Under the pieces are notes generated by a model, which saw only the letters and a program-made list of their open reading frames with translations, made no database searches and was not told the DNA's origin. The position numbers were made by a program, and so were the translations under genes. A stretch of 34,785 bases of DNA, taken from assembly GCA_001775055.1 (NCBI GenBank), contig MFBU01000025.1:1-34785 (forward strand), written 5' to 3'. Source of the stretch: Candidatus Curtissbacteria bacterium RIFCSPLOWO2_02_41_11. Its GTDB lineage: Bacteria; Patescibacteriota; Microgenomatia; Curtissbacterales; GWA2-41-24. This document shows, piece by piece, positions 1 to 34,785 of this stretch (within the stretch, counting starts at the first letter, position 1; each line of letters begins with the position of its first letter).

Positions 1-2
1 AA

Positions 3-206
3 AATGATAATTATTGCGAGATAACGGCCAAGGTGCCCGGAAAAACTCTGGAAATCGTCGATAGCGAACGGACAATGGATAAAGCCATTGACAAAGCAGT
101 CGACAGAATGAAAAGAACCTTAATCAAGTATCGGGAAAAGAAAATCTCAAAAGACCACAAAAAAGGAATTGTCAGAAAAATCTTAGGCCGGTGGTATCCT
201 CAATAG
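3..206 (+). CDS. hpf: Ribosome hibernation promoting factor (HPF/RaiA family), C-terminal part
   Basis: The open frame enters from the window edge and ends at TAG 204-206, giving 67 codons without a start, so the gene is cut by the edge. The visible part reads like the end of the HPF/RaiA/YfiA (S30EA) domain: a beta strand ending in VPGKTLEIVDSE followed by the amphipathic helix MDKAIDKAVDRMKRTLIKYREK, split here as MDKAIDKAVDRM plus KRTLIKYREK. Members of the family bind the 30S decoding region and inactivate ribosomes under stress. No long-HPF dimerisation domain follows, so this would be a short form. The stop overlaps the stop of the convergent minus-strand gene by a few bases. Family assignment is by pattern recognition of a partial protein. 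Confidence 0.72.
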   Translation, partial: NDNYCEITAKVPGKTLEIVDSERTMDKAIDKAVDRMKRTLIKYREKKISKDHKKGIVRKILGRWYPQ

Positions 207-619
207 TCTACTGACAGCTTTTTAACAATCGTTGATTTTGCTCTCTGCTTTTTATAAGGACCAAGCCTGACGACTTTAGTTTTTTTTAAACCAACTTTCA
301 AAAGTTCTTTTGCCACCTCATCCTCACTCGCCCACTGATCATAACCCAAACAGATAACGTTGGGTTGGTATTTTTTGATGTGTCCATAAAAATCATTTTC
401 TTCTCCAATAACCGTCTTATCAACAAGTCGGCAATTCTTAACCAGTTCTAATCGCTCTTCCTGACCAAAGAGAGACTTCTTACCCTTAATTCTGGTAACA
501 TTTTTATCAGTGCCAACGGAAACAATTAAAAAATCACCGTATTTCTTGGCCTGTTTGAAAAATGAAAGGTGCCCGGGATGCAATCCGTCAAATGCCCCAA
601 AAACCATCACGACTTTCAT
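200..619 (-). CDS. Cytidylyltransferase-like nucleotidyltransferase (HxGH family)
   Basis: The 139-aa protein begins VVMVFGAFDGLHPGH. The GxFDxxHxGH signature (HPGH at residues 14-17) is the nucleotide-binding motif of the nucleotidyltransferase alpha/beta-phosphodiesterase superfamily. Length and layout match single-domain glycerol-3-phosphate cytidylyltransferase or archaeal FAD-synthase (RibL)-like proteins. The C-terminal KSTIVKK resembles the (R/K)(T/S)(S/T)xI phosphate-binding motif seen near the end of such enzymes. The second substrate cannot be told from sequence; an FMN or polyol-phosphate acceptor is possible. It is convergent with the hibernation factor gene and its start abuts a heptamer repeat. 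Confidence 0.8.
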   Translation of the reverse strand: MKVVMVFGAFDGLHPGHLSFFKQAKKYGDFLIVSVGTDKNVTRIKGKKSLFGQEERLELVKNCRLVDKTVIGEENDFYGHIKKYQPNVICLGYDQWASEDEVAKELLKVGLKKTKVVRLGPYKKQRAKSTIVKKLSVDY

Positions 620-620
620 A

Positions 621-641
621 AAATTTGAAATTTGAAAATTC
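621..641. repeat. Heptanucleotide tandem repeat, intergenic
   Basis: Three 7-bp units (AAATTTG, AAATTTG, AAAATTC) fill the whole gap between two minus-strand genes. It belongs to the window-wide set of 7-bp repeats whose word differs at each site. Confidence 0.7.
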
Positions 642-1195
642 TAAAAGGAACCTTCCAGTATAGTTTCCTCTGGCAGTTCGTCTTTTGTGCGCTCTAGTGT
701 TATTAAAATACCATCATATTGAGAATATTTATCATTGCTTCTAAGTCTCAAACTCCATGAAGTTTTTGACCCAGTCATAAAATCAATCGGGATTACTTTA
801 CTATTACCGGTTAGCCAAACCTCGTAATATGTATTATTGGGATCAGGTAAGGTAGCATTAACCGAAAGAATATAAAGATCTCCGCCAAACGAACGGGAAG
901 CAGTTGCCTTGGCCTGACCGCCGTATCTAACATCCTCAAAGGCCGCCTGTTGGGTTGAAAGCTGGACACCGCCTTCTGCCACATTAGCTGTTTGATCAAT
1001 CGTTACCGGTTTTAAACCTCGCGGTGCCTCCCTTAAAATCACAGAGCCGGCTCCAATCTGCCCGAAATTTAAGCGTGATTTGGCGAAATACAAAATTGCG
1101 CCAACTATTATTAAAAGAATCAGAATACGAAAGATGGTTTTGGTTTTAGAAGGCCGCGCAAAGTCGCTAAACTTTTGTTGTCCCAAATCGCGCAT
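641..1195 (-). CDS. Membrane-anchored protein with anti-sigma-K (RskA)-like extracytoplasmic domain
   Basis: A short basic N-terminus is followed by one transmembrane helix (IFRILILLIIVGAILYFA) and an outside domain of about 130 residues. The domain has YYEVWLTG, then F-MTGS and W-L near the middle, and ends in YDGILITLERTKDELP. This resembles the beta-sandwich C-terminal domain of RskA-type anti-sigma factors, which ends in a strand of the type vaiTlEp. No sigma-binding zinc-finger domain is visible and no sigma gene is adjacent, so a regulatory role is unproven. The ATG at 1195 is preferred; an in-frame TTG lies 36 bases upstream at 1231. It is likely transcribed with the multi-TM gene upstream (1251-1688). 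Confidence 0.55.
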   Translation of the reverse strand: MRDLGQQKFSDFARPSKTKTIFRILILLIIVGAILYFAKSRLNFGQIGAGSVILREAPRGLKPVTIDQTANVAEGGVQLSTQQAAFEDVRYGGQAKATASRSFGGDLYILSVNATLPDPNNTYYEVWLTGNSKVIPIDFMTGSKTSWSLRLRSNDKYSQYDGILITLERTKDELPEETILEGSF

Positions 1196-1250
1196 TGTCA
1201 ATAAAAGCTTACCACACAGTGGCAACCTCAATCTACTATCAGCACTCCAG

Positions 1251-1688
1251 TTATCTGGTGGCTAGCTTTGTCTTATGTAGACGAACCTGATGGCGATTGG
1301 AAAAGTGATGTTTTGAATTTGAAGATTTTTTATAACTTGTATTTTCCAAAATTAAAGTATAAACGACCGGAATTAAAAGAACTAAGGGATATAAAAACCA
1401 ATTGCGAAAATCCGAAAAATAAAGGCTGAAATTGGCATAATAAGGTCCAATAACTTCCAAAAAATTAAGAAAAATAATTATGAAAAACCAAAAGAGACCA
1501 ACCCATAACCCCCCCACCAGCGTTCTTTCGCTCTTCTTGAAAAAATAAACCGTCGTCCAAAAAACAACTAGAGGAAGTACCAGATAAAACCAAGGCAAAA
1601 TCACAAATCCCGCCAAAATAAAAGTTAACCCCCAGATTAAAACTGAATACCAAACAATACGCCAACTAAACTGTGCCGCAGCTTTCAT
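1251..1688 (-). CDS. Four-helix integral membrane protein of unknown function
   Basis: The 145-aa protein has about four hydrophobic segments (roughly residues 10-32, 35-50, 58-78 and 95-113) and a polar, basic C-terminal tail of about 30 residues with several Ser, His and Arg. The tail is probably cytoplasmic by the positive-inside rule. No catalytic motif or known family was recognised. It lies between two other envelope proteins on the same strand and ends 55 bp before the RskA-like gene, so the two are probably one transcript. Confidence 0.6.
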   Translation of the reverse strand: MKAAAQFSWRIVWYSVLIWGLTFILAGFVILPWFYLVLPLVVFWTTVYFFKKSERTLVGGLWVGLFWFFIIIFLNFLEVIGPYYANFSLYFSDFRNWFLYPLVLLIPVVYTLILENTSYKKSSNSKHHFSNRHQVRLHKTKLATR

Positions 1689-1784
1689 GATAGTTTTTAG
1701 GATTTTTAAGATGCCTTTGATGGTAAATTGTAAAAACTCGTGGCTTAATGTAAATTCCGAAAGTCGGGGACTAAACCGATTTTA

Positions 1785-1860
1785 TAAATACGACTTTTTT
1801 AAGAGTGTGTCAATATAGAAAAAGTGGGGCTTTATAGATCAATGTTGGTCAAGATTGCAA
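1785..1860 (-). promoter_or_regulatory. Promoter candidates upstream of the 1251-1688 gene
   Basis: Two minus-strand box pairs can be read: TTGCAA (1855-1860) with TATAAA (1831-1836), spacer 18, and TTGACA (1808-1813) with TATTTA (1785-1790), spacer 17. Either would give a leader of about 90-140 nt, unusually long for this window. That leader would contain an inverted repeat (1760-1766 with 1791-1797, AAAGTCG and CGACTTT). Nothing else was recognised between 1689 and 1872. Confidence 0.35.
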
Positions 1861-1872
1861 ATAATAGCCAAA

Positions 1873-2172
1873 TTATAACTCGTTTAGGGCTTGATCGACT
1901 TGGGGAAGTTCCTCATCCAAATTATTAAGGTTAGTATCATTCAGGTCTTTCTCTACATCAACAATTTCATCAGAACTGCTCAACTTTTGAAGACTCTCGA
2001 CTTGGCTGTCTTTTATAACTGGGACCGGTGAATAACCAGGCAAACTTTGCTTTAATTTCCCAAGATCCAAAACCCCGAAGGCAATAATCGCAATTACCGC
2101 AACTGTGGCCATAGCCAGTATAAGCCAAAGTGTTAAAAATCCCTTTCGAAAATTGAAAATTTTATTCTGCAC
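1873..2172 (-). CDS. Small single-pass membrane protein, unknown
   Basis: Ninety-nine residues: a basic start (MQNKIFNFRKG), one long transmembrane helix (about residues 12-34), then an acidic Ser/Leu/Asp-rich tail, probably outside the membrane. There are no cysteines and no recognised domain. Its start overlaps the end of the secreted coiled-coil gene by 11 bases, so the two are probably translationally coupled and may act together at the cell surface. Function unknown. Confidence 0.6.
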   Translation of the reverse strand: MQNKIFNFRKGFLTLWLILAMATVAVIAIIAFGVLDLGKLKQSLPGYSPVPVIKDSQVESLQKLSSSDEIVDVEKDLNDTNLNNLDEELPQVDQALNEL

Positions 2173-2788
2173 TTCTTGTTCCCTCCTTAAGTGCTGCCGC
2201 TGCTTTCAATTCTCTTATTGCCGCCACCAATCCCTTATGATAGTCAAAAAGGGCTCGCTTGGCACTTTTAATCGCAGTAGTGGCCGTATGCACGGCATCC
2301 TTGACAGTAGCCGAATTTTCATCAATCGCCGAAACTTGCGCCTGGGCATCGATAATTGCCTGCGCTGCTGCAGTACCTAGACCTTCTGCCTCGGTTAGTC
2401 TTGCTTGCGCGGCAGAGGTATCAACTCCCCTAGCATTCAATTTATCAATTCTTGTAGCAATCCTATCGGCAATTTTATCAAGTCGCGCCAGTGCCGCATT
2501 ATAGCGCTTCAAAATTCTTGTAAAAACTGATTTGATTCTGGCGATTACTTTTTGGCGAAGTTCTGCCTGCTTGGTAGCGATTTTTTCTTTTAGATCTTGA
2601 CGCTTTCCCTTTAACTCTTGTTGCTTTTCCTGCAAGCTTTCAAGCTTTCTTTGACGATCTTCTCTTAACTCTCTTAAACGATCTTCAAACCTGTTAAAAT
2701 TTGTATTTGGTGTCTGTGCAAATATCACAGAAGTTGAAGCTAAAACAAGAACCAATGAAGAAAAAAGAATCAAAATGACTCTTCTCAT
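2162..2788 (-). CDS. Secreted coiled-coil protein
   Basis: The 208-aa protein starts with a clear signal peptide (MRRVILILFSS then a hydrophobic run ending near VIFA-Q, residues 1-25). Residues about 30-110 form a highly charged Arg/Glu/Lys/Gln helix with coiled-coil character. An Ala-rich helical part (about 120-200) follows. No cysteines or catalytic motifs were seen. Exported helical proteins of this type are frequent and unnamed in Patescibacteria; a surface or peptidoglycan-proximal structural role is only inference. A promoter lies 12 bp upstream of the ATG. The next gene (1873-2172) overlaps its 3' end. Confidence 0.65.
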   Translation of the reverse strand: MRRVILILFSSLVLVLASTSVIFAQTPNTNFNRFEDRLRELREDRQRKLESLQEKQQELKGKRQDLKEKIATKQAELRQKVIARIKSVFTRILKRYNAALARLDKIADRIATRIDKLNARGVDTSAAQARLTEAEGLGTAAAQAIIDAQAQVSAIDENSATVKDAVHTATTAIKSAKRALFDYHKGLVAAIRELKAAAALKEGTRSAE

Positions 2789-2800
2789 AAAGATAAATTT

Positions 2801-2829
2801 ATATTAACAACTGTAATTAATCTAGTCAA
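2801..2829 (-). promoter_or_regulatory. Promoter of the secreted coiled-coil gene
   Basis: On the minus strand TTGACT (2824-2829) and TAATAT (2801-2806) are 17 bp apart. The ATG at 2788 is 12 bp past the -10 box, so the predicted leader is only about 6 nt with no room for a Shine-Dalgarno sequence. Confidence 0.65.
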
Positions 2830-2844
2830 TAACCGCATTTATTT

Positions 2845-3255
2845 TTATCTTGGCGAAACAAAAATCGAAATGGCCGTTTTTTTACCGTCTGCGGCCGTGT
2901 TGACAATGATCGAACCCTCTTGGCTGGCATTTTTGATATTATAGACATAATTGGTTTCCGACCGCCTCTTGAGTGTCGCCTCCCAGCCTAACTTTTTCAA
3001 GGATTCGTCGTAAAATTTGATGACTTTTGAGAGTTTTTCGTCTGAAATAAAAGACGCTCCGAAATTACCTTTATTGCCATAGGACTCCAGAACTTGAGCT
3101 TTGGGAATTAATGGAACTGCGGGAAAACCTTTAACACTAGAGCCCTTGACGAATTCATTTGAGCTAACAGGCGCTGTAGATGACCCAATCTTTGGCAAAC
3201 AAGCAGTTAAAACCAAAGGCACTAGTAGTAAAACCAAAAAAATAATCTTTCTCAT
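2845..3255 (-). CDS. Lipoprotein of unknown function
   Basis: From the ATG at 3255 the protein begins MRKIIFLVLLLVPLVLTAC, a lipoprotein signal peptide with lipobox LTAC, so the mature protein would start with lipidated Cys19. The remaining roughly 117 residues contain a small alpha/beta domain (about 50-136) with the pattern KVIKFYDESLKKLGW and GSIIVNT. This resembles small lipoproteins that pair a helix reading FYxxxLxxxGW with beta strands. The longer in-frame reading starting at 3348 overlaps dnaX and is rejected because the lipobox places the start here. The start is one base after the dnaX stop, so it is coupled to dnaX. Confidence 0.7.
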   Translation of the reverse strand: MRKIIFLVLLLVPLVLTACLPKIGSSTAPVSSNEFVKGSSVKGFPAVPLIPKAQVLESYGNKGNFGASFISDEKLSKVIKFYDESLKKLGWEATLKRRSETNYVYNIKNASQEGSIIVNTAADGKKTAISIFVSPR

Positions 3256-3256
3256 C

Positions 3257-4855
3257 TTACGGTTTTGAAAAAATTTCCGCAACCGCTTTTTCAAGTTCAA
3301 ATTGATTAATATCGACAACATCGCTAACCTTAACAGCTGCCGGCTCACTGGATTTTTTGGTCGCCAGCACGAACTTTAGCTTTATAGGACTGCCGATAAC
3401 CTCTTCCATAACTTTACCAAGCACTGTCAAAATTTTCGGTTCTTCAAGTTTTTCCTTATGAAAACGGTAAAAAACTTCAAGCGTAAGATCGGCGCCATCA
3501 AAAGCAACCGGTCTTGTCGAACGCAAAAGAGCAACCACGTGGGCGTTTAAAGGCTTGACTTTATTTAAAAATTCCTGCCATTTTTTTTCAAATGAGACCA
3601 GAGATTTAGAAGTCTTTTTGCTTTTAATCTCCATTTTGTCCTCATCAGTCTTGCGAGACTGAATAATTACTTTTGACTGACTTTCATTAGTTTCTGTCTG
3701 TGCCTCAAAAGGCTGTTTGTCTACCACCATCTGTTCATCAATCGGGCCTGCATACTTACAAACCGCCAAAACCAAGGGGATTTGCGGCAGCGGATATAGT
3801 TTTATTTCGCCTTCCGCAATCAAAAACAGCTTCATTAAATTCTGAAGATCACCGCTTTTAAATTCGCTAGCCAGATTTTTTATCTTTTCAATCTGAAGAC
3901 CATCAAGATCAAAATTCTCAAGGGCAATACCAATTTTAAAAAGTAAAAGTTTTTCAAAGAAAAGAATCACTTCCCGGGCAAAAAGCGACATATCCGCTCC
4001 GCTTTGAGAAAGCTCTTCAATAGTCAAAACTGCACTCTTTATCTGATTTTTAGCAAGCTGCTCCACAAAATTGTAAAGCTGATCCCAGCCGGAAATAGCC
4101 GCAATCGCCAAAACATCCTTTGCCTCAACTGTTTTTCGCACACTGGAAAGCTGGTCTAAAATCGAAACCGCATCTCTAAATGACCCGTCTGCGGCGGAAA
4201 CTATGGCCAAAACTGCCCCTTCACTAATTTTTATAGCTTCGCTTTTGGCAATATTTTGAATAGTCTGGGAAATTTCTGACGCCTGAGCCCGAGCAAAGTT
4301 AAAACGCTGCAGTCTGGAAATTATTGTTGACGGTAATTTTGCAGGCAAAGTCGTACACAAGATAAAAATTGCATGGGCGGGCGGTTCTTCTAAAGTTTTT
4401 AAAAGGGCGTTAAACGCTTCCGGAGTTAACATATGAGCCTCATCAATAATATAGACTTTATACTTACCGGCTACCGGCGCCAGTTTTATTTTTTCGCGAA
4501 GGTCCCGAATCTCCTCGATGCCCCGATTGGAAGCGGCATCGATTTCAATAAGATCAAGATGGAATCCCGCACTTATTGCCAAACAAGAATCACATTTATT
4601 ACAAGGCTCAGAGAATTTAGTTTCTAGCGTTTTTTTACTAGACCCTAGTTTCCTAGACCCTAGACCCTGACAATTAACGGCTTTGGCCAAAATTCGCGCA
4701 CACGAGGTTTTACCAGTCCCGCGCGGCCCGGCAAATAAATAACCATGACCGATCTTGCCCGATTTAAGTTGGGAAAGTAAAGTCGCAACAATTTGTTTCT
4801 GACCAACTATCTGGTCAAATTTCTGGGGACGATATTTTCGGTAAAAAACAGTCAT
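3257..4855 (-). CDS. dnaX: DNA polymerase III subunit gamma/tau
   Basis: Clamp-loader ATPase of the replisome, 532 aa. Visible motifs: Walker A GPRGTGKT (43-50), zinc-module cysteines C62, C85, C88 and C91, Walker B/DEAH IIDEAHML (136-143) and sensor-1 region CTTLPAKLPSTIISRLQRF. Most homologues have SRCQRF here; this one has Leu. The C-terminal 130 residues are a tau-like, Lys-rich extension. Between C62 and C85 lies an insert (QGLGSRKLGSSKKTLETK) encoded by a degenerate heptamer repeat. The upstream gap also holds degenerate heptamers and no Shine-Dalgarno is visible. ybeY lies immediately upstream and the lipoprotein gene one base downstream. Confidence 0.96.
   Translation of the reverse strand: MTVFYRKYRPQKFDQIVGQKQIVATLLSQLKSGKIGHGYLFAGPRGTGKTSCARILAKAVNCQGLGSRKLGSSKKTLETKFSEPCNKCDSCLAISAGFHLDLIEIDAASNRGIEEIRDLREKIKLAPVAGKYKVYIIDEAHMLTPEAFNALLKTLEEPPAHAIFILCTTLPAKLPSTIISRLQRFNFARAQASEISQTIQNIAKSEAIKISEGAVLAIVSAADGSFRDAVSILDQLSSVRKTVEAKDVLAIAAISGWDQLYNFVEQLAKNQIKSAVLTIEELSQSGADMSLFAREVILFFEKLLLFKIGIALENFDLDGLQIEKIKNLASEFKSGDLQNLMKLFLIAEGEIKLYPLPQIPLVLAVCKYAGPIDEQMVVDKQPFEAQTETNESQSKVIIQSRKTDEDKMEIKSKKTSKSLVSFEKKWQEFLNKVKPLNAHVVALLRSTRPVAFDGADLTLEVFYRFHKEKLEEPKILTVLGKVMEEVIGSPIKLKFVLATKKSSEPAAVKVSDVVDINQFELEKAVAEIFSKP
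4638..4666. repeat. Degenerate heptamer repeat inside dnaX
   Basis: Plus-strand units CTAGACC, CTAGTTT, (one extra C), CTAGACC, CTAGACC. It encodes an insert between the first and second zinc-binding cysteines of DnaX, a position that is a short loop in well-known homologues. Confidence 0.6.
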
Positions 4856-4857
4856 TG

Positions 4858-4924
4858 TAGTTCAGAGTTTTTAGTTCATAGTTTGCAGTCAATTACTAAC
4901 TACCCACTACCAACCACCAACTAT
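4858..4924. repeat. Degenerate heptamer-periodic tract upstream of dnaX
   Basis: The 73-bp gap between ybeY and dnaX is almost entirely composed of related 7-bp words (for example TTAGTTC, ATAGTTT, then CTAACTA, CCCACTA, CCAACCA). The 7-bp period survives although the words have diverged. Confidence 0.5.
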
Positions 4925-4928
4925 GTCC

Positions 4929-5348
4929 TCAATCATGGTGTTCACCTAGCAAATGTTCTACTCCATGAACCGTCAGTCGGTAAATCTCTTCGTCAACCAT
5001 TATGTTATCACTTGCGGCAGCTTCCAGAACTTTCGGCCAGCACAAAATAACATCCCCAAGTCTTAAAACATTATCCGGCACATTGATAAAACCCTGACTA
5101 CCTGTCGGTAAGCCATCTTGATTCTGTATTACTTCTTCCAGTGCAAAAATCAATACTTCATGTTCCGTCTCGTCCTTGCGGTAGGTTTTCGTTAAATCAT
5201 TCATTTTGCGCCTGCCAATTACGGCGATGGAAACCTCTGCTGTGATCTCCTCAATTTTATACCTTTTAAACGTATCAACAACAGCTCTTCTTATCGCTTT
5301 TCGATTAACCGGATAGCGGGTGTCTGTATGGATTAAAATATCAATCAC
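4929..5348 (-). CDS. ybeY: Endoribonuclease YbeY (rRNA maturation factor)
   Basis: A 139-aa UPF0054/YbeY metalloprotein involved in 16S rRNA 3' processing and ribosome quality control. The zinc-binding signature HGxxHLLGxxHD is at the very C-terminus with H128, H132 and H138 in the H-x3-H-x5-H spacing. The protein ends one residue after the third His, so it is slightly shorter than typical bacterial YbeY but keeps all metal ligands. Its start is next to the yqeY stop and it probably belongs to an rpsU-yqeY-ybeY-dnaX transcript. Confidence 0.93.
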   Translation of the reverse strand: MIDILIHTDTRYPVNRKAIRRAVVDTFKRYKIEEITAEVSIAVIGRRKMNDLTKTYRKDETEHEVLIFALEEVIQNQDGLPTGSQGFINVPDNVLRLGDVILCWPKVLEAAASDNIMVDEEIYRLTVHGVEHLLGEHHD

Positions 5349-5801
5349 TTACTTCTGGGTAAGTCTATTCCTTACAATTTCAGCAACTTTGGCACCATCT
5401 GCTTGGTCTTTAACTTTGGCCATTACCTGCCCCATGACTTTGGCCATATCACCGAGACCAACCTGACCAAGAAGGGCAATTGTCTCATCGACTATTTTGG
5501 CAATCTCATTATCATTAAGTTGCGCCGGCAAATATTCTTCTAAAATTTTTAGCTGGGACGACTCTTGGTTGACCAGATCTTGGCGCTTGGCTTTATCAAA
5601 AGCCTCAATTGATTCTTTATGTCTTTTGGCATCCTTGACAATTTCGAGGGTAACATTATCGTCATTAAGATCCCCTCCTTTGGCAATTCTGGCATTGTTA
5701 AGGTGGGAAATAAGATACCGCAGCGTCGAAACCCGAGCCGCATCCCTCTGCTTTAATGCAGTATTTAAATCTTGGCTTATTTGGTCAAAAAGTTTTGCCA
5801 T
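5349..5801 (-). CDS. yqeY: GatB/YqeY domain protein
   Basis: A 150-aa stand-alone YqeY domain, the helical tRNA-contacting module related to the tail of GatB amidotransferase. Typical features are the N-terminal LFDQISQDLNTALKQRD.ARVSTLRYLISHLNNA helix pair, ILEEYLPAQLND, and the C-terminal GDMAKVMGQVMAKVKDQADG motif. The start codon directly follows the rpsU stop (TAA then ATG). Association of yqeY with rpsU is common in bacteria. The molecular role of the free-standing protein is not settled. Confidence 0.92.
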   Translation of the reverse strand: MAKLFDQISQDLNTALKQRDAARVSTLRYLISHLNNARIAKGGDLNDDNVTLEIVKDAKRHKESIEAFDKAKRQDLVNQESSQLKILEEYLPAQLNDNEIAKIVDETIALLGQVGLGDMAKVMGQVMAKVKDQADGAKVAEIVRNRLTQK

Positions 5802-5990
5802 TTACTTAAACTTTCTGGCTATATATTTTTTGCGGGCCATTTGAATTTTTTGCTGCCTTTTAAGCGACGGCTTTAAATAATGCTCCCTTTTTTTAATCTC
5901 CATCATTATGCCTTCGCTGGCAACTTTCTTATTGAATTTGCGGAGCATTGATTCAATTGATTCCCCTGGCTGGGCCACTACTTTAGTCAT
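5802..5990 (-). CDS. rpsU: 30S ribosomal protein S21
   Basis: A 62-aa basic protein with the S21 hallmarks: a short N-terminal strand (VVAQPGESIESMLRKF), K-R-E-HY-KPS, then a long basic C-terminal helix (KRQQKIQMARKKYIARKF). S21 sits near the anti-Shine-Dalgarno region of the 30S platform. It heads the rpsU-yqeY-ybeY-dnaX run. A purine-rich GGGGGTG occurs about 11 nt before the ATG. The gap upstream of it is filled by two repeats. Confidence 0.95.
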   Translation of the reverse strand: MTKVVAQPGESIESMLRKFNKKVASEGIMMEIKKREHYLKPSLKRQQKIQMARKKYIARKFK

Positions 5991-6012
5991 TTAATTAAAA
6001 CACCCCCTTTTC

Positions 6013-6047
6013 GAATTTCCAATTTCCATTTGCCAATTTCCATTTCC
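6013..6047. repeat. Heptanucleotide tandem repeat, intergenic
   Basis: Five consecutive 7-bp units: GAATTTC, CAATTTC, CATTTGC, CAATTTC, CATTTCC. It lies directly against the 119-bp element that follows. Confidence 0.75.
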
Positions 6048-6049
6048 AG

Positions 6050-6168
6050 CGGGTGGCGCCAGTGGAAGGGTTCCCGACAGCGCGCAGTCTCCCTATGGAC
6101 CACTTGAGAAACATGGAGAAAATTCTAAAGACGAGCACTGGCGGGAAGGAAACAGGCGACAGGACCCG
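6050..6168. repeat. About 120-bp dispersed element, intergenic copy
   Basis: Bounded by CGGGT and its inverse ACCCG. It shares two blocks with a copy inside topA (22466-22586): a left block containing GACAGCGCGCA and a right block containing GAGCACTGGCGGGA and GACAGGACCCG, with a more variable middle. Inside this copy CGCCAGTG (6056-6063) can pair with CACTGGCG (6136-6143), so the element can fold back on itself. An open frame across it (5995-6195) is judged spurious. Confidence 0.65.
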
Positions 6169-6179
6169 CAAAATAATTT

Positions 6180-6518
6180 TTATAATTTGTTCCACTTTAC
6201 ATTCCCTCCTGCCAAAAGATGCATATGAAGATGCCCAACATGTTGATAGCTGCCGCCGTTAAATGCCAAGCGGAAAGCCTCGAGCTTTTTATCCTTGACA
6301 AGTTGCTGAGCCATTTGGTGCATGGCCACAAGAATAGAAGCATCGTCATCACCGATTTTCAATACCGACTCAATATGTCGCTTGGGCACAATCAAAATGT
6401 GCACTGCTGATATCGGATTAACATCGTTAAAGGCAATGGCGTCTTCTGACTGATCGACAAGTTCAGTCTTAACCTCGCCAGCAACTATTTGGCAAAAAAT
6501 ACAATCTTTGCTTGTCAT
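6180..6518 (-). CDS. HIT family nucleotide hydrolase/transferase
   Basis: Histidine-triad protein of the Hint/PKCI branch. It starts DCIFCQIVAGEV, has PISAVHILIVPKRHIES, and carries the catalytic triad in HVGHLHMHLLAG. These proteins hydrolyse nucleoside phosphoramidates or dinucleotides. The ATG at 6518 is preferred because TGAGGG precedes it by about 9 nt and family members begin here. An alternative ATG at 6572 overlaps the stop of the upstream gene (TAATG) and would add 18 residues by coupling. Downstream is the repeat-filled gap before rpsU. Confidence 0.9.
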   Translation of the reverse strand: MTSKDCIFCQIVAGEVKTELVDQSEDAIAFNDVNPISAVHILIVPKRHIESVLKIGDDDASILVAMHQMAQQLVKDKKLEAFRLAFNGGSYQHVGHLHMHLLAGGNVKWNKL

Positions 6519-6571
6519 ATATTTAACCCTCAAAGCCGCTTCTTTGGCCAACCATTTTGCTTTATTTAACA

Positions 6572-7474
6572 TTAGGCTTTCTCCAAAATCTTGACCACTT
6601 CATCAATATCCAGTTTGGTCGGTTTCATGTCAGGATTTCGGCTTGAACCGTTTCTAAGCAATACTTTCGAGGCATGCAAAAACCAAGTAGCCGCCGGATC
6701 TGCGCTTTTAAACATTTCCCAAGCATGGGTTAAATCGACTTTATGATTAGTCGATCCTGTAATGCGTAAGTAACCACGGCCAGGGTCTTTACGCGCGACA
6801 ACCGCAAAACCCCCTTTTATGCCTACATCCAAAATCGCATCATTGTTGGTATACACACCAACACCTTTCCCCCATCTTGTTTTGAACTTTTTTCCTTCCT
6901 CTATTTCTTTCTCTGCTGCAACTTTAAGCTGCAGGAGTTTATAAACGGAGTCCAATGCATGCATTATCCACTCTACATATTTTTCATTCTCGTTTGCATA
7001 AATAAGCTTCCAGCCGACTAAAATATTGTGAAGAGAAAATTCATATCTATCATTTGCCGCCTCGCACCATTTATGGGAATCCCATCCATGATCAAGCTGG
7101 GTTACAATCTCAACCAATCTTTTTAAAGCCTCATCATCTTTGGCTACATAATCTTCTTTTATCAACCACTCATGAACGAGTTTTGCTCCGCAGGTAAAAT
7201 CGTTAGTCTGGTGATGGTCAAACTTGCCCATGCCCGTATCGACATGGACGACATCGAGGTTAGAATCAACAGGTTCGTTGTTGTAAGTGGCATCCCCAAC
7301 CGGCACAAAGGCTAGTCTCGCATCGGCAAAATCAGGATGGAAGCGTTTTAGGAGCCAAATGGCCGGGATTCCGTCAAAATCCGGCGACTGGTGGGTAACA
7401 ATGATCTTTTGTGCCAATTTTCCATACACATCCTTCCTGCCCTCCGAAGCCTTGGCGGAGGAGGGTCTAGTCAT
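6572..7474 (-). CDS. DHH-like phosphoesterase family protein
   Basis: The 300-aa protein reads IIVTHQSPDFDGIPAIWLLKRF near the N-terminus, split here as IIVTHQSPDFDG plus IPAIWLLKRF. VHVDTGMGKFDHHQT follows around residue 80. The early Asp residues and the later D-HH motif are how DHH-superfamily phosphoesterases bind their metals. Further conserved-looking spots are LDHGWDSH and a C-terminal GxRGYLRITGS region. The substrate is unknown. The first 13 codons (MTRPSSAKASEGR) come from a 26-bp palindromic module, so the native start may have been replaced or extended by insertion; the palindrome also supplies GGAGG just before possible internal starts. The stop overlaps the longer HIT start. Confidence 0.6.
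   Translation of the reverse strand: MTRPSSAKASEGRKDVYGKLAQKIIVTHQSPDFDGIPAIWLLKRFHPDFADARLAFVPVGDATYNNEPVDSNLDVVHVDTGMGKFDHHQTNDFTCGAKLVHEWLIKEDYVAKDDEALKRLVEIVTQLDHGWDSHKWCEAANDRYEFSLHNILVGWKLIYANENEKYVEWIMHALDSVYKLLQLKVAAEKEIEEGKKFKTRWGKGVGVYTNNDAILDVGIKGGFAVVARKDPGRGYLRITGSTNHKVDLTHAWEMFKSADPAATWFLHASKVLLRNGSSRNPDMKPTKLDIDEVVKILEKA
7440..7465. repeat. 26-bp palindromic module at a gene start
   Basis: Arms CCCTCC (7440-7445) and GGAGGG (7460-7465) enclose the 14-bp core GAAGCCTTGGCGGA. The same 6+14+6 plan is seen at 11225, 21647, 21665 and 23478. It is translated as PSSAKASEG at the N-terminus of the DHH-like protein. Confidence 0.75.
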
Positions 7475-7536
7475 TCGCTAAACCAGACACTACATTTTAG
7501 AACTTTGGAGGGGCTTTGACAAGATTAGAAAGGTAA

Positions 7537-7935
7537 CTAGAGGGGGTCACCAAATGATACAGATACTTCCGCCCGTCGACCTTTTTTCACTTTTGAGAAA
7601 AGTAAACGCGCTTTCAAACCTTGTTGCCAAATGTAGCAAGAACCGTCCTCACTTTCTATCTCTATTTCTTCCCCGTGAATTTCTACCTTACCTACATTCC
7701 TCAGGAAAATCCTAGGATCTTTCTGGGTCCAGTTACTTGGTTGTAAATGGAATGCATCCCTTGAAATCACCATTTCTAAAAGAGGCAGTCCTCCAATACG
7801 TGGAGACTCAAATCTATAGCCTTGATTCCATGAATAAACCTTCCATGGACCTAGGACCTTAATAACCCTCTCTGGGTCAAGATTTTCTGGCTTAGAAATA
7901 TAAACGGGTGGGTCCTGCGACTCTCTTGTTTCCAT
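7537..7935 (-). CDS. Hypothetical protein
   Basis: A 132-aa soluble protein with no recognised family. It is rich in aromatic residues and alternating hydrophobic positions, suggesting a beta-rich fold, with a hydrophobic patch GGLPLLEMVI and a C-terminal strand series RRAEVSVSF. No signal peptide. It has its own promoter only about 10 bp upstream of the ATG and stands alone between trigger factor and the DHH-like gene. Confidence 0.5.
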   Translation of the reverse strand: METRESQDPPVYISKPENLDPERVIKVLGPWKVYSWNQGYRFESPRIGGLPLLEMVISRDAFHLQPSNWTQKDPRIFLRNVGKVEIHGEEIEIESEDGSCYIWQQGLKARLLFSKVKKGRRAEVSVSFGDPL

Positions 7936-7944
7936 GTCAAATTC

Positions 7945-7972
7945 ATTGTAGCAAAAATCTATAGGTTTTAAA
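7945..7972 (-). promoter_or_regulatory. Promoter of the 7537-7935 gene
   Basis: TACAAT (7945-7950) reads on the minus strand with a poor TTTAAA -35 box (7967-7972) 16 bp upstream. The ATG at 7935 is 9 bp past the -10 box, implying a leader of only a few nt. Confidence 0.5.
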
Positions 7973-7977
7973 AGTAA

Positions 7978-9105
7978 TTAAAAAGCTACAGCTTTCTTAA
8001 CCAAATCCAAAGTCTTGGCCTGAAAAATCGAAACTGCCAGATATCGTTCTAAATCCCTTTTTTGATCTTCAGTTAAATTAGTCGCATTAACCCCTTTTAA
8101 TGCCTGCTCAACCTCACTTGGCAATACTTGCACCTTTTCGTCTTGGCCGATTTGCTCCAAAATCAGCGAAATTTTGACATTTTTTTCTGCCTGCGACCGC
8201 CATTTAGCCTTAAGCGCATCAAGAGTCGTACCTTGCTCAGCCAAATAATCCTCCAATTTCTTTTTTTGGCGCTCAAGCTCGGAATTCAAACGAATTAAAA
8301 TTCTATTTAACTCATCATCAACCAAAATATCCGGAACTTCGATAATAACAACTTCAATCATCTTGTCAAAAATTTCACTCTCCAGTTTTGCTTCAACCTG
8401 ATCGGCAACGAGTGTTTCCAAGTCCTTTTTGACAATTTCGCCAAGATGCCCAAGGTCCCTGGCGCCAATAGCTTTTGCAAACTCATCATTGATTTTTAGA
8501 CCCGCAGTCGAATCTTGATTAGACGAGGATCGCAAGGTTTTCTTGTCCTCAAAGAAAACCTTATTCCCATGCGCATCATAAATAAATTTTTGGGATACTT
8601 GAGATTCCTCGTCTTTTGTTTCTTGTTTCTTGTTTCTTGTTTCTTGTTGTTTAACCCATGCTTCATAAATATTTTTTATTGACTCGTCAATGTCCTTTTC
8701 GGTAACTTCCTTCGCCGCAACTTTTTTAACCTTGATTGTCTTCCAGCTGCCTACTTTAACTTTAGGTTTTTGGGTAAAAGAGGCGGTAAACGAAAAGGGC
8801 GAGCTTTTGGCCAAAGTATTAACTGCAATCTTTGGCGACTCCAAAGGAATTAATTTTTCCTTTTCCAAAATATCCGACAAATGTTTGGAAATTGAAGAAC
8901 TGGCCGTCTCGTTTAAAATTTTATTTAAACCAACTTTCCCCTCAACAACATCAGCAGGTGCCTTCCCCGGCCTAAATCCGTCAATCTTGGCATCATGACC
9001 AAGTTTAACCAATATCTGATTGTAAGCTGTTTCAAATGTGGCCTTCGGTATATCGACCTTAATCTCAACTCTGCCCTTTTCCCCGTGATTTATCGTATAT
9101 TGCAT
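7978..9105 (-). CDS. tig: Trigger factor, lacking a recognisable PPIase domain
   Basis: Ribosome-associated chaperone. The N-terminal ribosome-binding domain has the signature GFRPGKAP (about residues 43-50). The C-terminal helical chaperone domain begins near NDEFAKAIG.RDLGHLGEIVKKDLE and runs to the end. Between them, where an FKBP-type PPIase domain normally follows the VTEKDIDESI helix, there is only a Gln/Lys/Glu linker (part of it from a perfect heptamer repeat) and a short beta-hairpin-like segment. The length of 375 aa, against about 430 in E. coli, agrees with loss of that domain. ATG at 9105 is preferred over an in-frame TTG at 9117. It stands apart from clpP/clpX, its usual neighbours. 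Confidence 0.92.
   Translation of the reverse strand: MQYTINHGEKGRVEIKVDIPKATFETAYNQILVKLGHDAKIDGFRPGKAPADVVEGKVGLNKILNETASSSISKHLSDILEKEKLIPLESPKIAVNTLAKSSPFSFTASFTQKPKVKVGSWKTIKVKKVAAKEVTEKDIDESIKNIYEAWVKQQETRNKKQETKDEESQVSQKFIYDAHGNKVFFEDKKTLRSSSNQDSTAGLKINDEFAKAIGARDLGHLGEIVKKDLETLVADQVEAKLESEIFDKMIEVVIIEVPDILVDDELNRILIRLNSELERQKKKLEDYLAEQGTTLDALKAKWRSQAEKNVKISLILEQIGQDEKVQVLPSEVEQALKGVNATNLTEDQKRDLERYLAVSIFQAKTLDLVKKAVAF
8618..8645. repeat. Perfect heptamer repeat inside trigger factor
   Basis: Four identical units of GTTTCTT on the plus strand. They are read in frame as part of QQETRNKKQETKDEE in the linker between the two trigger factor domains. Confidence 0.9.
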
Positions 9106-9142
9106 GATGTCGCTCAATTATATATAAAAAACTACCAGACCA

Positions 9143-9979
9143 CTACCTCTTCTTAATTAATTTGCCTCCATGACGAACAAGGTAAAGATTACCAAACACC
9201 GTGCTAGCTATTGGAAGCGAGGGGAATATTACTTCTCGAAGGTTCCTCGGGGCTAATGCCGAAGTAGACAAATTTAATTCCTTAAGTTTATCATTTTTCG
9301 ATTCTAGATAACCTTTGGCTAAAAAAAGTAAATCCAGACCGCTTGCTGTAAACCACATCACTCGGACTACAGTCAAAAAAGCATAATCGTTAATAGTCCA
9401 TTTATGGTCAGGATCCAATGTGCGCATGAACCAAGGGAGAAAATCCATACCAAATCTATAAGAACCATAGGCTAATGTTCCAAAAGTACCAACAGACAGT
9501 AAGTTTAAAAAATGAATCCGCAAAGCTTCTCGCGCTAGCTCTTTCTTCTCCTGCCAGAAAGAATCGTGGAGCCCGCCTTTTAAGGCTTTATTCAACCGGC
9601 GAATAAACTCATCCTCATAATATCCGTAGGTATCGGTTGACCCTTCAGGACTGTTGCGAATCGAATCGTCAATCAGTCGATCATGAACAGAAATTATAAA
9701 CCGATCTGGTTGTTTGGTTACTTCATAATGAGATTTATGGGAAATTTTTGCTGATAAATGCTCGCGGGAATCAAGCGTTCCCTTTAAGGCAAGCTCATCA
9801 TCCATTACCACAACCTGTGACCTTGGTAATCCTTGACCCCTATCTATCATTACATCTCTTCGCAAATCGGCTGCCTTCACAAAACCCTGGGCAACCGATT
9901 TATCTAATTCAATCTTTTCACCCAATTGCCCACCGGCCGCCACATACGGCTCAATAGTCATTGTTTTGGGTCTCTCCAT
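9143..9979 (-). CDS. Membrane protein of unknown function
   Basis: About 278 residues. The first 165 or so are soluble and charged. Two hydrophobic segments follow (IHFLNLLSVGTFGTLAYGSY, and YAFLTVVRVMWFTASGLDLLFLA). The protein ends in a basic tail (GGKLIKKR). No known domain recognised. The start is placed at ATG 9979: a promoter -10 box lies at 9992-9997, so the upstream in-frame TTG at 9991 would precede the likely transcript start. It is divergent from the small plus-strand orphan at 10120. Confidence 0.55.
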   Translation of the reverse strand: MERPKTMTIEPYVAAGGQLGEKIELDKSVAQGFVKAADLRRDVMIDRGQGLPRSQVVVMDDELALKGTLDSREHLSAKISHKSHYEVTKQPDRFIISVHDRLIDDSIRNSPEGSTDTYGYYEDEFIRRLNKALKGGLHDSFWQEKKELAREALRIHFLNLLSVGTFGTLAYGSYRFGMDFLPWFMRTLDPDHKWTINDYAFLTVVRVMWFTASGLDLLFLAKGYLESKNDKLKELNLSTSALAPRNLREVIFPSLPIASTVFGNLYLVRHGGKLIKKR

Positions 9980-9991
9980 TTTAGTTGCCAA

Positions 9992-10020
9992 ATCTTACCA
10001 AGCCAGTTTTGATTTTACAA
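9992..10020 (-). promoter_or_regulatory. Promoter of the 9143-9979 membrane protein gene
   Basis: TTGTAA (10015-10020) and TAAGAT (9992-9997) on the minus strand, spacer 17. The ATG is 12 bp past the -10 box. It forms a divergent promoter pair with the plus-strand promoter at 10049. Confidence 0.5.
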
Positions 10021-10048
10021 ATTGACATAATCCCAAAATTTCTGCTTG

Positions 10049-10078
10049 TTGACAAATTTAAGAAGCTTTAGTTAAACT
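10049..10078 (+). promoter_or_regulatory. Promoter of the 10120-10329 orphan
   Basis: A perfect TTGACA (10049-10054) is followed 18 bp later by TAAACT (10073-10078). The same TTGACA-N18-TAAACT combination precedes the 26451-26798 orphan. Confidence 0.55.
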
Positions 10079-10084
10079 TACCTC

Positions 10085-10115
10085 AAAGCAAGCGCGAATT
10101 CGCGTTGCTTTTTTT
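10085..10115 (+). promoter_or_regulatory. Terminator-like hairpin in the leader of a small gene
   Basis: AAAGCAA (10085-10091) pairs with TTGCTTT (10105-10111), enclosing the self-complementary CGCGAATTCGCG. A run of seven T follows (10109-10115). It has the shape of an intrinsic terminator but lies between a promoter and an ATG only five bases after the T run, so it may act as an attenuator or a 5' stabilising hairpin. Confidence 0.6.
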
Positions 10116-10119
10116 AAGG

Positions 10120-10329
10120 ATGACAGAGCAAGAACCAATTCCAAGCCAAGCCCTTGGGCAGTCAAGTCTCGAAGCAACAATGCAAGCTGATCCAGCCGAT
10201 TTGCAAGCGCAAATTGAAGCAGCTTTGCCGCCAACAACCAAAGAACTCCTTAGGGCAATAAGAGAAGCAGTCCCTCAGGCCGGCGTTATTCCCGGCAAAC
10301 GCAACATGGGCAGTAATTTCACAAGCTAA
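10120..10329 (+). CDS. Small acidic hypothetical protein
   Basis: From ATG 10120 the product is 69 residues (starting MTEQEPIPSQALGQSS), rich in Gln, Ala, Pro and Glu, with an amphipathic helix around LQAQIEAALPPTTKELLRAIREAV and a basic end. No known family. Support for it being real comes from a clear promoter and hairpin upstream and codon use like its neighbours. The in-frame TTG at 10105 lies inside the hairpin and is less likely. Function unknown. Confidence 0.45.
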   Translation: MTEQEPIPSQALGQSSLEATMQADPADLQAQIEAALPPTTKELLRAIREAVPQAGVIPGKRNMGSNFTS

Positions 10330-10356
10330 AGTTTTGTCCATATTTTATTCCCTAAC

Positions 10357-10386
10357 TTTACAAATTATCGGCCTTTGTGCTATCAA
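10357..10386 (+). promoter_or_regulatory. Possible promoter of the 10393-10623 orphan
   Basis: TTTACA (10357-10362) and TATCAA (10381-10386), spacer 18. The ATG at 10393 falls at the expected transcription start, so the mRNA would be leaderless. Confidence 0.35.
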
Positions 10387-10392
10387 TTGATC

Positions 10393-10623
10393 ATGGTTGA
10401 AAGACGAACTCCAAGGTCAAAAGCTGACGATGTTCAAATAGAAAGACAAATGCAACGAGGCCTCAAGGGAAACCCCTCACGATCTATCAAAATTTCCGGC
10501 AGACCAAGAACCCAAGGCGATGTTGACATTGAAGGATTGCTTAGACAAATCGCTGAACAAAATGCTAGAATAGAAACCCATCGTCAGAAGTCAAGAGATC
10601 GAACACGACGACATAGAAATTAA
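10393..10623 (+). CDS. Small very basic hypothetical protein
   Basis: From ATG 10393 the product is 76 residues, starts MVERRTPRSKADD, and is Arg-rich throughout with an RTRRHRN tail. The middle has a helical stretch (DIEGLLRQIAEQNARIETHRQK). Composition suggests nucleic-acid or ribosome binding, but no motif proves it. An earlier in-frame TTG at 10375 precedes the likely -10 box. It is convergent with proS, with a weak hairpin (CCCTTA 10624-10629 with TAAGGG 10637-10642) between the two stops. Confidence 0.45.
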   Translation: MVERRTPRSKADDVQIERQMQRGLKGNPSRSIKISGRPRTQGDVDIEGLLRQIAEQNARIETHRQKSRDRTRRHRN

Positions 10624-10644
10624 CCCTTAACAAAAGTAAGGGGC

Positions 10645-11916
10645 CTAATCTTTAAATCTTCTCAAAACCTCATCTAAATCAATTACCGAAGTCTTTTCTT
10701 TCCCCCTCTCCTTCCACTCAACCTTTCCTTTACCGACTTTTTTGGAAACAACTAGTCTTACCGGAATACCTATTAAATCGCAATCTGCGAATTTTTCGCC
10801 GGCACTAACCTCTTCCTGATCATCCCAAAGTATCTCGACCCCTGCTTTCTGAAGTTTTTGATAAACTTCTTTAGAACTGTCAATTGTCAATTGTGAATTG
10901 TCAATTGTTATCAGGTGCGCCTGATAAGGCGCAACTGATCTGGGCCAAATTATTCCGCGATCATCATGATAAACTTCGACAATCGCCCCCATTGCCCTTG
11001 AAATACCGATTCCATAACACCCCATTGTAACCACTTGATCTTTTCCTCGTTGATCTTTATAAGTCAACCCAAAGGCTTTGGAATATTTATCTCTTAAGGG
11101 AAAAATATTACCAACCTCGATTGTTTTAACTTGTCTGAGTTTAGATTTGCAGACCGGACATTCTTCATTTGCTCTTCTTGAGGCTATTTCAGTATTTTCC
11201 GCAAAATGACAACCGCTGGGCTTGCCATCCGTAGCTTTAGCGAAGGATGGGCAGTAAATAATTTCATCCTCTCCGCTTTCACAAATTACTTGATATTCAT
11301 GCGAAAAGGCAGAAAAAGTTCCGCCCGCTGCCTTAGTTTCGATTGTCTTAAGCCCCATCCTCTCAAATGTCTTTTTATAAACCTTTTTCATTTTTTCGTA
11401 AAAGGCAAACATGGCCGCCTCGTCAGTGTGGAAAGAATAAAGGTCTTTCATCAAAAACTCCCGCCCACGCAAAAGTCCACTTTTGGCTCTTGGCTCGTCG
11501 CGGAATTTAACTTGAATTTGATAAAGATAAAGCGGCAAATCACGGTAAGAGGAGATAAACTCGACCGCCATTGGTACCAAAACTTCTTCATGAGTCGGGC
11601 CTAAAGCATATTCCATTTTGTATTGGCTTTTAACCTTAAAAAGGACATCAAAACTTTTCCATCTGCCCGTTTTTTGCCAGCTCTGACTGTTTTGAAGGGC
11701 CGACAAAAGTACTTCTTGTCCGCCGGCCGCATTCATTTCCTCACGCACAATCTGGGAAATTTTATTTAAAACCCGAAGACCTAAAGGTAAAAAATTATAG
11801 ACCCCTGCTACTTCTTTTCTGATAAATCCTGCACGGATTAAAAGCTTGGCGTTTATTGAAACTTCATCGCGGGGATCCTGCTTGGTGGTTTTGGCAAAAA
11901 GCTGACTGTACTTCAC
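10645..11916 (-). CDS. proS: Proline-tRNA ligase, short form without editing domain
   Basis: Class II aminoacyl-tRNA synthetase, 423 aa. The N-terminus (SINAKLLIRAGFIRKEVAGVYNFLPLG, split as SINAKLLIRAG plus FIRKEVAGVYNFLPLG), the GPTHEEV motif, FRDEPRAKSGLLRGREFLMKD (motif 2 region) and GCYGIGISRAMGAIVE (motif 3 region) are typical. Motif 2 runs straight into the catalytic core, so the bacterial INS editing domain is absent, consistent with 423 rather than about 570 residues. Two insertions are visible: CPSFAKATDGKPSG from a 26-bp palindrome beside putative Cys ligands, and ITIDNSQLTIDSSKE from a heptamer repeat near the anticodon-binding domain. It closes the rpsB-to-proS cluster. Confidence 0.96.
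   Translation of the reverse strand: MKYSQLFAKTTKQDPRDEVSINAKLLIRAGFIRKEVAGVYNFLPLGLRVLNKISQIVREEMNAAGGQEVLLSALQNSQSWQKTGRWKSFDVLFKVKSQYKMEYALGPTHEEVLVPMAVEFISSYRDLPLYLYQIQVKFRDEPRAKSGLLRGREFLMKDLYSFHTDEAAMFAFYEKMKKVYKKTFERMGLKTIETKAAGGTFSAFSHEYQVICESGEDEIIYCPSFAKATDGKPSGCHFAENTEIASRRANEECPVCKSKLRQVKTIEVGNIFPLRDKYSKAFGLTYKDQRGKDQVVTMGCYGIGISRAMGAIVEVYHDDRGIIWPRSVAPYQAHLITIDNSQLTIDSSKEVYQKLQKAGVEILWDDQEEVSAGEKFADCDLIGIPVRLVVSKKVGKGKVEWKERGKEKTSVIDLDEVLRRFKD
10878..10905. repeat. Heptamer repeat inside proS
   Basis: Four units TGTCAAT, TGTCAAT, TGTGAAT, TGTCAAT. Read in frame as part of ITIDNSQLTIDSS at the junction to the anticodon-binding domain. Confidence 0.88.
11225..11250. repeat. 26-bp palindromic module inside proS
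   Basis: Arms CCATCC (11225-11230) and GGATGG (11245-11250) around the core GTAGCTTTAGCGAA. The arms differ from other copies but remain complementary to each other. Translated within CPSFAKATDGKPSG. Confidence 0.82.
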
Positions 11917-11950
11917 AAGGTCAGTATATCAAAAAGAATGAATATTTTAC

Positions 11951-12044
11951 CTAAACAACTTAATAATGTCGTTTAGATAATGGAGCAATTACGAAACAAC
12001 GATTATCGTAATTTGCGAAGTTATCGCAATGATATCTCCTTTAT
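11951..12044. other. Multi-stem structured region with a diverged copy of the rseP 3' end
   Basis: The gap between rseP and proS can fold into several stems: AATTACGA (11987-11994) with TCGTAATT (12006-12013), TTGCGA (12013-12018) with TCGCAA (12024-12029), an outer GATAA-GGAG (11976-11985) with CTCC-TTATC (12036-12045), and CTAAAC (11951-11956) with GTTTAG (11971-11976). On the minus strand 11948-11974 can be read NDIIKLFR-stop, against NDILKLFR-stop at the true rseP end, differing mainly at third codon positions. This suggests a duplicated or displaced gene end. No T run follows, so it is not a plain terminator. Confidence 0.5.
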
Positions 12045-13154
12045 CTATCTAAATAACTTCAAAATATCATTATAAGTAATCAGCACAATCAACGCCAAAA
12101 GCAGCGCAAAACCAATGGTGTGCGCCCATTTTTCAACTGCCGGATAAACCCTTCTTCTGGTTACCGCCTCAACAATAATAAAGAAAAAGCGGCCGCCATC
12201 AAGTGCCGGAATCGGCAAAATGTTAATAATTCCCAAATTTAGGGATAAAAGTCCAATTAACTGCAAGACCGAAATCGGCCCCAGCGCCACTGCCTGGGAA
12301 GTAATCTGAGCAATTCCGATTGGTCCGGAAACACCTTCGGAAACCGGCGCAATATTTCGCGTACGGACAGCATATCCAATAAGTTCCCCAAAAACCTTCC
12401 CGGAATAAACAACCGTATTGTAACTGTGGATAAAACCGGCAAATAACTTCTGAGGCAGGGTCGTATAGTTTAGAACAACCAACTCACCCAAGCCAACGCC
12501 AAGTGCCGGCGCTTTGAGTTCCGTGCTGTAAGTTGGCGTGACTTCAACGGTTCTGGTTTTGTTATTAACCGGATTTTCCAAGACCAAAGTCAAATTCTTA
12601 CCTTCGGAGGATCTGATGATTTTTTGCAGTCCCTCGATGGAAGAAATTTTTTCATCGCCCACTTGAATAATCGAATCGCTGATTTTGATTCCAGCGCTTT
12701 GGGCAACAGACCCAGCATTAACATCGGCAACTATAACTTGCCGCGATTGATTGACAAATTCAAACTTATGCTCAAAAAGAAGCGGCAGGCTAACCTTAAA
12801 ACCTAAAGCAAAAACCACGATGTAAAAAATGACAATTGCCAAAAGCAAATTGGCAGCGACACCGGCCACTACCACCAAAGTTCGCTGCCCCAAAGACTTT
12901 ATGTAGAAACTATCTTTTTGATCACGCCGCTTATCTTGCGGGTCTTCACCAACCAGACGAACAAAACCGCCAAAAGGCAGCCAGTTAACACTATAAATCG
13001 TCCCTTTAACTTTTTTGCCCCAGATTCTCGGAGGTAAACCGATTCCGAATTCCTCAACACCAATACCGGCCTTTTTGGCCATCATAAAATGGCCGAACTC
13101 ATGAATCAGCACCAGAACCGAAAGTATTAAGAGAAAAATGATAATTGTCAACAT
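12045..13154 (-). CDS. rseP: Site-2 intramembrane metalloprotease (RseP family)
   Basis: 369-aa zinc protease of the RIP/S2P type. HEFGH is at residues 18-22 in the first membrane helix. A second cluster NILPIPALDGGRFFF, near residue 310, carries the Asp ligand. One PDZ domain occupies about residues 125-200, starting GSVAQSAGIKISDSI. About four membrane helices. It cleaves regulatory membrane proteins or remnant signal peptides. It lies between frr and proS, an order also found in many bacteria, though uppS and cdsA that often separate them are missing here. Confidence 0.95.
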   Translation of the reverse strand: MLTIIIFLLILSVLVLIHEFGHFMMAKKAGIGVEEFGIGLPPRIWGKKVKGTIYSVNWLPFGGFVRLVGEDPQDKRRDQKDSFYIKSLGQRTLVVVAGVAANLLLAIVIFYIVVFALGFKVSLPLLFEHKFEFVNQSRQVIVADVNAGSVAQSAGIKISDSIIQVGDEKISSIEGLQKIIRSSEGKNLTLVLENPVNNKTRTVEVTPTYSTELKAPALGVGLGELVVLNYTTLPQKLFAGFIHSYNTVVYSGKVFGELIGYAVRTRNIAPVSEGVSGPIGIAQITSQAVALGPISVLQLIGLLSLNLGIINILPIPALDGGRFFFIIVEAVTRRRVYPAVEKWAHTIGFALLLALIVLITYNDILKLFR

Positions 13155-13170
13155 TAAATTGAAAATTGTT

Positions 13171-13716
13171 TCATACTTGCCTTAATTCCTTTTCTTTAAC
13201 TTTTCCCGCGACCTCTATTACTTCGATAAACTCGTCATGCAGTTTTTGGACTTCGACCTTCTGTCTTTTTTCCTCATCCTCGCCTATTTCGCCCAATTGT
13301 TTCTTACCTCTAAGTTTTTCGATAAATTCGTGCCTGATCTGGCGAATTTCTACCCGATATTTTTCTAAAATCGTATGCATCTGGCGAATAAACTGCTCGC
13401 GCCTTTCCGCAGTCAGCGGCGGAATCACAATCCTGACAAGATCACCGTCAACCACCGCATTCAAACCGATATTAGCCTTAGCAATCCCTCCGACAATATT
13501 GGTAATTATCGATTTGTCCCAAGGAGAAATCAAAAGAACTGTTGGCTCGGGCGTCGTAATTTGGCCAAGCTCTTTTATCATTAGCTTGGAATCATAAGCG
13601 TCAACCGAAATATCCGAAACCAAGGAGACATTGGCCCGGCCGGTTCTGATCTGGGCAAGCTCAGTCTTTAAGTGGCCAATAGCCACCTGCATTTTTTGGG
13701 TCGCTTCATCTAGCAT
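13171..13716 (-). CDS. frr: Ribosome recycling factor
   Basis: 181 aa, full length for RRF. Diagnostic stretches are KTELAQIRTGRAN near the start, PEPTVLLISPWDKS, GLNAVVDGDLVRIVIPPLTAERR and a long three-helix-bundle domain with Lys/Glu/Arg repeats. It splits post-termination ribosomes with EF-G. No Shine-Dalgarno is obvious. In most bacteria pyrH sits directly between tsf and frr; here two unrelated orphan genes take that place. Confidence 0.97.
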   Translation of the reverse strand: MLDEATQKMQVAIGHLKTELAQIRTGRANVSLVSDISVDAYDSKLMIKELGQITTPEPTVLLISPWDKSIITNIVGGIAKANIGLNAVVDGDLVRIVIPPLTAERREQFIRQMHTILEKYRVEIRQIRHEFIEKLRGKKQLGEIGEDEEKRQKVEVQKLHDEFIEVIEVAGKVKEKELRQV

Positions 13717-13759
13717 TGGTTAATTGCTATTTTCTCACTAAAGCATTTTGCGATATTCA

Positions 13760-14074
13760 TCAACTCTGCTCGACACCATCCGTAAATTGCCTAACATAAG
13801 CATCTTCTAAACTAGCCTCTTCTAATAACATCAATGCAAACTTAAGAGCGAACCCTGTTTGTCCATTAATTCGCTCCACCTTTTTCAAAGCTGTGCGAAC
13901 CTTTTTTTTATTAGGACCAGTACGTTCTTTAACAGCACTCAAAACCGCAATACCGAAATCAACAGTTGTAGTCTTCTCCTCCTCACTTAAAAGGTCAAAG
14001 CCTTCGGTTTTCTTTGTTGCGTTAATGACCAGAGATTGATTTGGATCACTTTCTCCAATTCTACTTTCAACCAT
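13760..14074 (-). CDS. Hypothetical protein in the translation cluster
   Basis: 104 residues, soluble and mostly helical, starting MVESRIGESDPNQS. No recognised family or motif. A strong AGGAGGT lies about 7 nt before the ATG, and the start overlaps the end of the upstream orphan by 8 bases, so the two are co-translated. It occupies part of the usual pyrH place between tsf and frr but has no kinase motif. Confidence 0.55.
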   Translation of the reverse strand: MVESRIGESDPNQSLVINATKKTEGFDLLSEEEKTTTVDFGIAVLSAVKERTGPNKKKVRTALKKVERINGQTGFALKFALMLLEEASLEDAYVRQFTDGVEQS

Positions 14075-14720
14075 TCATCCCACCTCCTGCTCTGGGCATA
14101 TGATGTTTGACTAATACCGACGCTCCAATTAGCTCGGCATGCTTAAGTTGTTGAGACGCAACTCCAGTATTTATAGCCTTTTTAAAACTTTGCTGATAAC
14201 GCTTACTATCGCCACGGTCGGGTAGCTGCTTGCCGTTAACTACTAAACCGTTACGACCCAAAGTCCTGTCAATCATTGTCAGAAATACTCTTAAATGATC
14301 TTGCGCTGCTTTCATGCTTGCTGAGTTTAAATCGCCAAATCCGGCGACATTCATTTCAGTCGCCACCATTACATTTGTCCATAGCTCACCTGGTCTAGAT
14401 CGAATGCCTTCTGATTCTTGCCTGTCTTGCAAATGGCTAACTTGTGTCGCTAAAACTGCCAACTCCCCTTGCTCAATAAGATCCCTGACAACACCCAATC
14501 TTTCATACATAATACCTCTTACAATAAGCGACTCGACTTCAGGTCCACTGGGAAATTCTTCGCGACAAACCAACATTAAATGATCTGTCAAATAACCGAC
14601 AAATCCAGCACGAATCGGGGAAGGAAGTCTCACAAAGTCTGTGATATCCCTCAAAATAAGTTCAATAGTTTTTACTCGCTCAATTCTAATAGGTACTTGA
14701 GTTGGTGCTTCTTGTCTCAT
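14067..14720 (-). CDS. Hypothetical protein in the translation cluster
   Basis: 217 residues, soluble, mostly helical. No known family recognised. A segment VATEMNVAGFGDL (about residues 116-128) resembles YLTEVNVAGFMKI in the orphan upstream of rpsB, with helices before and after, so the two may be distant paralogues. The ATG overlaps the tsf stop (ATGA), so translation is coupled to EF-Ts. The usual next gene, UMP kinase, is absent and this protein has no nucleotide-binding loop. Confidence 0.55.
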   Translation of the reverse strand: MRQEAPTQVPIRIERVKTIELILRDITDFVRLPSPIRAGFVGYLTDHLMLVCREEFPSGPEVESLIVRGIMYERLGVVRDLIEQGELAVLATQVSHLQDRQESEGIRSRPGELWTNVMVATEMNVAGFGDLNSASMKAAQDHLRVFLTMIDRTLGRNGLVVNGKQLPDRGDSKRYQQSFKKAINTGVASQQLKHAELIGASVLVKHHMPRAGGGMNG

Positions 14721-15175
14721 TCTCCTAATTCAAACCTCATAAATCGGCGAATCACAATATTTTCCCCGACTTTAGCAATTGTTTCCTTAACCAATTCTTC
14801 AATATTTTTTGCCGAATCTCGAATATACTCTTGTTTTAACAAATCTTCAACATCAGTCGGATCCATGGCCGCCACCTGCATCGCAAGCTCATGAGCCAGA
14901 TTTTTAAACTCATCGGTTCTTGCCACAAAATCGGTTTCGCAATTAACTTCAACCATAGCGCCGATACGACCATCGGCGTGAATATAAGTTTCAACTAGCC
15001 CGGCGCCAACTGTCCGACCTGCTTTTTTTGCCGCTTTATCAATCCCCCAACTCTTAAGGAACTCTTCCGCTTTTGCAAAATCGCCGGCAGCTTCCTCCAA
15101 AGCTTTGCGACAATCAGCAATCCCGGCACCGGTCTTAGTTCTCAGTTTTTTTATATCTTCAACGTTTATGCTCAT
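14717..15175 (-). CDS. tsf: Elongation factor Ts, short form
   Basis: Guanine-exchange factor for EF-Tu, 152 aa from ATG 15175. It contains the UBA-like N-terminus VEDIKKLRTKTGAGIADCRKAL, the KAAKKAGRTVGAGLVETYIH segment and the TDFVAR core signature (CETDFVARTDEF). It ends soon after IVIRRFMRFE, so the second core subdomain and C-terminal module of the 283-aa E. coli type are missing, like other small EF-Ts forms. An in-frame TTG at 15184 is rejected. Upstream is a 92-aa orphan, not rpsB directly. Confidence 0.95.
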   Translation of the reverse strand: MSINVEDIKKLRTKTGAGIADCRKALEEAAGDFAKAEEFLKSWGIDKAAKKAGRTVGAGLVETYIHADGRIGAMVEVNCETDFVARTDEFKNLAHELAMQVAAMDPTDVEDLLKQEYIRDSAKNIEELVKETIAKVGENIVIRRFMRFELGE

Positions 15176-15176
15176 T

Positions 15177-15455
15177 TTATACAAAATTCCTTAAAGAATT
15201 CTGCCAATCTATTACAGCTATCTTCAATCTGTGATCATCTGACTCAGATGTTCCCCGTCTATCAAAAACTTTTCTTACCAACTTTGCACCTCTAACGCAG
15301 ACTGGCTTGTCGCACTTAGCAAAATGATCAACTGCTTCGATTTCAATGTCCTCTTCTTCGCCGAAAGAATTTTCTATTACCCATTTTTCTAGAACAATAG
15401 CACCGTTTAACAAGGCTCTTTCACAAGAAATTTGTGGCCCTGATTCAATCCCCAT
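15177..15455 (-). CDS. Hypothetical protein between rpsB and tsf
   Basis: 92 residues, acidic in the middle (EEEDIEIEAVDHF) followed by a basic second half. Three cysteines, two in KCDKPVC, could bind metal but there is no full zinc-finger pattern. No family recognised. It ends two bases from the tsf ATG. Insertion of an extra gene between rpsB and tsf is unusual because this pair is normally adjacent. Confidence 0.5.
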   Translation of the reverse strand: MGIESGPQISCERALLNGAIVLEKWVIENSFGEEEDIEIEAVDHFAKCDKPVCVRGAKLVRKVFDRRGTSESDDHRLKIAVIDWQNSLRNFV

Positions 15456-15471
15456 TTTATATTTGGTTTAG

Positions 15472-15485
15472 CGTTAGTCGTTAGT
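15472..15485. repeat. Two-unit heptamer repeat, intergenic
   Basis: CGTTAGT twice, in the short gap after rpsB. Confidence 0.5.
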
Positions 15486-15488
15486 CTT

Positions 15489-16244
15489 TCATCCTTCGAC
15501 GGCTGCTTCGGCAGCCTTCTCTCCCGCCAGCTCCACCTTCTCTTTTGCACTCTTCTTCTCAAACTTCTGCCTTCCTTCTAAATAAGCATCGGCAATCGCG
15601 CCGGTTACAATTTTAATTGCCTTAATCGCATCATCGTTTCCCGGAATCGGCCAGTCAACTAAAAACAAATCGGCATTTGTGTCGCAAATCGCCACCACCG
15701 GTATACCTTTCTTTTTGGCCTCCCGACAAGCATTCTCTTCTTTTCTGACATCCACCACAAAAAGCGCATCCGGCAACTTTTCCAAACCCGCCAAACCTCC
15801 ATAAAAACGCTCGAGTTTAGCAATTTCCCGATCTATTAAAAGATTTTCTTTTTTAGTACGGTTCTTAAATTCTCCAGCTTCTTTTTTGGCTTTTAAATCC
15901 GCCAACTTCTTGATATTTTTGCCGGCAACTTCCCAATTAGTTAGAAGACCTCCAATCCATCTTTCACAAATGTAGTTTGCCCCGGCTCTTTGCGCTTCCT
16001 CGGCAATAATACTTCTTGCCTGATTTTTAGAGGCCAAAAAAATAACCGTGCCGCCGGCCTCGGCGATTTTCGCAACATATTCGCATGCCTCCTCGAGTCT
16101 TGCGACGGTTTGGGCCAAATCAATTACATGAACCCCTTCTCTGGCCGTAAAAATAAAGCCCTTCATTTTCGGGTTCCAGCGCCTGACCTGATGTCCGAAA
16201 TGGACACCGGCTTCCAAAAGCTCTTGCATTGACGGAACTTTCAT
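15489..16244 (-). CDS. rpsB: 30S ribosomal protein S2
   Basis: 251 aa. Signature regions: the N-terminus with ELLEAGVHFGHQVRRWNPKM, the ICERWIGGLLTNWE segment, LPDALFVVDVRKEENACREAKK and IPVVAICDTNADLFLVDWPIPGNDDAIKAI. The C-terminal tail is an Ala/Glu/Lys extension. S2 is needed for S1 docking and 30S assembly. No Shine-Dalgarno is evident. The ATG overlaps the stop of the upstream orphan (TGATG), so S2 translation appears coupled to that orphan. Confidence 0.98.
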   Translation of the reverse strand: MKVPSMQELLEAGVHFGHQVRRWNPKMKGFIFTAREGVHVIDLAQTVARLEEACEYVAKIAEAGGTVIFLASKNQARSIIAEEAQRAGANYICERWIGGLLTNWEVAGKNIKKLADLKAKKEAGEFKNRTKKENLLIDREIAKLERFYGGLAGLEKLPDALFVVDVRKEENACREAKKKGIPVVAICDTNADLFLVDWPIPGNDDAIKAIKIVTGAIADAYLEGRQKFEKKSAKEKVELAGEKAAEAAVEG

Positions 16245-16825
16245 CAGCTTAACTCCCCTTCTGCTGTAATTTTGTTTAAACTTTCAATTCTGACCAATTT
16301 TCTATCTACACAAGATGTAATATTATCCCTTGTTAAGTAAGCCTTTACTCGTCCGTAGCAATCAGTGCCACTTTCTCCTAATTCCTCCACAACATCCTCA
16401 ATCTTACCATCTCTTCTTAAACCTAGAAAATAGCGTCTGACTTGTTCAAAAATTTTCTGCTCATTTGCCCGATGATCGACCTCCACACAAAAATATAAGC
16501 GATTTGAAACTGAAGTCATCTGTGACTGTTCAATCTTATTACCGTCTTGGTCAACCAAATCACCATCATTTCCACGAAATAATTCGGTTGATACTGCTGC
16601 AAAACGAATTTTCATAAATCCTGCAACATTGACTTCCGTTAAATACTTTTTTTCTCCTCGAGAAGCAGCAAGTCGAGCGACAAACTCATTTTGAGCCAAT
16701 AAAAGATCAGCCGTTTCTGCTGTATCAACGTGTCTAAGCAATCCATTAAGAATTGAGACGACAAAATCGACCGATGATTTTTCTTGATAATAATACTCCT
16801 CCACCAAAAGGCGGTCTTTCAACAT
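16244..16825 (-). CDS. Hypothetical protein translated just upstream of rpsB
   Basis: About 193 residues from ATG 16825, soluble, no recognised family. It contains KKYLTEVNVAGFMKIRF, matching a similar stretch in the 14067-14720 orphan, and a Cys-containing second half (YFCVEVDH, GTDCYGR). A strong AAGGAGGT (about 16845) lies 19 nt before this ATG. A GTG at 16855 overlaps the Shine-Dalgarno and a CTG ten bases after it is also in frame, so the true start is uncertain. It leads the rpsB operon and could influence S2 expression by coupling. Confidence 0.5.
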   Translation of the reverse strand: MLKDRLLVEEYYYQEKSSVDFVVSILNGLLRHVDTAETADLLLAQNEFVARLAASRGEKKYLTEVNVAGFMKIRFAAVSTELFRGNDGDLVDQDGNKIEQSQMTSVSNRLYFCVEVDHRANEQKIFEQVRRYFLGLRRDGKIEDVVEELGESGTDCYGRVKAYLTRDNITSCVDRKLVRIESLNKITAEGELS

Positions 16826-16908
16826 TCTATTCAGAGAAAACCAACCTCCTTTCACCCCGTCTAGCGACAGGCCCTCCGCTCAAGATTATGGAATTTGCAG
16901 CTTCTATA

Positions 16909-16934
16909 AACTACGAACTATGAACTATTAACTG
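16909..16934. repeat. Heptamer repeat, intergenic
   Basis: AACTACG, AACTATG, AACTATT and a partial AACTG, directly before a bidirectional terminator. Confidence 0.7.
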
Positions 16935-16935
16935 C

Positions 16936-16956
16936 AAAAACTCCCAAGGAGTTTTT
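16936..16956. terminator. Bidirectional intrinsic terminator
   Basis: AAAAACTCC (16936-16944) and GGAGTTTTT (16948-16956) form a 9-bp stem with loop CAA and A/T tracts on both sides. On the minus strand it ends the 17021-17263 transcript. It would also lie in the leader of the rpsB operon if that is transcribed from a TTGCTT/TATATT pair near 16978-17010, where it could attenuate. Confidence 0.75.
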
Positions 16957-17020
16957 GTTTGAGCGTGTGTGATTGAGAAAATATAACACTGGTGAGCGTC
17001 AAAAAGCAAGAAGTTATCTA

Positions 17021-17260
17021 TTACGTAAAGCTGCGTAAAGCTGACAAGTGAGGTTTCCCCTTAACTATACTTTTTGAGCGATAAATAGGCGCAGCCTGCA
17101 AACATTTAACTCTTGGGTCTGCAACATCCCAAGCAACAAATGGCTTACCACCGAGTTCTAAAGTTCTAGGTGGGTATGAATGTGCCGGAGATCTCGGCTG
17201 TCCATAAGAACTCCAAACTCCTCCCTCTGAAAATCGTCCTCTTTCACCCATATTTGCCAT
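17021..17260 (-). CDS. Small hypothetical protein with its own consensus promoter
   Basis: About 79 residues, starting MANMGERGRFSEGG (ATG 17260; ATGs at 17263 and 17251 are alternatives). Basic, rich in Gly, Pro, Ser and Arg, with no membrane segment and no recognised family. Evidence that it is expressed: a perfect TTGACA/TATAAT promoter just upstream and a terminator 65 bp past its stop, making an isolated single-gene unit. A palindromic hairpin with a T run ends right at the start codon, as for the orphan at 10120. Confidence 0.5.
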   Translation of the reverse strand: MANMGERGRFSEGGVWSSYGQPRSPAHSYPPRTLELGGKPFVAWDVADPRVKCLQAAPIYRSKSIVKGKPHLSALRSFT

Positions 17261-17261
17261 C

Positions 17262-17278
17262 AAAAAAGCCGGCTTTTA
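17262..17278 (-). promoter_or_regulatory. Terminator-like hairpin at the start of the 17021-17260 gene
   Basis: AAAAGCCGGCTTTT (17265-17278) is a perfect palindrome. On the minus strand it is followed by two more T and then the start codon. Position and shape match the hairpin at 10085-10115. Confidence 0.55.
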
Positions 17279-17303
17279 AAAATCGCCAACTTATTCTGTG
17301 AAG

Positions 17304-17331
17304 ATTATAACTCAGTTCAGATATTTGTCAA
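17304..17331 (-). promoter_or_regulatory. Perfect sigma-70-type promoter
   Basis: Minus strand TTGACA (17326-17331), spacer 16, TATAAT (17304-17309). Both boxes match consensus exactly, the strongest promoter readable in the window. Transcription would start near 17297, giving a leader of about 35 nt that contains the hairpin. Confidence 0.85.
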
Positions 17332-17338
17332 CTAATCG

Positions 17339-17602
17339 CTAACCCCTTGATTTTTTTGCCTGCTTAGCTTCTCTTGCAGTCTTTATCCTATCAGCTAGAA
17401 TGTCAACAGTTAACCTATCGTGGAACTGCTCCATTAATTGATTTATGACCCCATTTTTGCCGTCCATAGGGGTTCTGCCATCAGCATAAAACGAAACAAG
17501 CGAGGCAAACGGATCTTCAGCTACTTTCGGAACAGGCTCTACCTCACGAAGCGCTTCCTTTGAACCACCTCTTCCAAGAAATGGAAGTTTTATTACAACC
17601 AT
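17339..17602 (-). CDS. Hypothetical protein downstream of thyX
   Basis: 87 residues: a short hydrophobic start (MVVIKLPFLGRGG), an acidic middle and a basic Lys/Arg/Ala helix at the end. No family recognised. A strong GGAGGTGAGG precedes the ATG by a few bases and it lies 27 bp after the thyX stop, so it is probably cotranscribed with thyX. Its 3' end is adjacent to the perfect promoter of the next orphan. Confidence 0.5.
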   Translation of the reverse strand: MVVIKLPFLGRGGSKEALREVEPVPKVAEDPFASLVSFYADGRTPMDGKNGVINQLMEQFHDRLTVDILADRIKTAREAKQAKKSRG

Positions 17603-17629
17603 CTATCCTCACCTCCATCTAAAAGATTT

Positions 17630-19339
17630 TCACTTAACTTCTGCCAATTTGCGATCAATTCTTTTTTCGCTCTCTCGACGGGCTAAATCATAATCCTTCC
17701 AGTCCACAAATTTCAAGGCCGCGGCCAGTGCCGGGTGGACAGCCTTTACCGCTTCTACTTTTAAATGTTCAATCTTGCGGTAATCGGGATGGCCCTGCGG
17801 AGATGTCCTCAGTTCTGCTTCCCAACCGAGTTCCCGCAAATTCTCCCATTGATACCAACGGATTCTGTTGCCCAAGATCACTACATATTGAGCCGCGTCG
17901 GGATATCGCTTTTTAATCTTTTTATATAATTTATCAACCTTTTCTGCTGCATCTTGGTATGACTTAACAAGTCTTGCCTTGACCAAATCCTTGGGCACAT
18001 CAAAACCCAACTCGGTTGTAAACCGCTGCCGCTCTTGCGTCAACATCCGATGCCGATGTAAATCCCGATAAATTCCTAAGTTGGCCACAATATCAAATTT
18101 ATAATAAGTATTTTCGAAGGCTCTAATGAGTCGGTGCTGACGAACTTTTCTTCTGGCAATTACTGATTTAATAATTGATGCCTTTTCCCGATCCGACAAG
18201 CTCTTAACTTTTTGTTTTATTTGACTATAGGAAAGATTTGCATATTTATAAACAAGGCTAGAAATAATTCGATCTTCGGCATCTTCGTCATATTCCACCA
18301 ACTCAGCACTTGGGCCAGTGATCCTCAATCTTCGATCACTGACAACTACTCTATTTGCTATCTTCTCCAGTGTTTTCTCAGTGGCCGCCACATATCTTTG
18401 ATAGATCTTCCCGCGCGGACTGGATGCCCGATCAACCAAAGACGGAATGACTTTGTTAAGCTCAATCTGCGCTGCTTTTGCCAAACCTCGAATTTCGGCC
18501 AGTGGATGGGCAAAGCATTTGGTCAGCATATACTCCAATGATTGCCCGACTCCGAAAAACCCGACATTGGTTAAAGTTGCCGCCGGCAAATATACCCGCA
18601 AAACATCGCAGGTTTTGGCCTTTATCGTCTCCCGATATGCCCGGTCTGTTTGGTCCTTCTCTTGAGAGAATAATTTCCTGAGATATTTTGAAAGTGGTTC
18701 GATTGAATCTGTATACCGCCTAAACAACAGATTCATCAATCTCACATATTCCTGTCCGTATTTTGAGCGGATTAAATCCGGCTCCAAAAAATAAAGCCAT
18801 CTGCCTCCAACTTTCTGGTCGAAAAGAACATACCTTGTCGATTTCTCAAGAGGCGCAAAACCGATCCGAAAATCCTCCAAAACTTTGGTTGCCACATTGG
18901 AAACATTCTCAAAAAAAATATGAGCCCCGGCCATTTGGGCAATCGAGTCATCTCCGTAAGCAGCCAGCCACTTTTTGAAAAAATCCCGCGCCCGTTTGGA
19001 ATTAACAACCACTTCCCATCCACCATGCGTATGTAAGTAATCAACAAACGAAATTAACTCCTTCCTCATTGCTTCAGCTTCTCTAGCTTCTCCAATCCCA
19101 ACTCCTGCCAAATCCGGTTCCAAAATCGGCTTGATATATTCGTCATAAAAAAGCCGCCTCACCCCTTTAGTTGAGCGACTATAGCGGCTGGCTAGCGCCC
19201 CCAAAACTTCGCTGGGCAAATATTTGGCCGCAAAAACGTTTTTATCTAAATTCGTAAAAAACGGCTCAATAAAATATGCCTCTTCTTTCGTAAATTTTTC
19301 TGCTGTTATATTGTTCGAACTATTGCGAGAACTTACCAT
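17630..19339 (-). CDS. thyX: Tandem-domain FAD-dependent thymidylate synthase (ThyX-like)
   Basis: 569 aa, about twice a normal ThyX. Domain 1 (about 1-310) has GDDSIAQMAGAHIFFENVSN, then EKSTRYV at 165-171, and LRVYLPAATLTNVGFFG, matching the ExSxRY half of the ThyX motif and the LP-xxxT helix. The RHR half is missing (FRIGFAP). Domain 2 (about 350-569) has RHRMLTQERQRF with RHR at 429-431 but lacks ExSxRY. The protein thus carries one complete motif split over two domains. ThyX makes dTMP from dUMP with FAD and methylenetetrahydrofolate, using active sites at subunit interfaces. The gene lies in one run with dcd and tmk. Its start overlaps the end of the GIY-YIG gene by 20 bases. Confidence 0.85.
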   Translation of the reverse strand: MVSSRNSSNNITAEKFTKEEAYFIEPFFTNLDKNVFAAKYLPSEVLGALASRYSRSTKGVRRLFYDEYIKPILEPDLAGVGIGEAREAEAMRKELISFVDYLHTHGGWEVVVNSKRARDFFKKWLAAYGDDSIAQMAGAHIFFENVSNVATKVLEDFRIGFAPLEKSTRYVLFDQKVGGRWLYFLEPDLIRSKYGQEYVRLMNLLFRRYTDSIEPLSKYLRKLFSQEKDQTDRAYRETIKAKTCDVLRVYLPAATLTNVGFFGVGQSLEYMLTKCFAHPLAEIRGLAKAAQIELNKVIPSLVDRASSPRGKIYQRYVAATEKTLEKIANRVVVSDRRLRITGPSAELVEYDEDAEDRIISSLVYKYANLSYSQIKQKVKSLSDREKASIIKSVIARRKVRQHRLIRAFENTYYKFDIVANLGIYRDLHRHRMLTQERQRFTTELGFDVPKDLVKARLVKSYQDAAEKVDKLYKKIKKRYPDAAQYVVILGNRIRWYQWENLRELGWEAELRTSPQGHPDYRKIEHLKVEAVKAVHPALAAALKFVDWKDYDLARRESEKRIDRKLAEVK

Positions 19340-19589
19340 TAAAACTATTAATTAGCTCCTTTTTCTTTTTTCTGCTGAAGTCCTTAATCTGAATTTCTCT
19401 CATTCTTGCAGTTTCTAGATCTTCGTACTCTTCAAGATAGACTAATCTCCGCACCCCATATTTAGAAGTAAATTTACTTCCTAGTCTAGATAAATGTTGA
19501 TCAAACCTAAGATTCGGTTTCCATGTCATTCCTGTATAGTACAAACCATTCTTGAGTTCTAAAATGTAAACATACCATTTCCACTTCAT
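19320..19589 (-). CDS. GIY-YIG nuclease domain protein (YhbQ/UPF0213-like)
   Basis: 89 aa, a single compact GIY-YIG domain. The two motif strands are YVYILEL and YYTGMT, then the conserved Arg in NLRFDQH, and the Glu in ARMREIQIKDFSR where the metal-binding Glu is expected. Small stand-alone GIY-YIG proteins are widespread and mostly of unknown role; they are not necessarily mobile. It sits between tmk and thyX and overlaps the thyX start by 20 bases. A palindromic repeat separates it from tmk. Confidence 0.88.
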   Translation of the reverse strand: MKWKWYVYILELKNGLYYTGMTWKPNLRFDQHLSRLGSKFTSKYGVRRLVYLEEYEDLETARMREIQIKDFSRKKKKELINSFNGKFSQ

Positions 19590-19597
19590 TAATATTT

Positions 19598-19652
19598 TTA
19601 AGGTAACTTCTCACTACGTCGAGTCAGACTCGACTACGTTCGAAGAATATAT
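19598..19652. repeat. Dispersed hairpin element with conserved ends, copy 1
   Basis: Starts TAAGGTAACTTCTC and ends TTCGAAGAATAT, as do copies at 27171 and 27490. The centre is a copy-specific palindrome GTCGAGT-CAG-ACTCGAC (19618-19634). The element supplies the last codons and stop of tmk. Confidence 0.65.
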
Positions 19653-20296
19653 TTGCCCTTTAACACTTCTAAAACTTTCTGGTGAATTGCTGCGGGCAAA
19701 AGTAATTTTCCATTTACGACACAATTTATCTTTACCCAATTTTTCCTTTCCCTCGCTAGACTTTCATACTCCTTGGCCACTACCCTTAAATAATCAGCAT
19801 CCCTTTCGTGAATGTCCTTCCTTCGATCATCCATCAACTTTTGGGAAACTTCAACCGGCACGGAAAGAAAAATCACCAGATCTTCTTTTGGGATTTTATT
19901 TTCGCCGTACTCCAAATCCTCCAGCCATTTTATAAATTGGAGTTTGGCGTTTGGAGTTTGGAGTTTGGCTACCTGATGGGCTATATTCGATCCCACATAA
20001 CGATCACAAATCACCATTTTCCCCGCGTTAAGCCACTTTTTGATTTGAGGAGAGGCGCCCATACGATCGCCGGCGTACAAAACCGAAGCTAAATATGGAC
20101 TCACCTCATCGACTTTGCCAAACTCACCGGAAAGATATCTTCTAACCAACTCTCCCCAAAGGGAACTTTTGTAGCGCGGAAAAGAAATAAACTCAACTGG
20201 AATTTGTTTTTTGCCTAAATAGTTAAGAAGAAGTTTTGATTGAGTCGCTTTCCCCGAACCATCCGCCCCCTCAAAAACAATCAGCTTGCCACTCAT
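19634..20296 (-). CDS. tmk: Thymidylate kinase
   Basis: 220 aa dTMP kinase, making dTDP. P-loop GADGSGKATQ at about residues 10-19, the DRYVGSNIAHQ segment (DR(Y/H) motif) around residue 98, and a LID region with DDRRKDIHERD. Between them a heptamer repeat adds KLQTPNAKLQF after the DRY helix. The stop codon is contributed by a palindromic repeat. The ATG overlaps the dcd stop (ATGA), so the two are coupled. Confidence 0.95.
   Translation of the reverse strand: MSGKLIVFEGADGSGKATQSKLLLNYLGKKQIPVEFISFPRYKSSLWGELVRRYLSGEFGKVDEVSPYLASVLYAGDRMGASPQIKKWLNAGKMVICDRYVGSNIAHQVAKLQTPNAKLQFIKWLEDLEYGENKIPKEDLVIFLSVPVEVSQKLMDDRRKDIHERDADYLRVVAKEYESLARERKNWVKINCVVNGKLLLPAAIHQKVLEVLKGKYILRT
19939..19966. 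repeat. Heptamer repeat inside tmk
   Basis: Units GGAGTTT, GGCGTTT, GGAGTTT, GGAGTTT; read in frame as part of KLQTPNAKLQF. Confidence 0.88.
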
Positions 20297-21570
20297 TTCT
20301 TTTTTCGACGACCAACTTGTCCTGAGCTTGTCGAAGGATGCTTTTCGATTTTAGAAGGCACGGGTTTTTTGGAACCTGAATAGCGATCAGATCGGCTGCC
20401 GGCGTACGGCATCTTTACCGGAGCCGATAATTTCTCAAAAGTAAACGCGCAAATTGGCATGCCGCAGTATAAAATTGCCGGCTTTGGCCCTAAATTCCCA
20501 AGTTCCAATACCGGGGCTCCATTCCAACCGGGATCGAATCGAGCCGCAGTCGAATGCACCAAAATTCCCAGTCTTGCCAAAGAACTCTTACCTTCAAGTC
20601 TGCCGATAATATCATTGGGCAGTTTCAAATCTTCTTGCGTTGTGGCAATGGCAAAAGCGCCTGGCTCTAAAATAAAAGGATCGCCAACTTTTAGGTTGAT
20701 TTCTTCCATAGCATCATCCGGCAATCCCCGATTGGTGTCGATAAAACGATATGTGCCAGCTCTAAAAAGTTTAATATTGCCACCCAAATGAAAATCCATT
20801 GATACCTGATCAATATTTTTACGCCACGATTTTGGCAAAGGAGATATCTTAATAATGCCTTTCTCGATACACTCTCCAATTAGCCAGTCAGGTAAAATTC
20901 CGCTAAAATCACCAGCTTTTTTCATTTTCGCAACCAAGAAATCATACACTATTTGGCTCCAGGTCTCCATCTTTTTGTAATTTTTACCAGCCTCCTCAAG
21001 ACCAACTAATTTCCCCGACTTATGCTCATCGCGCACTGTGATTTTTGGACTGTCGCCAGTCAACTTAACCACCAATCCGATATGAACTCTTCCTACATCA
21101 TTCGAATCATCATTAAGAAGACCTAAGAAATTTGCTATATATTGCCCGTCATATTTAATCTCTTCCTCAAACTCCCTCTTGGCCCAGTTGAAAATCAACT
21201 CATTGCCCTTCGTACCTCTCGTACTTTTCATACTTTTCGTACTTTTGATAATATCCTCTTTATCAATGTGCCCCCCAATACCAATGGAATACAGATTGGA
21301 AAGCCGGCGATCAGTATGACTGCTTTTCCTTCTCATCAAAAAAATCTTGCCTTGATTCTCAAAAATCAAATATGGAATAATCTGCTGCCAATTGGGATCT
21401 GATTCAACTTCAGAGCGCGGCAAAAAGCGGTGCTTTTTGACAATGATAGTCAGATATTTTTGTAAATTTTGAGTCTCTAGCCCATGCCAAACATTCTCAA
21501 AAAACAAATCACTTCTCTTAACAACCATTACCTTCTCTTCACCTTTTAATATTTTAGTTTTTTTAACCAT
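20293..21570 (-). CDS. dcd: NUDIX hydrolase-dCTP deaminase fusion
   Basis: 425 aa with two enzyme domains. Residues about 62-215 are a NUDIX fold: GIGGH at 97-101, then E124 and REFEEE at 132-137 give the box G..E-x7-RExxEE. A 9-bp tandem repeat inserts about 17 residues (IIKSTKSMKSTRGTKGN) inside that box. Residues about 225-385 are a Dcd/dUTPase-type domain with IGRLEGKSSLARLGI, RFDPGWNG and the catalytic-type E356 in VLEL. Dcd turns dCTP into dUTP for dTMP synthesis; the NUDIX part could hydrolyse a nucleotide such as dUTP, but that is inference. The C-terminal tail includes HPSTSSGQ from another palindromic repeat. It leads the dcd-tmk-thyX run. Confidence 0.88.
   Translation of the reverse strand: MVKKTKILKGEEKVMVVKRSDLFFENVWHGLETQNLQKYLTIIVKKHRFLPRSEVESDPNWQQIIPYLIFENQGKIFLMRRKSSHTDRRLSNLYSIGIGGHIDKEDIIKSTKSMKSTRGTKGNELIFNWAKREFEEEIKYDGQYIANFLGLLNDDSNDVGRVHIGLVVKLTGDSPKITVRDEHKSGKLVGLEEAGKNYKKMETWSQIVYDFLVAKMKKAGDFSGILPDWLIGECIEKGIIKISPLPKSWRKNIDQVSMDFHLGGNIKLFRAGTYRFIDTNRGLPDDAMEEINLKVGDPFILEPGAFAIATTQEDLKLPNDIIGRLEGKSSLARLGILVHSTAARFDPGWNGAPVLELGNLGPKPAILYCGMPICAFTFEKLSAPVKMPYAGSRSDRYSGSKKPVPSKIEKHPSTSSGQVGRRKKK
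20316..20341. repeat. Palindromic repeat (STSSGQ type) at the end of dcd
   Basis: Contains TCCTGAGCTTGTCGAAGGA with arms TCCT and AGGA around GAGCTTGTCGA. It is translated HPSTSSGQ, a peptide that betrays this repeat in many genomes. A relative with core GAGCCTGTCGA is at 27147. Confidence 0.7.
21211..21246. repeat. 9-bp tandem repeat inside the NUDIX box of dcd
   Basis: Units CGTACCTCT, CGTACTTTT, CATACTTTT, CGTACTTTT. The 9-bp period keeps the frame and gives a near-repeating Lys/Ser/Thr tripeptide pattern within the catalytic loop. Confidence 0.85.
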
Positions 21571-21633
21571 TAATCTTATTTTGTACAGAAATTATTAAGT
21601 GGCAGCTTGCCCTGAATCATTACTCTTTGGAAC

Positions 21634-23811
21634 TTAAGGCGGTTCACCCTCCGAAGCTTTCTTGACATCCAAAGCTTTAGCGTCGGATGTAGCGAAGGAG
21701 GGTTTTTTCCAAGAGGCATATTTACACTCTGGATAGTTTTCGCATCCCCAAAAACTTTTGCCGCGCTTGGTTCTTTTGACCACTATCTTGCCACCGTCTT
21801 CAGGGCAAGTCAAACCGGTTGGAGCAGCCAAAGTCTTGGTGTTTTTACATTCCGGAAAACCAGAGCAGGCCAAAAACTTGCCGAATTTTCCGTATCTTAT
21901 AACCATTGGTTTGCCGCATTTTTCGCACTTTTCTTCTGTTTCCTCAACCTCTACTTTTACTTTTTGAGCTTCTTGATCAACTTTTTCAACCAGTTTCTCA
22001 AAAGGTTGCCAGAACTTTTCCATCGTATCTGGCATCTGCAGTTTTCCCTGAGCAATCCGGTCCAAATCATTTTCCATCTCTGCTGTAAATGAAAAATCAA
22101 CAATTTCGCCAAAATTGGCAACCAAAAAATCAACTGCTGCCTTGCCTATTGGCGTCGGCGCAATCTTCCGGCCATCAACTCTTTCGATATAAATCCTCTC
22201 ATAAAGGGTAGAGATTGTCGGCGCGTAAGTGGATGGTCTGCCAATTCCATATTTTTCAAGTTCTCTAATTAAAGTTGCTTCGGTAAATCTTGGCGGCGGT
22301 TCGGTGAATTTTTGCTGAGAATTAACCTTTATAAAATCAAGATTCTCATCTTTAACTAAATCCGGCAATAACTGTTCCTTGATTGGCGGTTTCTCATAAA
22401 CCTTGTACCAACCGTCAAACCTGACTCTCTGTCCAGTCGCGCGTAAAAGATAAGTTGGAAAGTCACGGGTGGCACGACTGGTAGGGCTCCTGACAGCGCG
22501 CAAGGCGAAAGAATCGGAAGGTTGAGAAGGTTTGGATGATTCAGAAGACTGAGCACTGGCGGGAGGGAAAGTCGTGACAGGACCCGTGGCTGTTGCCGTG
22601 ACGTCTACCACCGTTTCGGCAACTACCGCCTCCGCCATTTGACATGCCACCATTCGTTTCCAGACTAAATCATATAATTTTTTATGATCACTATTTGTCA
22701 CTTGTAACTTGTCACTTGTCACTTGTATATTTGTCGGCCTAATCGCCTCATGGGCCTCCTGCGCCAACCGTGATTTAACCTTATATTTGCGGGGAACAGC
22801 CGGCAAATATTTAGTACCATAAACTTCTCCAATATATTTGCGAGCTGCCTCCACTGCCTGCGGTGCCAGATTAACCGAATCGGTACGCATATAAGTAATC
22901 AGTCCTTGCTCATAAAGGTCTTGGGCAACTCTCATTGTTTTTTTCGGGCTAAAACCAAACTTTGTCGATGCTACCTGCTGCAAGGTTGAAGTCGTAAAAG
23001 GCGGACTTGGATTTTTTTTAGCGTCTTTGGTTTTTACTTCGGCGACTTTATACTGGGCTTTTTCAAAATCCGCAACTATTTTTTCGGCCTCTTTCTCATT
23101 CTTAACTTCCGCTCTTTCCTGACCAACCTTGATTAAAGTCGCGACAAATTCTTTACCCTTTGACTTTTCACTTTGACTTTCAAGTATCGCCTCAATAATC
23201 CAATATTCCTGCGGCATAAATGCCTCGATCTCTCTTTCCCGATCAACGACTATTCTCAAAGCCACCGACTGCACGCGACCGGCAGAAAGACCGCTTTTGA
23301 CTTTTTTCCAAAGCAGTGGTGAAAGTTTATAACCGACTAACCTGTCCAAAACCCTTCTGGCCTGCTGGGCGCGAACCAAATCATCATCAATTTTTCGGGG
23401 ATGCTCAAATGCCTCCATCACCGCGTCTTTAGTTATTTCATGGAACACCACTCTTGAATAATTTGGACTTTTGCCTGCCCCTCGAAGCCTTGGCGAAGTG
23501 GGGACTTTTCCCTTCACACTTATCACTTGCAGTAAGTTCCAGGCAATTGCCTCGCCTTCCCGATCCGGATCAGTCGCCAGCCACAGCTTATCAGCGCCAG
23601 CTGCCTCGCGAGCCAAATTATTGACGGATTTAATTTTTTCTTTGGGAATTACATACTTTGGCGCAAAACTATTTTCGACATCCACCCCGAATTCACCGCG
23701 CGGCAAATCCCTCACATGCCCCATTGAAGCAGTGATTTGATAATCCTTTCCTAAAAATTGACTCAAAGTCCTTGCCTTTGTCGGAGATTCAACTATTACT
23801 AAATTCTTCAT
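21634..23811 (-). CDS. topA: DNA topoisomerase I with several repeat-derived insertions
   Basis: 725-aa type IA topoisomerase that relaxes negative supercoils. Toprim domain: IVESPTKA at 7-14 and DPDREGE at 81-87. SAGRVQSVALR at about 177-187. Active-site Tyr307 in GLITYMRTDS. Two C-terminal Cys4 zinc ribbons (CEKCGKPMV..CSGFPEC; CPEDGGK..CENYPEC). Four segments are encoded by repeats: about residues 103-114 (26-bp palindrome), IQVTSDKLQVTNSD (heptamers), a roughly 40-residue Ser/Pro-rich stretch (120-bp element) and the tail PSFATSDAKALDVKKASEG (nested palindromes). No Shine-Dalgarno; heptamers sit just upstream. Confidence 0.97.
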   Translation of the reverse strand: MKNLVIVESPTKARTLSQFLGKDYQITASMGHVRDLPRGEFGVDVENSFAPKYVIPKEKIKSVNNLAREAAGADKLWLATDPDREGEAIAWNLLQVISVKGKVPTSPRLRGAGKSPNYSRVVFHEITKDAVMEAFEHPRKIDDDLVRAQQARRVLDRLVGYKLSPLLWKKVKSGLSAGRVQSVALRIVVDREREIEAFMPQEYWIIEAILESQSEKSKGKEFVATLIKVGQERAEVKNEKEAEKIVADFEKAQYKVAEVKTKDAKKNPSPPFTTSTLQQVASTKFGFSPKKTMRVAQDLYEQGLITYMRTDSVNLAPQAVEAARKYIGEVYGTKYLPAVPRKYKVKSRLAQEAHEAIRPTNIQVTSDKLQVTNSDHKKLYDLVWKRMVACQMAEAVVAETVVDVTATATGPVTTFPPASAQSSESSKPSQPSDSFALRAVRSPTSRATRDFPTYLLRATGQRVRFDGWYKVYEKPPIKEQLLPDLVKDENLDFIKVNSQQKFTEPPPRFTEATLIRELEKYGIGRPSTYAPTISTLYERIYIERVDGRKIAPTPIGKAAVDFLVANFGEIVDFSFTAEMENDLDRIAQGKLQMPDTMEKFWQPFEKLVEKVDQEAQKVKVEVEETEEKCEKCGKPMVIRYGKFGKFLACSGFPECKNTKTLAAPTGLTCPEDGGKIVVKRTKRGKSFWGCENYPECKYASWKKPSFATSDAKALDVKKASEGEPP
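21647..21702. repeat. Nested pair of 26-bp palindromic modules
   Basis: The outer module CCCTCC-GAAGCTTT...AGCGAA-GGAGGG is split by 30 bp (21661-21690). These 30 bp are CTTG plus a complete second module ACATCC-AAAGCTTTAGCGTC-GGATGT. Removing them restores a perfect 6+14+6 unit, so one module inserted into another. Thirty bases preserve the reading frame of the topA tail. Confidence 0.85.
22464..22588. repeat. About 120-bp dispersed element inside topA
   Basis: Terminal inverted repeat CACGGGT (22464-22470) and ACCCGTG (22582-22588), with a second inner pair CACGAC/GTCGTG. Shares GACAGCGCGCA and GAGCACTGGCGGGA blocks with the intergenic copy at 6050-6168. It is translated in frame as a Ser/Pro/Ala-rich segment between TopA domains. 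Confidence 0.7.
22695..22722. repeat. Heptamer repeat inside topA
   Basis: Units TTGTCAC, TTGTAAC, TTGTCAC, TTGTCAC; read as part of IQVTSDKLQVTNSD. Confidence 0.88.
23478..23503. repeat. 26-bp palindromic module inside topA
   Basis: Arms CCCCTC (23478-23483) and GTGGGG (23498-23503), with one mismatch, around GAAGCCTTGGCGAA. Inserted within the Toprim domain after the DxDxEGE region. Confidence 0.75.
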
Positions 23812-23826
23812 TTAATGTCTTTTTAT

Positions 23827-23847
23827 GTCAGTTGTCAGTTGTCAGTT
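23827..23847. repeat. Heptamer repeat upstream of topA
   Basis: Three perfect units of GTCAGTT, 15 bp upstream of the topA start. Confidence 0.85.
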
Positions 23848-23935
23848 ACTGCCATCTACTCTCCACCATTTTTATCATGCTTGTCAAGACCCCCTACTCG
23901 CGCAAAAATTTCCAAAAAATGATATCTTTTAGGAA

Positions 23936-24607
23936 ATGATCAAACTCGTCGCCTTTGATTGGAACGGAACCTTAATTGCAGATGCTCAAACTGTAGTCGA
24001 TTGCTCAAACGAACAACTAAAAATATTTGGCAATAAAAAAATAGATATAAAAAATTACCGTCAAAACTTCGAAATTCCTGTAAACAAATTTTTCAAAAAC
24101 ATCGGGTTACACCCAAAAAATATCGAAAAAAACTACATGAAATCCGGCGACATTTTTCATACCTGTTATGAGAAAAAGGTTAACAAACTCAGAACAAGGG
24201 CAGGAACTAAAAAAACTTTAGAATGGCTAAAATTGCGAAAAATAAATTCGGTTATCGTCAGCAATCACGCAGTGGACAGAATCCATAAGCAAATCGTACG
24301 CTTAAAAATAGTGCAAAATTTCGACGAAATTTTGGCAAATCGCCACACTCATGATTCTTACACTATAAAGGGCAAAGAAAATAGATTAATCGACTATATA
24401 CAAAGCAAAAGGTTAAAACCGACAGAAGTTTTGGTTATAGGGGACACACAAGAGGAAATAATAATCGGTCAAGATATGGGGGCAAGAACAGTCGCGATCA
24501 CTAACGGGCATTCCTCTATAGTCCGCCTCAAAGCCGCCAAGCCGGATTTTCTAATCAATAACCTTGGAGAATTGATCGCTATAATCAGACAAATAAATAA
24601 AAATTGA
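23936..24607 (+). CDS. HAD-superfamily hydrolase (phosphoglycolate phosphatase-like)
   Basis: 223-aa HAD phosphatase. Motif I DWNGTL (nucleophile D8, with N10 in place of the usual second Asp), motif II VSN around residue 120, Lys motif in KGKENRL and motif III VIGDTQEEIIIGQDMG. The cap is helical, inserted after motif I. Its natural substrate cannot be assigned; small phosphate esters such as phosphoglycolate are typical. It is the only full-length enzyme on the plus strand here and its codons are richer in A than neighbouring genes, which may reflect strand or separate acquisition. It is convergent with dprA. Confidence 0.88.
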   Translation: MIKLVAFDWNGTLIADAQTVVDCSNEQLKIFGNKKIDIKNYRQNFEIPVNKFFKNIGLHPKNIEKNYMKSGDIFHTCYEKKVNKLRTRAGTKKTLEWLKLRKINSVIVSNHAVDRIHKQIVRLKIVQNFDEILANRHTHDSYTIKGKENRLIDYIQSKRLKPTEVLVIGDTQEEIIIGQDMGARTVAITNGHSSIVRLKAAKPDFLINNLGELIAIIRQINKN

Positions 24608-24627
24608 AGATTTAAAATTGAAGATTT
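24603..24627. repeat. Heptamer repeat between convergent genes
   Basis: ATTGAAG, ATTTAAA, ATTGAAG and a partial ATTT unit, in the gap between the HAD gene and dprA. Confidence 0.6.
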
Positions 24628-24630
24628 CTT

Positions 24631-25722
24631 TTACTCTCCCCACATTCCCGAACCGTAGTTTTTGACTAAACCCCGAAGTTCCAAAAGTGATAACGTGGAT
24701 GAAACTTTATCAATTTTTAAACCACTCTCTCTGGCAATCACGTCTATATGTTTTGACTGCCCATCCAGTAAATCCAATATTGTTCTTTCCATCTTGTCTA
24801 ATTTTCCAGTCTCAAGTTTCTTGTTTCCGGTATCCAGTTGCCTTTGTTTCCTCTCAATATCCAAAACCTGCAGAATATCAGCCGCTTCCGTTGCCGGATG
24901 CACGCCTTCTTTGATTAGATTATTAGTCCCCACACTCATTTTGCTATTTACTGGTCCGGGCACGGCAAAGACTTCCCTGCCTTGTTCGGCCGCGCATCCG
25001 GCGGTAATCAAAGACCCGGAATCAACCGCTGCCTCTGTTACTAAAACTCCCAATGATAGTCCTGAGATAATTCGGTTTCTGGCGGGGAAGTTCGAAGGAA
25101 CTGAAGGAAAACCCAAGGGAAATTCAGAAACTATTGCCCCGTTTTGGATTATTTTTTCTGCTAAAGTTTTGTTCTCCGGCGGATAAATCAAATCAACACC
25201 ACTTCCCAAAACCGCAATTGTTCGGCCACCGCTATCGATCGCTGTCTTGTGAGCAATACTGTCGATTCCCCGCGCTAGCCCCGAAACTATCGCAAGACCA
25301 GCCTGCACCAACTCCAACACCAACATCTCTGTCACCTGTCTGCCATAAACGGTTGCATACCTTGCACCAACAACCGCAATCGCCAAATCATCCGAAGGTA
25401 TCAAACTACCTTTATAATAAAGCACCGGCGGGGAATCGGAAATCTGGCGTAAATTTGCCGGATAATCCCGATCCAAAAGCGAAACAACTTTAATTCCCCG
25501 CTCATAAACCGTCTGAAGATAAATTTTCGGGTCAACTTTTTGCCGAAATGCAAGTATCGACTCGCGTGTTTTGGAATCAACTTTTAGTTTATTGATTTTC
25601 TCGTAAGGCGCTTCCCAAAATTTTTGCAAACGCTTGAAGTATCGAAGTAAATAATTAAAAGTAGCACTACCGACACCCGGTATTGCAGAAGTCGCCACCC
25701 AATAGGCAAGTTCCTTATTCAC
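24631..25722 (-). CDS. dprA: DNA processing protein DprA
   Basis: 363 aa. Loads RecA on incoming single-stranded DNA during transformation. An N-terminal helical part (about 1-70) is followed by the Rossmann-like DprA core with VVGARYATVYGRQ, SGLARGIDSIAH, GRTIAVLGSGVDLIYPPEN and SEFPLG..P..FPARNRIISGLS. A C-terminal winged helix follows (MERTILDLLDG to the end). A degenerate heptamer tract encodes the linker RKQRQLDTGNKKLETGKLDK. The start is GTG 25722, overlapping the RAYT stop. A decayed second copy of this start lies 725 bp upstream at 26447, past the transposase gene. Confidence 0.96.
   Translation of the reverse strand: MNKELAYWVATSAIPGVGSATFNYLLRYFKRLQKFWEAPYEKINKLKVDSKTRESILAFRQKVDPKIYLQTVYERGIKVVSLLDRDYPANLRQISDSPPVLYYKGSLIPSDDLAIAVVGARYATVYGRQVTEMLVLELVQAGLAIVSGLARGIDSIAHKTAIDSGGRTIAVLGSGVDLIYPPENKTLAEKIIQNGAIVSEFPLGFPSVPSNFPARNRIISGLSLGVLVTEAAVDSGSLITAGCAAEQGREVFAVPGPVNSKMSVGTNNLIKEGVHPATEAADILQVLDIERKQRQLDTGNKKLETGKLDKMERTILDLLDGQSKHIDVIARESGLKIDKVSSTLSLLELRGLVKNYGSGMWGE
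24806..24847. repeat. Degenerate heptamer tract inside dprA
   Basis: Six diverged 7-bp words (CCAGTCT, CAAGTTT, CTTGTTT, CCGGTAT, CCAGTTG, CCTTTGT) in the linker before the winged helix. Confidence 0.5.
25694..25722. repeat. Functional copy of the duplicated dprA 5' end
   Basis: The first codons of dprA (minus strand GTGAATAAGGAACTTGCC and on) match 26420-26447 except for two one-base indels. The two copies bracket the RAYT gene. Confidence 0.8.
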
Positions 25723-26348
25723 GCTCGCTTTTCACCCCAATTCAAGACCCGGACTTGAGAAGGAGTATCTTCGAATAGATACTTCGCAATTAAATCCCTA
25801 AGCCTTTTTTTCTCCTCTCCCTTCAAAAATTCTCTGTATTTATTATTCCAGTTCTCACCAAAATAACTACTTACGAAATCAGTATCCACGATGTCATCGT
25901 CTGTCATTCCCAAGTAAATTCTAAGTGAGGACCACCAATAGTCTTCAAGTCTATTTCCCCCAAGAACTTCTAAAGGATTTAAATGGATATATCTTGTCAG
26001 ATGTAGCAAATATTCATCGTTATCTACATTTATCGCCTTAAATCTTCCCTGAAACAAAGGGCCTACTCGCTCATACCTTTTATTAAAATACATCGCATAA
26101 GCAAGGTTCAATCTGTTGATAAACTTGGAAATAGGCTCGTCAGTATTCTGCTTAATAAGCAAGTGAAAATGGTTAGGCATTAGACAATAAGAAATAACGG
26201 AAACGTTGTGCAAGGTTTTGTATTCTTTTAACTTGCTTGTAAATCGTTTCTTATCTGCTTTGTCGAGGAAAATTGTCCTTTTTTCGGATCCGCGGGAATA
26301 GACATGATAATAGCCCCCAGCAAAAAATATTGGTCCTCTATAAGGCAT
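25719..26348 (-). CDS. REP-associated tyrosine transposase (RAYT, Y1 HUH family)
   Basis: 209 aa, related to IS200/IS605 TnpA. HUH motif in MPNHFHLLI (H60, H62); catalytic Tyr120 in TRYIHLNPL; GYYHVYSRG near the start and LFQGRFKA in the core. It is complete and apparently undamaged. RAYTs nick single-stranded DNA at REP-type palindromes and are usually single-copy domesticated genes. It is flanked by the 14-mer CAAGACCCGGACTT at 25743 and 26381. Its 3' part carries a hairpin (AGTATCT 25764-25770 with AGATACT 25777-25783). Its stop is formed by the dprA start. A promoter whose -35 box lies in the flanking repeat reads into it. It probably inserted at the dprA start. Confidence 0.92.
   Translation of the reverse strand: MPYRGPIFFAGGYYHVYSRGSEKRTIFLDKADKKRFTSKLKEYKTLHNVSVISYCLMPNHFHLLIKQNTDEPISKFINRLNLAYAMYFNKRYERVGPLFQGRFKAINVDNDEYLLHLTRYIHLNPLEVLGGNRLEDYWWSSLRIYLGMTDDDIVDTDFVSSYFGENWNNKYREFLKGEEKKRLRDLIAKYLFEDTPSQVRVLNWGEKRA
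25743..25756. repeat. 14-bp repeat at the 3' end of the RAYT gene
   Basis: CAAGACCCGGACTT, a near-palindrome, identical to 26381-26394 on the other side of the transposase gene. Here it is inside the RAYT coding region. Confidence 0.75.
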
Positions 26349-26354
26349 AAGGAC

Positions 26355-26383
26355 AAAATAGAGGATAAACCAACCGAAGTCAA
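26355..26383 (-). promoter_or_regulatory. Promoter of the RAYT gene
   Basis: Minus strand TTGACT (26378-26383) and TATTTT (26355-26360), spacer 17. The ATG at 26348 is 6 bp past the -10 box. The -35 box overlaps the flanking 14-bp repeat. Confidence 0.6.
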
Positions 26384-26408
26384 GACCCGGACTTAAGCTC
26401 GCTTAAGT
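26381..26408. repeat. 14-bp repeat plus hairpin at the 5' side of the RAYT gene
   Basis: CAAGACCCGGACTT (26381-26394), then a hairpin ACTTAAG-CTCG-CTTAAGT (26391-26408) that overlaps its end. Candidate left-end recognition structure for the transposase. Confidence 0.65.
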
Positions 26409-26447
26409 CGCACTAGCTGCCACCCAAATAGGCAAGTTCTTATTCAC
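26402..26447 (-). pseudogene. Decayed original start of dprA
   Basis: On the minus strand GTG at 26447 begins VNKNLPIWVAASAT-stop, aligned with dprA VNKELAYWVATSA. One base is lost and one gained, so the frame is disturbed for only four codons, and TAA follows after 14 codons. It begins three bases after the stop of the 26451-26798 gene, where dprA would have started before the transposase arrived. Confidence 0.7.
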
Positions 26448-26450
26448 TAG

Positions 26451-26798
26451 TCAGAAGTTACTTACTGCTGGTTCTCTTCTCCGATCCTCTCTTATAGCTT
26501 CAGCTCTTCTTGTTATCGCCTGTACAACTTTCTCCTGGCCCAATAAAGTTAACACACTGTTGAGCACAGTTACCTTCCCACAGTTAAACAAATGTTGACC
26601 TTTAACATCTTGAGACCGCATCTCCTTAGGAATTCTTTCTATTTGCAATAGAGTATTAGTAGTAACATCAAGATCCCTAATTAATTCAGTTACATCAAGT
26701 TCTGTTAAGGCTCTTACATCTGCCAACTCCGCACCTGTTCTCTCTCGAACCATTCCTTCCAAACCGGAAGCAAAGTCCTCTCGATCTTTCCCAACCAT
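26451..26798 (-). CDS. Hypothetical helical protein upstream of the original dprA start
   Basis: 115 residues, charged and helical (MVGKDREDFASGLEGMVRE and on), with one Cys and no recognised family. It has a clear promoter and a strong AAGGAGGG 5 nt before the ATG, unlike most housekeeping genes here. Its stop is three bases from the remnant of the old dprA start, so the two were probably an operon before RAYT insertion. Confidence 0.55.
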   Translation of the reverse strand: MVGKDREDFASGLEGMVRERTGAELADVRALTELDVTELIRDLDVTTNTLLQIERIPKEMRSQDVKGQHLFNCGKVTVLNSVLTLLGQEKVVQAITRRAEAIREDRRREPAVSNF

Positions 26799-26819
26799 AT
26801 TACCCTCCTTTCAGGTCGA

Positions 26820-26849
26820 AGTTTATTCTCAATAGGAATAACTTGTCAA
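26820..26849 (-). promoter_or_regulatory. Promoter of the 26451-26798 orphan
   Basis: TTGACA (26844-26849), spacer 18, TAAACT (26820-26825) on the minus strand; same boxes and spacing as at 10049-10078. Its leader of about 15 nt contains the Shine-Dalgarno. Confidence 0.6.
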
Positions 26850-27487
26850 ATTTTAGTTATCAGCCGAAGTTCTAGGTTACACCGTTTGCTTATAAATCTA
26901 GCCGATTTTTTTGCCTGACTTTTGCGGAATTGTAAGGATATTGATCCGTTATTTTTCTTAAGCTCTGATACTACGTCAGCAATACTCTTTTCATCAAACG
27001 CCAAAGCTACATTTTTGTAATTTTTAACTGCCGCTCGAATTAACGCTTGGCCGCCGATATCCATGCTCTCGGGGAAGTTTTTAGGGTCCGGTTTGTACAA
27101 ATCAACCACCACCAGATCAAAAGGTTCAAAATCAGCAGTACTTATCGTTCGAGCCTGTCGAGAACTTGACTTTAAAGAAACTTCTCGACTCCGCTTCGCT
27201 TCGCTCGAAGAATATAAATCGTTCCTCAACGCATCAAGATGTTTCTTATTTGTTCTATCTGCAAGTATCCTCGCAAAAATTGCGCGATCCAAACTTTTAA
27301 CCCTGCCGTCAAAATCAAATCCTGTGACTACTGACTTTGCACTGTAACCTTTTGACTTTAAATATTTGACTGTTCCTTCGGTCCCCCAGAATTTGACTTG
27401 ATTTTTATCAAGAACTTTAAGTAAAGGATCCAAAATTTTTTTGGTAAACACCGCCGCAAAAATGTTTTTTACTGGAATATTATTCAT
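26846..27487 (-). CDS. purH: IMP cyclohydrolase half of a split PurH
   Basis: 213 aa corresponding to the N-terminal MGS-like domain of bifunctional PurH, which closes FAICAR to IMP. Matching blocks: FWGTEGTVKYLKSKGY, GFDFDGRVKSLDRAIFARILADR, FDLVVVDLYKPDPKNF, SMDIGGQALIRAAVKNYKNVALAFD and SLQFRKSQAKKSARF. The AICAR transformylase part is not fused but is encoded just upstream, so gene order is reversed relative to domain order. The segment EAKRSREVSLKSSSRQARTISTADFEP, split as EAKRSREVSLKSS plus SRQARTISTADFEP, is encoded by two palindromic repeats inserted in frame. Confidence 0.88.
   Translation of the reverse strand: MNNIPVKNIFAAVFTKKILDPLLKVLDKNQVKFWGTEGTVKYLKSKGYSAKSVVTGFDFDGRVKSLDRAIFARILADRTNKKHLDALRNDLYSSSEAKRSREVSLKSSSRQARTISTADFEPFDLVVVDLYKPDPKNFPESMDIGGQALIRAAVKNYKNVALAFDEKSIADVVSELKKNNGSISLQFRKSQAKKSARFISKRCNLELRLITKI
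27147..27165. repeat. Palindromic repeat inside the cyclohydrolase gene
   Basis: GTTC-GAGCCTGTCGA-GAAC; same core type as 20316-20341 with different but matching arms. Confidence 0.65.
27171..27219. repeat. Dispersed hairpin element with conserved ends, copy 3
   Basis: TTTAAAGAAACTTCTCGACT at the left and GCTCGAAGAATATAAAT at the right, around a short CCGCTTCGCTTC centre. In frame within the cyclohydrolase gene, 5 bp from the previous palindrome. Confidence 0.65.
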
Positions 27488-27489
27488 AG

Positions 27490-27560
27490 TCTTTAAGGTA
27501 ACTTCTCGACTCCCCCGCTAACATCTTTGAAGTTGTGGCGGGTCGCTCGAAGAATAAATT
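27490..27560. repeat. Dispersed hairpin element with conserved ends, copy 2
   Basis: CTTTAAGGTAACTTCTCGACT at the left (21 positions, core GGTAACTTCTCGACT) and GCTCGAAGAATAAAT at the right. The centre is an inserted hairpin: CCCGC (27513-27517) pairs with GCGGG (27537-27541) around AACATCTTTGAAGTTGT. It fills the gap between the two purH genes. Confidence 0.65.
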
Positions 27561-27575
27561 TTTGCTAATTCGCAT

Positions 27576-28544
27576 CTAGTGCTTAAAATGTCTCACTCCC
27601 GTAAAAACCATCGTCATCTTATGCTTTTTAGCCGCTGCAATCACATCTTTATCGTGTATTGAGCCACCGGGCTGGATAATCACCGAAATACCAGCTTTGG
27701 CCGCCAGCTCGACATTGTCGGCAAATGGAAAAAATGCATCGCTTGCCAAAACTGCTCCCCGCGCCCTATCCTTAGCCTGAGTCAGTGCCAGCTTCACCGA
27801 ATTAACTCTGTTTGGTTGCCCCGTCCCCATACCAATCATAATTTTGTCGCGCACCACCACTATTGCATTTGACCTGACATGCTTGACTACTTTCCAGGCA
27901 AATTCTAAATCATCAAATTGTTTCTGCGTCGGCCTTGATCCCGTCATCATTTTCCACTTTCCCGCCAGAGGCGGGCCAGCCTTTGGCTGGGACTCAAACT
28001 CGACCATGTCATCCGGTGTCTGCACCAAATAGCCGTTAAAAACTCGAGTAAACTCAAGTTGTCTCGGTGGTTTCTTGGCCTTAACTACCCGCAGCTTCTG
28101 GCTTTTTTTGGAAAGTGCCTCAAGCACTTTTTTGTCAAAATCCGGAGCCACAATCAGCTCGTAAAATACCCCGCGCATAGCAGAAACCATATCCAAAGTT
28201 GGCGGCCGATTAACCGCAATAATTCCGCCGAAAGGGCTAATCGTATCAGCACCATAAGCAAGTTTATAAGCCTGGGCCAAATTTTTTCTTGAGGCGATGC
28301 CGGTCGGATTACCGTGCTTAATAATCGCTACCGTCGGCTCCCAAAATTCCAAAACCAACCTCCATGCATGATTGGCATCACCCAGATTGTTATGTGAAAG
28401 GGCGATACCGGAAAGCTGCTTATACCCCGGTTCTTCATCCTGAAGATAATAGGCGCTTTTTTGATGGGGATTTTCGCCATAGCGCAAGTCCTTGTACTTT
28501 TTTAGTTTGAGGTTTAAGTTTTTTGGTAAATCAAGTTTTTGCAT
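27576..28544 (-). CDS. purH: AICAR formyltransferase half of a split PurH
   Basis: 322 aa from ATG 28544, equal to the C-terminal transformylase domain of PurH, which formylates AICAR using 10-formyl-THF. Typical blocks: DLRYGENPHQKSAYY, LSHNNLGDANHAWRLV, IIKHGNPTGIA, FGGIIAVNRP, SNAIVVVRD, GMGTGQPNRVNSVKLA, ASDAFFPFADNVELAAKAGI and IIQPGGSIHDKDVI. The KHxNPxG and GxGxxQxxR patterns are intact. AGGAAA precedes this ATG; a TTG at 28580 would add 12 residues. A 30-bp double-hairpin repeat adds QPKAGPPLAG in the middle. The cyclohydrolase gene follows 88 bp later. Confidence 0.93.
   Translation of the reverse strand: MQKLDLPKNLNLKLKKYKDLRYGENPHQKSAYYLQDEEPGYKQLSGIALSHNNLGDANHAWRLVLEFWEPTVAIIKHGNPTGIASRKNLAQAYKLAYGADTISPFGGIIAVNRPPTLDMVSAMRGVFYELIVAPDFDKKVLEALSKKSQKLRVVKAKKPPRQLEFTRVFNGYLVQTPDDMVEFESQPKAGPPLAGKWKMMTGSRPTQKQFDDLEFAWKVVKHVRSNAIVVVRDKIMIGMGTGQPNRVNSVKLALTQAKDRARGAVLASDAFFPFADNVELAAKAGISVIIQPGGSIHDKDVIAAAKKHKMTMVFTGVRHFKH
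27961..27990. repeat. Double-hairpin repeat inside the transformylase gene
   Basis: Two adjacent 15-bp hairpins, CCCGCC-AGA-GGCGGG and CCAGCC-TTT-GGCTGG, 30 bp in all, so the frame is kept; read as QPKAGPPLAG. Confidence 0.75.
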
Positions 28545-28582
28545 CCTAACGTTTCCTAATATTCGGATAAATTCGGACAATT

Positions 28583-30349
28583 CTAATTCGGATGAATTCG
28601 TGCACTAATCCACCAGTCCAAAATTTCGCGGGCTGCCGGTCCCGCAATTGATGAACCTTCACCGCCTTCTTCAATAATTACTGTAATTGAAATCTGGGGA
28701 TTTTCAAAGGGGTAAAAAGCCCCAAACCAAGCATGGGGATTACCAAGCGCCTTTTCGGCTGTCCCTGTTTTGCAACCAACTTTGTAAGGCGCATTGAAAA
28801 AAGGCCAGCCCGTACCGCCGGTTTCGCAAGCCTGCCTCATGCCCTCGCGGACGATGTTCAAATTTTCCCGACTTACCAAATTCTCCCCTCTGATTTTGCT
28901 TGCTATATCAATAGCCTCTCCGGCACCTCCATCAATCTTAGAAACTAAATAAGGTTTTGCTAATTTTCCGCTAGCGATATAAGAAATTAACGAGCTAATC
29001 TGGATTGGCGTTGAAAGAGCAAATCCTTGGCCTATCCCAAAATGCAAAGTGTCGCCCGTATACCACGGCTGACTGAATGCTGATTTTTTCCAAACTTCAT
29101 CCGGCACCAAACCTAAAGATTCATCTGGCAAATCAATCCCGGTTTTTTGGCCAAAACCTAGTTTCATGGCCATCTTGCGAAGTGGATTAAGACCCAATTT
29201 TTCGGCTAATTTATAAAAAAAGATGTCATTGGAACGGGCAATCGCCCTGTTGATTTTTAAAACTCCATCGCGTCCGCCGTGTGTCAAATAGAACCAATTA
29301 ACGAATCGGGTATCTCCTATATAAAACTCGCCGACATCTTCGATTTCGCTTTCGCCTGTTATCTTACCGGAATCTAGGGCCGCCAGCGCCGTCACAATTT
29401 TAAATATCGAACCTGGAGGGTAAGTACCCAAAACTGCCCGATTAAACAAGGGCTTATTTTTATCCTGCAAAAAATCACTAACATTTGCCGGATCAAAAGA
29501 AGGATATGAAACTAACGCCAAAACCTCTCCGCTTTTGGGATCTTCAACTATGGCCGCTGCCCGGCTTGAACCAGCTTTGGTTGCGTGCTTTTTCAACACC
29601 TCAAAAACAACCTTTTGCAAATTTAAATCAATTGTCAGGTGAATATCTCTTCCCGCTACCTGATCCTGTTTTTGCAAAATAGAAACTTTTTTACCAATTG
29701 CGTCAACCTCGATGATTTTTTGGCCGTTTTTACCTTGCAAAAAATCATCATAGGTGGCTTCTGTCCCTAGTCTTCCGACCTTATTTTGCCCTGACAAGCG
29801 CCTGCCATTTTGTAAATCCTGACTTTCTACCGGACTGACATAACCCAAAATATGGGCGGTTATTTCGCCATTTGGGTAGCTGCGCTCAACTTCCGGTAAA
29901 ATTTGTCCGAGTTCTCCCTCAAAATTTTCGCCGGCTAGGCCAGATGCTTCCAATTCTTTGGCAGTCTCTTGGCTCATTTCGGTTTTCTGTAACCCTTTTT
30001 TGAGAAAATAAACTGTCCTGGAATCGGCAAGGATTCGACCACGACGGTCAAATATCTTACCTCTTTCGGCAGGAATTTCGACAAGTCTTATCCGATTACT
30101 TTCGGCAATTTGCCGGTTTTTTTCACCGTTTACGATTGTCAGCATAAAAAGCCGACCCAAAAGAATAAAAAGAATCAGTACGACAAGCGGATAAAAAATG
30201 AATAATTTCAAAGGAGAGATTTCGGCAAAATGGCCAAAACTTTGCTCTAAAACTTTGCCACCTGAAAACCACTTTTTTCCGATCTTTTCGTAAAAAATAT
30301 TATCGCTAAATCCGAAAATCTTAAAATCTTTCTGGCGGATTTTGCTCAT
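28583..30349 (-). CDS. mrdA: Penicillin-binding protein 2 (peptidoglycan transpeptidase)
   Basis: 588 aa class B PBP. One N-terminal membrane anchor (about 47-73), a pedestal/dimerisation region with EIPAERGKIFDRRGRILA, and a transpeptidase domain with S314-I-F-K (active-site Ser), S373-N-D and KTGT near 535. It cross-links lateral-wall peptidoglycan in the elongation machinery. The ATG overlaps the mreB stop (ATGA), so the two are coupled. mreC, mreD and rodA, which normally come between or after, are not in the window. Class could in principle be FtsI-like; pairing with mreB favours PBP2. Confidence 0.93.
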   Translation of the reverse strand: MSKIRQKDFKIFGFSDNIFYEKIGKKWFSGGKVLEQSFGHFAEISPLKLFIFYPLVVLILFILLGRLFMLTIVNGEKNRQIAESNRIRLVEIPAERGKIFDRRGRILADSRTVYFLKKGLQKTEMSQETAKELEASGLAGENFEGELGQILPEVERSYPNGEITAHILGYVSPVESQDLQNGRRLSGQNKVGRLGTEATYDDFLQGKNGQKIIEVDAIGKKVSILQKQDQVAGRDIHLTIDLNLQKVVFEVLKKHATKAGSSRAAAIVEDPKSGEVLALVSYPSFDPANVSDFLQDKNKPLFNRAVLGTYPPGSIFKIVTALAALDSGKITGESEIEDVGEFYIGDTRFVNWFYLTHGGRDGVLKINRAIARSNDIFFYKLAEKLGLNPLRKMAMKLGFGQKTGIDLPDESLGLVPDEVWKKSAFSQPWYTGDTLHFGIGQGFALSTPIQISSLISYIASGKLAKPYLVSKIDGGAGEAIDIASKIRGENLVSRENLNIVREGMRQACETGGTGWPFFNAPYKVGCKTGTAEKALGNPHAWFGAFYPFENPQISITVIIEEGGEGSSIAGPAAREILDWWISARIHPN

Positions 30350-31404
30350 CGCAAAGCAGACGTATTAATTTTAAGTTTCTTCAAAAGTTCAGGGTTATCC
30401 AGAATTGAAACTGCGCCGTTGACTACGCAAGAAAGCGGTTCGGCAGCAACTGAAACAGGCATTTTAATCTCCATTGACACCAGTCTTGCAAAGTTGGGAA
30501 TTAAAGATCCTCCGCCGCAGAGCATAATTCCCCGCTCGGCAATATCAGCAGAAAGTTCCGGCGGCGAATCTTCGACCGTATCCTTAATTGCAGAAACAAT
30601 AGTACTAAGACTTGTCGATAAAGCCTCTCTTACTTGCACGGAAGTCAGCCGAACCGACTTGGGCAATCCCTTTTCAAGATCACGGCCGCGAATGATCGTT
30701 TCTTTTTCAACTTTTAATGGATAGGCGTTACCCAGAGCAATTTTAATTTCCTCAGCCGTAGCCTCACCGATCGCTAAGCCAAAGCGCGAACGCACATAAC
30801 TAACTATGTCAGCATCCATGGCATCCCCTGCTGTTTTTAGGAACCGACCGGCAACAATACCCCCCAGTGAAATTACCGCAATCTCGCATGTTCCTCCTCC
30901 AATATCAACAATCATCGAACCGACAGGTTCGCCAACTGAAAGACCTGCGCCAATTGCTGCAGCAATCGGTTCTTCAATTAAATAGGCGCTGCGAGCACCG
31001 GCTGCATAGGCAACATCAAGAAGTGCCCTTCTTTCAACTTCGGAAGCTTCTGTAGGAACACCGATTACAATTCGTGGTCTGGGAATTGAAAAATTCTTGC
31101 CGGGCCGTGCGTGGATTTTTTTAACAAAGTGGGAAAGCATCGCCAAAGTCGTATCAAAATCGGAAATAACTCCATCACGAAGCGGCCTAACAACGACAAT
31201 ACTGGCAGGTACTCTGCCTAACATTTTTTTGGCCTCGCCGCCAATGGCCAGTACTTTTTTTGTCTTTTTATGCTGGGCAACTACTGAAGGCTCACGGATG
31301 ACAATGCCTTTACCACGGACATGGATTAATGTGTTAACTGTACCTAAATCAACACCTAAATCTTGCGAAAAATAACCAAGGAAATGATCAATTACGGGAA
31401 TCAT
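30346..31404 (-). CDS. mreB: Rod-shape determining actin homologue MreB
   Basis: About 352 aa from ATG 31404. Actin-fold motifs: phosphate 1 DLGVDLGTVNTLIHVRGKG, IVIREPSVVA, IGVPTEASEVERRALLDVAYAAGA, phosphate 2 VDIGGGTCEIAVISLGGIV and LCGGGSLIPNF. It forms membrane filaments guiding wall synthesis. The longer reading from TTG 31437 is rejected because a promoter (-10 at 31419-31424) would leave that codon outside the transcript; the leader from the predicted start is only about 8 nt. Together with mrdA it forms a two-gene unit. Confidence 0.96.
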   Translation of the reverse strand: MIPVIDHFLGYFSQDLGVDLGTVNTLIHVRGKGIVIREPSVVAQHKKTKKVLAIGGEAKKMLGRVPASIVVVRPLRDGVISDFDTTLAMLSHFVKKIHARPGKNFSIPRPRIVIGVPTEASEVERRALLDVAYAAGARSAYLIEEPIAAAIGAGLSVGEPVGSMIVDIGGGTCEIAVISLGGIVAGRFLKTAGDAMDADIVSYVRSRFGLAIGEATAEEIKIALGNAYPLKVEKETIIRGRDLEKGLPKSVRLTSVQVREALSTSLSTIVSAIKDTVEDSPPELSADIAERGIMLCGGGSLIPNFARLVSMEIKMPVSVAAEPLSCVVNGAVSILDNPELLKKLKINTSALR

Positions 31405-31418
31405 CAAGACCGAAGGCA

Positions 31419-31447
31419 AGTATAACTGATCAGGCAAATTTGCTCAA
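31419..31447 (-). promoter_or_regulatory. Promoter of mreB-mrdA
   Basis: Minus strand TTGAGC (31442-31447), spacer 17, TATACT (31419-31424). The -35 box overlaps the stop codon of the upstream gene. The ATG at 31404 lies 15 bp past the -10 box. Confidence 0.7.
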
Positions 31448-32304
31448 TCGGCGGAAACGGGTTGTTCGGCTACTTTTGCCAGTGTATCTGCAATTAAACT
31501 ATCAATCACTAGATAAAATTGTTCACGAATAAAAGGGGTATATACATGCACTCGATTGCCAATTATTCTTTGATCAACATCATCAATATCATCAACCTTT
31601 TTAGGTCGAACGAAGATTAAAATACAATCTTTTGGTTTCCCAACAAGTCTTGGCGGCAAATCAGGTCTGATTGAATGAATAAACTCTCCAATCACCCACT
31701 GGCTCTCGTCATTTGCCAAAATTTCCCTTATTAAATCACCAGACTCTAATTTTTTAATCTGCCTAAATTTACGTCTGGGTAAATCACCGGGGCTATCATA
31801 CTGCAGCGTGTATTCGCAAAAACCAACAAGAACCGTATTTCCCCCTTGTAATCCAACAACAACACCATCCGGATTTTTAATTCTACCTTTGGATTGACTC
31901 AGCCCCATGTGAGTTAAAATTTCGGGACTATACGGATAAGCTATATTTAAAAGTTCAATGGTTTCAGTTGGTGAAAGTACCTTTAATCCGACATTAGAAT
32001 CTGTGTTATCAGCAATTGGAATTTCTCTAATTCGTGATTTAACTAAAAAATAAGCAAATTGCTCAAAGAGGTGAGCGGCCAATGCTGACCTATGATGCGA
32101 AGTAAAACCCCCTTTATTATCAAATGACAAAAGACCCTTAAGCCAGCCGAAAGTATCCAAAAACTCACTACTATTAAAAATATTGGCAAAAATTGCATTG
32201 GCTTCCCTACTCTTCAAAACGGCAATCGCTCTGTAAGTTATCCCAAAAGGGAAGTTTTCTTCTAATCCTTGATTTTGTATACCAACATCTATTCTTTCTG
32301 TCAT
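31444..32304 (-). CDS. Hypothetical protein, possible degenerate nuclease-like fold
   Basis: 286 residues, soluble, no recognised family. The stretch KNPDGVVVGLQGGNTVLVGFCEYTLQ (split as KNPDGVVVGLQGG plus NTVLVGFCEYTLQ) has the spacing of a PD-(D/E)xK nuclease core, but Thr replaces the catalytic Lys. This is a weak hint, not an assignment. C-terminal VRPKKVDDIDDVDQR is acidic. It starts 7 bp after the Clp-N-like gene and is probably cotranscribed with it. Confidence 0.45.
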   Translation of the reverse strand: MTERIDVGIQNQGLEENFPFGITYRAIAVLKSREANAIFANIFNSSEFLDTFGWLKGLLSFDNKGGFTSHHRSALAAHLFEQFAYFLVKSRIREIPIADNTDSNVGLKVLSPTETIELLNIAYPYSPEILTHMGLSQSKGRIKNPDGVVVGLQGGNTVLVGFCEYTLQYDSPGDLPRRKFRQIKKLESGDLIREILANDESQWVIGEFIHSIRPDLPPRLVGKPKDCILIFVRPKKVDDIDDVDQRIIGNRVHVYTPFIREQFYLVIDSLIADTLAKVAEQPVSAD

Positions 32305-32310
32305 TTTGGG

Positions 32311-32799
32311 TTAAGCAAGAGTACTTTCGGTAACTGAACTGGAATTAAGGTAACGGTCAGTCCGCTCAGTCAACTTCTTTAAATTAACTCCCTCACGAGT
32401 TAGCACACCTTTGGCCAGTCCTCCCTTGATTTGGGTCAGTGCCAAAAGTAAATGCGGCCATTTAACCTGATTTGAGCCGTAACCGGTGGCAATCTCAGCT
32501 GCTTTTATTAAAGCCTGATAGCTCTCGGCGGTCAGTTCAATCTCCTCTGCCAAAACTGGCCGGTCTAAAGCAACCGGTAAAAGAGCATCCATAATGGTTT
32601 GGCGAGTATTTCTCCGTCTGGAGAGTAAATTTGCTGCTTCTTTGTTCTTATTGACAATTATCCAGAGTAACAAACCGCTGTCCACAAATGGGAACCTAAC
32701 TCTTTCTGCTTCTTGCCTTACCAAATCTAAAATATCTTTGACTGCCGGTGAAACCAGCGCTTCTTCAAATTTTGAGAACCCTCGATCAAATTCATTCAT
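32311..32799 (-). CDS. Clp N-terminal (double Clp-R repeat)-like protein
   Basis: About 162 residues from ATG 32799. Two helical repeats: SPAVKDILDLVRQEAERVRFPFVDSGLLLWIIVN (about 17-50, within a longer repeat) and TAESYQALIKAAEIATGYG..VKWPHLLLALTQIKGGLAKGVLTREGVNLKKL (about 90-145). The second closely follows the Clp-R pattern in which an Ala-rich helix precedes (E/P)HLLLAL and a VL..xGV.L ending. No ATPase domain follows, so this would be a stand-alone Clp-N adaptor-like module. The upstream TTG at 32832 is rejected because the -10 box at 32821 lies between it and the ATG. Confidence 0.6.
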   Translation of the reverse strand: MNEFDRGFSKFEEALVSPAVKDILDLVRQEAERVRFPFVDSGLLLWIIVNKNKEAANLLSRRRNTRQTIMDALLPVALDRPVLAEEIELTAESYQALIKAAEIATGYGSNQVKWPHLLLALTQIKGGLAKGVLTREGVNLKKLTERTDRYLNSSSVTESTLA

Positions 32800-32820
32800 A
32801 GCTTTGAGTAAAGACGCCAA

Positions 32821-32849
32821 ATTATATGGCAATTACCTAAATTTCTCAA
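32821..32849 (-). promoter_or_regulatory. Promoter of the Clp-N-like gene
   Basis: Minus strand TTGAGA (32844-32849), spacer 17, perfect TATAAT (32821-32826). Predicted transcription start near 32814 gives a leader of about 15 nt before ATG 32799 and decides the start. Confidence 0.75.
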
Positions 32850-32931
32850 TTGCAAAAATGTCTAGCAAATCTCTCTAATAAAATAATATGTCAAATAATC
32901 AGCCAAGAATACCGTTTAGGGGTTATTAATA

Positions 32932-34002
32932 TTAGTTGGAAGGTTTTTCAACAAGTTCCTCGGTTACTTCTACATCATCTTCCTCTTCCGCCGTTATTTT
33001 AGAAGTCAATTCATATTTATCTTCGCCTGTAACATAAACGGCTTGAATACCGTCGCTGTTAACGCTGAGCTCGTCTAACTCATCAAATAACACTGTCTGT
33101 TTTTGCCCATCTGGAGTTAACATCCAAAGCGTCATTTTATGGCCTTTGGCCGAAATTAAACAAATCGCCACCCAATTTAAATCAGCATCCCGCTGGAAAT
33201 CTCCTCGTGACAACATTTTCTTGCCTACAAATAATCTTTCTCCATTAAGCCAGATGCTAACTGTCTTGCGTTTTGAGTTTTCGACGCCAACTAAAACTTT
33301 TGACAGATCTGGGCTTACCTCAAGCCAGTGGTTACCGTCTTCTTCGGCTATCAGCTCGTCGTTTTTAAAAGTAACATTAACCTCATATGCATGGCGCTTA
33401 TGGTTTCCGCTCCAAATTACCTCTGTAAAGTCCTCATTAGTCTGGCCAACTCTAATTGTTTGAAATCTTTGCCTAATGCTAAAAAGAACACTTAGCATGC
33501 TTTCGGAATCGGCTGCTATAAATTCGGTCCTTTTACCGTTTAACCTACTGAATAAAAAGCGGTCAAAACCATCCGTTGCTCGCCAAAATCTCAAATCTTC
33601 ACCGTTTGCCAACCAAACCAGTTCTCCTTTCTCATTAACTAAAGCCGCCGATCTTTTAAATTCCCTGAATTGCCAGTCGTAGGTTAAAATTAACCGCGAG
33701 AAATCTTCAGTTGCCCTCTGTATAGTTACATCTTTCACTCCTGGAAGTCTTTCAATAGGCTGGCCGTCCATAATGAGCGTCGTTACATCCCGATCTAATC
33801 CCACGCATAAAGCGTGTCTTCCATCACGAGAAACTCCAAGGAGATTAACTTTTTCAAAGAATAAATCTTCAGGACCGGTTGGAACGAATTCGCAAGAAGC
33901 CGGACTTTGAACTCTTAAAGCATCGGCAAAAGTTACGCCAGAAAGGCGTCTTTCTGTAATTGCGACATGCCCGCGAAAAGTTTCTATTTCTTGTTGTGCC
34001 AC
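32932..34002 (-). CDS. Hypothetical protein with propeller-like repeats
   Basis: 356 residues without signal peptide. It shows repeating blocks of about 40-45 residues of the type SxDG-x-xALxVG...LxVNGExL, such as VSRDGRHALCVGL..TTLIMDGQPI, VSPDLSKVLVGVEN..SIWLNGERL and LTPDGQKQTVLFD. This suggests a WD40/TolB-like beta-propeller, but no defined family was recognised. The C-terminal 30 residues are very acidic. The start is GTG at 34002, only about 10 bp after a good -10 box, so the mRNA is nearly leaderless. It stands alone. Confidence 0.5.
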   Translation of the reverse strand: MAQQEIETFRGHVAITERRLSGVTFADALRVQSPASCEFVPTGPEDLFFEKVNLLGVSRDGRHALCVGLDRDVTTLIMDGQPIERLPGVKDVTIQRATEDFSRLILTYDWQFREFKRSAALVNEKGELVWLANGEDLRFWRATDGFDRFLFSRLNGKRTEFIAADSESMLSVLFSIRQRFQTIRVGQTNEDFTEVIWSGNHKRHAYEVNVTFKNDELIAEEDGNHWLEVSPDLSKVLVGVENSKRKTVSIWLNGERLFVGKKMLSRGDFQRDADLNWVAICLISAKGHKMTLWMLTPDGQKQTVLFDELDELSVNSDGIQAVYVTGEDKYELTSKITAEEEDDVEVTEELVEKPSN

Positions 34003-34012
34003 TATGGGGCAT

Positions 34013-34040
34013 ATTTTAGCACGAAAGTTTCAAATGTCAA
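34013..34040 (-). promoter_or_regulatory. Promoter of the propeller-like gene
   Basis: Minus strand TTGACA (34035-34040), spacer 16, TAAAAT (34013-34018). The start codon is about 10 bp past the -10 box. Confidence 0.75.
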
Positions 34041-34059
34041 CTCCTGGCAAAATCAATTT

Positions 34060-34093
34060 CATCACATTTTCTGACATGGCAGATTTTGTGATG
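34060..34093. repeat. Inverted repeat in the large intergenic region
   Basis: CATCACA (34060-34066) pairs with TGTGATG (34087-34093), with an inner TCTG/CAGA pair. The 320-bp gap 34003-34323 holds this, a promoter, a multi-branched structured segment, a terminator-like hairpin and a leaderless start; no protein gene was seen in it. Confidence 0.5.
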
Positions 34094-34106
34094 TTTATAT
34101 AGGAAA

Positions 34107-34294
34107 TTAACCGTATAGCGGTTACGGTAACGAAGTCAGTTTCGTGAGATGGTTACGTTAAGCGTCTATTTACCCCTAAACGCTTGACGCTAAACGAAAC
34201 GGGCATCGTAACCGATTAACTCTAAACGCTCTACTCACCTCCAAGGAGTCAAAGCCTTGCCTGCCGGCAGGCAGGCCCACCTCGGAGGTGTTTT
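34107..34294 (+). ncRNA. Candidate structured RNA ending in a terminator
   Basis: An 8-bp perfect long-range stem CGGTTACG (34119-34126) with CGTAACCG (34207-34214) encloses hairpins ACGAA/TTCGT (34130-34145) and AAGCGT/ACGCTT (34160-34185). The segment ends in the terminator-like hairpin at 34236-34294. A weak promoter (CTGACA 34071-34076 with TATATA 34096-34101) could start it near 34107. Part of the segment shows 7-bp periodicity (TAAACGC, TTGACGC, TAAACGA at 34177-34197), so it may instead be a repeat cluster. No known RNA family was recognised. Confidence 0.3.
34236..34294 (+). terminator. Intrinsic terminator interrupted by a palindrome
   Basis: Outer stem CACCTCC (34236-34242) with GGAGGTG (34284-34290) followed by TTTT. 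The loop contains the perfect palindrome GCCTGCCGGCAGGC (34259-34272), a common dispersed GC-rich repeat, apparently inserted into the loop. No plus-strand protein gene lies before it, which raises the question of what transcript it ends. Confidence 0.5.
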
Positions 34295-34307
34295 CGTAAA
34301 ATACTTA

Positions 34308-34316
34308 TGCTAAGAT
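34308..34316 (+). promoter_or_regulatory. Extended -10 promoter of the polytopic membrane gene
   Basis: TGCTAAGAT is an extended -10 box without a good -35 box. The GTG at 34324 is 7 bp downstream, at the expected transcription start, so the mRNA would be leaderless. Confidence 0.45.
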
Positions 34317-34323
34317 TTGGGGC

Positions 34324-34785
34324 GTGAGCGATAAAATCTCCAAACTCATTGATCGAGTCATTTGGTTTTCATACCTTGCCCTAGCCATTATCACTCCCCT
34401 TCTTTTTTCAACCAAAAATTCCGAACTTTTTGAAGTTCCCAAAATGGTTTTTGTTTATTTTGCAGCCACTGTTATTCTATTTGCCACACTCATCAAATTT
34501 GTTCTTGCTGGAAAAATCTTGATCCCAAAATCCTGGCCTTTGGCCACCTTCTTAATCTTCTTAATCTTCCAAATCCTCTCAACCTTCGCCTCGATTGACA
34601 AATTCACCTCGATCTTCGGCTATCCCTCCCGCTTAAACGGCGGACTATTATCCCAATTTGCCTATTTTGCGATTTTGACAACAGCTCTTATCAATTTAAA
34701 CTTGGCAAAAGCTCGTCAACTTTTATTGGCAATAGTAACGTCTGCAGTTGCGGTGAGTCTTTGGGGAATTCCGGCACATTTTGGC
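34324..34785 (+). CDS. O-antigen ligase/polymerase-like membrane protein, N-terminal part
   Basis: Open from GTG 34324 to the window edge, 154 codons, 3' end missing. It begins MSDKISKLIDRVIWFSYLALAI, read in pieces of at most 20 residues: about four hydrophobic helices, then the loop FTSIFGYPSRLNGGLLSQFAY before the next helix. That F-G-xxxRxNGLL-type loop, just after an S-x-D-xx-xSIFG stretch, is typical of the O-antigen ligase (Wzy/WaaL-like) family in Gram-positive and Patescibacteria genomes. These join or polymerise lipid-linked surface glycans. Family call is moderate because only the start is visible. Confidence 0.65.
   Translation, partial: MSDKISKLIDRVIWFSYLALAIITPLLFSTKNSELFEVPKMVFVYFAATVILFATLIKFVLAGKILIPKSWPLATFLIFLIFQILSTFASIDKFTSIFGYPSRLNGGLLSQFAYFAILTTALINLNLAKARQLLLAIVTSAVAVSLWGIPAHFG

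Follow-up and report, generated by a model that had tools for sequence, protein, structure and literature searches.

A dprA start duplicated around a RAYT-like transposase gene, with similar scars at other gene ends

The window, i.e., the whole stretch of 34,785 nucleotides that was analysed from a Candidatus Curtissbacteria genome of ~1.08 Mb, carries the first 28-29 bases of dprA on either side of an intact Y1/RAYT-like gene, with two 1-base indels between the copies. Duplicated gene ends of this geometry recur around Y1 genes of other genomes and around inserts that hold no transposase, and in most of these cases the copies differ mainly at synonymous positions. We propose, and give an even chance to, an explanation in which the RAYT brought along a foreign gene end; this took the place of the native end, of which a remnant was left, in the manner of a single crossover.

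The dprA locus of the window

The genes are arranged on the minus strand in the order purH-like gene, MGS-domain gene, 115-codon ORF, dprA-start remnant, Y1 transposase gene, and dprA. The features are the following.

24631..25722, minus strand: dprA, intact, with restored 5′ end and GTG start (Pfam DNA_processg_A, E 2e-76, and DprA_WH; TIGR00732 above cut-off)
25694..25722, minus strand: the intact one of the two dprA 5′ ends (alignment; homology to about codon 13)
25719..26348, minus strand: RAYT-like Y1 (HUH) transposase gene, 209 codons (Pfam Y1_Tnp, 63.6 bits)
25741..25757, minus strand: right-end REP-like palindrome TCAAGTCCGGGTCTTGA, with an 8-bp-stem hairpin ahead of it (sequence)
26380..26394, minus strand: left-end REP-like palindrome AAGTCCGGGTCTTGA (repeat search of the genome)
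26390..26409, minus strand: perfect 9-bp hairpin at the remnant/element junction (sequence)
26403..26447, minus strand: displaced dprA 5′-end remnant, VNKNLPIWVAASAT-stop (alignment, relatives)
26451..26798, minus strand: 115-codon ORF with no family assigned, absent here in the relatives read (ORF list, profile search)
26846..27487, minus strand: MGS-domain gene, direct dprA neighbour in insert-free relatives (Pfam MGS, 22.2 bits, below cut-off)

The preliminary description of this DNA had reported the duplication, the intact gene between the copies and the position of both junctions, and all of these were confirmed. The remnant GTGAATAAGAACTTGCCTATTTGGGTGGC begins at 26447, three bases past the stop of the ORF 26451-26798, and its translation (26447-26403) is VNKNLPIWVAASAT-stop; the intact start, GTGAATAAGGAACTTGCCTATTGGGTGGC, begins at 25722 on the same minus strand. 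Over the 28 aligned bases there are no substitutions and two 1-base indels. Their local alignment scores 46, as compared with 24 for the next-best match in the window; in 20 shuffled versions of it the score never exceeded 25. From there on, past base 29, the two sequences differ at most positions; since the peptide A-x-S-A is still encoded in both despite these differences (the serine being AGT in one copy and TCT in the other), the homology of the two starts extends to about codon 13.

The Y1 ORF (26348-25719) is open, its stop overlaps the GTG of dprA, and it is the only gene inside the insert. It matches Pfam Y1_Tnp with an E value of 2.4e-17 and 63.6 bits (cut-off 23) and contains an HFH motif (HUH), both histidines of which are invariant in alignment A1. 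Against NCBIfam REP_Tyr_transpos (NF047646) it scores 59.7 bits, under the 80-bit cut-off, and a PDB sequence search for relatives returned no true one. The gene is bordered by REP-like palindromes, with one copy of AAGTCCGGGTCTTGA per end (26380-26394 and 25742-25756). A genome-wide search gave these two exact matches only, i.e., no dispersed REP copies, while matches with two mismatches amount to three others as compared with one for the reversed control. The 9-bp hairpin GACTTAAGC-GA-GCTTAAGTC (26409-26390) is located at the meeting point of remnant and element; the folding energies of the hairpins at the right element end are not clearly better than those of shuffles. Duplicated flanks, suggested earlier as a feature to look for at other RAYT copies of the genome, were not found at its other Y1 copy (C9), which repeats just its own palindromic ends. 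A literature search of partial coverage, with subscription journals missing, yielded no paper linking RAYT with Patescibacteria.

Relatives and other duplicated gene ends

The comparison of dprA starts covered those family members in which this start could be read. In G007 and G012, which belong to the same family and have no transposase, the stop of the MGS gene overlaps the dprA start codon, and a second copy of the dprA start is absent from the locus. In G002 and G014 other genes lie between the MGS gene and dprA, and no dprA-start remnant is present at the locus. The clean MGS-gene/dprA junction with a single start supports the claim of an insertion at the dprA start, and transposase-free relatives with both starts were not seen among these genomes. 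The remnant had also been taken as the place where dprA once began; this stands relative to the insert, but the ORF 26451-26798 is itself missing from this place in the dprA loci of the relatives read, so that the spot has taken more than one insert.

In G006, G008, and G004 a Y1 gene of another subfamily is found directly upstream of dprA. The Y1 protein of G008 shares 75% identity with the one of G006 and likewise with the one of G004, and by alignment it is 39% identical to the window's. A diverged dprA-start remnant is present at the left end of the Y1 gene in G008 (MNKKLAYWVVTLA) and in G004 (MNKVAY*VATSVM, with a stop in place of W8); G006 has the RAYT at dprA but no detectable remnant. 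The remnants of the window genome (G000), G008, and G004 all end at about codon 13. DprA identity among these lineages is 68-79%, the best insert-free relative of the window being at 79%. As neutral sequence would lose such resemblance since the split of the lineages, we infer that the three remnants go back to independent events, all rather recent, at a single spot; that the remnant has a conserved function would be a less likely alternative. In G008 dprA and G004 pyrH the remnant looks closer to the family norm than the intact end, which is no more than suggestive of the remnant being the native end.

Other irregularities were recorded at dprA or beside it. At L036 (G004) the MGS-domain gene that precedes dprA has its tail in two copies, 386 nt apart, and at L040 (G009) dprA looks broken, in fragments with stops. 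At L041 (G003) the dprA tail-like sequences KNYGSGIWGI and QNYGLGIWMI flank a tyrosine recombinase gene beside dprA; this pair was not separable from chance and may be a chance match.

A set of 177 distinct Y1 loci was collected, and 166 RAYT-like genes were tested. In a translated test of the gene ends facing the gene (score of at least 45), 13 of the 166 RAYT-like genes gave a match versus 8 of 779 other genes, both being raw counts that include some palindrome, repeat, and paralogue matches. Inspection left about a dozen real RAYT loci: dprA (three genomes), pyrH, purA, pfkB, a LamG gene, a TrpR-like gene, methyltransferase-like and XylR-like genes (in a Chloroflexota and a Planctomycetota genome, respectively), a membrane-protein gene (L071), and L114. 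The presence of the scar at other genes rejects a dprA-specific phenomenon; duplicated flanks as a trait of all RAYT copies are equally rejected, most loci repeating their own palindromic ends alone. In most cases the remnant is 0-15 nt from the element-end hairpin (further away at pfkB and the XylR-like gene), and the intact gene end lies at a variable distance from the element. The stop codons of the copies are retained yet changed (TGA/TAG, TAA/TGA/TAG). Perfect duplicated blocks reach 32 bases in L152 and 19 in L162. In G220 the RAYT takes the place of the native pfkB tail, without a remnant.

Two loci have a more complex layout. L220 has two successive LamG-gene tail remnants downstream of the RAYT with a small palindrome between them, i.e., repeated insertion at one gene end. 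In L152 (G161) the scars are nested: the RAYT splits the TrpR-like tail, and the tail remnant of an M50 protease is found between this RAYT and the TrpR-like gene.

The window also contains a scar without a transposase, in which the rseP 3′ end is present twice (11947-12071).

12045..12071, minus strand: rseP 3′ end, intact copy, NDILKLFR-stop (tail comparison)
11974..12044, minus strand: 71-nt hairpin insert between the rseP tails, no gene (z -3.6 versus shuffles, for the stretch 11950-12056)
11947..11973, minus strand: rseP tail remnant NDIIKLFR-stop (5 synonymous and 1 non-synonymous changed codons)

Gene tails and heads were then searched genome-wide in G014 (393 genes, 400 kb), G030 (a single contig, 400 genes), G007 (315 genes), and the window genome (362 genes). 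At a score of at least 44, the raw counts in this order were 0, 1, 4, and 8 for tails and 2, 4, 6, and 7 for heads against a null expectation of 0 to 1.7, pilin paralogues and one assembly gap being included in them. No clear excess of duplicated gene ends was seen among the 393 genes of G014. G030 has one clear scar, the miaA 5′ end duplicated around a 252-codon gene without known identity (L438, G030:C1 ~245150-246280); G007 and the window genome have several each. What the survey found inserted is a hairpin of 29-130 nt, a repeat of the CCCTGAGCGAAGTCGAAGG kind, a single gene, or a hicBA-like pair.

Among the individual loci, L387 (G007) has a hicBA-like gene pair flanked by an intact gene tail and a diverged second copy of this tail. 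At L391 (from 13231) and L327 (G007), the tails of the H+-pyrophosphatase and of ribosomal protein L7/L12 are duplicated around inserts of 79-83 nt, whose cores are similar to the rseP insert of the window, with an attC-like fold. L197 (G011) has three successive XerC-like tails, VHKAFHSGNK-stop, with synonymous differences only and TCGAAGGG-type repeats between them. Pairing of the start of the duplicated tail with the post-stop sequence is strong in L7/L12, where all null values were lower, and in L221 (p ~0.01); it is weak or absent in the other pairs, so that it counts as a lead only.

Origin of the copies and of the inserts

The eleven survey pairs are 67-80% identical in DNA, and 85 of their 98 changed codons are synonymous against 13 non-synonymous, a share inflated by the fact that pairs were picked by protein similarity; simulated neutral decay gave a mean of 16% synonymous and a maximum of 27%. 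In the nine earlier pairs, with the frame-shifted window pair left out, 50 of 91 differences are at third positions (p 2e-5). L270, with 10 synonymous and no non-synonymous changes in 23 codons, and the L7/L12 tail pair, with 12 synonymous to 2 non-synonymous, are too extreme to come from selection by protein similarity alone. Because synonymous changes dominate, the copies would represent two separately maintained genes, one end being imported, and most pairs are probably xenologous rather than decayed target-site duplications. For the window dprA pair, xenology is suggested by the last four or so codons and by analogy: its 28 bases are substitution-free and frame-shifted by the two indels, and the window taken alone would be compatible with a possible 29-bp duplication. 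The original interpretation as a RAYT event at dprA is retained for the insertion, but the scar also occurs at other genes and without a transposase, and its copies seem mostly xenologous.

According to the explanation proposed here, the RAYT element would have entered the dprA 5′ end together with the dprA 5′ end of another lineage. The imported end would now begin the working gene, while the native one, severed, would survive as the remnant beyond the element. The insert end touching the remnant would be the true element end (the hairpin end), and the other side would have been joined to dprA at a homologous position via the common gene-end sequence. The net result would be that of a single crossover of the chromosome with a small circle, probably single-stranded, in which the insert is joined to the gene end, parallel to what happens at phage attachment sites that lie within gene ends; this outcome is suggested by the remnant abutting the element-end hairpin and the intact end lying at a variable distance. 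This explanation is supported by the single dprA start of the insert-free relatives, by the G008 and G004 remnants adjoining another Y1 gene, by the comparable scars flanking Y1 genes at pyrH, purA, pfkB, and others, and by copies that diverge synonymously with stops that stay though changed. It is weakened by the first 28 bases of the window, identical but for two indels, by the ~70-75% identity over 30-60 nt, which is a poor RecA substrate, by the only 79% DprA identity of the closest insert-free relative, and by a choice of pairs that favours synonymous differences. Geometry, recurrence, and synonymous divergence are observed; we infer the import from another species, the circular or single-stranded intermediate, and a transposase role in the joining. 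Since scars exist without any transposase, the Y1 enzyme, which is not always in the insert, may be a passenger.

Alternatively, the RAYT could have been inserted with a long target-site duplication of ~29 bp, through staggered nicks or gap repair, the remnant decaying afterwards. The substitution-free 28 bases of the window and the perfect blocks of L152 and L162 would agree with this. Copies made in this way should be identical or differ at random, whereas the other pairs deviate (85 synonymous versus 13), with codon-level divergence and correct stops in most cases; moreover, the duplicated lengths differ between cases and the window copies run past the block with a synonymous serine change. 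Target duplication is not known for Y1 elements of the IS200/IS605 kind. A long duplication is a minor candidate, and the earlier remark that a plain Y1 insertion is inadequate, with flank capture as a candidate, still applies. Natural transformation resembling homology-facilitated illegitimate recombination (HFIR) would anchor foreign DNA by homology at one end and join it illegitimately at the other, hairpins and RAYTs being passengers near gene ends. The diverse cargo (RAYT, REP-like repeat, hicBA-like pair, TrpR-like gene, genes of no known identity), the xenologous gene ends, and the presence of dprA in these bacteria are in line with it, and the pfkB tail replacement of G220 would fit. 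However, HFIR typically removes ~1 kb of recipient DNA (PMC3240628), while the scars studied show short duplications at the illegitimate end and their remnant is mostly at an element hairpin; classical HFIR is disfavoured by duplication in place of deletion, and we consider this route unlikely.

Assembly or binning chimeras between related species might be suspected, as metagenome assemblies supply most cases and one G007 pair with identical copies, discarded as an artefact, is split by a run of N. Against this, the clear miaA case is in the single-contig G030, many inserts are of 29-130 nt and free of N, and G006 is mostly the most similar relative on both flanks of the window insert, with no GC3 jump; chimeras are very improbable. 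Finally, short hairpin-ended units of Patescibacteria (RAYT, REP-like, attC-like) might home to the end of one particular gene in other species and bring a functional replacement end, targeted by a folded-DNA or guide-like arm with complementarity to that gene end and not by RecA homology, an idea that we regard as quite doubtful. Under the proposed import of a gene end, the scars would show how compact genomes can take up inserts where essential genes end and still keep these genes, and that foreign DNA from other genera is incorporated at sub-gene scale. Scars can be counted, so that sequence alone would make it testable how often and with which partners uncultivated Patescibacteria take up DNA, and what part RAYTs play in this.

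Comparison with known systems

The window element shares with RAYT and IS200/IS605 elements (PMC2817692, PMC6006769) the Y1 HUH gene, the Pfam Y1_Tnp match, the short flanking palindromes, and the direct-repeated ends. It differs from RAYT in scoring under the NCBIfam cut-off and in an end motif that is not dispersed in the genome, and from both in the host gene end duplicated around it.

The window rseP, G007 H+-pyrophosphatase, and L7/L12 inserts fold like integron attC sites and have in common a left core resembling TTGCGRTAACTTC and a TTMTCTA right end, at a spacing of 34-36 nt, as well as arms of the AAC/GTT type. Unlike attC, they do not match the GTTRRRY consensus, and no integron integrase (TIGR02249) was above cut-off in 16 genomes, for which reason an integron origin of the small inserts was rejected.

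Integrative elements whose attB is a gene end, such as tRNA or prfC-type islands, carry a replacement for that end. The scars resemble them in having an intact gene end and a displaced repeat opposite, with the gene remaining functional. In contrast to these islands, the window insert has no site-specific integrase (only the Y1 gene), the rseP insert has no gene at all, the inserts measure 0.03-1 kb, and the repeats have diverged mainly at synonymous positions.

With HFIR and single crossover (PMC3240628) the scars have in common that foreign DNA is joined by homology on one side; HFIR gives deletions of ~1 kb, whereas duplications of ~30-70 bp at gene ends are seen here. Single crossover of circles likewise yields a partial gene duplication, and in E. 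coli duplications of 109-950 bp have been traced to the single crossover of small circles (PMC3240628).
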